Positions 1-64,000 of a stretch of 64,000 nt of DNA are shown in pieces. A program made the position numbers and the translations under genes. The stretch is from an uncultured Phycisphaerae bacterium (GTDB lineage: Bacteria > Planctomycetota > Phycisphaerae > UBA1845 > Fen-1342), in NCBI GenBank assembly GCA_937928595.1, contig CALGJV010000003.1, positions 124,001 to 188,000 of the forward strand. The letters run 5' to 3'. Position 1 is the stretch's first letter. Every line of letters starts with the position of its first letter. A model generated the notes under the pieces. That model had not been told where the DNA came from. It saw only the letters and a program-made list of their open reading frames with translations, and ran no database searches.

Positions 1-111
1 GCACGCGGCTTCCTGACCGGGCAGGTGATGAAGCTCTCCGGCGGCCGGGCGGATCCGAAAATCGTCGGTGAGCTGATCGACCGCGCCCTGGCCGAACGCG
101 CGGGCGCTTGA
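1..111 (+). CDS. gatB: GatB C-terminal fragment (Asp/Glu-tRNA amidotransferase subunit B), 5' truncated by window edge
   Basis: The window opens inside a reading frame that runs to a TGA at 109-111 and encodes 36 residues. It begins ARGFLTGQVMKLSGGRADP and continues KIVGELIDRAL. This is the recognisable end of the GatB/Yqey tail domain, where a G-F-L-x-G-Q-V-M-K motif is followed by a small helix. GatB is the kinase/transamidase-partner subunit of the GatCAB complex, which converts misacylated Glu-tRNA(Gln) or Asp-tRNA(Asn) to the correct aminoacyl-tRNA in the cytoplasm. Only the last few percent of the protein is present, so nothing can be said about its start or operon. The call rests on this tail motif alone. 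Confidence 0.8.
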   Translation, partial: ARGFLTGQVMKLSGGRADPKIVGELIDRALAERAGA

Positions 112-223
112 CCGACACGGAGGTGTCCGCCGCCGTGCAGGTCGGTCGGGGCCGGTTGCCGACGACGGGCAGGACCGCGGGGCGGCGGGCGAACCGGACT
201 TCCTGCCCGCGGGAAAGCGGCGG

Positions 224-2110
224 TCAGTGCCCGCCGCGCGTCAGCGGCGGGATCGCGCGCAGCGGGGTGCCCAACGCGGCGTTGACCGCCCGCAGCAGCG
301 ACTCGTTCTCGATGGCGTGCCGCACGGCCCGGATGTCCGGCTCCAGGACCCGGTCCGCCACCATCGCCGGCGCGACCGTCCGCACCGCGAGGTACGCCGC
401 GCGGGTGCCGCGTCCCAGGCGTTCCGCGATCGCCACCCGTTGCGCGGGCTGCGTGACCTGCTCGAACGCGGCTCGCTCCTCGTCGCTCAGGCTCAGGCTG
501 CCGGGCGGCGTCGCCAGCGGCGCGGCGACCGCCGCGCTGCCGGCCGGCGCACGCGCGGCGTTCGGATCCCGCCGCATGCCCACGCGCCAGTCGATCGCCT
601 GGGCCGCCACGAGCAGCTCGATCGCCAGGGCCGCCTGCACATGCCCGATCACGGTCCGCAGCTTCCGCGCCGCGATCGTCGACATCGACACGTGGTCCTC
701 CGTGTTCGAACTCGACGGGATCGAGTCCACCGACGCCGGGTGCGCCAGCACCTTGTTTTCCGACACCAGGCTGGCGGCCGTGTACTGCGCGATCATGTAG
801 CCGGAGTTGAGCCCGCTCTTGGTGATGAGATTCGACGGCAGATTCCGGTTGTGCCGCGCATCGAGCAGCATTTGCGTGCGGCGCTCGCTGATGTCCGCCA
901 GCTCGGCCACGGCGATCGTCAGAAAATCGGCGGCCAGCGCCAGCGGCTGCCCGTGGAAGTTGCCCGCGGAGTACGCATGGCGGTCGGCGAAGCTTTCCGG
1001 CCGGTTGGACAGGAACGTCTGCACGTCCCACGGGTCGCCGGTGCCGGGGAAGAACAGGGGGTTGTCGGTCGCGGCGTTGCATTCCCGCTCGGCGACCATC
1101 CGGGCGTAGGCGATCGCGTCGCGCGTCGCGCCGTGCACCTGCGGCGTGCAGCGGACCGAGTAGGCGTCCTGCACGTCGTCGGCCACGTCCACGAGGCGGC
1201 TGTCCGCGATCAGCGCCCGCAGGTTCGCCGCGCTGTCCTGCTGCCCGTCCAGGTTGCGGGCGGCGTGCACGCGCGCGTCGAGCGCCCGGGTCCGGCCGCA
1301 GAGCGCCTCCAGCGACAGCGCCGCGGTGGCGTCGGCCGTGTTGGCCAGCCGCTCGGCGTCGTAGGTCGCCAGGGCCAGCAGCGCGGCGGAGAAGTTCGCG
1401 CCGTTCGTCAGTGCCAGCCCTTCCTTGAAGCTCGGCTGCGGCAGGCGCTCGTAGCCGAGGTCGGCGGCGAGGTGCTCGGCCGCGGAGCGCAGCGTGCGGC
1501 CCGCGTAGGTGTGGTAGCCGAGGTCGGCGGGCTCGCGGACGACGTAGTAGCGGCCCTCCCCGAGCAGGACGACGAACAGGTGCGCGAGGGGGCAGAGGTC
1601 GCCGCTGGCGCCGAGCGAGCCGCGCGTCGGCACGAGCGGGACGATGCCGCGATTCAGCATGCGCGCGAGGCACTCCACGAGTTCCGGACGCACGCCGGAG
1701 TGGCCCTTGAGGAACGCGTTGAGCCGCAGGGCCAGGGCCGCCCGCACGACGTCCGGGGGGAAGTAGTTGGCGGGATCGTTCGGGTCGGCGTTGTCGCCGA
1801 CGCCCACGGAGTGGCTCAGGAGGATGTTCCGCTGCATGGCCTCGAAGTGGTCGGGCTCGATCCGCGTGTTCTTGAACTCGCCGAAGCCGGTCGTCACCCC
1901 ATAGACGCGCGGCAGCGGCCGACCGGCGGCCAGGGCGGCGTTGTACTCGGCGACAATCTGCGTGATTTCCCGCCAGCCGCGGGCGACGGCCGCCAGGGCG
2001 GCGGGGGCGCAGGTGACCGGGACGCGGGGGTCGCGGGCGACGCGGACCAGGTCGGCGAGCGAGAGCGTGGCGCCGTCGAGCACGACGGGCGCGGCGGGTG
2101 TCGTGGACAT
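224..2110 (-). CDS. hutH: Histidine ammonia-lyase family (MIO aromatic amino acid lyase), long form
   Basis: This 628-residue cytoplasmic lyase would deaminate histidine to urocanate without an external cofactor. The MIO prosthetic group forms from Ala168-Ser169-Gly170 within GSLGASGDLCPLAH. The catalytic tyrosine is Tyr70 in YGVTTGFG. Further family signatures are SHSVGVG near 99-105, a QDAYSVRCTPQVHG stretch near 330, SAGNFHGQP, and SENK followed by a DHVSM motif. The SH and SENK motifs match histidine rather than phenylalanine/tyrosine lyases. HutH is usually about 510 residues. The extra length is a short insertion after residue 105 and an Ala/Pro-rich insertion plus extension in the last 130 residues. 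No hutU, hutI or hutG is nearby, so the role in histidine use is inferred from family only. It follows the membrane protein gene by 58 nt and may share its transcript. Confidence 0.85.
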   Translation of the reverse strand: MSTTPAAPVVLDGATLSLADLVRVARDPRVPVTCAPAALAAVARGWREITQIVAEYNAALAAGRPLPRVYGVTTGFGEFKNTRIEPDHFEAMQRNILLSHSVGVGDNADPNDPANYFPPDVVRAALALRLNAFLKGHSGVRPELVECLARMLNRGIVPLVPTRGSLGASGDLCPLAHLFVVLLGEGRYYVVREPADLGYHTYAGRTLRSAAEHLAADLGYERLPQPSFKEGLALTNGANFSAALLALATYDAERLANTADATAALSLEALCGRTRALDARVHAARNLDGQQDSAANLRALIADSRLVDVADDVQDAYSVRCTPQVHGATRDAIAYARMVAERECNAATDNPLFFPGTGDPWDVQTFLSNRPESFADRHAYSAGNFHGQPLALAADFLTIAVAELADISERRTQMLLDARHNRNLPSNLITKSGLNSGYMIAQYTAASLVSENKVLAHPASVDSIPSSSNTEDHVSMSTIAARKLRTVIGHVQAALAIELLVAAQAIDWRVGMRRDPNAARAPAGSAAVAAPLATPPGSLSLSDEERAAFEQVTQPAQRVAIAERLGRGTRAAYLAVRTVAPAMVADRVLEPDIRAVRHAIENESLLRAVNAALGTPLRAIPPLTRGGH

Positions 2111-2168
2111 GGCGTCATTCTACGGAGCCGGGCAGGGCCCTGCGACGGCCGGCGGCCCGCGCGGGCGG

Positions 2169-3878
2169 CTACGCTTCGAGTCGCTCGAAGTGCCGGGCGC
2201 CGATCCACAGGCTGACGGCCGCCACGGCCACGCCCAGGCCCGGCAGACCGACGAGGACCAGCGGCCCGCTGTGGATCTGCGCCTGCTCGGTGAGCTGTCC
2301 GCCCACCCGTGCCAGGGCCGCGGCGGCCAGCCCCGCCATTTCGGCCGCGACGAAGAGCATGCTCGCGATCAGGTTGACGGTACCGCCGAAGCCGGCCGCG
2401 ATGCGGGCGGGGTTGCGTTGGCCGAGCACGGGGAAACGGGCCCCGAGCCCGACGGAGAGGCCCGCGAGCCCGACGCAGCTCCCCAGGCAGACGGCGACCT
2501 GAAGCAGGGTCCAGGTCGCCGGCAGCGCCAGCGCGCGAGCCGACAGCAGGACCACGACGAGCCCCGCCAGGCCCGTCACGGTGAGGGCGAAGATGAACTT
2601 GACCATCAGCAGCGTGGTGCGGCGCGTGGGCAGCAGCCCCAGCAACCAGAGCTGCTGCGTCTCGAGCGAGAGCAGGGGGAAGACGAACCGGCTGGTGAAG
2701 GTCGCGAGGATGAGGCTCACGACCATCAGGTTGAGGAAGGCGAGCAGCACGCGCATGCCCTCGGCCTCGTAGTCCACCGGCAGTCGCCGCAGGTTGGCCG
2801 CGTACAGCACGAGCAGCCCGAGCATGATGAACATCTGCATCCACTGGGCGGCGTCGCGGGCGAAGCCGCGCAGGTCCTTGAGCATGATCGCCTTGAGGTG
2901 CGGCGGCAGGTAGAAGAAGAGCAGGTCGTTGAGCGACTCGGTGAACCAGCCGTGCCGGATGCGGCCCCGCCCGCGGGCCTGCTGGGCGCGGCTGTACGCG
3001 GTCGTCCACGTGCGGCCGAGCAGGTTCGCGGTGAGCCACGCGAGGAACAGGCCGTTGGCCAGCACGGCGCCAAGGTAGAGCAGGCTGACGTCCACGCGGC
3101 GCTCCAGGGCGGCCACGACACCCTTGGCCGACCACGTGCTCGGCAGCAGCGGGTTCTTGGACAGCGAGAGCTGGGTGTAAAGACCGGCCAGCCAGCGGTC
3201 GGACATCTCCGGGTTCTGGAGAATGCGGGTCAGCCACAGTCCCGCCGCCAGCGCGATGCCGACGCCGCACCAGACCAGCACGGCCAGCGGCCGGCGCGGC
3301 GCCCACATGGCCACGGCCCACGCGGCCAGCATGCCGAGGGTCGCGGGGATGAGCACGAAGCCGAGGAAGTGTCCGGCGAAGAGCGGGTAGTAGTACCACT
3401 CGACGCGGGTGTGCCGGGCCACGGCGAACATCAGGGGCACACCCAGCAGGAGAAACGACCAGCTCGACAGGGCCATGCCCTCGAGCCACTTGACCGCGAC
3501 GACCTGCCGCGGCGACACCGGCAGAGCGAGCAGGTGTCCGGCCTCCTGGCGGCCGTAGAGGCTGCCGAACGCCAGCACGGCGCTCGAGAAGGCCAGCAGG
3601 ACGGCCAGCGCGAGGAAGAAGTAGATGAAGATGTACTGCTTGGCGACCAGCGCGACCAGCTCCCAGCGGTTGATCTGCTGGAGCACGAGGCTCAGGAGCC
3701 AGTAGAGCGCGAACCAGATGACGCCCAGCAGGACGAGCACGGCGAACGCGCGGCCCGGCGCTTCGCGGAGCCGCTGATCGACGGCGTTCCGGGCCTGCAC
3801 GAGGCGGCAGCGCAGCAGCGCCACGAACGGAAAGCGCGGCGGGGCGGCGACGGTCGTGCGGGGCGGGGCGGGGGCCAT
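2169..3878 (-). CDS. Multi-pass membrane protein, ABC-2-type permease-like
   Basis: This 569-residue integral membrane protein has roughly a dozen hydrophobic helices. The first is near residues 45-75 and includes FAVLVLLGVIWFALYWLL. The arrangement is a cytoplasmic start with a short amphipathic segment, a GRQEAGHLLALPVSPRQ loop after two helices, then paired blocks of six helices. The loop following helix 3 (LYGRQE..LLALPVSPRQ) is what large ABC-2 exporter permeases of several phyla show, where it contacts the ATPase. No ATPase gene lies next to it, so transport is inferred and the substrate is unknown. I chose the ATG at 3878 because the frame upstream is low-complexity and a -10-like TACACT sits 6 nt before it. 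It could instead be an uncharacterised membrane protein unrelated to ABC systems. Confidence 0.55.
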   Translation of the reverse strand: MAPAPPRTTVAAPPRFPFVALLRCRLVQARNAVDQRLREAPGRAFAVLVLLGVIWFALYWLLSLVLQQINRWELVALVAKQYIFIYFFLALAVLLAFSSAVLAFGSLYGRQEAGHLLALPVSPRQVVAVKWLEGMALSSWSFLLLGVPLMFAVARHTRVEWYYYPLFAGHFLGFVLIPATLGMLAAWAVAMWAPRRPLAVLVWCGVGIALAAGLWLTRILQNPEMSDRWLAGLYTQLSLSKNPLLPSTWSAKGVVAALERRVDVSLLYLGAVLANGLFLAWLTANLLGRTWTTAYSRAQQARGRGRIRHGWFTESLNDLLFFYLPPHLKAIMLKDLRGFARDAAQWMQMFIMLGLLVLYAANLRRLPVDYEAEGMRVLLAFLNLMVVSLILATFTSRFVFPLLSLETQQLWLLGLLPTRRTTLLMVKFIFALTVTGLAGLVVVLLSARALALPATWTLLQVAVCLGSCVGLAGLSVGLGARFPVLGQRNPARIAAGFGGTVNLIASMLFVAAEMAGLAAAALARVGGQLTEQAQIHSGPLVLVGLPGLGVAVAAVSLWIGARHFERLEA

Positions 3879-3884
3879 GTCGCC

Positions 3885-3914
3885 AGTGTAGGCGCGACGC
3901 GACGTGTCAACCAA
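3885..3914 (-). promoter_or_regulatory. Candidate leaderless promoter of the ABC-2-like membrane protein
   Basis: On the minus strand a TACACT hexamer (3890-3885) ends 6 nt before the ATG at 3878. Upstream are TTGACA (3910-3905, spacer 14) and TTGGTT (3914-3909, spacer 18); only the second has near-standard spacing. Transcription would begin at about the start codon, and no Shine-Dalgarno is visible. Confidence 0.4.
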
Positions 3915-4005
3915 GATGCTCCGCCCGGCTTGCCGTGCCCGCCGACGGGGGTATCATCCGCCTCCGCCACGGCGCCGGAGGCCGTGGGAACCGTGGGACG
4001 CCGGC

Positions 4006-4620
4006 ATGCCCATCCAGTTCCAGTGCGCCAGTTGCGGACAGCCGATCGAGGTCGACGACGAGCACGCCGGCAAGGTGGCCGCCTGCCCGTTCTGCCGGCA
4101 CGTCGTCACCGTCCCCGCCGCGACCACGCTGCCGGCCGCGACGGTGTCCGCCCGGCCGGCGGGCGGGTTGGCGCCGGTGTGGGCGCAAACGCCGCCGGTG
4201 GGCGGGGTCCTGCCGCCGGTGCCCGCGGCGGTGCCGTCGCCGACGACGCTGACGCTGGCGAACCTGGCGCTCGTTTGTGCAGTGGTCATGTTGGTCTGCT
4301 ACGCGGTCACGTTTACGGTCGTGGCGCGCGTGGCGGGTCCGGCGCTGCAACGCGCGATCGCGGAGGACGCACCGTCGAATGAACAGATTCGCGCCTTCGA
4401 GGCTGCGCTGAAGAACGCGCCGGAAATGGCGTGGATTGGCGTCTTGTCACTGGGGGGTACGGCGGTCGCGCTGGTCGGGCTCGTGCTGGCAGTGCTCAGC
4501 CTGCGGCGGCACCGGGCCCTGGCGCGGGCCTGGGTGGCGCTCGTGCTCTGTGCCGCCCCGCCGCTGTGCATGTGTAGCGGCTTGCTGATGAATGTCGCGG
4601 GCGGGCCCGGGGGCGGCTAG
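4006..4620 (+). CDS. Zinc-ribbon membrane protein of unknown function
   Basis: The 204-residue product opens with a four-cysteine zinc ribbon. CASCGQPIEVDDEHAGK is followed by a CPFC knuckle at about residues 6-30. A Pro/Val/Ala-rich linker follows (about 40-80), then a transmembrane helix around LALVCAVVMLVCYAV, a short soluble stretch, and two more helices (AWIGVLSLGGTAVALVGLVL and a final Cys-rich helix). This layout, ribbon-linker-DUF4190-like helices, is frequent in Planctomycetota genomes as small membrane proteins of unknown role. The ATG at 4006 is preferred because the ribbon begins directly after it, and earlier in-frame residues are Arg/Pro-rich with no fold. It is divergent from the membrane protein gene upstream. 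I do not recognise a function. Confidence 0.7.
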   Translation: MPIQFQCASCGQPIEVDDEHAGKVAACPFCRHVVTVPAATTLPAATVSARPAGGLAPVWAQTPPVGGVLPPVPAAVPSPTTLTLANLALVCAVVMLVCYAVTFTVVARVAGPALQRAIAEDAPSNEQIRAFEAALKNAPEMAWIGVLSLGGTAVALVGLVLAVLSLRRHRALARAWVALVLCAAPPLCMCSGLLMNVAGGPGGG

Positions 4621-4767
4621 ACGCCCGGCTCCGTTCGATCGGGCTACCGGACCTTCCTTCCTAACCTCTGCGGCGACGGCACGTTGCACCCGGAAGTTTG
4701 ACCACCCCGGGAGCGGGGCCTACTGTTTACCAGCGTCGCAGCCGCACCGCTGCGGGTTGTGTTCTTA

Positions 4768-5226
4768 ATGTCCTCGAACCGAGCCAGATCGGCCGCCAAA
4801 CCGCGACACACTCCATCGGGCGTGGTCTTCACGCTCGCCAGTGCCGAGCGTGCGCTCGTGCTGGTGCGGCGAATCGTGGCCGACATCGTGACCCGCTACC
4901 GGGTCCTGCAGGAGCTCAAGCAGCGGCGTGACGGGCTGACGGCCACGCTCGATGACGCCGACACGTTCGACGAGGTGCGCGCCGAAGTCACGCAGACGGT
5001 CGGCGAGCTCAACCGGCTGCACCAGGAGCTCGTGGACGTCGGCTGCGTGCTGAAGGACTGGGAGACCGGCCAGATCGACTTTCCGACCGTGTTCGAGGGG
5101 CGGCGCGTGTACCTGTGCTGGCGAACGGGCGAGGCGGCGATTACGCACTGGCGTGAAGAAGACGACGCGTACGCCGACCGCAAGCCGATTGACCCGGCGT
5201 TCCGGGCGGGGCAGCGCGAAGATTGA
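4768..5226 (+). CDS. DUF2203 family protein
   Basis: This 152-residue soluble protein begins with FTLASAERALVLVRRIV after a short basic leader. A long, probably coiled-coil, helical region follows (about 25-95). It ends in the DUF2203 hallmark: LKDWETGQIDFPTVFEGR, then YLCWRTGE and HW. That C-terminal block is diagnostic of the family, whose biochemical role is unknown. The gene can start at ATG 4768 or a GTG at 4759; neither has a clear ribosome binding site. The convergent rpiB ends only 8 nt beyond its stop, so the two genes share a very tight 3' junction. Confidence 0.8.
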   Translation: MSSNRARSAAKPRHTPSGVVFTLASAERALVLVRRIVADIVTRYRVLQELKQRRDGLTATLDDADTFDEVRAEVTQTVGELNRLHQELVDVGCVLKDWETGQIDFPTVFEGRRVYLCWRTGEAAITHWREEDDAYADRKPIDPAFRAGQRED

Positions 5227-5233
5227 ACCAGGC

Positions 5234-5725
5234 TCAGTTCGTCGGGGGCGAAGAGCCGCCGCCGCACCCGGCGGGCGGGACGTGGTGCCGAGCTTCGAAT
5301 TCCCGGATCTTTTCGACGCGCCGCGCGTGCCGTCCCCCTTCGAACTCGGTGGTCAGCCACACCCGCACGATACCCTGCATGAGCGCGTCGCCGACTAGGT
5401 CCGCCGGCAGGCATAGCACGTTCGCGTCGTTGTGGCGACGCGACATCTGGGCCGTCAGCTCGTCGTGGCACAGCGCCGCCCGGATCCCGTGTACCTTGTT
5501 CGCCGTGATCGACATGCCGATGCCGCTGCCGCACAGCAGTACGCCCCGGTCGGCCTTTCCCGCGGCCACCTCCGACGCCACCGCGAAGCCCAGGTCCGGG
5601 TAGTCGCAGGCCTGGTTCGCGAACGTACCGAGGTCGGCCACCTCCAGCCCCATGTCCAGCAGCAGGGCCTTGATCCGCTCTTTGGCCTGGAAGCCCCGGT
5701 GGTCGCTACCAATCGCGATCTTCAT
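5234..5725 (-). CDS. rpiB: Ribose-5-phosphate isomerase B
   Basis: RpiB (LacA/RpiB fold, 163 residues) interconverts ribose-5-phosphate and ribulose-5-phosphate in the pentose phosphate pathway. The start MKIAIGSDHRGF carries the phosphate-binding Asp-His. The catalytic-loop signature GVLLCGSGIGMSI sits near residues 82-94, and the HNDANVLCLPADLVG block follows. The C-terminus runs about 15 residues beyond the usual end with a Gly/Ser/Pro tail. The start codon lies inside the 3' end of the upstream fusion gene (20-nt overlap), so the pair is translationally coupled. The same neighbours (Sua5, phosphatase, RpiB) are known as separate adjacent genes in Bacillus, which supports both assignments. 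Confidence 0.95.
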   Translation of the reverse strand: MKIAIGSDHRGFQAKERIKALLLDMGLEVADLGTFANQACDYPDLGFAVASEVAAGKADRGVLLCGSGIGMSITANKVHGIRAALCHDELTAQMSRRHNDANVLCLPADLVGDALMQGIVRVWLTTEFEGGRHARRVEKIREFEARHHVPPAGCGGGSSPPTN

Positions 5726-6848
5726 TCAGGAACTCCTCCAGCCGGAGGTCCACGGCGCGCTCGATCTGCTCCGCACACCGTGCGTACTCGGCCGACGAGC
5801 CGCCGAAGGGGTCCGACACGGGGCCGGCCGGGTCCAGCAGGTGGACCTTGTCCGCGGCCGCCGGCACCCGGTCGATGACCGCCTGCCGGTGTTCCGCCGA
5901 GAGGGCGTAGATGCGCTCGGCCTGATGCACGAGTTCGACCGTCAGCGGCTGCGAGCGATGCTGCCGGATGCTCTCGACGCCGCGCCGTGTCAGTTGCTCC
6001 AACGCGCCGGCCGAAGCCGGCAGGCCGCCGCCGCACGCGACGCCAGCCGACGATACGTAATAACCGGCCGCGGCCAACGCGTCGAGAGACAGGCCCAGCC
6101 GCTGGGCGAGCTTGTGCCGGAACAGGTGCTCGGCCATCGGAGAGCGGCAGGAGTTGCCGGTGCAGACGAAGAGAATCTCGCTCCGCGTCCAGCGCCGCAA
6201 CGTGCGCTCGTCCACGGCACCGGCCCGCACCACCCGCCATTCGACGCCGCGCACCTCGACGATCGTCGACGCCGTGTTGAACCGCGTCGGCCCGCCGTCG
6301 ATCGCGTAATCCACGCGGCCGTCGAGGTCGCGCAGCGCCGCCGACAGGTCCAGCGGCGGAGGCTGCCCGTGCAGGTTCGCGCTGCTGGCGACGACCGGCA
6401 CCCCCGCGCCGGTGAGCAGCCGGGTCGCGACGGGGTGGTCCGGGCAGCGGAGGCCGACCTTGCCGTCGCGGTAGATTTCGGCCAGCACCGCGGGAGCGCA
6501 GGAACGCGCCAGCTCGGTTCGGTCCGGGTGCGGCTCCTCGCAGATGAGCGTGAGCGGCCCGGGCCAGCCCCGGCGGGCCAGACGGCGCGCGACCGGAGAG
6601 GGCTCGGTCAGCAAGGCCCGCGCCTGCGCACGGGTGCCGATGTGGACCGTGAACGGCTGCGTGCTGCCGCGGCCCTTCACCGCCCGGAGCCGGTCCACGG
6701 CCTCGGGCCGCAGAACGGTGGTGCCGACCCCGTAGACGGTCTCGGTCGGAAACACGACGAGCCCGCCGCCTCGCAGACAGTCGGCCGCCGCAGCGAGTCC
6801 AACGGCATAAGTATTTGTATCAGAGGCAGTTACAATCACAGTGCCCAT
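5706..6848 (-). CDS. Fusion of Sua5/YrdC/TsaC threonylcarbamoyl-AMP synthase and low-molecular-weight protein phosphatase
   Basis: Two enzymes are joined in 380 residues. Residues 1-210 are a YrdC domain: GGLVVFPTETVYGVG near 28-42, KGRG near 58, and the SSAN motif near 155. It should make threonylcarbamoyl-AMP for the t6A37 tRNA modification. Residues 222-380 are a low-molecular-weight phosphatase with the active-site loop Cys229-T-G-N-S-C-Arg235 followed by SPMAE, and a DPFG general-acid motif near residue 350. In Bacillus YwlE, a protein-arginine phosphatase, the loop is CTGNTCR; here Ser replaces the Thr linked to phosphoarginine preference, so either phosphoarginine or phosphotyrosine is possible. 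The ATG at 6848 is fixed by GGAGGT (6860-6855) 6 nt upstream. rpiB overlaps its 3' end. Confidence 0.9.
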   Translation of the reverse strand: MGTVIVTASDTNTYAVGLAAAADCLRGGGLVVFPTETVYGVGTTVLRPEAVDRLRAVKGRGSTQPFTVHIGTRAQARALLTEPSPVARRLARRGWPGPLTLICEEPHPDRTELARSCAPAVLAEIYRDGKVGLRCPDHPVATRLLTGAGVPVVASSANLHGQPPPLDLSAALRDLDGRVDYAIDGGPTRFNTASTIVEVRGVEWRVVRAGAVDERTLRRWTRSEILFVCTGNSCRSPMAEHLFRHKLAQRLGLSLDALAAAGYYVSSAGVACGGGLPASAGALEQLTRRGVESIRQHRSQPLTVELVHQAERIYALSAEHRQAVIDRVPAAADKVHLLDPAGPVSDPFGGSSAEYARCAEQIERAVDLRLEEFLNEDRDW

Positions 6849-7009
6849 CCGAAGACCTCCGGCGGCCAGCGTCGAGGATTCTCCTCGGGGTGGCAAAACG
6901 TGTCAAATCGGCGCTGCCGGTGGTGCAGTGGCCGCCCTCCGGCGCTCGCCGCGACGGGGCTTCCGACTGCCGGGCGTTTGCGCGGCTCCGGTCGCCGCCC
7001 GCGGCCCGC

Positions 7010-7038
7010 TTGTCGCTCGCCGGGCGCGGGGCTATACT
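7010..7038 (+). promoter_or_regulatory. Sigma-70-like promoter of the 102-residue basic protein
   Basis: TTGTCG (7010-7015) and TATACT (7033-7038) are separated by exactly 17 nt, which is near-consensus for a housekeeping sigma factor. Transcription would start at about 7045, giving a leader of roughly 33 nt before the ATG at 7078. The site lies in the divergent gap between this gene and the Sua5 fusion gene. Confidence 0.6.
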
Positions 7039-7077
7039 GCGCGACTCGGCCCGTGCGGCCGGTCTGGGAGTGCGGTG

Positions 7078-7386
7078 ATGGACATTGCTCCGGGCAAGAC
7101 GGTGACGATTGAGATCAAGGCGAAGCCCTCGACGCCGGCCGGCTGCAAGACGCTGGTGCGGATCTGCGCGAAGGACCCGGCCATGCGGAAGCTGGCGCGG
7201 AGCCGCAAGGCGAAGCGGCCCTCGTGGCAGGAATGGCAGCGGGGCGGGCGTCTGTGGCACCACCAGATGCGCAGCGCTGCACCCGTGCAGCTCGTGCCCG
7301 GGCGGCGGTACGCAGTGCGGGCCACGCTGGACGTGATCCGGGACCTGGCGAGTGTCGAGCGCTGGGTGACCGTCACGCCGGATTGA
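7078..7386 (+). CDS. Small basic protein of unknown function
   Basis: I do not recognise this 102-residue protein. It is a soluble, strongly basic product with a beta-rich start (TVTIEIKAKPSTPAGCKTL), a central Lys/Arg stretch (about residues 40-50), an aromatic WQEWQRGGRLWHHQ block, and a second beta-rich half ending RWVTVTPD. There is no signal peptide, membrane segment or cysteine pair pattern. It looks like a real gene: a good promoter (7010-7038) precedes it, a stable hairpin follows the stop, and composition is coding-like. The basic-aromatic centre would suit nucleic-acid or ribosome binding, but that is a guess. Confidence 0.6.
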   Translation: MDIAPGKTVTIEIKAKPSTPAGCKTLVRICAKDPAMRKLARSRKAKRPSWQEWQRGGRLWHHQMRSAAPVQLVPGRRYAVRATLDVIRDLASVERWVTVTPD

Positions 7387-7391
7387 CGGGT

Positions 7392-7408
7392 GACCAGCAC
7401 AGCTGGTC
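7392..7408 (+). terminator. Terminator-like hairpin without U-tract
   Basis: GACCAGC and GCTGGTC form a perfect 7-bp stem with a 3-nt ACA loop, starting 5 nt after the stop of the small basic protein gene. No run of T follows, so it may act as an mRNA 3' stabiliser or a weak intrinsic terminator. Confidence 0.4.
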
Positions 7409-7514
7409 GTATCGCTGAATCCATCGCCCCGGTCCGCGGATTTCGCCGGCTGGGGCGTGATCGTTAACGGGGCTGCGTGGGGGCAACGTGGGCCTGTTCG
7501 CCATCCCGCCCGCG

Positions 7515-8957
7515 TCACTTGCCCGCCGGGCGGACGCGCGTCAGCCACCGATACGCCAGCAGCAGCGCCGCCAGCAGCGCGAGGAGCTGGGCGGCGCGCC
7601 AAGCCGCGTGGTCGATCAGGGCCCGGGACGTCAGCGCCGCGCGGTCTAGCACCTCAGCCGCCGGCGCCGTCAGCTTCCCCGCCTCACCCGACACGGCGCC
7701 GGACGCGAGCAGCCGCTGCAAGTCCATTACCAGGCCGCGCAGCTCCGTCGTCGTCCGGGTCAGGGCCTCGGCCGAAGCCGTCACGTCGTCGAAGCGGAAA
7801 CCGGGTTGGGTCGTCGCGACGGGGTCCGCTGGACTGGTCGCCGGCACCGTGGCCGGCTGCGTGTCCGCCGGTTTCCGCCAGGCGGCCAGTTCCCGTGAGG
7901 TCGCGCCCACCGCCTCGGCGGTCACCGACCACGCCCGTCCCGCCTCGGTAAATTGCGCGAGCGTCTTGTCCAGCGCCGCCGTCAGCTCCCGCAATTCCGT
8001 CGCGGCCGCGCGGACGGCGTCGGCCGTTTGCCGGGCCTCCCCGAGCGTAGCGCGGGCCTGCGGGTGCGACTCGTCCACGCGGTCCAGCAGTTGCTCGGCC
8101 TCCTCTCGCGTGCGGCGCGGCAAGTCCTCGACGACCTGCGTGAAGTGTTCGGCGCTGGCGGCGATGCGGGCCACGCTCTGCGTCGTGGCCGCGACGGACG
8201 GCATCTGCTCGAGGTCCTCCGCCAGCAGGAGGGCCTCGCGGCGGGTTGTGGCCGGCAGGTCGCTCACGACATCGGTGAAGCGGTCGGCGGTGCGTGAGAT
8301 GTCGCGCATCGCGTCGGAGGTCTGGTTCATCTTTTCCACGCCCCGCAGGGGCGCGAGCGGAACGTCGAGGATCCACTGGAGGACGCTCTGGCCCGAGGCG
8401 ACGTCGCTGAGGTCGCGGGCGGGCGGGGCGACGAACCCGGGTTGCAGGGGGTGGGTGCGGGCGTACTCGTCGACGCTGGCGCGGATCTGCTGGAGCGTCT
8501 CGGGCGGCACGTGCGCGAGGGCAATTTCTTGGCCGCGTGCCAGCAGGTCCCGTGCGGCCGCCCGAGCCAGGGGGCCGGCGGGGCCGAACTCGGCCGCGCC
8601 CGGGCCGTGCTCGAAGTAGTCCTGCATGCGCCGGCACAGCGACCAGACGTCGAGCAGAATCTCGCGCGGGTCGTCCTGGTCGAAGGCGTGCCGGAGCAGA
8701 TTGCCGGCCTGGACGCGCCAGGTCGTCACGGCCGTGCGCTGCGCGCGGGTGAGGTCGAGCTGCCGCGCCTGCGACGCGGCATCGTCGATCGTCGTGCGGA
8801 ACTCCGCGGCGAACACGCGCAGCGCCTGGGCCAGCGCGGCGGCTTTCTCATCGTCCGACGCCGGAGCGGGGCGCTGCGGGCCGGGCGTGAGCAACTGGCA
8901 CGCGGGCGCAAACCCCGCGGCGAGCAGCGGAAGGATCAGCAGAAACCGTTGCCTCAC
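7515..8957 (-). CDS. Predicted lipoprotein with helical/coiled-coil body and C-terminal membrane helix
   Basis: A GTG at 8957 gives a clean lipoprotein signal: RQRFLLILPLLAAGFAPAC, with Cys20 as the lipidated residue. From it a 480-residue protein follows. The mature part is almost entirely helical, with heptad-like repeats from about 150 to 350 (TTRREALLLAEDLEQMP, RTREEAEQLLDRVDES). There is a Pro/Thr/Gln linker with DTQPAT and ATTQPG near 375-400, another helical block, and a final hydrophobic helix AAQLLALLAALLLAYRW with a basic tail. This resembles methyl-accepting-type or tape-like periplasmic coiled coils only in general shape. I cannot assign a function. A longer form from ATG 9008 is possible but would bury the signal peptide. 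Confidence 0.6.
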   Translation of the reverse strand: MRQRFLLILPLLAAGFAPACQLLTPGPQRPAPASDDEKAAALAQALRVFAAEFRTTIDDAASQARQLDLTRAQRTAVTTWRVQAGNLLRHAFDQDDPREILLDVWSLCRRMQDYFEHGPGAAEFGPAGPLARAAARDLLARGQEIALAHVPPETLQQIRASVDEYARTHPLQPGFVAPPARDLSDVASGQSVLQWILDVPLAPLRGVEKMNQTSDAMRDISRTADRFTDVVSDLPATTRREALLLAEDLEQMPSVAATTQSVARIAASAEHFTQVVEDLPRRTREEAEQLLDRVDESHPQARATLGEARQTADAVRAAATELRELTAALDKTLAQFTEAGRAWSVTAEAVGATSRELAAWRKPADTQPATVPATSPADPVATTQPGFRFDDVTASAEALTRTTTELRGLVMDLQRLLASGAVSGEAGKLTAPAAEVLDRAALTSRALIDHAAWRAAQLLALLAALLLAYRWLTRVRPAGK

Positions 8958-9054
8958 GCACGACTCCAGGCGGGCGTTGCGGCCGACGGCCGACTGCCGC
9001 GGCGGCATTGTAGCGCGCCCGGGAGGGCCGTGCGCGGCCGGGCCAAGCGGCGGT

Positions 9055-11196
9055 TCAGACTTCCGTGGCGGCGGGCCGCACGGCTTCCCAGAGCAGCTCG
9101 GCGATGTCGAGCTGGCGCACCGCGTCATGCCCCTGGTCGGTCAGGGCGTCGCTGAGCATGGTCTTGCAGAACGGGCATGCGGACGCGATGGTGCGGCCGT
9201 TGCCGGCGGACGGCAGGACGCGCAGCAACTGGTTCGTGCGGGCGTGGTTGACGCGCGCGGTGCCGTGCTCCTCTTCTTTCCACATCTGCGCGCCGCCGGC
9301 GCCGCAGCACATCCCGCGGTCGCGCGTCTCCGGCGGCTCGACCAGGCGCGCTCCGGGCAGCGCGGCGAGCACGGCGCGCGGGGCGTCGTAGATGCCGTTG
9401 TGGCGGCCGAGGTAGCACGCATCGTGCAGCGCGATCGTCGCGGCGACGGGGGTGCGGAGTCGCAGGCGACCGTCCCGCACGAGGGCCGCGAGCAGCTCGC
9501 TGTGGTGAACGACCTCGTAGCGTCCGCCGAAATCGGGGTACTCGTTCTTGAGCGTGTTGTAGCAATGCGGACAGGCGGTGATGATCTTCCGGACGTTGTA
9601 GCGATTGAGCGTCTCGATGTTCTGCCGGGCCAGCATTTGAAAGAGGTACTCGTTGCCGGCGCGGCGGGCCGGGTCGCCGTTGCAGACCTCCTCCGGGCCG
9701 AGGATGGCGAAGGAGACGCCGGCGGTCCGGAGGAGCTGCGCCAGGGCCCGGGCGATCTTCCGCGCGCGGTCGTCGAACGATGCCGCGCAGCCGACCCAGT
9801 ACAGGTACTCCGCGTCGGACTTCTCCGCCATCAGCGGCACTTCGAGCCCCTGCGCCCAGTCGGCGCGCTGCTCGTTGGGGTAGCTGTACGGGTTTCCCAC
9901 GGTCTCGAGCCCGCGAAAGGCGGTCTGAAGCTGCTCGGGAAACGCGCCCTGCTCGAGCACCAGGTTGCGGCGCAGGTCGACGATCTTGTCGATGTAGGTG
10001 ATGAAGACGGGGCACTCCTCCTCGCAGGCCGAGCACGTCGTGCAGGCCCAGAGCGTTTCCGGGTTGACCCACGCCGGCACAAGCTCGTCGGTGGCCAGCA
10101 ACGCGGGCGCGGCCGGGTCGCGCCGCAGCGCGTGCCGGTCGCGCGTGCCGTGCGGCGGACCGGGCGGATCGGTCGCGGCCGGCTCCGCCGGCGCCGAGGC
10201 GGCCGCCGGGGCGAGGAGCTGCCGCTCGCGGGCGTAGAGGTGGTCGCGCAGGCCCATCAGCAGGTGCTTGGGCGAGAGCAGCTTGCCGGTGCGCGTCGCC
10301 GGGCACTGGTCGGAGCAGCGGCCGCATTCCGTGCAGGTGTAGAAGTCCAGCACGTCCTTCCAGCTGAAGTCGGCGATACGCTTCGCGCCGAGCGTTTCCT
10401 CGCGCTCCAGCCGGCCGTCGAGGTCGTCGATGGGGCGCAGGCGGCCGCGGGGCGTGAGCGCGCGGGCGAAGATGTTCGGGATGACCGTAACGACGTGGAA
10501 ATGCTTGCCGTACGGCAGGAGGTTCAGGAAGAGCAGGACGAGAACCGCGTGCGTCCAGAAGCCGGCCTGCCAGAGGAAACCCTGGACGCCGGTCGGCAGC
10601 GGCGCCATGAGCCGGGCGGTGGCGCTGGCGAACGGCAGCGCGGCGTGGAACGTGCCGGTTTCGGGGTTGGCGGCCCGGTGGTGCAGCAGCTCTCCGCCTT
10701 CGTAAACCAGGTCGGCGATCATCATCGTGAAGATGATGCCGAGGATCAGCAGGCCCTCGCCGCTCAGCGTCAGCCGCGGGAGGCGGGCGATCGCCCGGTT
10801 GTAGAAAAACACCAGCACGCCGACCAGCACGAGCACCGTAAAGACATCCCGCAGGAAGGCGTACGCCAGACCCAGCGGCTGGTCGAGGCCCAGCAGCCAC
10901 AGGTCCGCGGCCGGACTCGCGGTCGTGAACCCGCGCACCCAGAGCATGATGGAGTTCAGCAGGAGCACGAGGAACCCGAAGAACACGAGGATGTGGGCCC
11001 AGCCCGCGGCGAAGTAGCGCGGCATCCGCTGTTGGCCGAACACGAAGCGGCCGACGCCGGCCAGCCGCGCGCCGAGACGATCGGCGCGGTGCTCGGGGCG
11101 GCGGGCGACGCGCATGAGCCGCCAGCGTCGCCGGGCCGACCAGCCGAACGCCGCGAAGCTCACGACCAGCAGGAGTGCCATCGGAACGGGGCCCAT
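9055..11196 (-). CDS. Membrane Fe-S oxidoreductase, ETF:(methyl)menaquinone oxidoreductase type (EMO/FadF-like)
   Basis: This 713-residue protein should pass electrons between electron-transfer flavoprotein and the membrane quinone pool. The N-terminal half has about six transmembrane helices (residues 1-270), like a NarI-type cytochrome b domain. Two 4Fe-4S ferredoxin motifs follow, CTECGRCSDQCP near 300 and CTTCSACEEECP near 395. Two heterodisulfide-reductase-like cysteine domains come next: VGCAAS, VCNGDPARR and ACPHCYN in the first; DACYLG, MCCGAGG and ACPFC in the second. Known relatives are the EMO/DUF224 proteins of syntrophs and mycobacterial Rv0338c-like proteins, which work with EtfAB in beta-oxidation. 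No etfAB gene is in the window. AGAGGA 5 nt upstream supports the ATG at 11196 over a GTG at 11211. Confidence 0.85.
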   Translation of the reverse strand: MGPVPMALLLVVSFAAFGWSARRRWRLMRVARRPEHRADRLGARLAGVGRFVFGQQRMPRYFAAGWAHILVFFGFLVLLLNSIMLWVRGFTTASPAADLWLLGLDQPLGLAYAFLRDVFTVLVLVGVLVFFYNRAIARLPRLTLSGEGLLILGIIFTMMIADLVYEGGELLHHRAANPETGTFHAALPFASATARLMAPLPTGVQGFLWQAGFWTHAVLVLLFLNLLPYGKHFHVVTVIPNIFARALTPRGRLRPIDDLDGRLEREETLGAKRIADFSWKDVLDFYTCTECGRCSDQCPATRTGKLLSPKHLLMGLRDHLYARERQLLAPAAASAPAEPAATDPPGPPHGTRDRHALRRDPAAPALLATDELVPAWVNPETLWACTTCSACEEECPVFITYIDKIVDLRRNLVLEQGAFPEQLQTAFRGLETVGNPYSYPNEQRADWAQGLEVPLMAEKSDAEYLYWVGCAASFDDRARKIARALAQLLRTAGVSFAILGPEEVCNGDPARRAGNEYLFQMLARQNIETLNRYNVRKIITACPHCYNTLKNEYPDFGGRYEVVHHSELLAALVRDGRLRLRTPVAATIALHDACYLGRHNGIYDAPRAVLAALPGARLVEPPETRDRGMCCGAGGAQMWKEEEHGTARVNHARTNQLLRVLPSAGNGRTIASACPFCKTMLSDALTDQGHDAVRQLDIAELLWEAVRPAATEV

Positions 11197-11309
11197 GGTG
11201 ATCCTCTGCACGAGACCGGAGATGTCGGAAGCGCGATTCTAGCGGAGGCCGCGCGACGCCGACAACGGCGCGGCTTGTCCGCGCGGGTGGCGTCGCGTAG
11301 CCTGCGGCC

Positions 11310-12785
11310 ATGCGTCCGGTTCGGCCGCACTCGCCCGCCGCCGCGCCGCCGTCCCGGCGGGCCCCCAGGCCTGCGCGCGGCCCATCGCCCGCGCTGCTCT
11401 GGGGCGCGACGCTCGCCGCCGCGGTGGCGCTGACGGGGCTGGCCGGGGCGTCGTTCTGGTCGTTTTGGCGGGATTTGCCGGAGCCGCGATACGCCGCGGT
11501 CGAGTCCCGGGCGCTGCAACAGGCGTTCAACGCGGTGACGGCCGCAGCGGACCCTGCGACACGGGACGGGCTGGCGCTTTCCTTCGCGAGCGAGCGGTTC
11601 ATTGAAGCGTGGCGGGAGCCGGAAAAGCTGTCGGGCCTGCTCGCCGACAGCCGCGCGCGGGGGGGGAGCCTCTCGACCACGGCGTTCGGGCGGGCGCAGC
11701 TCGCGGCGTTGACGCTGCTGTCGTGCGAGCGGGTGGGCCTGACGCCGGACGAGACCTGGCAGCGCATCCGCGCCGACATCGAGGCGTTGCCGCGCGCGAA
11801 CCTCGCGACGCACGTGCGAGCCGTGGTCGACACCTACGCCCGCGTCTACGAGCAGGTCGGCTTGCCGCGGTTCGCCGCGCTTCAGGCCGCGACGCTCGCC
11901 GTCGGTTACGCCCACGGCCCACTCGTGCAGTACTTCGCGGAGCGTCTGCCGACCGTGGCCGCGGCGCGGGAGGCGGCCGGCGACGCGCGCGGCGCGGCGC
12001 TCTGCCGGGAGGCGCTCATCGCCGTGCTGGTCGCGGTCGTCGCCGAGCCCGGCCCGCCGGGACTGCGCGTGCAGGCCATGAGCCTGCTGGCGGCCGCGCT
12101 GCCGCCGGACGCCGCGCCGCTGGCCGAGCGGCTGCGGGCGGCGCGGGCCGCCTACCGCGCCGCGCAGGCGGAGCGGCCGATGCCGGTGGCGCTGCTGGCG
12201 GTCGATCACCAGCCGACGGCCGCGCCGGACGCGTACCGGTCGGCCGCGCGAGCGCTGGCGTCGGCGGTGTGGCTGCTGGGCAGCGCCGGGGGGGCCGGGG
12301 TCGTGGCGGTCGGGCTCGCCGCGACGGCGTTCCGGCGTGACGTTGCACCGGCCCGCCGGGGCGGCATGCTCGGGATCGGGTTCGCGGCCGCGCTGCTGTT
12401 GGTGCTGCTGGCGGAGCTGTGGCCGCGGCTGGCGTCGGCGGACGTGAGCGCCGAGCTGCGGGCCTGGACGGTGGCGAACGCGGGCGTTCCGCGGTTGCCG
12501 TTGGTGGCCGGCGGCGCGGCGCTGGCGGCGACGGGGGCGGGCGCGCTGGCGTGGTTGCTGCTCGGCGGGGGCGGACGCGGAGCGGGGCGGGCCGCGGCCG
12601 TGACGTGGCTGCTCGTGGCGGCGGCGGCGTCCGGCGGGGTGTGGCGAGCGCGGGCGGCGTACGCAGCATACGCGGACCAGAGCCGGGCGGCGCTTCAGCA
12701 GGCCCAGACGGAGTTCCCCGGCGGCGCCGCGAGCGGGCTGCCGGCGGGGCTGGAGGCCTGGCGGTCGCCGGGTGGCACGAGGTGA
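11310..12785 (+). CDS. Membrane protein of unknown function
   Basis: The 491-residue product has a Pro/Arg-rich cytoplasmic start, one transmembrane helix at about 28-50 (LLWGATLAAAVALTGLAGASF), and a long Ala-rich helical region of about 250 residues outside. Three to four further helices follow at about 315-450 (WLLGSAGGAGVVAVGLAATAF, GIGFAAALLLVLLAEL, GGAALAATGAGALAWLLL), then a short tail. No family motif is recognised. The region upstream of the ATG has TAGCCT 6 nt before it and no Shine-Dalgarno. tnaA starts 4 nt after its stop, so the two are probably co-transcribed, although nothing else links them. Confidence 0.6.
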   Translation: MRPVRPHSPAAAPPSRRAPRPARGPSPALLWGATLAAAVALTGLAGASFWSFWRDLPEPRYAAVESRALQQAFNAVTAAADPATRDGLALSFASERFIEAWREPEKLSGLLADSRARGGSLSTTAFGRAQLAALTLLSCERVGLTPDETWQRIRADIEALPRANLATHVRAVVDTYARVYEQVGLPRFAALQAATLAVGYAHGPLVQYFAERLPTVAAAREAAGDARGAALCREALIAVLVAVVAEPGPPGLRVQAMSLLAAALPPDAAPLAERLRAARAAYRAAQAERPMPVALLAVDHQPTAAPDAYRSAARALASAVWLLGSAGGAGVVAVGLAATAFRRDVAPARRGGMLGIGFAAALLLVLLAELWPRLASADVSAELRAWTVANAGVPRLPLVAGGAALAATGAGALAWLLLGGGGRGAGRAAAVTWLLVAAAASGGVWRARAAYAAYADQSRAALQQAQTEFPGGAASGLPAGLEAWRSPGGTR

Positions 12786-12789
12786 GCCG

Positions 12790-14142
12790 ATGAAGACGAT
12801 CATCGAACCGTTTCGCATCAAGGTGGTCGAGCCGATCCGGATGACGACGCGCACGGAGCGCGAGGAGATCCTGCGGGCGGCGGGGTACAACCTGTTCCTG
12901 ATCCGGGCCGAGGACGTGCTCATCGACCTGCTGACCGACAGCGGCACGGGCGCGATGAGCAGCCTGCAATGGGCCGGCGTGATGCGGGGCGACGAAAGCT
13001 ACGCGGGCGCCCGGAGCTGGTTCGTCCTGCGGGACACGATTCGCGCGCTGACGGGTATCGAGCACGTGCTGCCGACGCACCAGGGTCGGGCCAGCGAGCG
13101 CATCCTGTTCGAGCTGGTGGGCGGGCCGGGCAAGGTCGTGCCGAACAACAACCATTTTGACACGACGCGGGCCAACATCGAGCACACCGGCGCGCAGGCC
13201 GTGGACCTGGTGATCGAGGAGGGCCGCCACCCGACGTCGCGGCACCCGTTCAAGGGCAATATGGACGTGGCACGGCTCGAGGCGCTCATCCGCGAGGTCG
13301 GTCCGGAGCGCATCCCGCTCGTGATGATCACGGTCACGAACAACAGCGGCGGCGGACAGCCGGTCAGTCTCGAGAACCTGCGTGCGGTGCGGGAGGTCTG
13401 CGACCGCCACAAGCTGCCGCTGTTCCTCGACGCCTGCCGCTTTGCGGAGAACGCCTGGTTCATCAAGCAGCGCGAGCCGGGGCAGGGCGACCGCAGCGTG
13501 CGCGAGATTGTGCGGTCGATGTTTGATCTGGCCGACGGGGCGACGATCAGCGCGAAGAAGGACGGGCTGGTGAACATCGGCGGGCTGCTGCTGCTGCGCG
13601 ACGCGGAACTCGTGCGGCGGGCGGACGAGCTGCTGATCCTCACCGAGGGCTTCATCACGTACGGCGGGCTGGCGGGCCGCGACCTGGAGGCCATGGCCCA
13701 GGGTTTCGAGGAAGTGGTGCACGAGGACTACCTCCAGTACCGCATCCGCAGCACGGAGTACCTCGGCGAGAAGCTGCTGGCGGCCGGAATCCAGATCGTC
13801 GAGCCGCCGGGCGGGCACGCGATCTACATCGACGCGCGGCGCTTCTGCCCGCACATTCCGCCGGCCCGCTTCCCGGGGCAGGCGCTGGTCTGCGGGCTGT
13901 ACCGCCACGCGGGGATCCGCGCGGTGGAGATCGGCAGCGTCATGTTCGGCCAGAAGGCCCCGCCGCCGATGGAGCTGGTGCGGCTGGCGATCCCGCGGCG
14001 CGTCTACACGCAGAGCCACATCGACTACGTCGTCGAGGCGACGATTGAGCTGTACGAGCAGCGGGCGTCGCTGCGGCCGCTGGCGATCGAGTGGGAGCCG
14101 CCGTCGCTGCGGCACTTCACGTGCCGGTTTCGGGAGGGCTAG
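12790..14142 (+). CDS. tnaA: Tryptophanase (tryptophan indole-lyase)
   Basis: A 450-residue PLP- and K+-dependent beta-eliminating lyase that splits L-tryptophan into indole, pyruvate and ammonia. It starts with the family signature EPFRIKVVEPIRMTTR and has GYNLF, IDLLTDSGTGAMS, GDESYAG and PTHQGR. The PLP lysine is Lys257 in SAKKDGLVNIGG. The close relative is tyrosine phenol-lyase. Two specificity positions decide for tryptophan: Ile381 in RAVEIGS (Arg in the phenol-lyase) and His442 in LRHFT (Phe in the phenol-lyase). Other segments, such as GGLAGRDLEAMA, look phenol-lyase-like, so this is a divergent tryptophanase. GAGGTGA lies just upstream of the ATG. No TnaB permease or TnaC leader peptide is visible. 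Confidence 0.88.
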   Translation: MKTIIEPFRIKVVEPIRMTTRTEREEILRAAGYNLFLIRAEDVLIDLLTDSGTGAMSSLQWAGVMRGDESYAGARSWFVLRDTIRALTGIEHVLPTHQGRASERILFELVGGPGKVVPNNNHFDTTRANIEHTGAQAVDLVIEEGRHPTSRHPFKGNMDVARLEALIREVGPERIPLVMITVTNNSGGGQPVSLENLRAVREVCDRHKLPLFLDACRFAENAWFIKQREPGQGDRSVREIVRSMFDLADGATISAKKDGLVNIGGLLLLRDAELVRRADELLILTEGFITYGGLAGRDLEAMAQGFEEVVHEDYLQYRIRSTEYLGEKLLAAGIQIVEPPGGHAIYIDARRFCPHIPPARFPGQALVCGLYRHAGIRAVEIGSVMFGQKAPPPMELVRLAIPRRVYTQSHIDYVVEATIELYEQRASLRPLAIEWEPPSLRHFTCRFREG

Positions 14143-14169
14143 TCCGCTGCGCGCGGGCCGCGGCCGTCG

Positions 14170-14175
14170 TATAAT
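14170..14175 (+). promoter_or_regulatory. Perfect -10 box of the ATPase/DUF4276 pair, leaderless arrangement
   Basis: TATAAT ends 8 nt before the ATG at 14184, so transcription should start about 2 nt before the start codon. No convincing -35 is present (CTGCGC at the 17-nt position) and there is no Shine-Dalgarno between the box and the ATG. Confidence 0.5.
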
Positions 14176-14183
14176 GGTGGCGC

Positions 14184-15437
14184 ATGAGCGCGATCGACCC
14201 CAGCACGAGCCTCCTGATCCCGGGTTCCGACGGCGCTCGCATCCGCCGGGTCGCGATTCGAAACTACAAGAGCATCGGCCGGTGCGAGGTGGAGCTTGGA
14301 CCATTGACGCTGCTGGTCGGTCGCAACGGCGCCGGCAAGAGCAACGTGCTTGATGCCCTGCGCTTCGTCACCGATGGCCTGCAGACGTCTCTCGATCACG
14401 CCGTGAAGGCGCGCGGCGGCATCGAAGCCGTGCGGCGACGAAGCACGGGGCATCCCCGAAACTTCGCCCTGAATCTGGATCTGATCCTGCCGGGGGCGCG
14501 CAACGCCACGTACGGGTTCGAGATTGCCGCTCGTTCCCGGGGCGGGTTCCTGGTGCGGCGTGAGCAACTGCGTGTGCGGGACCTGAGTGGCACCACGCTG
14601 GGGATGTACGAGGTCGCCGAGGGACGTGTGGAGCACGCGCAGCCCGCTGCCGTGCCGCCGGCGTCGGGCGACCGTCTGTATCTCGTGACGGCCGCCGCGC
14701 TTCCGGTGTTTCGCCCGACATACGACGCGCTGGTTTCGATGGGGTTCTACAACCTGAATCCCGACGAGATGAAGGAGCTTCAGAGTCCCGATGCCGGGGA
14801 GCTGCTGCACCGCGACGGCGCGAACATCGCGAGCGTCATTGCCCGACTCGCGGCGGATCGACCGGACCTGCTGGAACGCGTTCGACGGTACTTGCAGCAG
14901 ATCCTGCCGGATGTGGTCGATGTGCAACGGATTGCGCTGGGGCCGAAGGAGACGCTCGAGTTCCGTCAGGAAGTCAAGGGCGCGAGTGCTCCGTGGAAGT
15001 TCTACGCGCAGAGCATGTCGGACGGGACGCTGCGGGCGCTGGGGGCACTGGTCGCGGTCATGCAGCTCGCCGCACAGAAAGTGCCGGCGTCACTCGTCGG
15101 CATCGAGGAGCCGGAGACGGCCTTGCATCCCGCGGCGGCCGGCGCGCTCATGGATGCGCTGCGGGAGGCCGCCGCCCGCACGCAGGTCGTCCTGACCACA
15201 CACAGTCCGGACCTGCTGGATCGCGCGGATCCGGCGCAGGACCGGATCTTCGTCGTTGTTTCCCGCGAGGGCACCACCGAGATCGGACCGCTGGATGGCG
15301 CCAGCGAGACGGCGATCCGCGACCACCTGTATTCGGCCGGGGAGCTGCTCCGCATGGACCAGTTGGAGCCGGATGCCGGCAGCCTGGCACGACAGCGGCA
15401 ACTGCGGCTTTTTGACTCCGATGAGGATGACGCGTGA
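14184..15437 (+). CDS. AAA15/RecF-like ATPase of a two-gene ATPase-DUF4276 module
   Basis: This 417-residue ABC/RecF-class ATPase has the order IRRVAIRNYKSIG (residues 20-32), Walker A GRNGAGKS at 46-53, a middle helical insertion, the ABC signature SMSDGTLRALG near 270, Walker B GIEEPETALHP near 305, and the switch histidine TTHSPDLLD near 335. This is the architecture of OLD, AriA and related defence ATPases that clamp DNA or gate a partner nuclease. The next gene overlaps its stop codon by 4 nt (GTGA), so the pair is translationally coupled. An anti-phage role is inferred from this pairing; nothing in the sequence proves it. The start has a TATAAT just upstream, so the transcript is probably leaderless. 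It sits between metabolic genes with no mobile-element remnant. Confidence 0.8.
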   Translation: MSAIDPSTSLLIPGSDGARIRRVAIRNYKSIGRCEVELGPLTLLVGRNGAGKSNVLDALRFVTDGLQTSLDHAVKARGGIEAVRRRSTGHPRNFALNLDLILPGARNATYGFEIAARSRGGFLVRREQLRVRDLSGTTLGMYEVAEGRVEHAQPAAVPPASGDRLYLVTAAALPVFRPTYDALVSMGFYNLNPDEMKELQSPDAGELLHRDGANIASVIARLAADRPDLLERVRRYLQQILPDVVDVQRIALGPKETLEFRQEVKGASAPWKFYAQSMSDGTLRALGALVAVMQLAAQKVPASLVGIEEPETALHPAAAGALMDALREAAARTQVVLTTHSPDLLDRADPAQDRIFVVVSREGTTEIGPLDGASETAIRDHLYSAGELLRMDQLEPDAGSLARQRQLRLFDSDEDDA

Positions 15438-16069
15438 GCTGTCTGCGCGTCGCCCCAATCGTCGAAGGCTATGGCGAGGTCGCGGCCGTGCGAGTCCTCC
15501 TGGAACGCACGTGGACCGAGCTTCTTGGGGGAGAGTTCGTGGATGTCTTGACGCCGATTCGTTGTGTCCGGACCAAGCTCATTCGGCCAGCGTTCGGTGG
15601 TGGTGCGCGCGTCGTGCGGGATGAAGTCGTGCGAGCGGTCTCCCTCGCGGCGCACAAGCTGCGCGACCGTGCGGCGGACCCTCTGCCCGAGCGGATCCTG
15701 CTGCTCCTGGACGCCGACACGGACTGCCCGCGCGACCTCGCTCCGCAGCTCTTGGATGCCATGCACGCCGCGGCGCCTCCGGAGGTGACTGGGTGCGTAT
15801 TGGCCAAGGTGGAGTACGAGACCTGGTTCGTCGCCGGCGCAGAGACGCTGCGAGAGTACCTGGAGCTCGCCGGCGCGGAGTTGATCCCGACCGATCCCGA
15901 GGGTCAGCGCTGTGGAAAACAATGGATCGCACAGCGCTTCGCGGGCGCAAAGTACAGCGAGACGGTTGACCAGCCACGGCTCACGGCCGCGATGGACCTG
16001 AGGGCGAGCCGGCAGCGCAGCCCGTCGTTCGACAAGCTGTGTCGCATCCTTGAGGCTGTGAAGCGATAG
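15434..16069 (+). CDS. DUF4276 protein, TOPRIM-like candidate effector
   Basis: A 211-residue cytoplasmic protein of the DUF4276 family. It has APIVEGYGE at the start (Glu11), LLLLDADTDC with acidic residues at 93, 95 and 97, an EYETWF motif, KQWIAQRF, and the conserved tail TVDQPRLTAAMDL followed by SPSFDKLCR. The Glu plus DxDxD arrangement is the metal-binding pattern of TOPRIM nucleases. OLD carries a TOPRIM domain in the same chain, and PARIS pairs its AAA15 ATPase with a separate TOPRIM-like protein (DUF4435). I infer a nuclease or toxin effector gated by the ATPase encoded immediately upstream. The GTG start overlaps the ATPase stop. Family membership is fairly secure; the biochemical role is not. 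Confidence 0.75.
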   Translation: MSCLRVAPIVEGYGEVAAVRVLLERTWTELLGGEFVDVLTPIRCVRTKLIRPAFGGGARVVRDEVVRAVSLAAHKLRDRAADPLPERILLLLDADTDCPRDLAPQLLDAMHAAAPPEVTGCVLAKVEYETWFVAGAETLREYLELAGAELIPTDPEGQRCGKQWIAQRFAGAKYSETVDQPRLTAAMDLRASRQRSPSFDKLCRILEAVKR

Positions 16070-16139
16070 GCGATCCGCGGCCGTGCTGTTCTGTTCGGAC
16101 ACCGCGCTGAGAGGGAAGGGGGGCCGTGCCTTCGGCGCC

Positions 16140-19100
16140 TCATTCTCTCCGCAGCGCCGGCACCAGCGGCGCGCGCAGCGTCACCGCCAGGACCGCCGCC
16201 CCTGTCAGCACCCCCGCCGCCAGCACGCCCCCGCACAGTCCTGCCAGCGACAGCCACGGCACCGCCACGCCGCGCAGCAGCACGTGCGGGACGGCCACGA
16301 GCGTCGCGGACACGAAGCCGCACGCCAGCCCGCCCGCCAGCAGCGCGCCGTGCTCCACGAGCAGCAGCACCGCGAGCCGCCCGTGCGACCAGCCCACCGT
16401 CCGCAGCAGAGCGAGCTCGCCCCGCCGCTCCCAGACGTGCCGGACCTGGACGGCCGCCAGCCCGAGCGTGCCCAGCAGCAGTCCCAGTCCACCCAGCGCC
16501 TGGAACGTCGCGAGGTACGTGTTCTGCACCGCGTTCAGCTCGGCCAGCCGCGCGCGTGTCGGCGTCACGGTCGCGCCGGCGTCGGCCAGCTCGCGGGGCA
16601 GAGCGGCCGCCAGCGCCGCGGCCTCGGCCGGCGGCGCGGCGATCAGGAATTGCGCCCGGCCGGCGCGCGTCGGGAACATGCGGGTGAAGTCCCGCTCACC
16701 GATCAGCACGGCCCCCTGGAGTACGCTGCCGCGCAGCAGCCCGACCAGACGCATCCTTATCGCCCGGCCGCGGTCGTCGATCAGCTCGAGCTCCTCCCCG
16801 AGGTCGCGGTGCATCTGCCAGCGGGCCGCGGCTTCGTCGGCCAGCGCCGGGATCGCACCGTCGGGCTGCGGGCGGCGTAGCAGCAGCCACGGGTTGGCGC
16901 GTTCGGCGTCGGTCTGCGCCAGGCTGGCGGCGAATGTGAAGCCGCCGCGCTCGATCAGGTCGTCACCGACGCCGAGCAGCGTCGGCTGCTGCGGGGCGTA
17001 CGGGCTCAGGCAGCTCGCGTCGTCGCCCGGCCGGACGCGCAGGCCGAAAACGGCCGCCCGCGCGAGGAGCGCGCGCGTTTGTTCCGCGAGGCCGAGCAGC
17101 TCCTGGGCCGCCGGGGTATGCAGCGGCGGCACGAGCGGAACGGTCGTCTCCACGAGCAGCGCGAACCCGCCGGTGCCGCTGGCGCGGTCGGCCGGGTCGG
17201 CCGGCGGCGGCAGGCGCAGCGCCTGGAGGGAGGTAATCACGAACGTAGCCGTGGCCACGAGCGCGACGGTGAGGAGGCTGCGTCCGGGCCGGCGGCGGGC
17301 GTTCCGCAGGCCGAGCTGCGCGATGCCGCGCCAGCCGCTGCGCAGGTCGGTCGCCGCGCGGCGGCCGTGCAGCGCGCTCCGAACGCTGACGAGTGACCAC
17401 AGCAGCAACCCGACGCCGCCGACGAAGAAGACGAGCGGAGCGGACGGCTGCCACAGCGTCCCGAAAACAACGATCAGCGCCCCGGCAACACCGCCCGCGG
17501 TCAGCACGCGCGGCGGGGTGCGCAACCGGCGGCGTCCGGTTCCCGCGCGCGGCGGGTCCGCCGCGACGCCCGCGAGCAACCCGCGGACGGACCACCCTCG
17601 CAGGCCCCGCAGTGTGAGGCCGATGGTCAGGGCGCTGACGATGAAGCCGGCCGCGGCGCCGATCAGATACGCACGCGGCACGTCGTGCAGCGTGAGCGCG
17701 GGGCCCGGCAGGGCGTCGGCCCACCACGAGCGCAGGCCCGTCAGCAGCAGCCAGGCGTAGCCGCGTCCGAGCATGAGGCCGCCCAGCGACCCGAGCCCGG
17801 CCACGACCAGTTGCTCGGCCAGCAGCAGCCGGCCGACGCGCCGCGCGGGCCAACCGACGGCCAGCAGCAGGCCGAGGGATGGTGCGCGGCGTTCGACCCC
17901 GAGCCGCAGCAGCAGGCCGATGAGCAGGAGGGCCGCGACCAGCAGGAAGAAGCTCAAGCCGAGGAACAGGCCGGCGAAGTCGGTCGTGCCGCGGCTGGCG
18001 GCCAGGGCGCGGGCCCGCAGGTCCTCGACCCGCAGGCCGAAACCGGCCGGGTCGAGGCGGGCGCGCAGTTCGCGCTCCAGCGCGGCGGCAAGGTCGCCCA
18101 TGGCGCTGCCCGGGTTCGCGGGGTAGATCCGCAGCGACGTGACGCGGCCGAAGCGCTCGTGATCCGCCGCCCACAGCCGCTGGGCGTCGGCCAGCGTCAC
18201 GAACGCCTTGGGCGTCGCGCGATGGTCGCGCCAGTAGTCCTCGTCGACCGGCCGCACGCGCCGCAGGTCGATCGGAAACGGCGGGTCCCAGTCGGCGATG
18301 TGCGGCGTGTCCGTGACGCCCGGGTACTCGGGCGCGAGGCCCGGGTCGGCGGCGGCGGCAGCCAGCGGCACGACGGCCGCGAGGCGGAATGTGGCGGTTT
18401 CCGTGGTGAGGTCCGCGCCGGCAAGGCGGTAGAACGACAGGCGCACCGTATCGCCCACCTGCGTGCCGAGCTGCGTGGCGGTCCAGTCGTTGAGCGCGAT
18501 CTCGCCGGCCGCGGGCTGCGGCAGGTCGCCGAGCGCGGGCTCGCCTGCCATCGCGGCGGGCTCGATGCCGACGACCGTCGAGTACGGCACGCGCGCGCCG
18601 TCGCGGCCCGCGACCGCGATCTCGTTCGCGAGGTACGCCAGCACGCCGATGGGGCGGCCCCCGATCGCCGCGGCCGCCGCCCGCCCGGCCTCCTCGACGG
18701 GCGTCGGAAGCAGCAGAGCGGCGCTTTCGAGCACGACGCACCCGCGGCCCGGGTCGGACCGGAGCCGCAGGCCGTAATCCGCGAGCGTTGCGCCGCGCCG
18801 CAGACGGTGCGCAAGCTCCGTGGTGGACAGGTCGCCGTCCGCCCGGTCCCCGGCCGCGATCAGCACGGCGTTCACGCGTTCCGGCTGCCCGAGTGCCCGC
18901 TGGAGCACGACCCGCGGCACAAACGCGGCGTAGGCCGGCACGAACGACGGCCGCAGCCGCAACCCGCCCAGCCCCTCATCGGGTGCGAACCCCGCGACGC
19001 GCAGCCGCAGCGTCGCCGGCGGTGCGTCCCGGCGGCCCAGCAGCGTCTCGGGCGAAATCGTCGCCGGCCGGGCGACGCGCAGCAGCACGTCGTCGCCGAC

Positions 19101-19556
19101 GCTTGCCCGCAGGTCGCGCGCCAGTGCGGCGCTGAGAACCGTCACGCGGCTTGTCTCGACCCCCGCCGGCGCGCGCAGCGCGGCGAGCGCACCGGGTGTG
19201 CCGAACACATCCGCCAGCTCGGGTTCGCATCCGACGACGGTGACGCGGGGCACGACGCGCTCGCCGTCGTCCGACGCGGCCGTGCCGGACAGGAGTGCGA
19301 CCGCCGCTACACGCTCCGGCGGGGGGCCCGCCAGCTCCGCCGCCAGTGCCGCGCGAAACCAATGCGGCGCTTCCACGGCGTGCGTCAGGTGGCCGAGCCC
19401 GCCCAGCGCCGCCGCCCGCAGACTCTGCCGCAGCGCGTCGCCCACGAGCAGAGCCCCGGTGATGACGGCCGTCGCCACGGCCACGCCCGCCGCGACGGCC
19501 ACGTGCGACGCGGCGTGGTGGCGGAGACTGCGAAGCAGCAGCGTGCGGGGGGTCAT
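16140..19556 (-). CDS. FtsX-family ABC transporter permease, double-domain
   Basis: This is the membrane half of an export or extraction system, 1138 residues. A first helix at about 20-42 is followed by a long periplasmic domain (about 45-530). Three helices with an FtsX core follow near 530-660 (GLFLGLSFFLLVAALLLIGLLL), and further helices and a GLRNARRRPGRSLLTVALVATATF segment near 760-800. A second periplasmic part and a terminal three-helix FtsX domain (about 1000-1138) complete it. The layout matches the roughly 10-helix YbbP-type permeases rather than MacB. Its ATG overlaps the stop of the ATPase gene by 4 nt, so the two form a single transporter. The cargo is unknown; lipoproteins or a periplasmic substrate are both possible. 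Confidence 0.85.
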   Translation of the reverse strand: MTPRTLLLRSLRHHAASHVAVAAGVAVATAVITGALLVGDALRQSLRAAALGGLGHLTHAVEAPHWFRAALAAELAGPPPERVAAVALLSGTAASDDGERVVPRVTVVGCEPELADVFGTPGALAALRAPAGVETSRVTVLSAALARDLRASVGDDVLLRVARPATISPETLLGRRDAPPATLRLRVAGFAPDEGLGGLRLRPSFVPAYAAFVPRVVLQRALGQPERVNAVLIAAGDRADGDLSTTELAHRLRRGATLADYGLRLRSDPGRGCVVLESAALLLPTPVEEAGRAAAAAIGGRPIGVLAYLANEIAVAGRDGARVPYSTVVGIEPAAMAGEPALGDLPQPAAGEIALNDWTATQLGTQVGDTVRLSFYRLAGADLTTETATFRLAAVVPLAAAAADPGLAPEYPGVTDTPHIADWDPPFPIDLRRVRPVDEDYWRDHRATPKAFVTLADAQRLWAADHERFGRVTSLRIYPANPGSAMGDLAAALERELRARLDPAGFGLRVEDLRARALAASRGTTDFAGLFLGLSFFLLVAALLLIGLLLRLGVERRAPSLGLLLAVGWPARRVGRLLLAEQLVVAGLGSLGGLMLGRGYAWLLLTGLRSWWADALPGPALTLHDVPRAYLIGAAAGFIVSALTIGLTLRGLRGWSVRGLLAGVAADPPRAGTGRRRLRTPPRVLTAGGVAGALIVVFGTLWQPSAPLVFFVGGVGLLLWSLVSVRSALHGRRAATDLRSGWRGIAQLGLRNARRRPGRSLLTVALVATATFVITSLQALRLPPPADPADRASGTGGFALLVETTVPLVPPLHTPAAQELLGLAEQTRALLARAAVFGLRVRPGDDASCLSPYAPQQPTLLGVGDDLIERGGFTFAASLAQTDAERANPWLLLRRPQPDGAIPALADEAAARWQMHRDLGEELELIDDRGRAIRMRLVGLLRGSVLQGAVLIGERDFTRMFPTRAGRAQFLIAAPPAEAAALAAALPRELADAGATVTPTRARLAELNAVQNTYLATFQALGGLGLLLGTLGLAAVQVRHVWERRGELALLRTVGWSHGRLAVLLLVEHGALLAGGLACGFVSATLVAVPHVLLRGVAVPWLSLAGLCGGVLAAGVLTGAAVLAVTLRAPLVPALRRE

Positions 19557-20233
19557 GGCCGCGGGTCCGGAGCGGGCTCGAGCCGGCCGGCGTGCAGGCG
19601 CAGCACGCGATCGCAGCGCCGCGCGAGCGCGGTGCTGTGCGTAACCACGACCAGCATGACGCCGTCGCGTCGCGGCAGCTCGGCGAGCAGCTCGGCGATG
19701 CTGGCGGCCGTGGTCTCGTCGAGGTTGCCCGTCGGTTCGTCCGCCAGCACGAGGCGCGGCCGGTTGATCAACGCGCGGGCGAGGGCGACGCGCTGCCGCT
19801 CACCGCCGGACAGTTCGGCCGGCCGGTGGCCCGCCCGGTCCGCGAGCCCGACACGCGCGAGCAGGTCGGCGCCGCGACGGGCGGCGTCGCGGTCGGCGGG
19901 GCCCGCGAGCGTCGGCACGAGCACGTTCTCCAGCGCGGTGCACTGCAGCAGCAGGTGATGGTCCTGAAAGACGAAACCCAGCGTGCGGTTGCGGAAGCGG
20001 GCGAGGGCGGGCTCCGCGAGCGTGGCCGGCTCGAGGTCATCGAGCCGCACGCGGCCGCGGGTGGGGGGCTCGAGCGTGCCCAGAATGTTGAGCAACGTGC
20101 TCTTGCCGCAGCCGGACGGACCGAGAATCGCGACGGACTCGCCGGGCGCCACGCGCAGGGACGCGCCGGCGAGCACGGCCAGCGGACCGGCGGGCGTCGG
20201 GTACGCCTTGTGGATGTCGTCGGCCACGAGCAT
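19553..20233 (-). CDS. LolD/MacB-type ABC transporter ATP-binding protein
   Basis: This 226-residue ATPase powers the adjacent FtsX-type permease. Walker A is GPSGCGKST near 38-46, the Q-loop is GFVFQDHHLLLQCTALENVL, the signature is LSGGERQRVALARAL near 140, Walker B is LVLADEPTGNLD, and the switch is VTHS. The EPTGNLD form and short length place it with the LolD/MacB/FtsE class, which drives mechanical transmission across the membrane rather than classic transport. The permease starts within its stop codon. The upstream gene (B12-binding GTPase) is 63 nt away and on the same strand, and may share the transcript without a functional link. Confidence 0.92.
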   Translation of the reverse strand: MLVADDIHKAYPTPAGPLAVLAGASLRVAPGESVAILGPSGCGKSTLLNILGTLEPPTRGRVRLDDLEPATLAEPALARFRNRTLGFVFQDHHLLLQCTALENVLVPTLAGPADRDAARRGADLLARVGLADRAGHRPAELSGGERQRVALARALINRPRLVLADEPTGNLDETTAASIAELLAELPRRDGVMLVVVTHSTALARRCDRVLRLHAGRLEPAPDPRP

Positions 20234-20296
20234 GATGTTCGTCCGGGCGGAACGGGGGGCCGTGGTCGCGCGGGCCGGGGACGCGCGCGGCGGCGG

Positions 20297-21421
20297 CTAG
20301 GCGCTGCGCGCGCCGGCGAGCTGCTGCTCGAGCCACGCGCAGAGCGGCTCGAAGCCCTCGTCGCGCAGCGCGCTGACCTGCCAGATCGGCCGCTCGTCCT
20401 CGAGCGCGTCGCGCAGGCTCCGCACGGTCGTGTCCGCCCCGGGCAAGTCGCTCTTGTTCACGACGAACCCGGTCGCGATCTCGTACACCCCCGCTTTCGC
20501 GAACTGGATCGCGTCGCCCGCGGCCGGCATCAGGACTAGGAGCACCGCATCGGCGACGTTGCGAATCGCCGTGTCGCCCTGACCCGCCCCGACCGTCTCG
20601 ATCAGCGTGATGTCGTAGCCGGCGGCGGCCAGCAGCCGGCCGACCTCGGCCACGTGCGGCGCCAGCCCGCCCGCCTCGCCCGACGACGCCAAGCTGCGGA
20701 TGAACAGCCCGGCGTCCGGCTCCGACGGCATGATCCGCAGCCGGTCGCCGAGGACGGAGCCGCCGGTCACCGGACTGGTCGGGTCCACCGCGATCACCGC
20801 GATGCGGCGGCCGCGTTGCCGCAGGTGCCGCGCCAGCCGGCCGATGAACGTGCTCTTGCCGACGCCGGGCGCCCCGGTGATGCCGATGGTCACGTGCGGC
20901 CGCCCGGCGGCGGGGACCGGCCCGAGCCGGTCGGTCTGCGCGCTGACGACGTGGGTGATGGCGCGGGCCAGGCCGCCGGGCGAGCCCAGCTCCAGCGGTC
21001 CGGCGGCCGACGCCCGCTGCCGGCGGCGGCGCTCGGCCAGGGCGCGAACGGCGTCGATCACGCTCTGCATGGGCGTGCCGGGGTTGAAGATGCCGTCGAT
21101 GCCCGCGGCCCGCAGCGGCGCGTGGTCCTCCTCCGGCACGATGCCGCCGACCACGATCGGCAGCTCACCGATGCCGGCCTGCGCGGCCAGCCGCCGCAGC
21201 TCCGGCATGATCGTCATGTGCGCCGCCGACAGCAGGCTCACGCCGAGGACGTCGACGTCCTCCTGGAGTGCGGCGTCGATCGTGGCGGCCGGGGTCTGCC
21301 ACAGGCCGGTGTAGATGACCTCCATGCCGGCGTCGCGAAGGTTGCGGACGATGAGCTTGGCCCCGCGGTCGTGACCGTCGAGACCGATCTTGGCGATGAG
21401 GACACGAATCGGGCGGTCCAT
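20297..21421 (-). CDS. Fusion of B12-binding domain and MeaB/ArgK-type GTPase (no mutase domain)
   Basis: In 374 residues the protein joins a cobalamin-binding domain (1-125) to a G3E GTPase (about 170-374). The B12 part has GLDGHDRGAK with the cobalt-ligand His17, SLLSAAHMT and a GGIVPEED loop, closest to the small domain of acyl-CoA mutases. The GTPase has P-loop GAPGVGKS (183-190), AVDPTSP, ETVGAGQ and NKSD. MeaB-type GTPases protect and load B12 into methylmalonyl- or isobutyryl-CoA mutase. The domain order is that of IcmF without its substrate domain and with a shortened GTPase tail lacking the usual dimerisation arm. The mutase large chain must lie elsewhere. GGGAG precedes the ATG at 21421. 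Confidence 0.88.
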   Translation of the reverse strand: MDRPIRVLIAKIGLDGHDRGAKLIVRNLRDAGMEVIYTGLWQTPAATIDAALQEDVDVLGVSLLSAAHMTIMPELRRLAAQAGIGELPIVVGGIVPEEDHAPLRAAGIDGIFNPGTPMQSVIDAVRALAERRRRQRASAAGPLELGSPGGLARAITHVVSAQTDRLGPVPAAGRPHVTIGITGAPGVGKSTFIGRLARHLRQRGRRIAVIAVDPTSPVTGGSVLGDRLRIMPSEPDAGLFIRSLASSGEAGGLAPHVAEVGRLLAAAGYDITLIETVGAGQGDTAIRNVADAVLLVLMPAAGDAIQFAKAGVYEIATGFVVNKSDLPGADTTVRSLRDALEDERPIWQVSALRDEGFEPLCAWLEQQLAGARSA

Positions 21422-21576
21422 GTGCGCTCCCGCGGAAGGATGCCCGGACCGGCCGCGGCGGGACCGGGCAGGGCTCCTACTGTAGCCACGGGGCGGGGCA
21501 TGGCAAGGCGGGGCGGAGCGTCCGCCGACGGCGCGCGTCGCCCCGCGGCCGCTGAGGAGCGGGTCCGAGGACCGTG

Positions 21577-23436
21577 TTACCTGGGTTTCCACGCGGCCTG
21601 GAGCCCCACCGGCAACTGCCCGTACTCGTAGGCGTTGGCGGCGTTCCGCGTGTTGTGGCTGTCGCCGCCGAACTGCCCCCACTCGACCGGCCCGAAGCCG
21701 CCGGTGCGGAAGCAGTGCAGCACCCCGCCCTGGTCGGCGACGAGCACTTCCAGCAGCCGGTCGCCGTCCACGTCCGCAACCAGCGGCGAGCATTCGAGCG
21801 GGGCCGTCACGCGTACCCGCCGCAGGCACTGCCCGCTCGACGAGATGATCGTCAGGATTCCGTCGACGCCGCCCTCCGCGCCCGGCTCGAACGACGTCGC
21901 GATCAGCTCCGGGATCACCACCCGCCCGTTGCCGTTCAGGTCCGCGACCGCCGGCGTGCCCCAGATCGCGCCGCCCAGCGGCAGCCGCCACTCGACGCCA
22001 TCCGGCCGCAGCGCGCACACGCCGCCCCGTCCGGCGGCATAGTCCCCCGTCGGACACACCACGAGCAGCGGGAGCGTCCCGGGCGCGCCGCTGAGCGTTC
22101 GGACGCCCGCCAGCAGGGTCTCATCCCAGCGCAGCGAGGGCGCCGCCACGGCTACCGCCTCGAGCGACCGACCGGAGCGCACCAGCGACCAGACGCAGCC
22201 GGCCCAGTCGCCGACGTAGGCCGGCGGACCCGCCTGGTCGGGCCCGCGGGTGACGACGCCGGAGAGCGTGCCGGCCGCCAGCGCGTGCCGCCAGAGCGAC
22301 TTGCCCGTGCGGGCCGCGAGGACCTCGATCGCGCCGGTGCGGGTCGTGACGACGATCTCGCGCCCGGCGTCACTGAGCAGATCGCCGACGGCGAGTGTCG
22401 CGCCGAGCAGGTCGCGGTCGTCGGAGCGCGACACCGCGAGCGGCGTGACCCAGAGCGTCGCGCCGCGCTTGCCGCTGAGCGCCACAACCTTGCCGACGCG
22501 CGTGACGACGACCGCGTCGCTCGTGCCGTCGCCGTTGATGTCGTACGAGAGCGGAGCGCCGACGATCGGGCTGCCCGCGTGGGCGCTCCAGAGCAACTGC
22601 CCGGCCGGGTCCACGCAGTAGACGTAGCCGTTGTAGCAGGCCGCCAGCAGGCACCCGTCGCCAGCCGCCACGCCGATCATGTCGCGCGGTCCGCGATGCT
22701 CCGGGGGCGCGGCGAACAGCGGGACGGACTCGCCGGTCGTGCCGTCGACGCGGACGATCGCGTCGGCCGTGTCGCTGGGGTCATCGAAGTCGGTACCGAG
22801 CGACGCGACGTAGATCTGCCCGTCGATCGGCACGAGCGTCGAGAACCACATCGTCAGACCGATGCGCGCCGTCCAGCGCGGCTCGAGCCGCACGACGTCC
22901 TCGCGCGGAATCTTCAGCGGGTCGCCGGCGCGGATCCTCCGGCGGTTGTCGAACCACTGTTGCCAGGCCTTCTTGCGGTTGCCGTAGTCCGCTCCGCTGA
23001 CCCGCGTCAGGAGCTGGCGGACCCGGCGGTCCTCCAGGTCGCCCTTCTCGATCAGCCGCTCGATGAGCTGGTCCGCCCGGCCGGACCAGTGACCGGCGGT
23101 TTCCTGCTCCCAGGCGTCCAGCGCCGTCCGCACGTCCGCGACGGAGCTCGCGGGGCTCAGCAGCGCCAGGCCCCGCTGGATCTGCCAGTCCAGGCTGCGG
23201 ACCCGCAACACCCACCAGGCCGCCACGCCCAGGAGACTCAGCAGCAGCGTCCCCGCCGCCAGCCGGCGCAACACCGGCGCACCGGGCCGCGGCCGCGGCG
23301 GGGGTGGTGGACCACGTCTGATCGGCGCGGACGGCATAGGGCTCGCGGCGCGCGTCCCGCGGGGGCCTCGTGCGGGCTCGTAGCGCCCGACCGCGGCGGG
23401 GCCGCGGGCCGGGACGTTCTCGGTCGCGGCGGACAT
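21577..23436 (-). CDS. Membrane-anchored PQQ/VCBS-like beta-propeller protein
   Basis: A 619-residue protein with a Pro/Arg-rich cytoplasmic start, one membrane helix at about 56-72 (LAAGTLLLSLLGVAAWWVL), a short helical region, and then a beta-propeller of about 480 residues. Blades contain repeats ending in PQQ-like tryptophan motifs (LLWSAHAG, TLWVTPL, SLWRHALA). They are interspersed with calcium-type DINGDGTSDAVVV, DLNGNG and DVDGDRLLEVLVAD loops typical of FG-GAP/VCBS repeats. It probably faces the periplasm and binds another protein or polysaccharide. There are no enzyme residues. Similar fused propellers are frequent in Planctomycetota. The function is unknown and it is not clearly linked to its neighbours. 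Confidence 0.75.
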   Translation of the reverse strand: MSAATENVPARGPAAVGRYEPARGPRGTRAASPMPSAPIRRGPPPPPRPRPGAPVLRRLAAGTLLLSLLGVAAWWVLRVRSLDWQIQRGLALLSPASSVADVRTALDAWEQETAGHWSGRADQLIERLIEKGDLEDRRVRQLLTRVSGADYGNRKKAWQQWFDNRRRIRAGDPLKIPREDVVRLEPRWTARIGLTMWFSTLVPIDGQIYVASLGTDFDDPSDTADAIVRVDGTTGESVPLFAAPPEHRGPRDMIGVAAGDGCLLAACYNGYVYCVDPAGQLLWSAHAGSPIVGAPLSYDINGDGTSDAVVVTRVGKVVALSGKRGATLWVTPLAVSRSDDRDLLGATLAVGDLLSDAGREIVVTTRTGAIEVLAARTGKSLWRHALAAGTLSGVVTRGPDQAGPPAYVGDWAGCVWSLVRSGRSLEAVAVAAPSLRWDETLLAGVRTLSGAPGTLPLLVVCPTGDYAAGRGGVCALRPDGVEWRLPLGGAIWGTPAVADLNGNGRVVIPELIATSFEPGAEGGVDGILTIISSSGQCLRRVRVTAPLECSPLVADVDGDRLLEVLVADQGGVLHCFRTGGFGPVEWGQFGGDSHNTRNAANAYEYGQLPVGLQAAWKPR

Positions 23437-23614
23437 GGTATCTACATCGGCGGGGCGGGGGCAGGGGGGCGAGCGAGGACCGATAAACGCCGGACTCTCG
23501 TTCTACGCTTGCTTCCGAAGCCTGTTGCCAATACCGTCGATGTTTGGTCCAAGTGCGCTGGGTCTACATTTTGGCCAATCGCGTTATAGCGCCGCGGCCC
23601 CCGTTCCACTCCAC

Positions 23615-23620
23615 AGGAGG
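23615..23620 (+). promoter_or_regulatory. Consensus Shine-Dalgarno of the secreted metalloprotease
   Basis: AGGAGG lies 9 nt before the ATG at 23630. It decides the start: the open frame reaches back to 23435, but only this ATG is followed by a signal peptide and preceded by a ribosome binding site. Confidence 0.85.
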
Positions 23621-23629
23621 TTTCTAGTC

Positions 23630-26614
23630 ATGCGCCGGATGCGATGGGTACTCGCTTTGTTCGTGGCCGCTGCCCCCGCATGGGCCGCGGTGAATCAATC
23701 ACAGGCCCTCGCACGGCTTCGGCAGGCCGTGCCGGACGTGGGTGTGCTGCACGTCGGCGGCGAGCTCCGCAGCCTGTACGGCACAACGTTCGGCTACGGC
23801 ACGTCGCCCGAGGCAACTGCGGCCGATTTCATTACGAACCATGCGGACATCTACGGGCTCTCGCCCGACGACCTGATCCCCTCCGAGCTGTATGACGGCA
23901 ACTACACGCTGCCGCTGATGTACCAGCCGGATACGGGCGACTACAAGTTCACGCTGCTGACCTACCAGCAGACGCACAACGGCCTGCCGGTGTTTCGCGG
24001 CGAGCTGCGGCTCCTGGTCCGCAACCAGGAGGACTATCCGCTGGTGCTGGTCAAGTCGCACTTGGTGGACCTGAGCGGCGTCGGCGTGCTGCCGATGCCG
24101 GCGACGCTGGCCGAAGGCGCCGCGCACGCCGCCGCCATCGCGGCCGTGCCGGGGCTGACGAACTTCGGCCCGAGCGAGCTGGTCGTGTGGGCGGGCGTCG
24201 ACGGCCGGAAGGCGACGCCGGCGATCGCGTTGCAGTTCATCGGCGACAACGGGCTGCCGCACACCGCGTTCGCGCAGGCCTGGCTGTTCGTGGCCGACGC
24301 CGCGACGGGGGCGATCCTGCACGCGGAGAATCGCATCCTGCACACGGACGTCGGCGGCTCGGTCAGCGGGCTGGCCACCACCGGCATCAAGGCCGATCCG
24401 TGTGCCGACGAGGTCTCGACGCCGATGCCGTACGCGTACGTGAACATCACCGGCGTGAGCACGACGTACGCCAACGTGCTCGGCCTGTTCACGCTGCCGA
24501 ACCCCGGCACCACGGCCGTGACGGTGAACTCGCCGGTGCGCGGGCAGTACTTCCAGGTGAACAGCTCGACGACGCTCACGCAGACCGTGACCCCGCCGGG
24601 GCCGGCCAACTTCCTGCACAACCCGGCCAACACGGAGACCCTCCGCGCGCACGTGAACGCCTACATCCAGGCGAACAAGGCGCGGGACTTCGTCCTGACG
24701 TACCACCCGAGCTATCCGACCATCGCGACCCAGACCGGGATGGCGATCAACTGCAACCTGACGTCAGGCTACTGCCCGGGGAACGCCTGGTACGACGGGA
24801 CGGCGCTGACGCTCAACTTCTGCCTCGCGGGCAGCGGCTATCCCAACACCGCGTACTCGAGCGTCGTACACCACGAGTTCGGCCATCACGTCGTCCAGTG
24901 CGGCGGCAGCGGGCAGGGGGCCTACGGCGAGGGCATCGGCGACTGCATGGCCATGCTCATCGGCGACGATCCGATCCTGGGCTACGGGTTCACCGGCAAC
25001 TGCAACACGGGCATTCGCACGGCCGTGAACACGTTTCAGTACCCGTGCAGCAGCGATATCCACACGTGCGGACAGCTGCTGTCGGGCGCGGTCTGGGACA
25101 CGCGGCTCGCGCTGGCGGCGAGCAATCCGGCCACCGCGCTGGCGATCGTGTCGAACCTGACGGTCAACAGCGTCCCGCTGCACGGGCCGATCAGCTCGAT
25201 CGCGCCGGACATCACGCTCGACTTCCTGACGCTGGATGACAACGACGGCAACATCTACAACGGCACCCCGCACTACAGCGAGATCTGCGCGGGCTTCAAT
25301 GCCCACAGCCTGACGTGCCCGGCGCTCCAGGTCGGCCTCAAGGTCGAGCCCAACGCCACGTTCGACAGTTTCGGCGATCCAGGCGGGCCGTTTGCGCCGG
25401 CGTCCTACGACTACACGCTGCGGAACCTCGGCACGACGCCGTTCAGTTACCAGGTGACCAAGACGCAGCCGTGGCTGACCCTGACGAACGCCACGGGCAC
25501 CGTCCCGGGCAGCGGCCAGGTGACGGTGAAGGTCACGGTCAACGCCGCCGCCAACGGGCTGCCGGTGGGCAACTACAACGACACGCTGACGTTCACGAAC
25601 CTGACCGACGGCGCGGGCAACACCACCCGCACGGCCACGGTGCATGTGGGCGGGCCGCGGCCGATCTACTCGTGGAACCTCGACACGAACCCTGGCTGGA
25701 CGACCGAGGCGCTGTGGGCCTGGGGCACGCCGACGGGCGGGTCGGGCGACCACGGCGGGCCGGATCCGACCTCTGGTTACACCGGCACGCGGGTCTACGG
25801 GTACAACCTGAACGGCGGGTATACGAACAGCATGCCCGAGCGGCACCTGACGACGACCGCGATCAACTGCTCGAACCTGACGCAGACGAAGCTCCGGTTC
25901 CGGCGCTGGCTGGGCGTCGAGCAGTCCATCTACGACCACGCGTACGTGCGGATCAGCACGAACGGCACGACCTGGACGAATCTCTGGTCGAACCCGAACT
26001 CGACGTTCACCGACACCGCGTGGGTGCTCCAGGAGTTCGACATCAGCGCTTACGCCGACAACCGGCCGACCGTCTACATCCGCTGGACGATGGGCACCAC
26101 CGACAGCGGCTGGACGTACTGCGGCTGGAACATCGACGACATCGAGATCTGGGGCGTGCCGGCCTGCACGGGGGCCAGCGTCGCGGGCCAGCCGCAGAGT
26201 CAGGCGGTCACCGCGGGCAGCCCGGTGACGTTCACCGTGACCGCGGGCGGCACGGCGCCGTTCCAGTATCAATGGCGCAAGAACGGCCACAACATCGACG
26301 GCGCGCTCGGCGCGTCGTACACGATCAACGCGGTCGCCGCGGGTGACGCCGGCAGCTACACCTGCACCGTCACCAACGCCTGCGGCAGCGCGACCAGCAA
26401 CGCGGCCGTGCTGACGGTGTACCAGCGGGGCGACCTGAACTGCGACGGCGTCGTGAACTTCGACGACATCGACGCGTTCGTGCTGGCGCTGAGCGGCCCG
26501 GCGGCCTACGCGGCCGAGTACCCCAACTGCCGGTGGCAGAACGCCGACTGCAACGGCGACGCGGCCGTCAACTTCGACGACATCGACGCGTTCGTCGCGC
26601 GGATCGGCAGCTGA
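23630..26614 (+). CDS. Secreted thermolysin-like metalloprotease with Ig and dockerin-like C-terminal modules
   Basis: A 994-residue exported protease. Signal peptide [19 protein letters not shown] is followed by an FTP-type propeptide (about 30-220; [20 protein letters not shown]). The catalytic domain has the zinc motif HEFGH at 415-419 and a Glu434 in GEGIGD as probable third ligand, which is the gluzincin pattern. Next come a BACON/Ig-like repeat (about 570-680), a jelly-roll/MAM-like domain (about 685-845, ending [10 protein letters not shown]), an Ig-like domain with YQWRKNG and GSYTCTV, and a dockerin-like tail. In the tail [18 protein letters not shown] and [17 protein letters not shown] are two near-identical calcium loops. 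It probably digests extracellular protein and is held at the cell surface through the dockerin-like tail. It stands alone, divergent from the propeller gene. Confidence 0.88.
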
Positions 26615-26620
26615 CGACCT

Positions 26621-26637
26621 CCGTCGCCAACCGACGG
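26621..26637 (+). terminator. Weak hairpin between convergent genes
   Basis: CCGTCG and CGACGG pair over a 5-nt loop, starting 7 nt after the protease stop at 26614. No T-run follows. The 178-nt gap to clpX (convergent) holds nothing else I can name. Confidence 0.3.
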
Positions 26638-26792
26638 CTCAATCGCGCGGGCGGACGCCGGCGGCCAGAACCCCGGTCGGTGCCCGCCCGCCGACGTGAA
26701 GGCTGCGCGGGGCGCGCCGCGGCCGCGGCGCGGAGCCGAGGCGTACGGGCGGAGCGGTCGGCGGAGGGCGGGGGCAGGGAGCGGCCGGGTCG

Positions 26793-28073
26793 TCAGGCCG
26801 ATTCCTTGCGGAGGCGGCCGGGGGCGAGGAGGTCTTCCTCGCCGCGAACGACGGCGGGCGTGACGGTGTACTTCGTGCCGGGCTTGAGCTCCGGCAGCTC
26901 GAACATGCAGTCCAGCATGAACTCCTCGGTCACGCCGCGGAGGGCGCGGGCGCCGGTGTCGCGTTCGAGGGCGCGCTGGGCGATTTCGCGCAGGGCCTCG
27001 GGCGTGAACTCGAGCTCGGCCCCCTCCATCTCGAACAGCCGCTGGTATTGCCGGACGAGGGCGTTCTTCGGCTCGGTCAGGATCTCGACCAGCGCGTCGA
27101 GCGAGAGCGGCTCGAGCGGGCAGATGACCGGCAGGCGCCCGACGAACTCGGGAATCATGCCGAACTCGATCAGGTCGTCCGGCGTCACCTGCGTGAGGAC
27201 CTGTCCCATGTCGCGGATCTCGTCCGTCTCGCCGACGTCGACGGTGAAGCCGATCTTCTTGCGGCCGAGCCGCTTGCGGATGATCTTGTCGAGGCCGACG
27301 AACGTGCCGCCGCAGATGAACAGGATGTTCGAGGTGTCGAGCTGGATGTACTGCTGCTCGGGGTGCTTGCGGCCGCCCTGGGGCGGGATGTTGCTGACGG
27401 TCCCCTCGAGCATCTTGAGCAGGGCCTGCTGCACGCCCTCGCCGGAGACGTCGCGCGTGATGCTGACGTTGTTCCAGGTCTTGCCGATCTTGTCGATCTC
27501 GTCGATGTAGACGATGCCGCGCTGCGCGGCTTCGAGGTCGTAGTCGGCGTTCTGGAGCAGGCGCAGGAGGATGTTCTCGACGTCCTCGCCGACGTAGCCC
27601 GCCTCGGTGAGCGTGGTCGCGTCACCGATGGCGAAGGGCACGTCCAACACGCGGGCCAGCGTCCGGGCCAGCAGCGTCTTGCCGCAGCCGGTCGGGCCGA
27701 TGAGCAGGATGTTGCTCTTGTCGATCTCGACGTCGCCGTCTTCCATCGCGTCGCTGTGCGCCAGCCGCTTGTAGTGGTTGTGGACCGCGACGGCGATGGC
27801 CCGCTTGGCCAGGTCCTGCCCGATCACGTACTGGTTCAGGAAGTCGAAGATCTCGCGCGGTTTGGGGATCGTCTTGACGGCCGTGCGGGCCTTGCCGGTC
27901 TTGCGCCGCTCCTCGCGGACCAGGTTGTGGCACAGCTCGATGCACGACGCACAGATGAAGACGTCGTCGGCCCCCTCGACCATCGGACCGGCGTCGCGGT
28001 GGCTCTTGCCGCAGAAGCTGCAGATGCTCGCCCGCCGACCGCGATTACCCATCGAACCGCGACTGCCGCTCAT
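26793..28073 (-). CDS. clpX: ATP-dependent Clp protease ATP-binding subunit ClpX
   Basis: ClpX is a hexameric AAA+ unfoldase that feeds proteins to ClpP. The 426-residue product begins with a short Ser/Gly/Arg leader, then the four-cysteine zinc finger: CSFC at about 18-21 and CASCIELC about 20 residues later. Walker A is [12 protein letters not shown], Walker [11 protein letters not shown], and the pore loop is GYVGEDVE. An [16 protein letters not shown] segment and a C-terminal [13 protein letters not shown] helix complete the family pattern. The ATG at 28073 is favoured by GGGAG 5 nt upstream. ClpP is not adjacent, unlike in many bacteria; lepA lies upstream on the same strand with a 181-nt gap. 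Confidence 0.97.
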
Positions 28074-28254
28074 GCACACTCCCTCGCACACGCCTGGAAC
28101 CGCGCCCGCCGGGGAAGCGCGGGCGGCCGTTCATCTTTTCGACGGGAACTGCGTCCGCACCTTAGCATTCTAGCCGCCCCGCGCGCGCTTTCCAGTCCAT
28201 CCGGATGAAGCGGTCGGAAAGTCGTCGGCCGGCCGCGGCGCGCCCGCCCCGGCC

Positions 28255-30051
28255 TCAATCCTCCGGCTCCAGCACGGTCATGAACGCCTTTTGCGGAATG
28301 TCGACGCTCCCCACCGTCTTCATCCGCTTCTTGCCTTCCTTCTGCTTCTCCAGCAGCTTGCGCTTGCGGGTCACGTCGCCGCCGTAGCACTTGGCCGTCA
28401 CGTCCTTGCGGAACGGCTTGATGCTCTCGGCCGCGATGATCTTGCTGCCGATTGCCGCCTGGAGGCGGATTTCGAACTGGTGCCGGTCGATCTCCTTGCG
28501 GAGCTTGATGAGGAAGCGCCGGCCGCGGTGCTCGGCCTTCGAGCGGTGGCAGATCAGGGAAAGGGCGTCCACCGGCTTGCCGTTGATCAGGATGTCGAGC
28601 TTGACGAGGTCGCTGGCGCGGTAGCCGATGACGCGGTAATCCATCGTGCCGTAGCCGCGGGTGATGCTCTTCAGCTTGTCGTAGAAGTCGTACAGGATCT
28701 CGTTGAACGGAAATTCGTACGTCAGCAGGACGCGCTGCGGCGAGAGGTACTCGGTCTTCCGGTACTCGCCGCGGCGCTGCTCGGCGAGCTGCATGATGTT
28801 GCCGATCGAGTCCGCCGGCGTGATCACCTGCATCTCGATGAGCGGTTCGCGCAGTTCCTCGATGTGGCCCATGTCGGGCAAATCGCCGGCCGATTCGACG
28901 TGCCGCAGGGTCCCGTCCCGCAGAACGACCTCGTAGGTCACGCTGGGGGCCGTCTGCACGACGCTCACGCCGCACTCGCGCTCCAGCCGCTCCTGCACGA
29001 TGTCCATGTGCAGCAGCCCGAGGAACCCGCAGCGGTACCCGGGCCCCAGGGCCTCGCTGTGCTGCGGCGCGAAGCTGAAGCTCGCGTCGTTGAGGCTCAG
29101 GCGCTGCAGCGCGTCGCGCAGCGCGTCGAACGACTCGCCCGTCGCCGGGTAGAAGTCGCAGAAGACCATGTGCTGCGGCGGCTGGTAGCCCGGCAGCGCC
29201 GCCGCGGCGGGGTGCAGCGCGTCCGTGACCGTGTCGCCGACCGTCACGTCCTGGAGGCTCTTGATGCTGGCCACCAGGTACCCGGTCTCGCCGGCCGCCA
29301 GTGCCTCGCAGGGCGTCATCTGCGGCCGGAACTTGCCCAGCTCCGTCACCAGGTACGTACGCTGCCGCCCCATCAGCAGCACCTTCTGGCCCTTGCGGAG
29401 CGTGCCGTTCATCACGCGGACGTAGCAGATCACGCCCCGGTAGTCGTTGTACTCGGAGTCGAAGATCAGCGCCTGGAGCGGCGCGGCCGGGTCGCCTTTC
29501 GGCGGGGGCAGGTGCTTCACGATCGCCCGCACCAGATCGTCGATGCCCACGCCGCTCTTGGCCGACACGAACTGCACGTGGTCCGCGCTGATGCCCAGCA
29601 CGTGCTCGATCTCGAGCGCGGCGTCCTCCGGAGCGGCGCTGGGCAGGTCGATCTTGTTGATGACCGGAATGATCTCGAGGTTGTTCCCCACGGCCGCGTA
29701 CGCGTTCGCCACCGTCTGGGCCTGCACCCCCTGCGTCGCGTCCACGACCAGCAGCGCCCCGTCGCACGCCGCCAGGGCCCGGTCCACCTCGTAGTGGAAG
29801 TCCACGTGCCCGGGCGTGTCGATCAGGTTGAACATGTAGGTCTCGCCGTCGCACTCCATATCCACCGTGACGGCCGAGGCCTTGATCGTGATCCCGCGCT
29901 CGCGCTCCAGATCCATGTCGTCCAGGATCTGCGCCTTCAGCTCGCGCTCGCTCACCGCGCCGGAGCGCTGCAGCAGCCGGTCGGCCAGGGTGCTCTTCCC
30001 GTGGTCGATGTGGGCGATGATCGAGAAGTTCCGGATCTTGCTGCGGTCCAT
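28255..30051 (-). CDS. lepA: Elongation factor 4 (LepA), ribosome-associated translational GTPase
   Basis: LepA (EF-4) is a GTPase of 598 residues, usual length for the family. It acts on ribosomes, during initiation or back-translocation. The G domain shows AHIDHGKSTLADRLL, RGITIKAS, DTPGHVDF and NKIDLP. Domain II has YNDYRGVICYVRV, and the family-specific C-terminal domain runs to a KTVGSVDIPQKAFMTVL ending. The ATG at 30051 begins MDRSKIRNFSIIAHIDHG, exactly the family start, and the upstream part of the frame is low-complexity. A TATAAT box lies at 30099-30094, about 42 nt upstream. No good Shine-Dalgarno is present. Divergent from pcm. Confidence 0.97.
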   Translation of the reverse strand: MDRSKIRNFSIIAHIDHGKSTLADRLLQRSGAVSERELKAQILDDMDLERERGITIKASAVTVDMECDGETYMFNLIDTPGHVDFHYEVDRALAACDGALLVVDATQGVQAQTVANAYAAVGNNLEIIPVINKIDLPSAAPEDAALEIEHVLGISADHVQFVSAKSGVGIDDLVRAIVKHLPPPKGDPAAPLQALIFDSEYNDYRGVICYVRVMNGTLRKGQKVLLMGRQRTYLVTELGKFRPQMTPCEALAAGETGYLVASIKSLQDVTVGDTVTDALHPAAAALPGYQPPQHMVFCDFYPATGESFDALRDALQRLSLNDASFSFAPQHSEALGPGYRCGFLGLLHMDIVQERLERECGVSVVQTAPSVTYEVVLRDGTLRHVESAGDLPDMGHIEELREPLIEMQVITPADSIGNIMQLAEQRRGEYRKTEYLSPQRVLLTYEFPFNEILYDFYDKLKSITRGYGTMDYRVIGYRASDLVKLDILINGKPVDALSLICHRSKAEHRGRRFLIKLRKEIDRHQFEIRLQAAIGSKIIAAESIKPFRKDVTAKCYGGDVTRKRKLLEKQKEGKKRMKTVGSVDIPQKAFMTVLEPED

Positions 30052-30093
30052 GTCGGGGCGGTGTCCACCGAGGTCGCGTCGCTCAAACCCGGG

Positions 30094-30099
30094 ATTATA
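30094..30099 (-). promoter_or_regulatory. -10 box of lepA
   Basis: A perfect TATAAT on the minus strand, 42 nt before the lepA ATG. It would give a leader of about 36 nt. No clear -35 is found (TCGCGG at the 17-nt position), so an activator or alternative contact may be needed. It lies in the 116-nt divergent gap with pcm. Confidence 0.5.
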
Positions 30100-30155
30100 C
30101 CGGCCGCGCCGGCCGGCCGCGACGCGCCGCCGGTGGGGGCCGGCCCGCGGCGCGG

Positions 30156-30161
30156 TACGAT
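30156..30161 (+). promoter_or_regulatory. -10-like box of pcm, leaderless arrangement
   Basis: TACGAT ends 6 nt before the GTG start at 30168. Transcription would begin at about the start codon; no Shine-Dalgarno or good -35 is visible. Confidence 0.35.
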
Positions 30162-30167
30162 GCCCGC

Positions 30168-30818
30168 GTGAACACCGTCGATTACGCTCAGCAGCGGGCC
30201 GAAATGGTGCGGACGCAGCTCGCCGACCGCGGGATCCGCGCGCCGCGCGTCCTCGCCGCGCTGGGCGAAATCCCGCGCGAGCTCTTCGTGCCCCCGGCCC
30301 AGCGCGCCAGCGCCTACGCCGACGGGGCGCTGGCGATCGACTGCGGCCAGACGATCTCGCAGCCGTACATGGTCGCGTACATGACCGCACTGCTGGAGCT
30401 GGCCGGGCCCGAGACGGTCCTCGAGATCGGCACGGGCTCCGGCTATCAGACCGCGATCCTCGCTCGGCTGGCCAACCGCGTGCTCACGATCGAGTGGCGA
30501 CTGAAGCTGCTCAACCGGGCGGCCGAGCGGCTGGCGGCGCTCGGTCTGCACAATGTGACGTATCGCTGCGGCGACGGGTCGGTCGGTTGGCCCGAGCGGG
30601 CTCCGTTCGAGGCGATTCTCGTGACGGCCGGCGCGCCCGACGTGCCGGTGCCGCTGGTCGAGCAGCTCGCCCCCGGCGGGCGGCTGGTCGTGCCCGTGGG
30701 ACCGGAGGGCGACCAGGTGCTGGTGCGGATCACGCGCGGGCCGACGGGCCCGGTGCGCGAGGAACTGCTCCGCTGCCGGTTCGTGCCGCTGCTGGGCAAG
30801 GCCGGCTGGGCCGAATGA
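30168..30818 (+). CDS. pcm: Protein-L-isoaspartate O-methyltransferase
   Basis: PCMT methylates L-isoaspartyl residues in damaged proteins, using SAM, as the first step of repair. The 216-residue product has QRAEMVRTQLADRGIRAPRVL at the start, ISQPYMVAYMT, the SAM-binding LEIGTGSGYQTAILA motif near 83-97, and CGDGSVGWPERAPFEAILVTAGAP, then a VVPVGPEG block. All are family signatures. It starts with GTG and has no ribosome binding site, consistent with a leaderless transcript. It converges with the coiled-coil gene, whose stop is only 3 nt away. Confidence 0.95.
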   Translation: MNTVDYAQQRAEMVRTQLADRGIRAPRVLAALGEIPRELFVPPAQRASAYADGALAIDCGQTISQPYMVAYMTALLELAGPETVLEIGTGSGYQTAILARLANRVLTIEWRLKLLNRAAERLAALGLHNVTYRCGDGSVGWPERAPFEAILVTAGAPDVPVPLVEQLAPGGRLVVPVGPEGDQVLVRITRGPTGPVREELLRCRFVPLLGKAGWAE

Positions 30819-30821
30819 CGG

Positions 30822-31442
30822 CTACTTCTTCAGGCGGCGCAGGCCGAGGATGAGTTCGACCTCGCCCAGCGGGACTTGCAGGGCGTCGGCGATGGCGAGC
30901 GCGCTGGTCCCCGCATCCGCCATCTCGTAGATGCGCCGGAAGCGCTCGCTGCGCGGCGCAGCCGGCGCGCCATCGGCGGGCGATGCCGGTGCCGGCGCCC
31001 GCGGCGCGACCGGGGCGGGCGAAGCGACCGGGGCGGCGACGGCCGCCGCGGCCAGACCCGGTTGAAACGCCGTTTCGTCGGCGGGGGCGGCCGCGCGGCG
31101 CGGCTCGGCGACGGGCGGCGGAGCCGGCGGAGCGGCGCGGGACAGTGCCTCGAGCCGCGCAATCCGCTGGTCCGCGTCGCGAATCACGCACTCGAGCTTG
31201 GCGTAGCGGGTCTCGACCTGGGCCGCCACGCGCCGGGAGACTTCCTCGAGCTGCACGAGCAGGTCATCCAGCGCCGCCTGCACCTCGCGCTGGTCGCGCA
31301 GCCGCGCGAGCTGCTCCCGGGCCGCGTCCCGCAGCGACGTCGTGCGGAACTGGTGCCGGCGGAGCATCGTTACGGCGGCCAGGACCAGGGCCAGCGTCCC
31401 GGCGAGGATTGCCCAAGAGCTATCCACGGCTGCCAGCGGCAT
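30822..31442 (-). CDS. Membrane-anchored coiled-coil protein with C-terminal helix-turn-helix-like motif
   Basis: A 206-residue protein with a single N-terminal membrane helix (about 9-26), a coiled-coil segment (about 40-100; QREVQAALDDLLVQLEEVSRRVAAQVE), a long Ala/Pro linker (about 105-160), and a C-terminal region RFRRIYEMADAGTSALAIAD followed by GEVELILGL. That ending closely resembles the tail of DUF6115/SwrB-like proteins, where GxSxxxIAxxLxxxxGEVELIL is a helix-turn-helix-like module. The role is unknown; it would place a DNA- or protein-binding module at the membrane. The start overlaps the end of larC by 23 nt, so it belongs to that transcript. Confidence 0.65.
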   Translation of the reverse strand: MPLAAVDSSWAILAGTLALVLAAVTMLRRHQFRTTSLRDAAREQLARLRDQREVQAALDDLLVQLEEVSRRVAAQVETRYAKLECVIRDADQRIARLEALSRAAPPAPPPVAEPRRAAAPADETAFQPGLAAAAVAAPVASPAPVAPRAPAPASPADGAPAAPRSERFRRIYEMADAGTSALAIADALQVPLGEVELILGLRRLKK

Positions 31443-32628
31443 CGCTTCCCTGCGAGCGGCGCCATGCGCTCAGCGCCGCTTCCTGCACCACCCGCAACGG
31501 CACGCCGCGCACCAGCGCGGCCGCCGCGCAGTCGTCGTACTCCGGCCAGGCCTGCACGACCGCGCCGGCTTGCCGCCCGACTTTCACGCGGATCGGGCCG
31601 TAGGCCGTCGCCACCGTTTCCGGGCTGCGGGCGAGCTTCCGCCGGGTGCATACGTGCCGCCGCACGCCGAACGTGGTTGTCTCGTGCAGCAGCACGGTTT
31701 CCAGGGCCGCGGCGCGCGCGTCCTCGCACAGCACCGTCAGCAGCTGACCCGGGCGGCCTTTCTTCATGATCATCGGCACCACGAACACGTCGAGCGCACC
31801 GGCCGCCAGCAGCCGCTCGCAGGCGTACGCGACGGCCTGGCCGGTCGCGTCGTCCACCTGGGCCTCCAGCACGACCACCGTGTCGTGCTCGGCGTCGTCC
31901 GGCGCGCTGCGCGGACCGATCAGCACCCGCAGCACGTTCGGCCGCGTACGGCCTTGCCGCGTGCCGGCCCCGCAGCCGACCGCCTCGAGCCGCAGGGCGG
32001 GCGGCGGGCCGTAGCCGGCGGCCAGCGTCGTGAGGATGGCCGCGCCCGTGGGCGTCGTGAGCTCACCCGGCTCGTCGCACTCGGCCAGCGGCGCGCCGCG
32101 GAGCAGGAGCGCTGTGGCCGGCGCCGGCACGGGCAGCACGCCGTGTTCGCACGTCACGGTGCCGCTGCCGGTGGGGATCGGCCCGCAGCGCACTTCCGAC
32201 ACGCCGAGCTCGGCCAGCCCCGCGCACGTTCCCACGATGTCGAGCAGCGCGTCGTCCGCGCCGACCTCGTGAAAGTGGACCTTCTCGGGAGCGATTCCAT
32301 GCACGGCCGCCTCGGCCTCGGCCAAGCGCTCGAAAACCCGGCGGGCCTCTGCGGCCACCGGCGGTGTCAGACCGGCCGCGTCGATGCGCGCGAGGATCTG
32401 CGGGAGGTGGCGGTGCTTGCGCGGGGCGCCGGCGTCGAGCATGACCTGCACATGCGTCGCGGCGAGTCCGTGGCGTTGCACTTTTTGCGCGGTGAGCGTG
32501 ACACCGGGCAGGTCGAGCCGCCGGGCCAGGTTGTGCAGGAAATCCACCGGCAGGCCGACGTCGACGAGTGCGCCGAGCAGCATGTCGCCCGCGGCGCCGC
32601 AGAAGCAATCGAAATACGCACAACGCAT
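31420..32628 (-). CDS. larC: LarC, nickel-pincer nucleotide cofactor biosynthesis (nickel insertase)
   Basis: LarC inserts nickel into the pyridinium dithiocarboxylate nucleotide to make the nickel-pincer cofactor of LarA-type racemases. The 402-residue protein starts with YFDCFCGAAGDMLLGALVDVG and has HFHEVGADDALLDIVG near 155, a PTGAAILTT segment, and the second half VVLEAQVDDATGQ with MIMKKGRPG. In Lactobacillus the gene is split and read through a frameshift; here it is one uninterrupted frame. LarA, LarB and LarE are not in the window. It starts 1 nt after the stop of the dehydrogenase gene. Confidence 0.9.
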   Translation of the reverse strand: MRCAYFDCFCGAAGDMLLGALVDVGLPVDFLHNLARRLDLPGVTLTAQKVQRHGLAATHVQVMLDAGAPRKHRHLPQILARIDAAGLTPPVAAEARRVFERLAEAEAAVHGIAPEKVHFHEVGADDALLDIVGTCAGLAELGVSEVRCGPIPTGSGTVTCEHGVLPVPAPATALLLRGAPLAECDEPGELTTPTGAAILTTLAAGYGPPPALRLEAVGCGAGTRQGRTRPNVLRVLIGPRSAPDDAEHDTVVVLEAQVDDATGQAVAYACERLLAAGALDVFVVPMIMKKGRPGQLLTVLCEDARAAALETVLLHETTTFGVRRHVCTRRKLARSPETVATAYGPIRVKVGRQAGAVVQAWPEYDDCAAAALVRGVPLRVVQEAALSAWRRSQGSDAAGSRG

Positions 32629-32629
32629 G

Positions 32630-33547
32630 TCATCCCTCGCGGGCGCGGGCCGGCGTTGCGGCGGGCGGCGCGGCCAGACGCTCGTATACGCGGATCATCG
32701 CCTGCGTGCCGAGATCGCCGTCGCCCGCGGCCTCGACCGCGCGGAAGAGCTGCTGCGCGAGCGCCGTGCCCGGCAGCGGCACCCCCAGGCGTTGCGCGGC
32801 CGCCTGCACGATTCGCAGGTCCTTCTGAATCAGACGCACCATGAAGGCCGGCTGGAGGTCGCCGGCGGCGATCTTGGGTCCCAGGTTCGTCAGTGCCCAC
32901 GAGCCGCCCGCGCCGGTGCCGAGCGTCTCGAGCATCTGCGCCACGTCGAGTCCGCTGGCGCGGGCCAGCTGCACGGCCTCGCAGACCGCGATCAGGTTGA
33001 CGGCGCAAAGAATCTGATTGCAAGCTTTCAGCATCTGGCCGCTGCCGCTCGGGCCGACGTGGACGATGCGCCGCCCCAGGTGCGCGAGGATCGGTCGCAC
33101 ACGCTCGACGGCCTCGGCCGGCCCGCCGACCATGATCGTGAGCGTCGCGTTGCGGGCGCCGCTGTCGCCGCCGGTGACCGGCGCGTCCAGCAGCGTGACG
33201 CCGCGGGCCGCGAGGCGCGCGGCGAAATCGCGGGTCGCTTCGGGGCTGATCGTGCTGAGGTCCACAACGCAGGCGCCGGGCCGCAGGGCCTCGGCGGCGC
33301 CGTGCGGTCCGAAGAGCACCTGCTCCACGTCCGACGTGTCGGTCACCATCGTCAGGAGGAGCGCGCATTCGGCCGCGACCGCGGCGGGTTGCTCGCACCA
33401 GCGGGCGCCGCGCGCCAGCAGCGGGGCGGCGCGGGCCGGCGTGCGGGTGTGGACGAACAGCGGGTAGCCGGCCTGCAACAGGTGGCCGGCCATGGGGCCG
33501 CCCATGATGCCCAGCCCGATGAAGCCCAGCGGCGGCCGTGCGCTCAT
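32630..33547 (-). CDS. 3-hydroxyisobutyrate/2-hydroxy-3-oxopropionate dehydrogenase family
   Basis: This NAD(P)-dependent beta-hydroxyacid dehydrogenase (305 residues) shows GFIGLGIMGGPMAGHLL for nucleotide binding, VDLSTISPEATRDFA, LLDAPVTGGDSGARNATLTI and the catalytic-lysine block GQMLKACNQ near 165-175, followed by MVRLIQKDL. The DSTISP-like and DAPVxGG motifs are family-wide. They do not separate 3-hydroxyisobutyrate, tartronate semialdehyde or gamma-hydroxybutyrate enzymes, so no symbol is given. The larC start is immediately downstream and infC upstream, so it lies in one run thrS-infC-this-larC. Confidence 0.87.
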   Translation of the reverse strand: MSARPPLGFIGLGIMGGPMAGHLLQAGYPLFVHTRTPARAAPLLARGARWCEQPAAVAAECALLLTMVTDTSDVEQVLFGPHGAAEALRPGACVVDLSTISPEATRDFAARLAARGVTLLDAPVTGGDSGARNATLTIMVGGPAEAVERVRPILAHLGRRIVHVGPSGSGQMLKACNQILCAVNLIAVCEAVQLARASGLDVAQMLETLGTGAGGSWALTNLGPKIAAGDLQPAFMVRLIQKDLRIVQAAAQRLGVPLPGTALAQQLFRAVEAAGDGDLGTQAMIRVYERLAAPPAATPARAREG

Positions 33548-33637
33548 ACCGAGGCCCTCGCAGTGCCCCCCGGCGCGCTGCGATGGTACCGGACCCGCCG
33601 GCCGGACTCCACCGGGGCCGCGGGGCGCCGGCCCGGG

Positions 33638-34249
33638 TCAGCCCGCGGCCTGCGGCGGACTGGTGGTCGGCGCATCGTCGTCGAGCGGTTCGTCGTCGTC
33701 CGCGTCGTCCGGCGTCGCGACATCGGGCTTCACCTCGACGTCGTCGAACGCCCCCTTCACGGGCACGAGGATCATCACCATGTGGCGCCCGTCCATGCTG
33801 GGCGCCCGCTCGATCTTCACCTTCGCGCCGAAGTACTCGATGATCTCGCGGAACGTGGCGAAGCCGATGTCGCGGTGGCTGCGCTCGCGACCGCGGAAGA
33901 CCATCGTGAACTGGACCTTGTCCCCCTTCTTGAAGAACTTGATCGCCCGGTTAATCTTGATCTCACGATCGTGCGTGTCGGTCTTGGGGCGGAGGCGCAC
34001 TTCCTTGAGCTGCTGCTCGTGCGTGCGCTTGACGTTCTTCTTCTGCTGGTACTTCCATTTGCCGTAATCCATGAGCCGGCAAACGGGCGGACGCACGTTC
34101 GGGGCGACCTCGACCAGGTCGAGACCGGCCTCCCGCGCCATCCGCAGGGCTTCCAAGTTGCTCACGATCCCGAGCTGCTCGTTGTTGTCGCCGATCAGGC
34201 GCACGGGCGAGACACGGATCTGCTCGTTGCAACGCAGGTTCTGGTTGAT
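33638..34249 (-). CDS. infC: Translation initiation factor IF-3, probable AUC start
   Basis: IF-3 binds the 30S subunit and checks the start codon-anticodon pair. Motifs are RCNEQIRVSPVRLIGDNNEQLG, LDLVEVAPNVRPPVCRLMDY, GKWKYQQKK, and the C-terminal domain with KFFKKGDKVQFTMVFRGRE. A long acidic tail (DDADDDEPLDDDAPT) runs beyond the normal end. The frame has no suitable ATG. The start that fits is ATC at 34249-34247, giving a 203-residue protein beginning (M)NQNLRCNEQIR, with AGGTGA 5 nt upstream (34260-34255). A GTG at 34258 is too close to its own ribosome binding site. A rare start is known for infC in E. coli (AUU) and underlies autoregulation. thrS stops 16 nt upstream; rpmI and rplT are not downstream. 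Confidence 0.93.
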   Translation of the reverse strand: MNQNLRCNEQIRVSPVRLIGDNNEQLGIVSNLEALRMAREAGLDLVEVAPNVRPPVCRLMDYGKWKYQQKKNVKRTHEQQLKEVRLRPKTDTHDREIKINRAIKFFKKGDKVQFTMVFRGRERSHRDIGFATFREIIEYFGAKVKIERAPSMDGRHMVMILVPVKGAFDDVEVKPDVATPDDADDDEPLDDDAPTTSPPQAAG

Positions 34250-34254
34250 GGGCC

Positions 34255-34260
34255 TCACCT
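34255..34260 (-). promoter_or_regulatory. Ribosome binding site of infC that selects the AUC start
   Basis: AGGTGA, part of a longer AAAGGAAGGTGAGG stretch, ends 5 nt before ATC 34249-34247. It is directly after the thrS stop codon. The position decides for ATC over the in-frame GTG (34258) and ATT (34273). Confidence 0.6.
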
Positions 34261-34265
34261 TCCTT

Positions 34266-36461
34266 TCAGGAATCGCGCGCCGCGCAGGACGCGGACTCCG
34301 CGGAGCGGACCCCGGCCGGTCCGCCGGGCGCCGCAGCGCCCCGCGACTGAATCTCGAGCGCACACGCCGCCAGGAAATCGGGCACCTTGCAGTTACCGAG
34401 CTGCTGCCCGTCACGCGTGCGCACATTGATGGTCCGGTCGGCGGCTTCCTGCTCGCCGACCACGACGACGTACGGAATCTTCAGCAGCGTCGCGGTCCGG
34501 ATCTTGGCCCCGATCCGCTCGCTGCCGTCGTCCAGTTCCACGCGCAGCCCGCCGGCCACGCACTCGGCGTGGACCGCCCGGGCCCACGCCGCCGACTTCT
34601 CGCTGATCGAGCACACCCGCGCCTGCACCGGCGCCAGCCACAGCGGAAACGCGCCGGCGAAGTGCTCGATCAGAATCCCGATGAACCGCTCCAGGCTGCC
34701 GAACGGCGCCCGGTGCACCATTACCGGCCGGTGCGGCCGGTTGTCCTCGCCGATGTACGTGAGGTCGAAGCGTTCCGGCAGGTTGTAATCCACTTGCACG
34801 GTGCCGAGCTGCCAGTCGCGCCCGATGCAGTCCTTCACGATGAAGTCGATCTTCGGGCCGTAGAACGCCGCCTCGCCGCGCTGCTGGCTGAACTCCATGC
34901 CCGCCTGCTGCACGGCCCCCAGTACCGCCGCCTCCGCCCGTGCCCAGTTCTCGGCCGAGCCGATGTACTTGTCGCCGCCGTCCCGCAGTCCGACCCGCAC
35001 GCGGTAGTTGGTCAGCCCGATCACCGACAGCACCAGCTTGGCCATGTCCACGCAGCCGAGGATCTCGTCCGCGAGCTGGTTCTCCGTGCAGAAGATGTGG
35101 GCGTCGTCCTGGCAGAAGCCACGCACGCGGGTCATGCCGTTCAACTCGCCCGACTGCTCGTAGCGGTACACCTGCCCGAACTCGGCAATGCGGATCGGCA
35201 GGTCGCGGTAGCTCCGCGCGTCCGAGGCGTAAATGCGGATGTGGTGCGGGCAGTTCATCGGCCGCAGCAGGTAGCCGTCTTCCTGGGACAGCCACCCGCG
35301 GATGCGCCGCAGACGCTCATCCACCGGCGCCGCGGCGGGGTAGCCCGCCTGGGCCAGCTCGGGGTACTGCCGGCCGAGCTGGTCGAACAACGCCAGCTCG
35401 GCATCCGACGCCCGCGCGCCGCCCGCGGCCCGGGCCAGCTCCCACAGCGCGTTGAGCAGTCGCGCGCGGTCGGACTCGAACAGCGGCGGATACTGGCTGT
35501 CCTTGTAGTACGGAAAGTGCCCGCTGGTCCGGTACAGGTCCAGCTTGCCGATGTGCGGGGTGTACACCGGCTGGTAGCCGCGCTTCAGCAGCTCTTCGAG
35601 GATGAAGCTTTCCAGCACGCGGCGCACGATCGCGCCCTTGGGCTTCCATAGCACCAGCCCGCTGCCGACCAGCGGGTCCAGCAGGAACAGCCCCAGCTCC
35701 TGGCCCAGCTTGCGGTGGTCGCGCTTCCGCGCTTCCTCGAGCTGGTCCAGGTACGCCTTGAGCGCCTTCTTGTCGGGGAACGTCGTGCCGTACACCCGCT
35801 GAAGCTGCTGCTTGCTCGCGTCGCCGTGCCAGTACGCCCCCGCGACCTGCATCACCTTGAACGCGCCCACCCGCCCGGTGCTCGGCACGTGCGGCCCGCG
35901 GCACAGGTCCTCGAAGCAGGCCCGCCCCGGCTCGCCGGTCACGTAAAAGCTCAGGAATTCACCCTCCGCCCGCTCGGCATTGTCCAGCTTGTACGGGTTG
36001 CCCTCGGCTGCGAGCTTGCGCATGGCTTCCGCCCGCGGCATCTCGACGCGGACGAACGGCCGGTCCGACTTCACGATCTCGTCCATCTTCGCTTCGATGC
36101 GGGCGAAATCGTCGGGATTCAGCGGGTGATCGAGCTCAATGTCATAGTAGAAGCCGTTCTCAACCGGCGGGCCGTACGCCAGCTTGGTCTGCGGCCAGAG
36201 CGTGCAGATGGCCTCCGCCATCACGTGCGCACAACTGTGCCGCGCGACCTCCAGGCCCTCGGGAGAATCGAGAGTCAACGCGATGAAGTCGACTTCCGGC
36301 CCGTCCAGCCGCGTCGCGAGATCCACCACCTTGCCGTTGACCTTGGCGGCCACGGCCTTGCGCGCCAGTCCGGGCGAAATGGAGCGGACCACATCGCCGG
36401 CGGTGATGCCGACGGGATGCTCGACGACGGAGCCGTCCGGCAGTCGGACCTTCAGATCCAC
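34266..36461 (-). CDS. thrS: Threonyl-tRNA synthetase with an internal insertion and C-terminal tail
   Basis: ThrRS joins threonine to tRNA(Thr). The 731-residue chain has a TGS domain (1-65), an editing domain with HSCAHV and CRGPHVPSTG (about 75-240), the class II catalytic core and the anticodon-binding domain. The zinc ligands are visible: Cys in MNCPHH, His in DDAHIF and His in VMVHRAPFGSLERF. ThrRS is usually about 640 residues. The excess is an insertion of roughly 60 residues (ESDRARLLNALWELARAAGG onwards) between HFPYYKD and the GYLLRPMNCPHH motif, plus a Gly/Ala/Ser tail of about 30. The GTG start at 36461 has GAGGA 6 nt upstream. A promoter and structured leader precede it (36547-36697). 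Confidence 0.96.
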   Translation of the reverse strand: MDLKVRLPDGSVVEHPVGITAGDVVRSISPGLARKAVAAKVNGKVVDLATRLDGPEVDFIALTLDSPEGLEVARHSCAHVMAEAICTLWPQTKLAYGPPVENGFYYDIELDHPLNPDDFARIEAKMDEIVKSDRPFVRVEMPRAEAMRKLAAEGNPYKLDNAERAEGEFLSFYVTGEPGRACFEDLCRGPHVPSTGRVGAFKVMQVAGAYWHGDASKQQLQRVYGTTFPDKKALKAYLDQLEEARKRDHRKLGQELGLFLLDPLVGSGLVLWKPKGAIVRRVLESFILEELLKRGYQPVYTPHIGKLDLYRTSGHFPYYKDSQYPPLFESDRARLLNALWELARAAGGARASDAELALFDQLGRQYPELAQAGYPAAAPVDERLRRIRGWLSQEDGYLLRPMNCPHHIRIYASDARSYRDLPIRIAEFGQVYRYEQSGELNGMTRVRGFCQDDAHIFCTENQLADEILGCVDMAKLVLSVIGLTNYRVRVGLRDGGDKYIGSAENWARAEAAVLGAVQQAGMEFSQQRGEAAFYGPKIDFIVKDCIGRDWQLGTVQVDYNLPERFDLTYIGEDNRPHRPVMVHRAPFGSLERFIGILIEHFAGAFPLWLAPVQARVCSISEKSAAWARAVHAECVAGGLRVELDDGSERIGAKIRTATLLKIPYVVVVGEQEAADRTINVRTRDGQQLGNCKVPDFLAACALEIQSRGAAAPGGPAGVRSAESASCAARDS

Positions 36462-36546
36462 GGGATATCCTCACGCGTGGTCGGGTGGCCACGTCGTCCG
36501 GACGCAGAGATGGGGGGAACCAGAACCCGCGGGTGCGCCGGCGAAG

Positions 36547-36578
36547 TGGCCCGGAAGGCCAGCGCCTGCTCGGCGCTG
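36547..36578 (-). other. Two adjacent stem-loops in the thrS leader
   Basis: On the minus strand CAGCGCC/GGCGCTG (36578-36560, 5-nt loop) is followed directly by TGGCC/GGCCA (36561-36547, 5-nt loop); the two share two bases. They lie 86-117 nt before the thrS start. No T-box consensus and no tRNA-like anticodon loop is visible. The 316-nt gap 36462-36777 otherwise contains only the promoter and 5' hairpin described separately. Confidence 0.5.
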
Positions 36579-36634
36579 CGCCTCGCACCATTCACCATCA
36601 CGTCGCCACCCTGCACCACATAAGTTCTGATCCG

Positions 36635-36665
36635 GTGCCGGTTAAGAAGTCTCCCCGACCGGCAC
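36635..36665 (-). other. 5'-end stem-loop of the thrS transcript
   Basis: GTGCCGGT (36665-36658) pairs perfectly with ACCGGCAC (36642-36635) over a 15-nt loop. The promoter places the transcription start at about 36664-36662, so the stem should lie at the very 5' end of the thrS mRNA. An alternative 6-bp pairing AGAAGT/ACTTCT (36669-36664 with 36650-36645) would compete, but its first strand may not be transcribed. Confidence 0.5.
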
Positions 36666-36669
36666 TTCT

Positions 36670-36697
36670 AATCTATCGGTCGCTGCGGCGATGTCAA
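36670..36697 (-). promoter_or_regulatory. Sigma-70-like promoter of thrS
   Basis: A consensus TTGACA (36697-36692) and TAGATT (36675-36670) are separated by 16 nt. The start of transcription would be at about 36663, giving a leader of roughly 200 nt before the GTG at 36461. Confidence 0.65.
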
Positions 36698-36777
36698 CCC
36701 GCAACCGCGCGGCTCACGGCCTCGGCACGCCTAGCGCTCGAGCTGAAGCGTTCCCAAGCCGGTCGAGCCGGATGGAG

Positions 36778-37398
36778 TTATCGGCCAGTGACGAGGTCGC
36801 CCTGTCGCTTCGTGGCCTGTACAGAGTACGCCATCACCGTGACCATGACCAGCAGGATCGGAACGATGAGGGACCCGGAGTTCACCCATTTCTGAAACGT
36901 CTCGGCCACGGGCTTGAGGTACGCTCCCGCCAGTCCGGCCGCGCCGCCGACGATCAGGAGCGCGCCTTGCACCGTCGTATAAAGCATGGTCATCGGGCCG
37001 GTGGAGACCATCGCGAGGACGGCGGCGGCCGACCCGAACAGCGCGGCCGGGATCAGGGCGGGCCAGCCCCTCAAGCCCGTAAGGGCAGAAATGTAAAGCC
37101 CAACTGCGGCGAATGTTGCAGCCGACAGCAGCACGACGGACGCACGGCGGAACGAGGCCCCGATCGCCACGCCGCCGACCGCGGCAATCACCAGCACGGC
37201 TTCCCGCGGGACGGCCAGGGAGTCGGGAAGCCACGAAGCGGCTACGCACGCGAGCACCGCCGTCCCGGCGGCGATCAGCAGGCGCGCCATGCGGAAACCG
37301 TAGAAGCCGCTGAGCAGGCCGGCGCCGAGCACGGCCGCCGCCGTCAGCGGGGACTGCGTTCCGACCCAGCCGAACACCAGGCGGGGGATATCTGTCAC
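36778..37398 (-). CDS. Multi-pass membrane protein (DUF4203/TMEM198-like layout)
   Basis: The 206-residue product is almost wholly membrane-embedded, with about seven helices: AAAVLGAGLLSGFYGFRMARLL, IAAGTAVLACVAASWL, AVLVIAAVGGVAIGASF, ASVVLLSAATFAAVGLYI, and others to LIVPILLVMVTVMAYS. The small-residue-rich helices with GxxxG patterns and a FYGFRxxR turn recall DUF4203 proteins, a fold of unknown role. A GTG start at 37398 is preferred because GGAGA lies 6 nt before it; the open frame upstream is Arg/Pro-rich. The upstream neighbour is a similar membrane protein, 191 nt away. Confidence 0.6.
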   Translation of the reverse strand: MTDIPRLVFGWVGTQSPLTAAAVLGAGLLSGFYGFRMARLLIAAGTAVLACVAASWLPDSLAVPREAVLVIAAVGGVAIGASFRRASVVLLSAATFAAVGLYISALTGLRGWPALIPAALFGSAAAVLAMVSTGPMTMLYTTVQGALLIVGGAAGLAGAYLKPVAETFQKWVNSGSLIVPILLVMVTVMAYSVQATKRQGDLVTGR

Positions 37399-37589
37399 GT
37401 CGAATCTCCGGCGGCGCGGACGCGGACCGGGTTCGGCCCGCGATCGGACCGAACCGCGGATACACCGATGCACTTCTGGAGGATTCGGACAAAATCGGGT
37501 CCGGCACTAGCAGCGGCGCAGTGATCGGACCCGCGGAACGCACGATCGGCCCGCCGGATCTCGACGTCGGCACTCGGCCGCGCCGCCCA

Positions 37590-38396
37590 TCAGGCGGCGG
37601 CTTCGGCCGCCGGTGCCGGAGCCGGCTTGCGGAAGCGCAGCCCGAACAAGTCGGCCGAGTTCCAGAGCAGAGCAACCGCCCACAGTCCGGCCAGGCCGAT
37701 CGGCAACCACTGCCGGGTCTCGGCCGGCGTGTCGGGCAGGAAGAGCCGGAGCAGCCCGGCGGTTGCCGTGGCGACGAGGCTGGTGCCGACCGTGGCGGCC
37801 CAGAAGGCGCGCGCGAGCTTCGGCAGCAGGGCCGCGAAGACGAGCCCGGCGACGCCCACCGATAGGACGATCGCGTAGAAACTGAGCTGGAAGCTGGGCA
37901 CCTCGGTGCCGAGGAAGTGCCAAAGCGCGAGGAGTTGCTCCGGCACGGGCACGACGGCCGACGCGGCCTCGGCAGCCTCCGCGGTCGCGCCGACCTCGGG
38001 CGGCAACAGCGTCCGCGGATCGAAGCGCCCGATGGGCTCGGCCAGCCGCGTGCCGTACAGGGCCAGCGCCGCGCCGACGAGCAGGGCAGCGACCTGGAGC
38101 GCGAGCCAGACGCGGAACAGTACCAAGCCGGCCACGAAGGCCACGGCGGTCGCGACGACGATGGCGGGCCACTGCGGCAGGGACAGTGCCCGACTGGCAA
38201 TCTGGCCGCCCAGGCCGCCGCCCGCGGCGAACACGACGGCCACGAAGACGGGCGCCCACCGCCCGCCGCGCACGAGGAAGACGAGGCCGACCAGGGCCAA
38301 CGCGGCGAAGAGCAGGCCGGGGATCCACGGGGCGTCCGGCGGTAGTCCGGCGAGCAGTTGGTCGTAGAGGCCGGCGGAGGCTTCGTTCGCAAACAT
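37590..38396 (-). CDS. Multi-pass membrane protein, possible paralogue of the downstream one
   Basis: A 268-residue membrane protein with about seven helices, broken by a hydrophilic loop at about 125-155 (RTLLPPEVGATAEAAEAAS). The helices have the same small-residue pattern as the 206-residue gene downstream, and the FLVRGGRWAPVFVAVVFAAGG turn aligns with FYGFRMARLLIAAGTA there, so the two may be paralogues. The C-terminus is a soluble Ala/Pro tail. The function is unknown. It follows ftsQ by 45 nt on the same strand and may belong to the murC-murB-ddl-ftsQ transcript, which suggests an envelope role by position only. Confidence 0.6.
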   Translation of the reverse strand: MFANEASAGLYDQLLAGLPPDAPWIPGLLFAALALVGLVFLVRGGRWAPVFVAVVFAAGGGLGGQIASRALSLPQWPAIVVATAVAFVAGLVLFRVWLALQVAALLVGAALALYGTRLAEPIGRFDPRTLLPPEVGATAEAAEAASAVVPVPEQLLALWHFLGTEVPSFQLSFYAIVLSVGVAGLVFAALLPKLARAFWAATVGTSLVATATAGLLRLFLPDTPAETRQWLPIGLAGLWAVALLWNSADLFGLRFRKPAPAPAAEAAA

Positions 38397-38441
38397 GGCA
38401 AACTCCCATTGCGGTCGCGGACCCGCTCCGCGCAGGGGCGG

Positions 38442-39419
38442 TCAGCGGGGGCGACGGGTCTTGTCCCGTTCCTTGACCCGGTCGCGGTCCGGCGGGGGCG
38501 GTTCGACGCGTTGCTGCCAACCCTCGGGCCACCAGACACGCAACGATTGCTCGGGCAACTGCCCTTGCCGGGCGTACAGTTCGTTGAGGACAACGAGCTT
38601 GCGGTTGGCGGTCGCTTCCTCGCCGGCCTCCTCGCCCGGAGCGTTGCCCCACTCGATGAAGCCGCCCGCGTGAATCGTCGCCAGACGCAGGCGCGCGTCG
38701 AGCCGGTTGACATTCCTATCGTACAGCGAAACGTCGATCGCGCGGATGAAGTTGCCGAACGCGAACTGCTGTTCCTGGCGGGCGCGCTCGAGAAAGACGG
38801 CGAGCTTGAGCCCCGCCGCCAGCTCGTCCCCGTTCCACGGCTGCCCCAGCGGCGGCGGCGGCCGTTTCACGCCGGTGATGAGGAAGTAGTTGCGGGCGGG
38901 GAACTCACCGGGCGACACGTCGGCCGGCAGGCGCACGCCCTCGCCGTCGACCAGATAGGCGCGCCCGTCGTACTCGACGAAGGCCGTGGGCTCGCGAAAG
39001 CGCGCCGTGACTTCCAGCACGCCGGTGCTCCGGGCGACCACGCGGTCGACGCGGGCCACCCAGGGCGACTTCGTGAGCCCCTCGCACACGCGCCGGGCAA
39101 GGTCCGGCGTCCGGATGTCGGTCTCGGGGGTGAGCCCGGCGGACGACTCGATACGCTCCAGCAGCGGGGCGTATTCGGGGCGGCGCAACCATTCCGGGAG
39201 CTGGACCCACACGAGCCGGCACGCGCCGGGGGCCGGCAGTCCGCGGGCGTAGTCCGCGAGCACATCGAATCCCCAGACCACGAAGCCCAGCGTCGCGGCC
39301 CACGCGGCGAGCATCGTCAGGCGCCACCCGGTCGCGAGCGAAAGCCGCCACGGCGCCAAGCCGCTGACGCGACCGGCGCTGCCCGCGGGCGGGCGGTACT
39401 TCGCGGTGGCACGTCTCAC
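38442..39419 (-). CDS. ftsQ: FtsQ/DivIB-like cell division protein
   Basis: FtsQ is a bitopic membrane protein that helps assemble the division septum. The 325-residue product has a basic cytoplasmic start (about 1-33), a membrane helix LTMLAAWAATLGFVVWGFDVL, and an external domain with a POTRA-like segment (about 70-145). The FtsQ pattern follows: SPWVARVDRVVARSTGVLEV, REPTAFVEYDGRAYLVDGEG (about 115-160). The C-terminus ends in a Lys/Arg/Pro tail (RDRVKERDKTRRPR). A GTG at 39419 overlaps the ddl stop by 4 nt (GTGA), the common ddl-ftsQ junction. Sequence similarity is weak, as usual for FtsQ; the position after ddl carries much of the assignment. Confidence 0.7.
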   Translation of the reverse strand: MRRATAKYRPPAGSAGRVSGLAPWRLSLATGWRLTMLAAWAATLGFVVWGFDVLADYARGLPAPGACRLVWVQLPEWLRRPEYAPLLERIESSAGLTPETDIRTPDLARRVCEGLTKSPWVARVDRVVARSTGVLEVTARFREPTAFVEYDGRAYLVDGEGVRLPADVSPGEFPARNYFLITGVKRPPPPLGQPWNGDELAAGLKLAVFLERARQEQQFAFGNFIRAIDVSLYDRNVNRLDARLRLATIHAGGFIEWGNAPGEEAGEEATANRKLVVLNELYARQGQLPEQSLRVWWPEGWQQRVEPPPPDRDRVKERDKTRRPR

Positions 39420-40369
39420 CCGGCGCCTCCCAGCGCCATGAACACGAGCCGCTCGACGAGCTCGTCGAACCCCACACCCGCGTGGGCGGCGGCTTTCGGC
39501 ACGAGCGAGTGGCTCGTGAACCCGGGCAGCGTGTTGATCTCCAGGAACCACAGGCGACCCTGCCCGTCCACGATCCAGTCGACCCGCGCCAGGTGCCGGC
39601 AACCGAGCACCGCGAACACCTGGCGGCTCAGCCGCTGGGCCGTCGCGAACACCTCCGGGCCGTGTTCCGTCTCGAACAGGTATTCGGTCGCGTCGTCCTC
39701 GTATTTGGCGGCAAAGTCGTAGAACGTCCGCTTCGGACGGATGCAGATCGGCGGCAGCGTGGCGTCGCCGACGATGCCGACGGTCAACTCGTCGCCGGCG
39801 ATGAACTGCTCGACCAGCGCCCGCCCGAAGCGCTCGACACACAGCCGGACGGCGGGCTCGAACGCGGCCGCCTCACGGACGATCGTGGTAGCGACGCTGC
39901 TGCCCTGGTCGGTCGGCTTGACGATGACGGGCCACGGCAGGTCCGGAACACGGCGCGCCGCGAGGCTCGGCGCGTCCCAGACCTCGTAGGGCGGCGTGGG
40001 GATGTCGGCGGTGGCGACGGCGCGCTTCGTCGCGACCTTGTCCATCGCCAGGGCCGAGGCCTGCGCGCCGCTGCCGACGAACCGCAGGCCGCGGGCCTCC
40101 ATCATGCGCTGCACCGTCCCGTCCTCGCCGAACGGGCCGTGCAGCGCCGGGAACACGACGTCGGTCGGGATGTCGAGCGCCTCGACCCGCTCCGGGCCGA
40201 TGTCGGAAACGAACACCTCGTGCCCGCGGCGACGCAGGGCGTCGGCGACCGCGTGACCGGATGCGAGGCTGACCGCGCGCTCGGCGCTGGGGCCGCCGCA
40301 GAGCACCGTGACGCGCAACGGCCGCCGCGGCCGGGCGGTGCCGCCGAGGGACTCGGGACCGGAAAGCAT
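39416..40369 (-). CDS. ddl: D-alanine--D-alanine ligase
   Basis: This ATP-grasp ligase makes the D-Ala-D-Ala end of the peptidoglycan stem peptide. The 317-residue product shows VTVLCGGPSAERAVSLASG, ALHGPFGEDGTVQ, VIVKPTDQGSS, EQFIAGDELTVG, RVDWIVD and the C-terminal FLEINTLPGFTSHSLVPKAA, all core signatures. The ATG at 40369 is backed by GAGG and lies 10 nt after the murB stop. The presence of murC, murB and ddl implies a peptidoglycan-containing wall. Confidence 0.96.
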   Translation of the reverse strand: MLSGPESLGGTARPRRPLRVTVLCGGPSAERAVSLASGHAVADALRRRGHEVFVSDIGPERVEALDIPTDVVFPALHGPFGEDGTVQRMMEARGLRFVGSGAQASALAMDKVATKRAVATADIPTPPYEVWDAPSLAARRVPDLPWPVIVKPTDQGSSVATTIVREAAAFEPAVRLCVERFGRALVEQFIAGDELTVGIVGDATLPPICIRPKRTFYDFAAKYEDDATEYLFETEHGPEVFATAQRLSRQVFAVLGCRHLARVDWIVDGQGRLWFLEINTLPGFTSHSLVPKAAAHAGVGFDELVERLVFMALGGAG

Positions 40370-40379
40370 GAGGTTCCTC

Positions 40380-41261
40380 TCACCAGACCTGGACTTCGAG
40401 CTCGAGCTCGACACCGGTCGCGGCGCGCACCCGCGCGCGGGCCAGCTCGATCAAGTCTAGCACGTCGCGCGCGGTCGCGCCCTCGTGCGCCAGGATGAAG
40501 TTCGCGTGGCGCGGGCTGATCTCCGCGCCGCCGCAGCGCGTGCCCTTGAGCCCGCAGCGGTCCAGCAGCGCGCCCGCCGCCGCCCCCGGCGGGTTCTTGA
40601 AGATGCAACCGGCGGAGTGGGCCGCCACCGGCGGCTGCGTGGCGTGCTTCTCGTTCCAGATCGCCCGGAAGCGGGCGCGCAGCATCGCCGCGTCGCCGGG
40701 CACGAGCTCGAGGGTGGCGTCGAGCACGATGTCCGCGCCGACCCCGCTCGTGCGGTAGCCGAAGCCGAGCTCGGCGCGGGTTCGGGCCCGCACCACGCCG
40801 TCGGGCGCCATCAGGCGTGCGCCGCGGAGATGGTCGGCGAACGAGCCGTACTTGCCGCCCGCGTTCATCCGCAGCGCGCCGCCGACCGTGCCGGGAATGC
40901 CCGCCAGGCCCTCGAGCCCGCCCAGCCCGCGCTCGACGCTCTGCTTGACGAGCTTGGGGAAGTCCGCGCCGGCCGCGGCCCGCACGACCGGACCGTCGAA
41001 CTGCACCGCTTCCCAGTGCGGTCCCGTGAGGTGGATCACCGCGCCCGGGGGGCCCGCGTCGCGTACCAGGAGGTTCGCGCCGCGCCCGAGGATGTGCCAG
41101 GGCAGGTCCGCGGCGCGCAGGCGGCGCAGGACCTCGGCCAGTTCCGACTCGTCGCGGGGGGTGACGAACCAGCGCGCGGGGCCGCCGAGGCGGTACCAGG
41201 TGTAGTCCCGGAGGGGGACGTCAGTCCGGCAGATTTCCTCCAAGCCGGCGTACCAGCTCAT
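40380..41261 (-). CDS. murB: UDP-N-acetylenolpyruvoylglucosamine reductase (MurB)
   Basis: MurB is an FAD enzyme that reduces UDP-GlcNAc-enolpyruvate to UDP-MurNAc with NADPH. The 293 residues include the FAD-binding PCMH-type block (LGRGANLLVRDAG, near 57-70), LEGLAGIPGTVGGALRMNAGGKYG (about 110), GYRTSG, the catalytic SAGCIFKNPPG with the Ser at about 235, and a C-terminal Glu-rich end. It is the short type lacking the extra Tyr loop of E. coli. murC ends 41 nt inside its 5' end, a strong overlap that suggests coupled translation in the murC-murB-ddl-ftsQ run. Confidence 0.95.
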   Translation of the reverse strand: MSWYAGLEEICRTDVPLRDYTWYRLGGPARWFVTPRDESELAEVLRRLRAADLPWHILGRGANLLVRDAGPPGAVIHLTGPHWEAVQFDGPVVRAAAGADFPKLVKQSVERGLGGLEGLAGIPGTVGGALRMNAGGKYGSFADHLRGARLMAPDGVVRARTRAELGFGYRTSGVGADIVLDATLELVPGDAAMLRARFRAIWNEKHATQPPVAAHSAGCIFKNPPGAAAGALLDRCGLKGTRCGGAEISPRHANFILAHEGATARDVLDLIELARARVRAATGVELELEVQVW

Positions 41262-42669
41262 CGGCGACCTTCCAGATGTTGCCCGCGCCCATCGTCAGGA
41301 CCGCATCCCCCGCGGCCGCTTCGCGGGTGAGCAGCGCGAGGATGTCCTCAAAGGCGGGCACGTACGTCGCGTGCCCGCCGCGGTCACAGATCGCGCGGAC
41401 CAGGTCCGCGGCGCACACGAGCTCCTTCTCGCGCTCGCTGTCGCGCACGAAGTAGATGTCGGGGACGACCACGCGGTCGGCCTGCGCGAGGCTCTGCGCG
41501 AAGTCGGTCAGCAGGAAGCGGGTCCGCGAATGCTGGTGCGGCTGAAACACGACCCACAGGCGCCGCGGGCTGTAGCGGGCGCGGGCGGCCTCGAGCGTGG
41601 CGCGAATCTCGGTGGGGTGGTGCGCGTAGTCGTCGAGGATGTGGACGCCGCCGACCGCGCCGCGCAGCTCGAGCCGGCGGTGCGCCCCGCGGAACTCGCC
41701 CAGGGCCGGCGCAAGCGCGTCCCACGGCACGCCGCAGTCGCACGCCAGCGCGATCACCGCCAGCGCGTTGTCCACGTTGTGCCGGCCGGCCAGTCCGACC
41801 GTCGCCCGGCCGAGCGCCTCGCCGTTGTGGACGACGGTGAACGTGCCGCAGCCTTCCTCGAAGCGCACGTCGCGGGCGCGCCAGTTCGATTGCGGGCCGT
41901 CGCCGAAGCGCTCGACCCGCGCCCGGATGCCGGGGGCCAGGTCGCGGCAGCGCTCGTCGGCCGCGTTCAGCAGCACGAGCCCGTCGGGCGGCACGCGGTC
42001 GGCGAACTGCGCGAACGCCGCGCGTATCGCGTGGATGTCGTGATAGCAGTCGAGGTGGTCTTCCTCGATGTTCAGGATCACCGCCCGCCGCGGGTGCAGG
42101 TTCAGGAACGACCGGTCGTACTCGCACGCCTCGGCCACGAACAGCGGGCCGTCACCAACGCCGCTGCCGCCGCCGAGCTGCGGCACCGTCGCCCCGACGA
42201 CGAAGCTCGGGTCTCGCCCCGCGCGGCGCAGCACGTACGCCAGCCAGGCGGTCGTCGTGCTCTTGCCGTGCGTGCCGCTGATCGCGATACCGTCGTGGTG
42301 TGCCATCAGCGCCCCCAGCATCTGCGCGTACTTCAGTGTCGGCAGGCCCCGCCGCCGCGCTTCCACCAGCTCCGGGTGGTCCGCGGGAATCGCGGCCGAC
42401 GCCACGACCAGATCGCAGTCGTCCGGCACACTCTCGGCGACCTGACGCGTCGTCACCCGCGCGCCCGACTCCGCCAGTCGGGCCACCTCGATGCTCGCGC
42501 TGAGATCCGAGCCGCTGACCTGCGCGCCCCGCCGGAGCAGCAGCGCGGCCAGCCCGCACATGCCGGCGCCGCCGATCCCGATCATGTGCACCCGCAGGTT
42601 TTCGAGTCGGCCCGGAATCACGCGCACGTCGCTGCGAGGAGGGCTGCTGGTTACGGCCGTCAGGCTCAT
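41221..42669 (-). CDS. murC: UDP-N-acetylmuramate--L-alanine ligase (MurC)
   Basis: MurC adds L-Ala to UDP-MurNAc, the first amino acid of the stem peptide. In 482 residues it shows MIGIGGAGMCGLAALLL (N-terminal Rossmann), the ATP loop GTHGKSTTTAW, EACEYDRSFLN, NIEEDHLDCY, the middle-domain GRHNVDNALA, and HPTEI followed by FQPHQHSRT of the C-terminal domain. The ATG at 42669 follows a region lacking a clear Shine-Dalgarno. It is the first gene of the cell wall run and diverges from the O-antigen-ligase-like gene by 209 nt. Confidence 0.96.
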   Translation of the reverse strand: MSLTAVTSSPPRSDVRVIPGRLENLRVHMIGIGGAGMCGLAALLLRRGAQVSGSDLSASIEVARLAESGARVTTRQVAESVPDDCDLVVASAAIPADHPELVEARRRGLPTLKYAQMLGALMAHHDGIAISGTHGKSTTTAWLAYVLRRAGRDPSFVVGATVPQLGGGSGVGDGPLFVAEACEYDRSFLNLHPRRAVILNIEEDHLDCYHDIHAIRAAFAQFADRVPPDGLVLLNAADERCRDLAPGIRARVERFGDGPQSNWRARDVRFEEGCGTFTVVHNGEALGRATVGLAGRHNVDNALAVIALACDCGVPWDALAPALGEFRGAHRRLELRGAVGGVHILDDYAHHPTEIRATLEAARARYSPRRLWVVFQPHQHSRTRFLLTDFAQSLAQADRVVVPDIYFVRDSEREKELVCAADLVRAICDRGGHATYVPAFEDILALLTREAAAGDAVLTMGAGNIWKVADELVRRLGGNLPD

Positions 42670-42768
42670 GGGTTCCGCCGCGCGAGGCCATCCCTGTTCG
42701 GTGAGGACGGCCGACCGCCTCGCGATACGCCAGCCGCGCGCGGGCTGCTGCCCACGGCGCTTCCGGGC

Positions 42769-42774
42769 TATACT
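42769..42774 (+). promoter_or_regulatory. -10-like box upstream of the O-antigen-ligase-like gene
   Basis: TATACT in a GGGCTATACTGG context, 104 nt before the ATG at 42879. There is no convincing -35 (TGCTGC at 17-nt spacing), so it is tentative. Confidence 0.3.
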
Positions 42775-42878
42775 GGCCGGCCTCACGGCGCGGCGGGCTG
42801 CCGTCCGTGACAGCCCGAATAGGAAAGCCGCGGATCCCATTGTAACCGGTACACGCCCATGTCAAGCCGGGGATTCCG

Positions 42879-45518
42879 ATGAGCTCATCCGCTGAGCGCG
42901 ACCCGCGCCCGCCCGCTCCTGTGACGCCGGCCGCGACCCCCGGCGCGGCCCTGTTCATCGTCGGGCTCGCGTTGCTGGCCGCGACGTTCTTCCTGCTCAG
43001 CCCGCCGCCCGGCGCGACGTACCCCGGAGCAGTTCCCTGGCGTCCGCTGTCGCTCCTGCGCGAGCTGACCACGCTGCTTTCGCTGCACGGCCTCGCGGCG
43101 TCCGTCCGCGGGGTCGAGATCAAGGAACTGGCGCTGCACCTGGCCGCCGCCGTGGGCCTCGCCTTGGCCGGCTGGTACGCCGGGTGCGGCGGCGCGGCCC
43201 GACGGACGCGCGCCGGGCTGCTGGCCTCGATCGCGCAGCTCTGCCTCGGCGGCTGGGTCCTGCTGTCGCTGGCCAGCGCGGCCTGGAGCGGCCAGCCCGA
43301 CCTCGCCCGCGGGCAGGCGCTGCTGTACGCGCTCAGCTTTGCTTGGGCGGTGGCCGTGGCCGCCGTGCTGCCGGGGCCGCTGGTCAGACCGCTGCTGGTG
43401 GGATACGTGGGCATCGCGAGCGCCGGGGCGGCGCTCGGCATCTGGTACTTCTTCGAACGCAACCCCAATCACCGCCTGGGTTTCCCGATCGGAAATCCGA
43501 CCGTGCTGGCGGCGACGCTGCTGCCGGCGATCCTGTATTGCGGGACCGTGGTGGTTACGTCGCTGCGTTCCGCGGCGCGGCGACCCATCGCGCCGGTCTT
43601 GGCGACCGCGGCCCTGTTTCCGCTACTGGGCGCCCTCTACCTCACTCGGGGACGGGGCGCGATGATCGCGGGAGCGGCGGGGGTCGCGGTGATGGTCGTC
43701 CTGCGGGTCGGGCAGCGGCGGCGGTGGCTGGTCGGAATGCTGCTGGCCGTCGCGATCGTTGTGGGAGGCGCCGCGCTGTACTCGGTTTCCCGCCTCGACG
43801 TGACGATGGCGCGCGGGGCGTCCGCCCGCTTTCGGCTGTACACCTGGCAATACGCCGCCCAGCTCTGGCAATCGCGTCCGCTCGCCGGGCACGGTGCCGG
43901 GGCGTACCCGCGACTGGCCGGAGGGCTCGCGGCACGCGACCAGGTGCTGGACCCCGGGGCGTTCATGGCCGAGCTGGTCGAGCACGCCCACAACGAGCTC
44001 TTCGAGGTCCTCGCCGAGATCGGGCTGGTCGGCGGTGTCACGTTCGTGGCCGGCATCGTCGCAACCCTTGCGGCCGCGGCCGCCCTGCTTCGGCAGACGG
44101 CCGACCGTGTGGAGCGAACGCGCATCCTGGCGCTGACGGGCGGCGTGGCGGCCCTGCTGGCGGACAGTCTGATGGGTGTGACGCAGCGGCTGCCGGGCGG
44201 GCCGGCGGCGCTCTTCACCCTGCTCGGAGCGCTGTGGGCGGCCTGTCGGGCGGGTGCGGGCGACGCGCCCGTCCCCGCCGTGCCTCCGGCTTCGCGGCGC
44301 GGGCGCGTCGTTGCGGTGGCGGCGTGCGGTGTCGCGGCGGTGGCCGCGGCGTGGGTCGGCGTCGGCAACTGGCGCGGCGTAACGCGGGAGCTGGCGGCGT
44401 CGCAGGCGCTGGCGCGGGAGGATTACGCGCAGGCTCTGGCGCAGATTCGGGCGGCGGAGCCGGACTTGCTGGACCCGGTCAGCAAGTTGCAGGCCCGCGA
44501 CCTGGCGCTGCGTTGCCAGTACGCGCTGGCGTGGGCGGCGGTCGCGCCTCTGGTAACGGACGCGCCGGCCGCCGCACCGAGGGGGCGCGGGGAAGCCCTC
44601 GAGCGGTCGCAGGCGCTGTACGAGACGGCGATCGAGCTGCGGCGCACGGTGCCCGCGCTCCAGCGGACCGACGCGTACGCCGCGCGCGCGGCGGAATGGC
44701 TCGCAGCGCTCAGCGCCACGCAAGACGCGAACACCGCACGGCAGTGGACGGCGCGGGCTGAGCAGGCCTGGCGGCGCCAGCGGCTGCGCACGCCGTACGA
44801 CCCCGAAACGCTGCTGGCGCTGACGCGCTATCCGGGGTCGCTGCCCGACCACGTGCTCCTGCTGCGCGACGCGCTGCGCGTCGGCCGGCCGTCCGGGTTG
44901 TGGCGGGCCACGCTCGAGCAGTTGGCCCGCGTGCCGGGGTTCGACGCCGCCGTAGCCGAGTTCCTGACGGCGGCCGGTCCGATTACGCCGCAGACCGACC
45001 TCGACGCGCTGGTTGCGTCGATGGCCCCCGAGATGTACCGGCTGGCCGCCGCGACGCGGGCGCTGCGCGGGGCCTACGGCGAGGCGGTCGAGCTGGTGCA
45101 GCGGGCGGCGGAGCTGTACGCGCCGTTGCGGCCGCGGTTCCCGGAGCTCTACTCGACGGCGCTGGCCGAGCAGGCCACGTACACTCTGCGGGGCGACCCG
45201 GAGTCCGGGCGGGCGGCCGTGACCTTGCTGGAGGCGGCCATCGACGCACTGCCGCGCATTCAGACGCAGAAATACGACGAGTTGGCGCGCCCGTATCGGA
45301 TGGGGCTGGCGCTGGCGCAACTGGCGGCCGGCGACCCGGACGGCGCGACGGCGACGGTTCGGGCGGCGTTGGGCGCGGATGCCGAGGAGCCCGGAGCGGT
45401 GGCGGGCGTGCTGGGGGGGCTGCTGCGGGATGCGCGGTCATTGGGGCTGTCGCCGACGGCACTGGACCGCAGCGCCGCCGGGCTGCGCCGTGTACTTCCG
45501 GATTTCGCGGAACGGTGA
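42879..45518 (+). CDS. O-antigen ligase/polymerase-like membrane protein with C-terminal repeat region
   Basis: In 879 residues, about twelve membrane helices (25-480) resemble the Wzy/WaaL/PglL class, followed by about 380 residues of helical, TPR-like outside region. The Wzy_C core shows ASARFRLYTWQYAAQLWQS, GHGAGAY, and HAHNELFEVLAEIGLVGG near 355-390, the conserved loop of O-antigen ligases. The C-terminal region has pairs of helices (ALAREDYAQALAQIRAAEP, TARQWTARAEQAWRRQRL) as in TPR-tailed ligases. It would transfer or polymerise lipid-linked glycan on the periplasmic side of the membrane. It fits with the lipid A and surface glycan genes further on, but is not next to them. Confidence 0.75.
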   Translation: MSSSAERDPRPPAPVTPAATPGAALFIVGLALLAATFFLLSPPPGATYPGAVPWRPLSLLRELTTLLSLHGLAASVRGVEIKELALHLAAAVGLALAGWYAGCGGAARRTRAGLLASIAQLCLGGWVLLSLASAAWSGQPDLARGQALLYALSFAWAVAVAAVLPGPLVRPLLVGYVGIASAGAALGIWYFFERNPNHRLGFPIGNPTVLAATLLPAILYCGTVVVTSLRSAARRPIAPVLATAALFPLLGALYLTRGRGAMIAGAAGVAVMVVLRVGQRRRWLVGMLLAVAIVVGGAALYSVSRLDVTMARGASARFRLYTWQYAAQLWQSRPLAGHGAGAYPRLAGGLAARDQVLDPGAFMAELVEHAHNELFEVLAEIGLVGGVTFVAGIVATLAAAAALLRQTADRVERTRILALTGGVAALLADSLMGVTQRLPGGPAALFTLLGALWAACRAGAGDAPVPAVPPASRRGRVVAVAACGVAAVAAAWVGVGNWRGVTRELAASQALAREDYAQALAQIRAAEPDLLDPVSKLQARDLALRCQYALAWAAVAPLVTDAPAAAPRGRGEALERSQALYETAIELRRTVPALQRTDAYAARAAEWLAALSATQDANTARQWTARAEQAWRRQRLRTPYDPETLLALTRYPGSLPDHVLLLRDALRVGRPSGLWRATLEQLARVPGFDAAVAEFLTAAGPITPQTDLDALVASMAPEMYRLAAATRALRGAYGEAVELVQRAAELYAPLRPRFPELYSTALAEQATYTLRGDPESGRAAVTLLEAAIDALPRIQTQKYDELARPYRMGLALAQLAAGDPDGATATVRAALGADAEEPGAVAGVLGGLLRDARSLGLSPTALDRSAAGLRRVLPDFAER

Positions 45519-45585
45519 GTTCGAATCCCCGGCGCCGCGCGGCGGGATGGCCGGCGGCGAATCCTTCGGCGTGACAAGCGGCCGG

Positions 45586-46254
45586 CTACCGCGAGCAGCG
45601 GGGCGCCCCGAGAAGCCGCAACCAGTTCGGCCGCTCGACCACAGTGTTCTCGCCGAGACCGGGCACCGGCCGCGGCAGGCCGGGGCGGCGGCGGCCGCGG
45701 GACAGGTGATGAATCCGCGGCTCGGGATGGAACAGGCAGCGGGCCGACACGCGGGCGGGCGTGAACGTCAACTCGAAGACCGAGGCCATGGTGACTTCGA
45801 ACCGGTCGCCGCTGGACAGTTCGAGCGCCTCGGGCCGGCCGGGGCGCCACCATCCGACATGCGGCAGGTAGAGCGCCGCCCGCAGGATCGCGAGCAACGG
45901 CGAGGCGTGGCTGACGACCGCGGCGCACTCCTCGCGTGCGCGCAGCCAGCCGACCAGCCAGCGGGCCAACCGGGCGCCGACGGCGTGCAGCGTTTCGGAG
46001 CGGTGCCACTCGCGCAGATCGACCGCGACGCGCACGGGCCGGGCGGCGGCGGAGGCAATCAGCTCGGCCGTCATGCGGGTGCGGGACAGCGGCGAGCTGT
46101 AGACGGTCGCGACCGGGTAGCGGGCGACGACGGCCGCGGCCTGGCGGGCCTGGGCGCAGCCGATTGCCGACAAGGGCGGGCCGGGAATCTCGTCGCCCGC
46201 GGCGCGCACGCGGTAGTCGGGCAGACCGTGGCGAATCAGGAGCAGGCGGCGCAT
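45586..46254 (-). CDS. Histidine phosphatase superfamily protein (phosphoglycerate mutase-like)
   Basis: The 222-residue protein begins with the catalytic MRRLLLIRHGLPDYR; the His in RHG is phosphorylated during catalysis. Further motifs are LSAIGCAQARQAA, YSSPLSRTRMTAELIA, LREWHRSET and the second histidine in VVSHASPLLAILRA. This is the branch of small phosphatases close to alpha-ribazole-phosphate phosphatase, GpmB and SixA. Specificity cannot be read from the sequence. The C-terminal 50 residues are Arg/Pro-rich and without fold. It diverges from the thioredoxin-fold/TPR gene and has no operon partner. Confidence 0.85.
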   Translation of the reverse strand: MRRLLLIRHGLPDYRVRAAGDEIPGPPLSAIGCAQARQAAAVVARYPVATVYSSPLSRTRMTAELIASAAARPVRVAVDLREWHRSETLHAVGARLARWLVGWLRAREECAAVVSHASPLLAILRAALYLPHVGWWRPGRPEALELSSGDRFEVTMASVFELTFTPARVSARCLFHPEPRIHHLSRGRRRPGLPRPVPGLGENTVVERPNWLRLLGAPRCSR

Positions 46255-46348
46255 GCGGGCTCCGGAGGGCGGGCGGCGACCGCCCCGGTTTGTTGATAAA
46301 AAGATAGCGGCGGCGAGGACGTTCGGACATGCGGCGGCGGGCCGCGAA

Positions 46349-46377
46349 TTGGCACGCAAACCGGCCCGCAGTATCCT
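46349..46377 (+). promoter_or_regulatory. Sigma-70-like promoter of the thioredoxin-fold/TPR protein
   Basis: TTGGCA (46349-46354) and TATCCT (46372-46377) at exactly 17-nt spacing. Transcription would start near 46384, with a leader of about 47 nt containing an AGGAG ribosome binding site before the ATG at 46431. Confidence 0.5.
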
Positions 46378-46430
46378 CCATCCGTGTCGCCGGGCCCGAC
46401 CGGCGGGTGTCAGCAAGCAGGAGCGTGGTG

Positions 46431-47783
46431 ATGCGCGTCCGATGGTGGTCTCTGGCGGCGATCGTGGCGGCGGCCCTCGTGAGCGGTGCGGCGGCGCAGG
46501 ACGAGGAACCGCCGCGCGACCCGGACAAGAAGGATGCGGCCGAGGTGAAGGAGGCCAAACTCAACGAGAAGGCCCCCGAGATCAAGGCCGCGAGCTGGAT
46601 GAACGCGGAGGGGGAGGTCACGCTGGAGAAGTTCCGCCAGCGGATCGTGCTGCTGTTCTTCTTCCGCTCGGACGACAGCGCGTCGGTCGAGGCCTTCGCG
46701 GTGCTGAACCGGATCCACAAGGCCGAGGGCGGCCGGGTCATCATCATCGGCCTGACGTCGGAAAAGAAGGAGAAGGCCGAGAGCGTGCTCAAGGGCAAGG
46801 AAGTGCAGTGGATCGTCGGCTTCGAGACGAAGAGCGAGGAGATCTACAAGGTGCCCGCGCCGCCGCAGATCTACGTGATCGACACGGCCGGCGTGCTGCG
46901 CGGCCGGTATCACCCGGGCGACGCGCTGGAGGACAAGGTCGCGCTGCAGAAGGAGCGGACGCCGCCGCAGGGTTCGGACGCGGGCTCGCTGAAGAAGGTG
47001 CTGGACGAGGCCAAGGCGCTGGAGAAGAAGAACCAGGTCGGGCGGGCGTACCGGCTGGCCAAGCAGGTCAGCAAGGACGCGGAGAAGGACAGCCCGCTGG
47101 CGAAGGAGGCCGGCGAGGTCGTCAAGCGACTCGAGGAGGCCGCCAAGAAGCTGATCGAGGAGGCGCGCGAGGCGGGGAAGGCGAAGGACTATGAGAAGGC
47201 CTGCCGCATCCTGGGGGACTTGAGCGTCCATTTCGCGGGGACGGCGCTCCAGGCCGAGATCGAGACCGAGATCGGCCGGCTCATGGGTGACCGCGAGGTC
47301 AAGCCCAAGATGAAGAAGGCGCTCGACAACGCCAACGGCCAGATCGTGCTGGACCAGGCCGCGGAGCACGAGAGCTACAAGCGTTACCTCGTCGCGCTGC
47401 GGCTGTACCGCGAGGTGATGGAGAAGTACGCGGGCAGCGACGCGGCCAAGGCGGCCGAGCAGGCGGTGGACCGGATCACGAACGACCCGCAGGCGAAGGA
47501 GATCATCCGGAACCTGCGCGGCGAGGCGGAGGCGGAGCGCTGGCTGGACATCGCGGAGCGCTTCGCGAAGGTCGAGATGTACGCCAAGGCGCGCGAGTAC
47601 TATGAGCGGATCATCGCGCAGCATCCGAACTCGCGGGCGGCGTCGAGGGCCAAGGAACGGCTGCCGAAGCTGCCGGAGGAGAAGATCGAGGAAGCGCCGC
47701 CGGAGGAGCAGCCGCCGGAAGGCGCGCCCACGACGCGGCCGACCTCCCCGCCGACGCCCGAGCAGCCGCCCCGGAAGAAATGA
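46431..47783 (+). CDS. Exported thioredoxin-fold protein without CxxC, with helical repeat tail
   Basis: A 450-residue exported protein. Signal peptide RWWSLAAIVAAALVSGAAA is followed by a redoxin-like domain (about 40-165) with APEIKAASWMNAEGEVTLEKF. The usual active site CxxC is absent: RIVLLFFFRSDDSASVEAF replaces FWATWCxPC, so it cannot do thiol exchange there. The rest keeps PPQIYVIDTAGVLRGRYHPG. Residues 180-420 form Lys/Glu/Ala-rich helical repeats (EAREAGKAKDYEKACRILGD, AREYYERIIAQHPNSRAASRA) like TPRs. The tail is Pro/Glu/Thr-rich with GAPTTRPTSPP. It may act as a binding or scaffold protein in the periplasm. skp follows after 266 nt on the same strand. Confidence 0.65.
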   Translation: MRVRWWSLAAIVAAALVSGAAAQDEEPPRDPDKKDAAEVKEAKLNEKAPEIKAASWMNAEGEVTLEKFRQRIVLLFFFRSDDSASVEAFAVLNRIHKAEGGRVIIIGLTSEKKEKAESVLKGKEVQWIVGFETKSEEIYKVPAPPQIYVIDTAGVLRGRYHPGDALEDKVALQKERTPPQGSDAGSLKKVLDEAKALEKKNQVGRAYRLAKQVSKDAEKDSPLAKEAGEVVKRLEEAAKKLIEEAREAGKAKDYEKACRILGDLSVHFAGTALQAEIETEIGRLMGDREVKPKMKKALDNANGQIVLDQAAEHESYKRYLVALRLYREVMEKYAGSDAAKAAEQAVDRITNDPQAKEIIRNLRGEAEAERWLDIAERFAKVEMYAKAREYYERIIAQHPNSRAASRAKERLPKLPEEKIEEAPPEEQPPEGAPTTRPTSPPTPEQPPRKK

Positions 47784-47948
47784 CGCGTTGTCGCGGGGCG
47801 GCTCGGTTCGTTGGCCCGCGCGGCCTGCGGCGCGGTGCCGTTCCCGCGGGGCGACGCGCGCGACGAGGGGGGGCTCGCCACGGGCGTGCGGAATCGGTGC
47901 GGGGCCAAACTCCCTGCCGGACGGCGGGCTTCCAGGCCGGCTCGGCCC

Positions 47949-47976
47949 TTGTGGGCCGCGCGCCGGTCGCGACAAT
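47949..47976 (+). promoter_or_regulatory. Tentative promoter of the skp-lpxD-lpxC-lpxA run
   Basis: TTGTGG (47949-47954) and GACAAT (47971-47976) with a 16-nt spacer, 73 nt before the ATG at 48050. The hexamers are poor matches. The 266-nt stretch 47784-48049 shows nothing else that I can name. Confidence 0.3.
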
Positions 47977-48049
47977 GCGGCGGAGGGTTCGCGGCCGGCC
48001 CGGGCCGGATAACGCGAGCCGGCGCGCATTCGAGCGAAGGAGCGACAGC

Positions 48050-48682
48050 ATGCGTCAAACCTGGCTGACCGGCATCGTGATGAGCGGGCTCGTGGCGGCG
48101 GCCGCCTGGGCCTTGGCGGAGCGGAGCGGCGCGCAGGCGGCGAAGTCGACCGCGACCGGCCGCATCGCGTGCGTGAACGTGGTGGTGGTCTTCAACGGGT
48201 TTCAGCGGCAGAAGGACCTGACGGAGGAGATGAACCAGCTTCAGGCCCGGCTCCAGGAGGAGAACAAGCAGCGGCGGGACAAGATCGACGCGTTGCAGGC
48301 GGAGCTCGAGCGTCTGAATCCGGACGATCCGACCTACATGCAGCGCACGCGGGACATGCTGGCGCAGCAGATCGACTACAAGAATTGGGTGGACCTCCGG
48401 CAGGCAGACCTGACGCGCGAGGTCGGGCTCTGGTCGATCAAGATCTACCGCGAGATTCTGAAGGCGACGGAGGCTCTCGCGGAAAAGGAAGGCTATGACC
48501 TGGTCCTCTACAAGGGCGAGTTCGAGCCGACCTCGATGGACCCGGATACGGTGAAGGACCTCATCCGGGCGAACCACGTGTTGTACGCGCACAGTTCGAT
48601 CGACGTGACGCAGGCCGTGCTCGACAAGCTCAACAACGACTACCGGGCGCAGCCGCGGCCCAAGATGATGTACGTGCCCTGA
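48050..48682 (+). CDS. skp: Skp/OmpH-like periplasmic chaperone
   Basis: The 210-residue exported protein starts with a signal peptide (MRQTWLTGIVMSGLVAAAAWALA). It has the OmpH beginning GRIACVNVVVVFNGFQRQKDL, then a long charged helical region with coiled-coil tentacles (about 55-130; EEMNQLQARLQEENKQRRDK), and the closing YDLVLYKGEFEPTS segment. Skp holds unfolded outer-membrane proteins between Sec and BamA. It sits directly before lpxD (13 nt), the usual skp-lpxD order. AAGGAG lies 7 nt before the ATG. bamA, usual upstream neighbour, is not present. Confidence 0.85.
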   Translation: MRQTWLTGIVMSGLVAAAAWALAERSGAQAAKSTATGRIACVNVVVVFNGFQRQKDLTEEMNQLQARLQEENKQRRDKIDALQAELERLNPDDPTYMQRTRDMLAQQIDYKNWVDLRQADLTREVGLWSIKIYREILKATEALAEKEGYDLVLYKGEFEPTSMDPDTVKDLIRANHVLYAHSSIDVTQAVLDKLNNDYRAQPRPKMMYVP

Positions 48683-48695
48683 GGGAGCGGTTCGG

Positions 48696-49751
48696 ATGAG
48701 TGCCCGCCCCTCCATCACGGCCGGCGAGCTGGCGCGGCGGCTCGGGGGGACGCTCCGCGGGGATGCTGCGCGGGTGCTGCGCGGCGTCGCGCCCCTCGTG
48801 GACGCCGGGCCGGACGACGTGTCGTGGATCGCGCATCCCAAATATCTGGCCCGCTTGGCCCACTCGCGCGCGGGGCTGGTGATCGCGCCGCCCTCCGGGA
48901 TTGAGATCCCGCCGGGGCGGGACGTCGTGCATGTGCCCGACCCGGACGCGTCGCTGACGCTTGTTCTCGCGCTGTTGGCACCGCCCGCGATTCGCGTGCC
49001 GCCGGGTATTCATCCGACGGCGGTCGTCGCGCCCGATGCGGTCGTGGCGGGCGCCGCACTGGGGCCGCACGTGGTCGTGGGAGCGGGGGCGGTGGTGGAG
49101 GAGGGCGCCGAGCTGCACGCGGGGGTGTACGTCGGGCCGGGCTGTCGGATCGGACGCGGCTGCGTTCTCTGGCCCAACGTCGTCGTGCGCGAGGACACGG
49201 TGATCGGCGAACGGGTCGTGATCCACCCGAACGCGACGATCGGGGCGGACGGCTTTGGTTACCTGTACCGGGAGGGGGCGCACCTGAAGATCCCGCAGAT
49301 CGGGCGCGTGGTGATCGAGGACGATGTCGAGATCGGGGCGGGAACGTGCATCGACCGGGCCCGCAGCGGGGAGACGCGGATCGGGCGGGGGACTAAAATT
49401 GATAACCTGGTGCAGATCGGGCACAATGTGCAGGTCGGCGCGCACTGCATTCTGGTAAGCCAGGCGGGCGTGTCCGGCTCCTGTCGTCTGGGGCACCACG
49501 TGGTGCTGGGGGGGCAGGTGGGCGTGGCGGACCACGTGGAGCTGGGCGACGGCGCGCAGGTCGCGGCGCAGGGCGGCGTGGCCCAGGACATCCCGCCGGG
49601 TGTCGTGCACGGCGGCTCGCCGTCGGTCGAGGTGAGTGCGTGGCGCCGGCAGATGGTGAGCCTGCGACGGCTTCCAGATGTTCTGGAGCGGCTGCGGGCC
49701 CTGGAGCAGCGGATTCGGCAGCTTGAATCGACAACGCACGATCGCGCGTGA
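48696..49751 (+). CDS. lpxD: UDP-3-O-acylglucosamine N-acyltransferase (LpxD)
   Basis: LpxD adds the N-linked acyl chain in lipid A synthesis. The 351-residue product has an N-terminal uridine-binding domain (1-100; ITAGELARRLGGTL), a left-handed beta-helix of hexapeptide repeats (about 105-300), and a C-terminal helix (about 320-345). The catalytic His is in NLVQIGHNVQVG. Family loops NATIGADGFGYLY and AGTCIDRARSGETRIG are present. The C-terminal region overlaps the start of lpxC by 29 nt if lpxC uses the TTG. Confidence 0.95.
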   Translation: MSARPSITAGELARRLGGTLRGDAARVLRGVAPLVDAGPDDVSWIAHPKYLARLAHSRAGLVIAPPSGIEIPPGRDVVHVPDPDASLTLVLALLAPPAIRVPPGIHPTAVVAPDAVVAGAALGPHVVVGAGAVVEEGAELHAGVYVGPGCRIGRGCVLWPNVVVREDTVIGERVVIHPNATIGADGFGYLYREGAHLKIPQIGRVVIEDDVEIGAGTCIDRARSGETRIGRGTKIDNLVQIGHNVQVGAHCILVSQAGVSGSCRLGHHVVLGGQVGVADHVELGDGAQVAAQGGVAQDIPPGVVHGGSPSVEVSAWRRQMVSLRRLPDVLERLRALEQRIRQLESTTHDRA

Positions 49752-51033
49752 AACCGTCGTTTCCGGCCGCGGGCTGTTCACGGGATTGCCTGTGAACGTG
49801 TGCTTCAAGCCGGCGCCCGCGGGCACGGGGGTGCTGTTCGTGCGCACGGACCAGCCGGAACCGGTGCGGATCCCGGCGCTGCTGGAGAACCTGACCAAGC
49901 GGGCGCGGCGAACGTCGCTGCGGAACGGGACCGCGGCGATCGAGACGGTGGAGCATTGTCTGGCGGCGGTGCGGGGGTTGGGGCTCGACAACCTCGTCAT
50001 CGAACTGGACAACGCCGAGTTGCCCTCGGGCGACGGGAGTTCGATGCCGTTCGTGGCCGCGCTCCAGGAGGCGGGCATCCGGGAACTCGAGGCCGAGCGG
50101 GCCTACATGCGCGTTTCCGAACCGGTGCGTGTCAGCGACGGGGACGCCGAGCTCGTGGCGTGGCCCGTGGAGGGGGAGCGGCTCGAGATCATCTACGAAC
50201 TGGACTACGGGCCGCAGAGCCCGATCGGGCACCAGATCCACCGCTTCACGCTCGACACGGAGGGTTTCGTCCGCGAGATCGCGCCGTCGCGCACGTTCGT
50301 GACCGAGCAGGAGGCGGGGGCCCTGCGGGCGGCGGGGCTGGGAACGCACCTGACGTACGCGGACGTGCTGGTCATCGGGCGGGACGGCCCGATCGAGAAC
50401 GCGCTGCGCTACGCGGACGAATGCGTGCGGCACAAGATCCTCGACCTGGTGGGCGACCTGATGCTGGCCGGGCGCTTCGTCTGCGCCAAGATTTACGCCC
50501 GCAAGTCCGGTCACAATCTCAACCACGAGCTGGTGCGCAAGCTGAACGAGCAGCGGGTCCGGAAGGCCTTCGGCGACCGGCTGTCCGCCCGCACGGAGCT
50601 CTCGATCCAGCACGTGCAGCGGATGCTGCCGCACCGCTTCCCCATGCTGCTGATCGACCGGGTTGTGCAGGTCGAGGGCGACCGGCGCGCGGTCGGCATC
50701 AAGAACGTGACGATCAACGAGCCGTACTTCCAGGGGCACTACCCGCGGCAGCCGATCATGCCGGGCGTGCTGATCATCGAGGGGATGGCGCAGCTCAGCG
50801 GCATCCTGCTCTCGCAGAAGCTCGAGCACACCGGCAAGGTTGCCGTGCTGCTCAGCCTCGACAAGGTCAAGTTTCGCCGGCCGGTCGTCCCGGGCGACCA
50901 GTTGGTGCTGGAGGCTCGGACGATCCGCGTGAAAAGCCGCACGGGCGAGACGGCCTGTACGGCGAGCGTCGGCGGCGAGCTGGCGGCGGAGGCGGTCATC
51001 CGCTTCATGCTCGTGGACGCCGACCCCGCCTGA
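49723..51033 (+). CDS. lpxC-fabZ: Bifunctional LpxC deacetylase-FabZ dehydratase
   Basis: A fusion of 436 residues joins LpxC (about 1-290), the committed zinc deacetylase of lipid A synthesis, to FabZ (about 295-436), the 3-hydroxyacyl-ACP dehydratase. LpxC motifs are QRTIARETVVSGRGLFTG, the zinc His in TVEHCLAAVRGLGLDN, SGDGSSMPFV, RHKILDLVGDL and SGHNLNHEL. FabZ shows LPHRFPMLLIDRV with its catalytic His and PGVLIIEGMAQ with its catalytic Glu. The fusion is known in several phyla. The family start (QRTI) fits a TTG at 49723, inside lpxD; the only in-frame ATG is at 49678, further inside lpxD. lpxA starts 15 nt after the stop. Confidence 0.94.
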   Translation: MNRQRTIARETVVSGRGLFTGLPVNVCFKPAPAGTGVLFVRTDQPEPVRIPALLENLTKRARRTSLRNGTAAIETVEHCLAAVRGLGLDNLVIELDNAELPSGDGSSMPFVAALQEAGIRELEAERAYMRVSEPVRVSDGDAELVAWPVEGERLEIIYELDYGPQSPIGHQIHRFTLDTEGFVREIAPSRTFVTEQEAGALRAAGLGTHLTYADVLVIGRDGPIENALRYADECVRHKILDLVGDLMLAGRFVCAKIYARKSGHNLNHELVRKLNEQRVRKAFGDRLSARTELSIQHVQRMLPHRFPMLLIDRVVQVEGDRRAVGIKNVTINEPYFQGHYPRQPIMPGVLIIEGMAQLSGILLSQKLEHTGKVAVLLSLDKVKFRRPVVPGDQLVLEARTIRVKSRTGETACTASVGGELAAEAVIRFMLVDADPA

Positions 51034-51048
51034 CCTGAAGCGAACGAC

Positions 51049-51936
51049 ATGGCGCAGATCCACCCGATGGCGTTCGTCGATCCGCAGGCCGAGCTGGGCC
51101 GCGACGTGGAGGTCGGCGCGTTCTCGTACGTCGGCCCGGGCGTGCGGCTGGGCGACGGCTGCCGGCTCGGGCCGCACGTGACGTTGCTGGGCCCGGCCGT
51201 GTTCGGGCCGCGCAACGTCTTTTACTCCGGCTGCGTGTTGGGCGCCGCGCCGCAGGACCTCAAGTACAAGGGCGGCCCGACGCGCCTCGAGGTCGGCGCC
51301 GACAACGTTTTCCGCGAGGGCGTCACCATCCACCGCGGGACCGAAATCGACCGCCAGAGCGGCGGCGTCACCCGCATCGGCTCTCACAACCTCCTCATGG
51401 TCGGCGTGCATGTGGCCCACGATTCGGACCTGGCCGACCACATCATCGTGGCCAACGCCGTCCACATGGCCGGCCACGTGCGGGTGGAGGAGGCCGCCGT
51501 CATCAGCGGCGGCGTGCTGATGCACCACTTCGTGACCGTCGGTCGCTACGCCTACGTGGGCGGCGCGACGCGCGTCGTGCACGACGTGCCGCCGTACGTG
51601 AAGGTGCTGGGCTACGATCAGGAGGTGCGGGCCGTGAACACCGAGGGCCTGCGTCGCTGGCGCGTGCCGGAGGAGTCGATCCTCCGCCTGAAGCAGGCCG
51701 CGCGGCTCCTGTTCGTCCGCCGCAGCGCGCGGGCGCCACTCCGCACGCTCGACGCCCTCCGCGCCATCGAGGCCGACGGCCTCGCCCGGGACGAGCACGT
51801 CCAGTACCTCGTCCAGTTCCTCCGCCGCAAGCTCGAGTTCGGCGTGTACGGCCGCGTTCGCGAGCACTTCCGCTGCGACAGCGACGCCGACCGCGCCGCC
51901 TTCTATCAGAACACTCCGGAGAAGACCGCCCCGTGA
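51049..51936 (+). CDS. lpxA: UDP-N-acetylglucosamine acyltransferase (LpxA)
   Basis: LpxA starts lipid A assembly by adding a 3-hydroxyacyl chain to UDP-GlcNAc or its 3-amino analogue. The 295 residues begin IHPMAFVDPQAELGRDVEVG, then a beta-helix of hexapeptides (to about 190), with the PQDLKYKGGPTRL loop and the catalytic His in VHVAHDSDLA, then YVKVLGYDQEVRAVNTEGLRRW and a C-terminal helical region. It is about 30 residues longer than the usual 260, through an acidic helical tail. The downstream oxidoreductase starts inside the stop codon (GTGA). Confidence 0.95.
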   Translation: MAQIHPMAFVDPQAELGRDVEVGAFSYVGPGVRLGDGCRLGPHVTLLGPAVFGPRNVFYSGCVLGAAPQDLKYKGGPTRLEVGADNVFREGVTIHRGTEIDRQSGGVTRIGSHNLLMVGVHVAHDSDLADHIIVANAVHMAGHVRVEEAAVISGGVLMHHFVTVGRYAYVGGATRVVHDVPPYVKVLGYDQEVRAVNTEGLRRWRVPEESILRLKQAARLLFVRRSARAPLRTLDALRAIEADGLARDEHVQYLVQFLRRKLEFGVYGRVREHFRCDSDADRAAFYQNTPEKTAP

Positions 51937-53018
51937 GCGCTCCCCTCCCTGTCGCCGTGGTGGGCGCCGGCCACATGGGCCGGCACCACGTCCGCACCCT
52001 CGCCAACCTGCCGGGCGCCCGCCTGGTGGCCGTGGTCGACAGCAACGTCGAGCGGGCCCGCGCCTTGGCCGAGCCGGTGGGGGCCCGGTTCGCCGATCGG
52101 CTCACCCCGGAGCTGGGCGACGTGGCCGCGGCGACCGTGGCCGTGCCGACCGTGCACCACCTGGCGGTGAGCCGGCCGCTGATCGAGCGCGGCATCCACC
52201 TGCTGATCGAGAAACCGCTGGCGCCGAGCGCGGCGGAGGCCGCGGAGATCGCGGCCCTGGCCCGCCGGCACAACGTGATCGTGGCGGTCGGGCACACGGA
52301 GCGCTTCAACCCGGCCGTGCGGGCGGTGGACCGGCTCGGTCTGCGGCCGAAGTTCGTCGAGACGCACCGGATCAGCCCGTTCACGTTCCGGTCGGCCGAC
52401 ATCGGCGTCGTGTTCGACCTGATGATCCACGACATCGACATCCTGCTGCACCTCGTGGCCGACGAGGTGGCGGACGTGGACGCGGTCGGAGTGAACGTGC
52501 TGGCGCCGTGCGAGGACATCGCCAACGCGCGCGTGCGCTTCCGCGGCGGGGCGGTCGCGAACCTCACGGCGTCGCGGCTGGCGCTGAAGACCGAGCGCAA
52601 GTTGCGCGTGTTCTGCGAGCACGCGTACGTGTCGCTCGACTATCAGAAGAAGGTCGGCATCGCGATCACGTTGGACCGCAATCTGGACGTGCTGAAGCTG
52701 GCGCGCGAGCGGAACCTCGAGGACCTGTCGCAGATGGCCGGGCTCGACTTCGGGAAGCTCGTGCACGTCGAACCGCTCCAGATCGACGACCAGGACCCGC
52801 TGCGGGCCGAGCACAGCGCGTTCCTCGACAGCATCCGCGGCGGGACCCGTCCCCCCGTGAGTGCCGAGGACGGTCTGGCGGCGGTGGCGCTGGCCGAGCG
52901 GATTGTGGCGTCGCTGGCGGCGCACCGCTGGGACGGGGCGGCCGGGGACCGCGTCGGGTTGCAGGCCGATATCTTCGGTCAGGCCATGCGGCGCGCGGGG
53001 GACGGGCCGGCGGGCTGA
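51933..53018 (+). CDS. Gfo/Idh/MocA oxidoreductase, GnnA-like by position
   Basis: A 361-residue NAD(P)-dependent sugar oxidoreductase. The Rossmann start is VAVVGAGHMGRHHVRTL, then the EKPLAPSAAEAAEIA motif (about 90), and the second domain with VGHTERFNPAVRAVDRL and DLMIHDIDILLHLV, where the last His is catalytic in this family. The GTG start overlaps the lpxA stop, so it is cotranslated with lpxA. In Acidithiobacillus, GnnA, of this family and next to lpxA, oxidises UDP-GlcNAc at C3 so that an aminotransferase GnnB can make UDP-GlcNAc3N for N-linked acyl lipid A. No aminotransferase follows here. The family is certain; GnnA is inference by position. Confidence 0.82.
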   Translation: MSAPLPVAVVGAGHMGRHHVRTLANLPGARLVAVVDSNVERARALAEPVGARFADRLTPELGDVAAATVAVPTVHHLAVSRPLIERGIHLLIEKPLAPSAAEAAEIAALARRHNVIVAVGHTERFNPAVRAVDRLGLRPKFVETHRISPFTFRSADIGVVFDLMIHDIDILLHLVADEVADVDAVGVNVLAPCEDIANARVRFRGGAVANLTASRLALKTERKLRVFCEHAYVSLDYQKKVGIAITLDRNLDVLKLARERNLEDLSQMAGLDFGKLVHVEPLQIDDQDPLRAEHSAFLDSIRGGTRPPVSAEDGLAAVALAERIVASLAAHRWDGAAGDRVGLQADIFGQAMRRAGDGPAG

Positions 53019-53066
53019 GCGGGCGCGGGCCGGGCGCGGCGGTCCGTGTCGGGGAGGCGGACGGCG

Positions 53067-53984
53067 CTAGCGCGGCGGCGTGTGGCGGTCGGCGGCGAGC
53101 GCGGCGGCGATGTTGCGGGAGGCCTCTTTCCAGCGCTTGGCTCCGGGGTAGATGATCACCGTGTCGCTCGTGGCGATGCGGATGGCCTCCGGCACGCGTT
53201 CGTCGCGCCAATAGCGCTCGTCCATGCAGTAGACCAGCTGGATCGGCGGGGCCGTCGCGGCGGATCTCAGCGCGGCTTGGAGGCGCGGCAGGCCCGACTG
53301 GAGCCGTGCCGTTTCCGCGCCCAGCGTGGCGTGGTCCACGAAGCGCACGTTCCGGCAGACGGCCTGCACCTCGCGGCAGAGGCGCGTCGCGCGCTCGAGC
53401 CGTCCCTCCGTTCCGCTGACGCTGGGGTACCAGATCAGCTCGACGTCGGTGGGGAGCTGCCGCAGCCCCGTGCGCAGACGTTCGAAATCGACCGTCACGC
53501 GGCCTTCGAGGTAGTCCTCGATCGAGCTCTCGTGCTCCAGCAGGATCGCGCGCGAGCCGGTGGCCGCGCACGCGGCCCGGATGGCCTCGGCCAGGCGCGC
53601 CCAGCCGTTGGGGTTGTCGAGTCCGCTGCGCCGCAGGATGGGCGAGGTCTTGAGCCCGGGGATGATGCGGACGCCCGCCGCGCGGTCCTGAATGCGTCGG
53701 AGCAGCGCAAGCTGGCCGGGGTCGACCGACACGATGGCCGCGTCGGCCACGCCGCGCCAGGCCGCCAGACCGTCGACCACGTCGTCGAGCCGCTGCGGGT
53801 CGTCCGACGCCTCGACCCACGGCAGCAAGACTTTCGCGGCCGGCTGCGTGGTCGGCGCCGGACCGGCCGGCGCGGTGACGGCCGGGCGGGATTCCTGGCC
53901 GGCGGCGCGGCCGCAGCCGGCGAGCAGGAGGAGCCCGGCGGCGATGGCCGCCAGGGCAGAAGGAATGGGGCGGGGTCTGGACAT
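53067..53984 (-). CDS. Predicted lipoprotein of unknown function
   Basis: The 305-residue product has an N-terminal lipoprotein signal (LAAIAAGLLLLAGC, lipid Cys24), a Pro/Thr linker with GPAPTTQPAAK, then an alpha/beta domain of about 250 residues. It alternates strands and helices (VADAAIVSVDPGQLALLRRI, VRIIPGLKTSP, SRAILLEHES, VELIWYPSVSG, IQLVYCMDERYW). A C-terminal stretch TVIIYPGAKRWKEASRNIA would be the last beta-alpha unit. This looks like a TIM-barrel or glycoside-hydrolase-like fold without recognised catalytic residues. I do not know its function. It lies convergent with the oxidoreductase and next to the broken acyltransferase. Confidence 0.6.
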   Translation of the reverse strand: MSRPRPIPSALAAIAAGLLLLAGCGRAAGQESRPAVTAPAGPAPTTQPAAKVLLPWVEASDDPQRLDDVVDGLAAWRGVADAAIVSVDPGQLALLRRIQDRAAGVRIIPGLKTSPILRRSGLDNPNGWARLAEAIRAACAATGSRAILLEHESSIEDYLEGRVTVDFERLRTGLRQLPTDVELIWYPSVSGTEGRLERATRLCREVQAVCRNVRFVDHATLGAETARLQSGLPRLQAALRSAATAPPIQLVYCMDERYWRDERVPEAIRIATSDTVIIYPGAKRWKEASRNIAAALAADRHTPPR

Positions 53985-54020
53985 TGGATTCTCCGTGCCG
54001 CGCGCCGTCGGCGGGGCGGG

Positions 54021-54604
54021 CTACAGCGAGTAGACCGTGCCGCCGCGCCGCAGGCGGATGGCGCGCTTGCCTTCGTTTCCCTGCTTCATGAAGAACTCGG
54101 TGACGACCCGCTGGATATCGGGTTCGGCGTCGACCCACAGCGTGCTCGCCTCGGTCGCGTACTTGCTCAGGTAGTCGTCGATCGAGCAGAGCCGGCGAGC
54201 GGGACGCCACCGACGACCGTCTCGGGTGGAACATCGCGGGTGACGAGGCTGCCCGCCGCGATGACGGCGTTCGGTCCGATCGTGACGCCGCCGAGGACAA
54301 TGCTTTGCGAGCCGACGAACACGTTGTCATGGATGACGATCTTGCCGACGATGTTGACCGCTGTCGTGCGACCAACGCGGTTGAGCATCATCACCGCGCC
54401 GTCGTGGTTGAGGAAGGCCACGCGCGCGGTGACGATCACGTTGTTGCCGAACCGGCACAGGTGCGGTTCCCCGATCACGGGATGCGAGAGCACGCAGTTA
54501 TTCCCGATGATCGCGCCGCGGCGCCGATAGTAGCGGATCGATCCCAGCGCCGAGTGCTCCAAACGATCGGCCAGAGAACGCAGCATCGACACCAACCGGC
54601 CCAT
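54021..54604 (-). pseudogene. Hexapeptide acyltransferase (WbbJ-like) disrupted by a one-base frameshift
   Basis: From ATG 54604 the frame encodes a left-handed beta-helix acetyltransferase of about 145 residues: GAIIGNNCVLSHPVIGEP, NHDGAVMMLN, NVFVGSQSIVLGGVTIGPNA, AAGSLVTRDVPPETVVGGVP. At about 54200 it leaves the frame and stops at 54167. Adding one base in the CCCG run there restores VGGVPARRLCSIDDYLSKYA, the standard end of the family, with 48 further residues in a coding-like frame ending at TAG 54021-54023. So an intact gene would span 54021-54604 (about 194 residues). It would acetylate a sugar of the surface glycan made by the adjacent cluster. The shift may be a real mutation or a sequencing error. 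Confidence 0.75.
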
Positions 54605-54617
54605 GCGATTGCTCCTT

Positions 54618-55955
54618 TCACGCGGTGGACTTGCGGGAGTGCCTCTGCACGGCGCGGCGCAGCACGGCGGACGCGCCCAGCAGCGACAATGTGCTCTCGG
54701 TGAGTTGTCCGAGCGCCACGGCGGCCGCGGCGCCGCAGGCCCCGTACCGGGGGACGAGCGCGAAGCTCGCCGCGACGTTCACGCCGAGTTGGGTCAGTCC
54801 GAACAGGAAGTTCAGCCGCACGCGGCCCAGGGCCAGCAGGGTGTTTCCGGCCGGTGAGCTGATGCCGAAGCACACCACGGCCAGCATCAGAATCGTGCCC
54901 GGCTCGAATCCGGCCGCCTTGCCGGCACCCCACACCAGCGTGATTCCCCAGCGTCCGGCGAGCAACCAGAGCACGAACACGCCGGCGAGGACGAGGGCCT
55001 GCTTGGCGGACAACTCCCACATGCGGCGGCGCAGCCGGGCCGGCTCGCCGACGAGGCCGCTCATGTACGGAAAAGCAGTCTGTAGCAGCGACATCGGCAG
55101 CAGGCGCGTCGCGTTCGCCACGAGCAGGCCGATCGAGTAGATGCCGACGGCCGCGTCGGACCCGGTGAGGGACTTCAGTATCACGACGGCCAGCGTCACG
55201 TTCGCGAACCCTGCCAGATTGGCCAGGACGCTGAAGAACCCGAAGGACAGCAACTGCCGCAGCACAACCAGCCGTGGCCGAATCCACCCGAGGTAGCCGC
55301 GGGTCGCGAACAGCAGGAGCGCCAGGTTGGTGGCGGGCGCGACGATGAGCGTTGCGAAGAAGCCGGGCAGTCCGTAGAGCCACGTGGCCCCGACCAGGAG
55401 CACGAGGCTCACGGCCTGGGTGATCGCGGTGTAACGTGCGGAGCGGCGGATGTCCCGGACTGCCTGCATGAGCACGAGCGGAATGCGGGCCAGCGCTGCC
55501 AGCGGGATGTACGGCGCGACGACCAGGAGGTACGTGCGGAGCTGCGCGTCGGCCGGGAGGCCGAGGACGGCGAGCGCCAGGACATACAGCAGCGTGATGC
55601 AGAGGCAGGACGTGCCGCTCCAGACAAAGCCCGCGATGTACAACTCACGCCGGCGGCGGTCGTCGACGGGCTCCGCGGCGAACTTGAGCACGGCCGTCGT
55701 GATCCCGAGATCGGCGCCGATCGCAATCAGGTCCGCGATCTGCGTCACGTACGTCATCTGCCCGAGTTCCTCGAGCGTCAGGATGCCCGTGAGCAGCACG
55801 CGGCGGATCAGGCTGATGCCCTGCGTGAAGGCCAGCGCGACGAACAGGTGCGGCACCCCCGTCGTGACCAGCCGCCGCGCGTCGGTGCGCGCGTGCGCGA
55901 CCAGCCGCTGCCAGCGGCCGGGTGCGGCGACGGGCTCGGGCGACTCAACCGACAT
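54618..55955 (-). CDS. Polysaccharide flippase (Wzx/MviN-like)
   Basis: The 445-residue protein has about 12-14 membrane helices with a short cytoplasmic start (MSVESPEPVAAPG), the pattern of the MATE/Wzx lipid-linked oligosaccharide flippases. Helices include LFVALAFTQGISLIRRVLL, LVVAPYIPLAALARIPLVLM, YGLPGFFATLIVAPATNLALLL and ALVLAGVFVLWLLAGRWGITLV. The charged loops (RIPLVLMQAVRDIRRSA) between helices 4 and 5 are typical. It would move the glycan repeat unit across the inner membrane. The start at 55955 overlaps the glycosyltransferase stop by 11 nt. Confidence 0.8.
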   Translation of the reverse strand: MSVESPEPVAAPGRWQRLVAHARTDARRLVTTGVPHLFVALAFTQGISLIRRVLLTGILTLEELGQMTYVTQIADLIAIGADLGITTAVLKFAAEPVDDRRRRELYIAGFVWSGTSCLCITLLYVLALAVLGLPADAQLRTYLLVVAPYIPLAALARIPLVLMQAVRDIRRSARYTAITQAVSLVLLVGATWLYGLPGFFATLIVAPATNLALLLFATRGYLGWIRPRLVVLRQLLSFGFFSVLANLAGFANVTLAVVILKSLTGSDAAVGIYSIGLLVANATRLLPMSLLQTAFPYMSGLVGEPARLRRRMWELSAKQALVLAGVFVLWLLAGRWGITLVWGAGKAAGFEPGTILMLAVVCFGISSPAGNTLLALGRVRLNFLFGLTQLGVNVAASFALVPRYGACGAAAAVALGQLTESTLSLLGASAVLRRAVQRHSRKSTA

Positions 55956-57207
55956 GCCAGCAGGCCTCGACGAGCGCCAGGGTGTTGGTCCGGAAGATCT
56001 CCGCGCTGCCCTCGCGGCGCACGAGTTCCACACCCGCGTCCGCGAGCCGCGCCCGCAGCGCCGGATCGAGGATGAGCTGCCGCAGGCACGCGGCGTACGC
56101 GTCGGGCCCGCCGTCGACGGCGAAAGCCGTCTCGCCCGGCCGCACGAACTGCGTGTAGCTCTCCAGGTTCCGCACGACCGGCACGGCCCGGCAGTACAGC
56201 GCTTCGAGGATGCTGACCGGGAAGGCGTCGAACGGCACCGTGTTGATCGCGGCGTGGGACAGTTGCAGCGCGACGGCCATCTGGTCGGCGGTCAGCACCG
56301 GCGGCAGGAGCGCCACGCGGTCCCGCAGCCCGGCCGCGGCGAGCCGCGCCAGCAGCTCGCGCTCGTAGTCTTCCTGCCGCATGCTGCCGCGCACGAGCAG
56401 AAGAAAGACGTTGTGACCCTCCTGCGCGAGCCGGATGAACGCGTCGACCGCGATCTCGACGCGGTACATGCGGTGCAGATGGCGGTTGTGGATGATTACG
56501 AAGGGCCCCTCCGGCACGCCCCACGCGCGCCGGGCCGCGGCCAGCACCTCGGGCGGGCGCGGCGCGAACGTCGCGAGATCGATGCCGCGCACGAACACCT
56601 GGATCTGCTCCGGTGGGACGCCGTAGTGCTCGCGGTAAAGCCGCGCCACCGCCGGGCTCGACGTGTGGATGCGGTCGAAGGACGCCAGGGCGCGAATCTC
56701 GCGCCGCCGGATACCCGGGAACCGCGGCCCGTAGCCCCACAGGTGCACCAGCAGGCCGGGACGCCGCCCGCGCGGCGGCCAGCCGAGCCGTTTCAGCAGG
56801 TAGTACGCGGTCATGCCGCCCGCGGTCATGGACTGGAAGTGCAGCACGCCCGGCCGCACGCGGCGCACCAGGTCGAGCAGCCGGCCGGCGCGGGTCCAGC
56901 CCTGCCACAGGCGGAAGGCCAGCGCGGCGGGGCGCGTCCGGGTTTCGACCGCGATGGGCCCGCCCTCGTCGCCTTCGCCAGCGGGCGGGGTCGCGGGCCG
57001 CGGTCGGCGACGCAGGAGCCAGTCCGGCGCGTGGCCGCCGAGCGGCACGATCTCGTCGAAAACCTCGCGCGATTCGGGGCTGATTTCGGGCTGGAGGTCG
57101 GCCAGGACCATGCGGTAGCCGGCGGCGCGCAGCATGCCCGCAGGGATGCGGACGTGGACGCTGTGTCCGCCGCCGACGACCACGACGCAGCCGCGCGGTT
57201 CAGGCAC
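55945..57207 (-). CDS. GT4-family glycosyltransferase
   Basis: A 420-residue GT-B fold glycosyltransferase. The N-terminal domain has VVVVGGGHSVHVRIPAGMLRAAGY (about 8-31), VLHFQSMTAGGMTAYYLLKRLG, and HTSSPAVARLYREHYGV. The C-terminal sugar-nucleotide domain has PFVIIHNRHLHRMYRVEIAV, VRGSMRQEDYERELLARL, LTADQMAVALQLS and the closing EALYCRAVPVVRN, where the E-x7-E-like region binds the donor ribose. It would add a sugar to the surface glycan. The stop is followed by the flippase; the start overlaps the CapK-like gene by 8 nt. Confidence 0.82.
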   Translation of the reverse strand: MPEPRGCVVVVGGGHSVHVRIPAGMLRAAGYRMVLADLQPEISPESREVFDEIVPLGGHAPDWLLRRRPRPATPPAGEGDEGGPIAVETRTRPAALAFRLWQGWTRAGRLLDLVRRVRPGVLHFQSMTAGGMTAYYLLKRLGWPPRGRRPGLLVHLWGYGPRFPGIRRREIRALASFDRIHTSSPAVARLYREHYGVPPEQIQVFVRGIDLATFAPRPPEVLAAARRAWGVPEGPFVIIHNRHLHRMYRVEIAVDAFIRLAQEGHNVFLLLVRGSMRQEDYERELLARLAAAGLRDRVALLPPVLTADQMAVALQLSHAAINTVPFDAFPVSILEALYCRAVPVVRNLESYTQFVRPGETAFAVDGGPDAYAACLRQLILDPALRARLADAGVELVRREGSAEIFRTNTLALVEACWHVG

Positions 57208-58564
57208 GGGCGAGGTCCTCCGACGTCACGACGATGCGCTGCTTGCCGGCCCGCGTCAGCGGGATGTCCGGCACGGGCTGGATGTCGAGGTCGAGGCCGA
57301 GCGGGCCGAGGTAGGCGAACGCCGCCCGGATCTCGGCCATCCGCGGCGGCGTGAGCTCGACCGCGGGCACGATGCGCAGCGTCGCGCGGCCCGGCTCGTC
57401 CTGGACGAACTGGAAGCGGTAAATGTGCGCGAAGAACGTCCCGTGCAGCGCGTTGATGCTCGTCAGCGGGAACCGGGTGCCGTCCCGCAGGACGAGGTAC
57501 TCCTGTCCACGGCCGTCGATTCGGGCCAGCCGCTGGTGTTCGCGCCCGCAGGCCGGGCACGGGCCCGGCGCGTCCCATGCGCCGTGATCGGCCGTGCGAT
57601 AGCGAATCAGCGGCATGACCCGGTTGAGATAGCCCGTCCCCGTCAGCTCCCCGGTCTGGTCCGGCGCAGTGATCGGGCGGCCGTCCGCGTCGAGCAGCTC
57701 GAGGAAGCCGTGGTTCGGCAGGAAATGAAACGCGGTGGTGCCTTCGCACCAGCCGCCCAGCAGCGCCAGCTCGCCGTGGCCGTAGTGCGAGTAGACGCGG
57801 CAGCCGAAAACGTTGCGGAACAGCTCGATCTGCCAGGGGTAGACCGCTTCGCTGCCGCAGAGGATTCCCTGGGGCGTTGAGGCGAGGCGGCGGCCGATGC
57901 GCTGGAGGATGTTGGCCAGGAGCGTGAGCGCGGACGGGTACACGTGCAGCCACTTGGGGCGGTAGTCGTCGATCAACCGCACGATTTCGGCGACCGTGTC
58001 ATCCTTCAGGTGGTAAGTGCTGATCGTGAGGCGATTCTCCAGCCGGTCGCGCTCGTACAAGCGCCGGCCGCCGTCAAGGAGCGCGCCGCGGAGCGTGACG
58101 ATCCGGTCGCCGCGCCGAACGCCGATGCGGCTCCAGAGCGCGAAGATGCAGCCGTTCTCGAAGCTGGCGATGCCGCGCGGGCTCGCGAGGGCCGCGATCG
58201 TGCCGGTCGAGCCGCCGGTCGTGTGCCGCACGATGCGGAGTTCGCTCACGCCCGGCCGAACCATCCGCGGGCCGTGCTCCAGCAGATCGGCCTTGCTGAT
58301 CGTCGGCAGCCGCGGCAGGTCGTCCACGCCGCGGAAAGCGGCGACATCGACGCCCGCCCGGGCGTAGAGGTCGCGGTAAAACGGGATGTGCGCGGCGGCG
58401 TCGCGGACCAGCTCCGTCAGGCGGCGGTCGTGGTAAGCGCGGATCTCGGCCGTCGTCCAGCGGTCGGTGGCCAGTGATTCGCGCAGGCCCTGGTGAAACA
58501 GGCGACGCTTGTGGAACGCCCCGAGGTAGTAAGTCAGGCGTCGCAGGAGGCCGCCGAGGCTCAT
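57200..58564 (-). CDS. CapK/PaaK-like adenylate-forming enzyme
   Basis: A 454-residue member of the phenylacetate-CoA ligase (COG1541) family. It has IVRHTTGGSTGTIAALASP (the ATP loop, about 115), VYPSALTLLANIL, GILCGSEAVYPWQ, the Y-G-x-G-E motif in SHYGHGELALLGG, and RYRTADHG followed by a four-cysteine-like CPACG segment. The C-terminal swinging domain has an RIDGRGQEYLVLRDG loop. Relatives in capsule loci (CapK) are thought to activate a carboxylic acid or amino acid for attachment to glycan. The stop and start overlap both neighbours (4 nt upstream, 8 nt downstream), so it is an integral part of the cluster. The substrate is unknown. Confidence 0.78.
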   Translation of the reverse strand: MSLGGLLRRLTYYLGAFHKRRLFHQGLRESLATDRWTTAEIRAYHDRRLTELVRDAAAHIPFYRDLYARAGVDVAAFRGVDDLPRLPTISKADLLEHGPRMVRPGVSELRIVRHTTGGSTGTIAALASPRGIASFENGCIFALWSRIGVRRGDRIVTLRGALLDGGRRLYERDRLENRLTISTYHLKDDTVAEIVRLIDDYRPKWLHVYPSALTLLANILQRIGRRLASTPQGILCGSEAVYPWQIELFRNVFGCRVYSHYGHGELALLGGWCEGTTAFHFLPNHGFLELLDADGRPITAPDQTGELTGTGYLNRVMPLIRYRTADHGAWDAPGPCPACGREHQRLARIDGRGQEYLVLRDGTRFPLTSINALHGTFFAHIYRFQFVQDEPGRATLRIVPAVELTPPRMAEIRAAFAYLGPLGLDLDIQPVPDIPLTRAGKQRIVVTSEDLARA

Positions 58565-60735
58565 GGCGCGGCGGCCTCGGGCCGCGCGACCCCGCGGCAC
58601 GCGGCGTCGACCGCGAAGCTCTGCTCGGTGGCCCGCAGCGTCGCTTCGACCGGCAGCGGCACCGGGCCCCGGCCGGCCAGATACTCGGCCAGCGCGGCCA
58701 ATTCCTCGCAATGTCCCTTGCTGCTCTTGCCGCCCGCGGCGCCGGCGCTGCACCCCGAGCCGAAGCTGCGGACGTAATCGTCGATTACGAACGTCTTGCC
58801 ATCCCAGTGGGCCTCGCAGCGCTCTTTGCCGAGATCCTTGCGCTTCCGGCCGCTCACCGTGTATGTCAAGGTGGCGACCGAGCCGTCGGCGTAGCGCAGC
58901 GTCGCGACGAAGTTGTCGCCGGGAGGACCGCCGACCCCGGGCGGCGGTGCCGCCACGTCGAGTTCGGCCACGGCCACTTCGTCGCCCACGAGGGCGTTGA
59001 ACAAATCGAACATGTGGCAGGCTTCCCCGATGATGCGCCCGCCGCCCGCGGCCGAGTAGATCCAACTGTCCCGCGGGGCCGGGTCGGCCAGCACGCGGTA
59101 GTTGAGCACCAGCGGCCCGACGCGGCCGCGGAGCAGCCGGCGGAGCTGCACGGCGTGCGGGCTGAAGCGGCGGTTGAACCCGACCATGAAGTAGCGATCC
59201 GTCTCGGCCAGCGCCGCCCGCAGCTCGGCGAGCTGGCCGACGTCGATGGCCGCGGGCTTCTCGGTGAACACGTGCTTGCCCGCCCGCAGCGCCGCAATCG
59301 AGAGCGGCGCGTGCGTGTCGTGACGGGTCGCGATCAACACCAGTTGTACGGCCGGATCGCGGAGCAGTTCGGCCGCGTCGGAATACGCGTGAGCGGCCCC
59401 GACCTGGCGGCCGATGTCCTGCGCCTGGGCGCCGTTCCGGTCGCACGTCGCGACGACCTGAAAGCGGTCGGTGAGCGTGGCGAGGTTCGGCAGGTGCGTG
59501 CTCGTGCAGAAACCGCCCAAGCCGATAATGCCCAGGCCGATCTTCCCCGTGGCCGGCTTCGGCGTCGGCAACGCGACGGCTCGGTTCACCTTGGGCGCGG
59601 AGGCCGCGAGCGACTCGGTCAGGTTGTATTTCAGCACGACGCCGAGCGGACGGGCCGCGCCCTCGGCCGCGAGCGCGGCGAAGGCCGCGTCGGCCCGCTC
59701 GAACGGGTACTCGGCGGAGATGAGCGGGTCGAGCCGGAGCCGGCCGGACGCGAGCAGCGCCAGGATCGCGTCCATGTTGCGGTTCTCGGTCCAGCGGACA
59801 TAGGCGTAGGGGTAGTCCTGCCCACCCTCTTCGTAGTTCGGGTCGTAGCGGCCGGGCCCGTAGCTGCACGAGATGAGGAAGTCGATTTCCTTGCGGTAGA
59901 ACGGGTCGCGGTCGAACTCCAGCGGCACGGCGCCGACGACGACCACGCGGCCCTTGCGGCGCGTCATCTGCATGGCGTCCTGGCAGACGCCCGGCGCGCT
60001 GGTGGCTGCGGTGATCAGCGTCGCGTCGGCGCCCATCTGGCCGGTGCGCTGAAGCACCTCGTTCGCGGCGTCCTCGCTCGCGGCCGCGAAGCAGTCGGCA
60101 AACCCGAGCGCCTGCGCCTCGGCCACGCGCTGCGGGTTCAGGTCGAGACCGATCACCCGCACACCCGACGCCGCCAGCAGTTGCAGCGTGATCTGGCCGA
60201 GCAGCCCGAGCCCGAGCACCACGGCCGTTTCGCCCAGCCGCAGGTCCGCGCGGCGGACGCCCTGGAGCGCGATCGTCGCCACGGTCGTACCGGATGCCTG
60301 CCGCACGTCGCAGCCCGGCGGCAGCTTCGCCACGAGGTTCACCGGGACGGCCGCGACCTCCGCGTGCGCGGCGTAGCCCATGCCCGCGCACGCGACCCAG
60401 TCGCCGACCGCGAGATGCTGCACGTCGCCGCCGACCGCGATGATGCGCCCGGCGCTGCTGTAACCCAGCGGCCCGCGCGCCTCGAGCTTCGAGCGCACCC
60501 GCGCCAGCGTCTTCTTTACGCCGTTCACGCGGACCATTTCGAGCACCTGCGCGATCCGCTGCGGGTGCTCCTTGATCTTCTGGACGAGGCTGCCGGCCGC
60601 CGCCTTGACGCCGGCGACTTCCGTGCCGGTGGAGATGAACGAGTACGCGACCTCGACCAGCACCTGGCCACGGCCGAGCCCCGGAGTCGGGACGTCGGTT
60701 ACCACGACGCGCTGGCCGAGCAGAACCTGCTTCAT
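58561..60735 (-). CDS. Bi-domain oxidoreductase: zinc-less alcohol dehydrogenase-like plus Gfo/Idh/MocA
   Basis: In 724 residues, an MDR-type dehydrogenase (1-355) is joined to a Gfo/Idh/MocA oxidoreductase (about 370-715). The first half begins VVVTDVPTPGLGRGQVLVEVAYSFISTGTE, then GYSSAGRIIAVG, and the nucleotide loop AVVLGLGLLGQ. The usual structural-zinc cysteines are not seen. The second half has GIIGLGGFCTSTHLPNL, a TEKPAAIDVGQLAELRAAL motif near 470 and EACHMFDLFNALVG. Such fusions are recurrent in capsule and heparinase-type loci, where they are thought to modify a nucleotide sugar. The ATG at 60735 has no clear Shine-Dalgarno. It is the first gene of the overlapping run down to the acyltransferase. 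Confidence 0.85.
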   Translation of the reverse strand: MKQVLLGQRVVVTDVPTPGLGRGQVLVEVAYSFISTGTEVAGVKAAAGSLVQKIKEHPQRIAQVLEMVRVNGVKKTLARVRSKLEARGPLGYSSAGRIIAVGGDVQHLAVGDWVACAGMGYAAHAEVAAVPVNLVAKLPPGCDVRQASGTTVATIALQGVRRADLRLGETAVVLGLGLLGQITLQLLAASGVRVIGLDLNPQRVAEAQALGFADCFAAASEDAANEVLQRTGQMGADATLITAATSAPGVCQDAMQMTRRKGRVVVVGAVPLEFDRDPFYRKEIDFLISCSYGPGRYDPNYEEGGQDYPYAYVRWTENRNMDAILALLASGRLRLDPLISAEYPFERADAAFAALAAEGAARPLGVVLKYNLTESLAASAPKVNRAVALPTPKPATGKIGLGIIGLGGFCTSTHLPNLATLTDRFQVVATCDRNGAQAQDIGRQVGAAHAYSDAAELLRDPAVQLVLIATRHDTHAPLSIAALRAGKHVFTEKPAAIDVGQLAELRAALAETDRYFMVGFNRRFSPHAVQLRRLLRGRVGPLVLNYRVLADPAPRDSWIYSAAGGGRIIGEACHMFDLFNALVGDEVAVAELDVAAPPPGVGGPPGDNFVATLRYADGSVATLTYTVSGRKRKDLGKERCEAHWDGKTFVIDDYVRSFGSGCSAGAAGGKSSKGHCEELAALAEYLAGRGPVPLPVEATLRATEQSFAVDAACRGVARPEAAAP

Positions 60736-60899
60736 GGCGGAATCCGTGTCCGGCCACGGGCGGCGGCTGCGTGTGAGGGGGGCCGCCCCCGCGCGGGGGC
60801 TCCCCGAGGCAATCGGCACAAAGTCGTTGTGCATGCGGCAGTTACGGCCGCGACCGGCGCCCGGAGCACGCGCATTCTATCGGTCGTGCGGGAGGCGGG

Positions 60900-61385
60900 C
60901 TAGAGCGGCCGGGCGGGCGCCAGCTCGGCCAGGGCGGAGGCCGCGAACTCCCGAGCCGCCGCGACCAGATGGGGAAGTGCGGCCGCTACCGGCCGCGAGA
61001 GGTCGATGCCGAAGCCGAGGCACGCGGGTTCGAGGCCGAGGACGACCAGCCGGGGCCGCCGGGGGAGCGGCAGGAGCTCGAGCCCGCGGAGGAGGTCGAT
61101 GTCGTGGAGCGACGCGACGCCGGGGCGGGGCGCGGACGCCCGCGGCTCGACGCGGTAGAGCGTGCCGGGGGGGCCGCCGCCGCGGACGGCGTCGAGGCCG
61201 AGCACCCACGGTGCGCCGTCGATATGCGGCAGTGCATCGAGGACGGCCGTGCCGACTTCGAGGAGCGTGATCTGCGGAGGCGGGTCGGCGCGGAGCGCGC
61301 GCAGCGCGTGGATGCCGACGCCGTCGTCGCAGCGCAGCCAGTTGCCGAGCCCGAGGATCCAGCCGCCGCGCTGAGGAGGAGACAT
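60900..61385 (-). CDS. NiFe hydrogenase maturation protease (HyaD/HybD/HycI-like)
   Basis: The 161-residue endopeptidase cuts the C-terminal tail from the hydrogenase large subunit after nickel insertion. The start WILGLGNWLRCDDGVGIHAL has the Asp-Asp nickel-sensing pair; LGLDAVRGGGPPGTL and SLHDIDLL supply the second Asp and the His. All three match metal ligands known in HybD and HycI. It lies 14 nt downstream of the large subunit gene and is on the same strand, so it is dedicated to that enzyme. Its target tail is 15 residues long after His489 of the large subunit. Confidence 0.9.
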   Translation of the reverse strand: MSPPQRGGWILGLGNWLRCDDGVGIHALRALRADPPPQITLLEVGTAVLDALPHIDGAPWVLGLDAVRGGGPPGTLYRVEPRASAPRPGVASLHDIDLLRGLELLPLPRRPRLVVLGLEPACLGFGIDLSRPVAAALPHLVAAAREFAASALAELAPARPL

Positions 61386-61399
61386 GGCGCGCTCCGCGC

Positions 61400-62914
61400 T
61401 CACACCGCCCGGAGCACGGTGATCGGCTGGCCGTCGCCGTCGAGCACATGCACGGCACACGAAAGGCACGGGTCATAGGAGTGAATGACCCGCAGCACCT
61501 CGATGGGCTGGTTGACATCGACCACGGGTGTGCCGAGGAGCGCCTGTTCGATCGGTCCGCGCACGCCGGCGCCGTCGCGCGGCGCGGCGTTCCAGCAGGT
61601 GGGCGTGATGACCTGAAACCGGGCGATCACGCCGTTGGCGATGGTCAGCCAGTGGCCCAGCGCGCCGCGCGACGCTTCGGTCAGGCCGACCCCGGTGCCC
61701 GCGGTCGGCGGCATGTTCTGGCTGTAGGTCGTGGCGCTGTCCGGCAGGGCGGCGATCCAGCCCTGTATGGCCTGGGCGATCTTGAGCGCTTCATACGCGC
61801 GGGCCAGGTGGCGGTCGAGAACGGAGATGCCGCGCCGGTAGTCGCCGTTTACCCACATGCGCGCCAGCGGCCCGGTCTCGTAGGGCTGCTGGTTGTACCG
61901 TGGAGCCTTCAGCCAGGAGTACGCACCCGGGCGCGGGCACTCGGCGATGGTGCTGCCCACGGCCGGCGGCAGGTTGTCGGTGGCGGGGGAGTACCACGAG
62001 TGCGCGGTCGATTCGGTGATCGCGCTCGGGTCGACCGACTGCACGGCGTTGGCGCCGGCTTCGACGCGCCCCCGCGCGAGCAGCTTCGTGGCGCCGGCGG
62101 CGTCGAGATCGAACGCGCCGTACGCGAGCAGGTTGCCGGTGCCGCGACCGATGGTGAAGAAATCGCCGTAGACGGTGCCGAGCAGTTCGACGTCGGGGAT
62201 GTAAACGTTCTGGATCCAGGCGACCAGCTCGGCGAGGTAACTGTTGAACGTGGTCTTGCGCGCGACGCTGGGTCGGGCCGTGAAGCCCCCGGGCACGTAC
62301 GTGGGCGGGTGCGGCAGGCGGCCGCCGAACACGGCGCCCATCTCGTGCGCTTTGCGGCGCATGGCGAGGGCCTGGACGTAGTGGCCGACCAGCGTACTGG
62401 TGGTGGCCGGGTCCAGCCGCAGGTCGGACGTCCAGGCCGGTTGCCAGGGCGGCATGCCGGGGCCCGCGACGAAATCGAGCACGGCGAGCTGATAGAAGTG
62501 CAGGATGTGACTCTGAAGGTAGTTCGCGCCGAGCACGAGGTTGCGCAGGATGCGGGCGGCGTCCGGCGGTACCACGCCGGTGGCCTGCTCGATGGCGAGC
62601 GTTGCCGCCAGTCCGTGCGAGACGGGGCACACGCCGCAGATCCGTTGCGTGATGGGCACGGCGTCCCAGGGGTGGCGGTTGACCAGAATCGCCTCGATGC
62701 CGCGGAAGGCGGTGCCGGTCGACCAGGCGTCCACGACCGTCAGTTGGCCCTGCACCTTCTCGATCGCCACCTCGACCTTCATGTGGCCTTCGATGCGCGA
62801 AACGGGGTCGAGCGTGACAACCTGCGGCGTGAGGCTGACGCGCAACTCCTCCAGACGCCCAGGGGCCGCGACGGCGGCCTCGGCCGACAATCCGAAGTTC
62901 GGCAGATCGGACAT
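61400..62914 (-). CDS. NiFe hydrogenase large subunit
   Basis: This 504-residue catalytic subunit splits or makes H2 at a Ni-Fe(CN)2CO centre. The N-terminal ligands are in RICGVC (Cys93 and Cys96), followed by PVSHGLAATLAIEQATG. The C-terminal pair is DPCLSCAVH (Cys483, Cys486), with His489 at the cleavage site and a tail VLDGDGQPITVLRAV to be removed. DPVSRIEGHMKVEV near the start is universal. The H2-side subunit partner has a Tat signal, so the enzyme works outside the cytoplasm. PVSH after RICGVC is unusual for group 1 and recalls group 3 enzymes, so the subgroup is open. The ATG at 62914 lies 38 nt after the small-subunit stop. Confidence 0.95.
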   Translation of the reverse strand: MSDLPNFGLSAEAAVAAPGRLEELRVSLTPQVVTLDPVSRIEGHMKVEVAIEKVQGQLTVVDAWSTGTAFRGIEAILVNRHPWDAVPITQRICGVCPVSHGLAATLAIEQATGVVPPDAARILRNLVLGANYLQSHILHFYQLAVLDFVAGPGMPPWQPAWTSDLRLDPATTSTLVGHYVQALAMRRKAHEMGAVFGGRLPHPPTYVPGGFTARPSVARKTTFNSYLAELVAWIQNVYIPDVELLGTVYGDFFTIGRGTGNLLAYGAFDLDAAGATKLLARGRVEAGANAVQSVDPSAITESTAHSWYSPATDNLPPAVGSTIAECPRPGAYSWLKAPRYNQQPYETGPLARMWVNGDYRRGISVLDRHLARAYEALKIAQAIQGWIAALPDSATTYSQNMPPTAGTGVGLTEASRGALGHWLTIANGVIARFQVITPTCWNAAPRDGAGVRGPIEQALLGTPVVDVNQPIEVLRVIHSYDPCLSCAVHVLDGDGQPITVLRAV

Positions 62915-62952
62915 GGACGGGTCTCCCGGTAGGGGGGCGACGGCAGGAAGAC

Positions 62953-63846
62953 TCAGCTGCTCCACCGGTACAGGGGGCCGGTGCCCGGAAACGCCGGACT
63001 GGTGCAGCCCAAGCACTGTGCGCCGACCCCGATGCACCAGTTCACGCCGCCGTTGAACCACAGGTCGGGGCAGTTGCCGTACGTCGACCGGCCCTGGCAG
63101 CCGAGGTTCTCCTTGCAGAGCGTCTCGTTGCCCCACGCGGTGGCATCGCCGGCGTTGCGCAAGGGGCAGCGGTTGTGGACGCGGGTGCTGAAGAACTGGG
63201 TCGGGCGGCCGTACGCGTCCACGGGCACACTGTTCCCCGCGACGAGCTGCGCAAGAACCCAGGTGGTCCATTGCGGGTGCGGCGGGCAGCCGGCCACGTT
63301 GATCGTACTGCGCCCCAGCACGCTGGACACGGATTGCGCACCGGTCGGGTTGGGGGCGGCGCTGCAAATCCCGCCGTACGCGGCACACTGGCCGACGCAC
63401 ACGACCCGCGCGGCTGCCGCGCCGAAGGTCTGGACGGCTTCCAGCAGCGTCACCTCGCGGCCGTGATCGTGCCAGGCGTAACAGGCCCGACCACCGAACG
63501 CGGTCGGAACGGCACCCTCGACGACGAGGATGAAGTTGCCGCTCTGGTAGGCCTCATAAGCCGAGTCGACCGCGGTTTCACCGGCCGCGGCCATGACCGT
63601 CGTGTGGTACCGGAGGTTGACCACGTCGATCAGCACGTCGGCGACGTCCCGCGGGGGGGTAGCGGACAAGTGGTTGAGAAACGAAACGGAGCAGCCGGAG
63701 CAGGCCAGCCCCTCCAGCCAGACGACGTTCGGCCCGGCGGGATTGCGCAGGGCGGCCGCCAGGGCGGCGAGCTCGGTCCGGGCGAGGCCGAGGCCGGCGG
63801 CGGCGGTGCCGAGGTATTGGAGGAAGGCACGACGCGAAATCTGCAT
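62953..63846 (-). CDS. NiFe hydrogenase small subunit, Tat-exported
   Basis: This 297-residue electron-transfer subunit has a Tat signal (SRRAFLQYLG, Arg5-Arg6) and then three Fe-S clusters. The proximal cluster begins at Cys49 and Cys52 (EGLACSGCSVSFLNHL) and continues with a VVCVGQCAAYGGI cysteine and a VAGCPPHP cysteine. Distal and medial clusters are in VHNRCPLR, NLGCQG, CIGVGAQCLGC. PNPTGA and the RxxxFFSTRVHNRC segment are typical of group 1 uptake enzymes. The chain ends soon after the last cluster with no C-terminal membrane helix, so the enzyme is either soluble periplasmic or held by a partner not in the window. AGGAG lies 9 nt before the ATG. Confidence 0.93.
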   Translation of the reverse strand: MQISRRAFLQYLGTAAAGLGLARTELAALAAALRNPAGPNVVWLEGLACSGCSVSFLNHLSATPPRDVADVLIDVVNLRYHTTVMAAAGETAVDSAYEAYQSGNFILVVEGAVPTAFGGRACYAWHDHGREVTLLEAVQTFGAAAARVVCVGQCAAYGGICSAAPNPTGAQSVSSVLGRSTINVAGCPPHPQWTTWVLAQLVAGNSVPVDAYGRPTQFFSTRVHNRCPLRNAGDATAWGNETLCKENLGCQGRSTYGNCPDLWFNGGVNWCIGVGAQCLGCTSPAFPGTGPLYRWSS

Positions 63847-64000
63847 GGTCGGGCACTCCTGGGGCGCGCCTCACGCGTGCTTTACCCGTGAAACGTTCCG
63901 CACGGGAGAATCCTGCGGCGGATCGGACCGGGTACGCCGAAAACGCGCCGGGCGACGGTCGTGGACGGGTTCCGGCCGCCGCCGGCGCACGGTTTGTGCG

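Follow-up and report, generated by a model that had tools for sequence, protein, structure and literature searches.

The 64-kb window, the whole stretch of DNA analysed here, comes from a 3.69-Mb genome assembled in 46 contigs and carries on its reverse strand a gene that joins a Sua5/TsaC (YrdC) domain to a low-molecular-weight (LMW) phosphatase domain, with rpiB at its downstream end (Table 1). The reading frame begins with an ATG at 6848, contains zero internal stops and closes with a stop codon ending at 5706; upstream of the ATG it remains free of stops as far as a TTG at 6896. Pfam finds Sua5_yciO_yrdC and LMWPc in the same protein. What the preliminary description had claimed for the locus, namely a fusion of the two enzymes in a single protein of 380 residues, an rpiB gene overlapping its end, and a CTGNSCR loop in which Bacillus YwlE has Thr opposite Ser233, was borne out on all three points, the last by alignment to YwlE of Bacillus subtilis. 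No Rfam match was found at 4500-8000, nor any tRNA gene in the 64-kb window.

Table 1 Features of the fusion locus in the window
Feature	Position	Strand	Basis or remark
rpiB, ribose-5-phosphate isomerase B, 163 aa	5234..5725	-	Pfam and NCBIfam RpiB; overlaps the fusion by 20 bp
Sua5/TsaC-YwlE fusion gene	5706..6848	-	One stop-free frame, 380 aa
YrdC/TsaC half, aa 24-210	6219..6779	-	PF01300 E 2.3e-45; TIGR00057
KxR motif (K58 G R60), YrdC half	6669..6677	-	Alignment
SxN motif (S156 A N158), YrdC half	6375..6383	-	Alignment
LMW phosphatase half, aa 225-366	5751..6176	-	PF01451 E 4.9e-19; phmmer; Foldseek
P-loop CTGNSCRS, aa 229-236 (catalytic Cys229, specificity Ser233, Arg235)	6141..6164	-	Alignment
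General-acid Asp346 in DPFGG	5811..5813	-	Identical to B. subtilis YwlE DPFGG

The YrdC half scores above the curated cut-offs of both PF01300 (154.7 bits, cut-off 25.1) and TIGR00057, the NCBIfam model for threonylcarbamoyladenylate synthase (151.9 bits, cut-off 123.2). Its KxR/SxN tetrad, a signature used as a filter for family membership in PMC10321239, is complete (K58, R60, S156 and N158), and the strict tetrad is present in 92 of 145 fusions. Like Sua5 and TsaC, the protein thus combines the YrdC domain and its motifs with a passed TIGR00057 threshold and with Sua5 structures as its best Foldseek E-values; unlike Sua5, it lacks a match to the Sua5 C-terminal domain PF03481 in Pfam. In two stand-alone Sua5 proteins of the phylum (L158 and L166) PF03481 directly follows the YrdC domain, and judged against these the phosphatase half occupies the place of the Sua5 C-terminal domain. 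The only other PF01300 protein in the window's genome is a HypF. From what is known of the family, we infer that the YrdC half is a threonylcarbamoyl-AMP synthase of the t6A pathway. TsaC-like domains within modular multidomain proteins have precedents in HypF, TobZ and TsaN (PMC10321239; title of 8ide), whose partner domains, as named in those sources, are Kae1/TsaD-like and others and differ from the present case in including no phosphatase of the LMW family.

An alignment to YwlE of B. subtilis (4kk3/1zgg) covers almost the entire phosphatase half, the two loops reading CTGNSCRS and CTGNTCRS, and YwlE and the Thermoanaerobacter tengcongensis structure 4egs are the closest solved structures to this half in both phmmer and Foldseek searches. 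This supports the YwlE-like character first proposed for it. The LMW-PTP fold, the C(X)4CR(S/T) loop and the acid Asp are all present in the window protein, and the fifth P-loop position (PX5), where the YwlE type has Thr, holds Ser233. According to PMC8001253, YwlE and PtpB prefer phosphoarginine when this residue is Thr and phosphotyrosine when it is Ile. Across 145 fusions PX5 is Thr in 128, Ser in 9, Leu in 3, Ile in 3, Met in 1 and Arg in 1. The Ser of the window, to which the preliminary description drew attention, is therefore a minority form in which the hydroxyl is kept; Thr is the rule. An alignment of 134 rows, three of them the window sequence, shows the catalytic Cys in all 134; the loop Arg is conserved in 132 rows, and 131 have the acid Asp (two have Glu and one a gap). 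The likeness to YwlE and PtpB thus extends to the fold (1.7-2.1 Å to YwlE crystal structures), the P-loop, DPFGG and, in most relatives, Thr at PX5; the differences are Ser at PX5 in the window protein and the fusion to YrdC, YwlE and PtpB being stand-alone proteins. On these grounds the phosphatase half probably removes phosphate from arginine. The only other LMWPc match in the window's genome (L006) looks, by its motif, like a relative of arsenate reductase. A variant loop, C.GN[TS]DRS, was seen in ten loci of family f64 (L053, L077, L078, L086, L091, L097, L098, L115, L117 and L141), where the second Cys has become Asp while the catalytic Cys and the Arg remain; in YwlE the second Cys is the partner in a redox switch. 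PF00217, the McsB catalytic domain, was detected in 7 of the 9 f64 genomes tested and not found in G162 and G189.

The two halves are predicted to pack against each other. The AlphaFold2 model of the window protein (79 fusions) reaches a pLDDT of 96.5 and a pTM of 0.91 and shows a very short connection, with a helix at 214-220 and the first phosphatase strand starting from 223, which suggests a fixed arrangement of the halves. A relative whose YrdC motif is lost (L064) is still modelled as YrdC plus phosphatase (pLDDT 93.5, pTM 0.86). Foldseek ranks Sua5 structures first for both models, followed by YwlE and 4egs; for the window model the fits are 2.0 Å to 4etn and 1.7 Å to 4pic and 4egs.

A search for the fusion across genomes had been proposed. 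In a survey of 392 genomes of the window's phylum, apparently Planctomycetota, with up to four candidates scored per genome and counts made among the matches listed, at least 142 genomes carry the fusion, and a quirk of the window's genome is thereby ruled out. At locus level, 130/130 genomes checked have the two halves in a single frame uninterrupted by stops, a set comprising the window, L014-L042 and L047-L146 that was drawn from the best-scoring full-length rows and hence selected for fusion. About ten survey rows report one internal stop; among those inspected at the locus, the halves share one open frame. Another 33 genomes, whose survey matches were weak or not listed, yielded 12 more fusions, each in a single frame. 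In 15 of the 33 the halves matched separately, either on different contigs or with 8 kb or more between them (G231, G242, G251, G278, G295, G303, G337, G342, G348, G360, G368, G372, G376, G380 and G384), and the rest comprised weak phosphatase matches only (G071, G107), the YrdC half only (G049, G122, G300) and an ambiguous case (G364). The fusion is widespread in the phylum but not universal. Eight of the genomes with unfused halves (G303, G372, G342, G360, G231, G251, G337 and G348) belong to the window's own class and have Sua5 and the phosphatase on different contigs; in these the fusion was either re-split or never present. A scan of named genomes gave seven loci, of which the two from Planctomycetota (L007, L008) are fused and the other five match one half only. 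Because the fusion recurs across genomes in single stop-free frames, including those of single-contig assemblies (L027, L038, L040, L052) and of the 12 additional genomes, the proposal that an annotation artefact or a sequencing error joined two frames can be set aside with near certainty, even though some fusion loci sit on short contigs of fragmented assemblies.

The linkage to rpiB is likewise common. Of 132 fusion loci, 90 have an rpiB gene downstream in the same orientation, which overlaps the fusion in 43, by 4 bp in 37 of them, the overlap counts resting on approximate starts; rpiB was not found at 38 loci where 700 bp or more of flanking sequence was present, lies on the opposite strand at one, and three loci had too little flank for a judgement. 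The order of the sua5-ywlE-rpiB cluster is already known, and we take ywlC (Sua5), ywlE and rpiB to be neighbours in that order in Bacillus. A hint of linkage to RpiB also comes from 4egs, whose YwlE-like domain is equally similar and whose PDB molecule name is RpiB; going by that name only, it may differ from the window protein in having RpiB as a fusion partner on its opposite side. A search of open-licence papers found none on this T. tengcongensis RpiB-phosphatase protein.

To judge from their motifs, the two halves of the fusion decay separately. Of the 87 fusion genomes with known status, 54 retain the core YrdC motif (K, S, N); a second, stand-alone Sua5 is present in 4 of these and absent from 50. 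The motif is degraded in the other 33, of which 32 possess a second Sua5 and 1 does not (Fisher p 2.9e-18, kinship not corrected). With the strict KRSN motif the corresponding counts, without and with a second Sua5, are 44 and 1 for intact versus 7 and 35 for degraded motifs. The GNTCRS phosphatase loop is kept in 33/33 fusions with degraded YrdC, and the stand-alone Sua5 was full-length with its C-terminal domain in 2/2 checked by Pfam. On a tree of the phosphatase half, the YrdC state changes 7 times on the best topology, with 1 change forced by strongly supported branches, and an independent-pairs test on this tree, relating YrdC decay to the presence of a second Sua5, was not significant. 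The contrast is seen within family f5 (G111 and G356 vs G352 and G185) and within f38 (G240 vs seven others, with G387 as an exception), and f73 (G274, G353) and f7 (G209, G261) yield exceptions only. Among these exceptions, G274 has a degraded YrdC and a second Sua5 was not found, and G353, G387, G209 and G261 combine the core motif with a second Sua5. Faster evolution of the YrdC half after motif loss was considered and rejected, as the within-genus divergence ratios do not set lost-motif genera (g79 1.49, g224 1.50) apart from core-motif genera (g184 1.81, g150 1.56). Cross-genus identities are 0.319 for YrdC and 0.561 for the phosphatase in f32, and 0.573 and 0.575 in f73, which includes the degraded L131; since the within-genus ratios fail to separate, we give this gap no weight. 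Loci of f32 (L064, L068, L070, L071, L074, L080, L083, L092, L110 and others) have neither KxR nor SxN while their phosphatase loop is intact, and it is possible that the f32 YrdC half is a pseudoenzyme adaptor.

A protein-arginine phosphatase would be expected to act opposite a kinase, and the suggested search for a McsB-like arginine kinase in the genome was successful. The window's genome contains one PF00217 gene, adjoining a mcsA-like gene. Its McsB passes NCBIfam NF002194 with 411.6 bits (cut-off 385), and the McsA-like protein falls below its NCBIfam cut-off (122.8 vs 210). This McsB-like gene is the candidate cognate kinase of the fused phosphatase. Across the phylum PF00217 is present in 371/392 genomes, and in 212/217 of the better ones, its identity as McsB being checked by NCBIfam for three genomes (the window's, G127 and G311). 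It was not found in 21/392; fusion carriers without a match include G189, G219, G263, G305, G313 and G343, most of these six being less than 90% complete.

Both partners are altered in genus g20 (G311, G331). The loop of the fused phosphatase there reads CEANTLSS, with the Arg gone, and Glu replaces the acid Asp (EPDG); the motif of the YrdC half, the sole PF01300 domain in each genome, is preserved. The McsB proteins (L186, L187) are degenerate, NEEDH having become NGEDH and CPTNVGTG a SKISNAGTG-like sequence, with other conserved Arg and Glu residues gone; by analogy with phosphagen kinases, we take the lost residues to be catalytic. McsB of G311 scores 177.9 bits against NF002194, and that of G127, which looks intact yet falls just short of the cut-off of 385, scores 376.1. 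In the other three genomes of the same family (G127, G392, G393) the phosphatase loop and Asp are kept and McsB looks intact, judged by alignment for G127 and by PF00217 E-value only for G392 and G393. Such joint decay is what a kinase-phosphatase pair predicts, and it represents one evolutionary event in one genus. We observed McsB and fused phosphatase degraded together in g20 as the sole genus.

An ordinary protein-tyrosine or small-molecule phosphatase in place of an arginine phosphatase would fit the phosphotyrosine name of the Pfam family and the NCBIfam search, which gave no arginine-phosphatase match for this half and lists solely tyrosine-phosphatase and arsenate-reductase models, all under cut-off; Ser at PX5 in the window and Ile in three fusions would also fit. 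We consider this unlikely, as YwlE and 4egs are the top structural matches, Thr stands at PX5 in 128/145 fusions, PF00217 occurs throughout most of the phylum, and the phosphatase decays together with McsB in g20.

Therefore, with a probability of roughly 0.7, we read the protein as a bifunctional enzyme that would pair a t6A synthase with a YwlE-type protein-arginine phosphatase opposing McsAB, that arose from fused sua5-ywlE-rpiB neighbours and that is widespread in the phylum. In such an enzyme, the N-terminal half would make threonylcarbamoyl-AMP, the first step of t6A tRNA modification, and the C-terminal half would strip phosphate placed on arginine by McsA-McsB, encoded elsewhere in the genome. 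Neighbouring genes of the cluster would have fused with the phosphatase replacing the Sua5 C-terminal domain.

What the physical connection contributes is a separate matter. The preliminary description had called a link between t6A modification and protein dephosphorylation unusual; the physical fusion is real, and the link is less arbitrary than supposed because TsaD of B. subtilis is a McsB/YwlE/ClpCP substrate, phosphorylated at Arg282, as stated in passages of PMC7546277. According to the same source, mutation of ywlE makes TsaD less stable, and disruption of mcsB or clpC, ywlE overproduction or R282K makes it more stable; threonylcarbamoyl and YwlE are both mentioned there and in PMC8670212. 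Since TsaD is such a target in Bacillus, tethering may protect t6A synthesis: a phosphatase held near TsaD would sustain it under stress. In its strongest form, this hypothesis makes the YrdC half, catalytic or not, a docking module that would bring the arginine phosphatase to TsaD and its partners in the t6A machinery. There it would erase the phosphoarginine tags with which McsB marks proteins for degradation, and t6A synthesis would thereby be linked with McsB-ClpCP protein quality control. Docking rather than catalysis would then be the reason why lineages that possess a second Sua5 retain a motif-less YrdC half. We regard this proposal as speculative and rather doubtful, because a neutral fusion is likelier.

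A functionally neutral fusion, in which clustered housekeeping enzymes were joined through loss of a stop codon and are co-expressed but carry out t6A synthesis and dephosphorylation independently of each other, competes with the tethering step only and leaves the bifunctional reading as it is. It would account for the cluster context, rpiB following at 90/132 loci and the Sua5-phosphatase-rpiB order being that of Bacillus too, for the separate decay of the halves, as expected of unconnected functions, and for the 15 of 33 genomes in which separate enzymes suffice. It is less easily reconciled with the persistence of a YrdC domain ahead of the phosphatase in the 33 fusions that have lost the core motif, with the confident fold of motif-less L064 (pLDDT 93.5), a domain kept without its motif, or with the near absence of a linker between the packed halves in the AlphaFold2 model of the window protein. 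On balance we give it an even chance.

Both halves come from known families, and the fusion itself was not found described: a search of open-licence papers gave, among the titles and abstracts listed, no description of a Sua5/TsaC-YwlE fusion, and none on McsB in Planctomycetes, judged by title. The nearest published survey of proteins with a TsaC domain (PMC10321239) mentions Sua5, HypF and TobZ, and a term search of this and a second paper on the family returned no word beginning with 'phosphatase' or 'planctomyc'.

The bifunctional reading would extend probable protein-arginine phosphorylation, by McsB and a YwlE-type phosphatase, to an entire phylum outside the Bacillus group, and one polypeptide would tie probable arginine dephosphorylation to a universal tRNA modification. 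In Bacillus, according to PMC7546277, how stable the t6A enzyme TsaD is depends on YwlE and McsB; a physical fusion found in a different phylum adds a clue independent of this, and whether arginine dephosphorylation protects t6A synthesis becomes testable with one protein, for which the YrdC halves that are still attached but motif-less would serve as ready-made separation-of-function variants.
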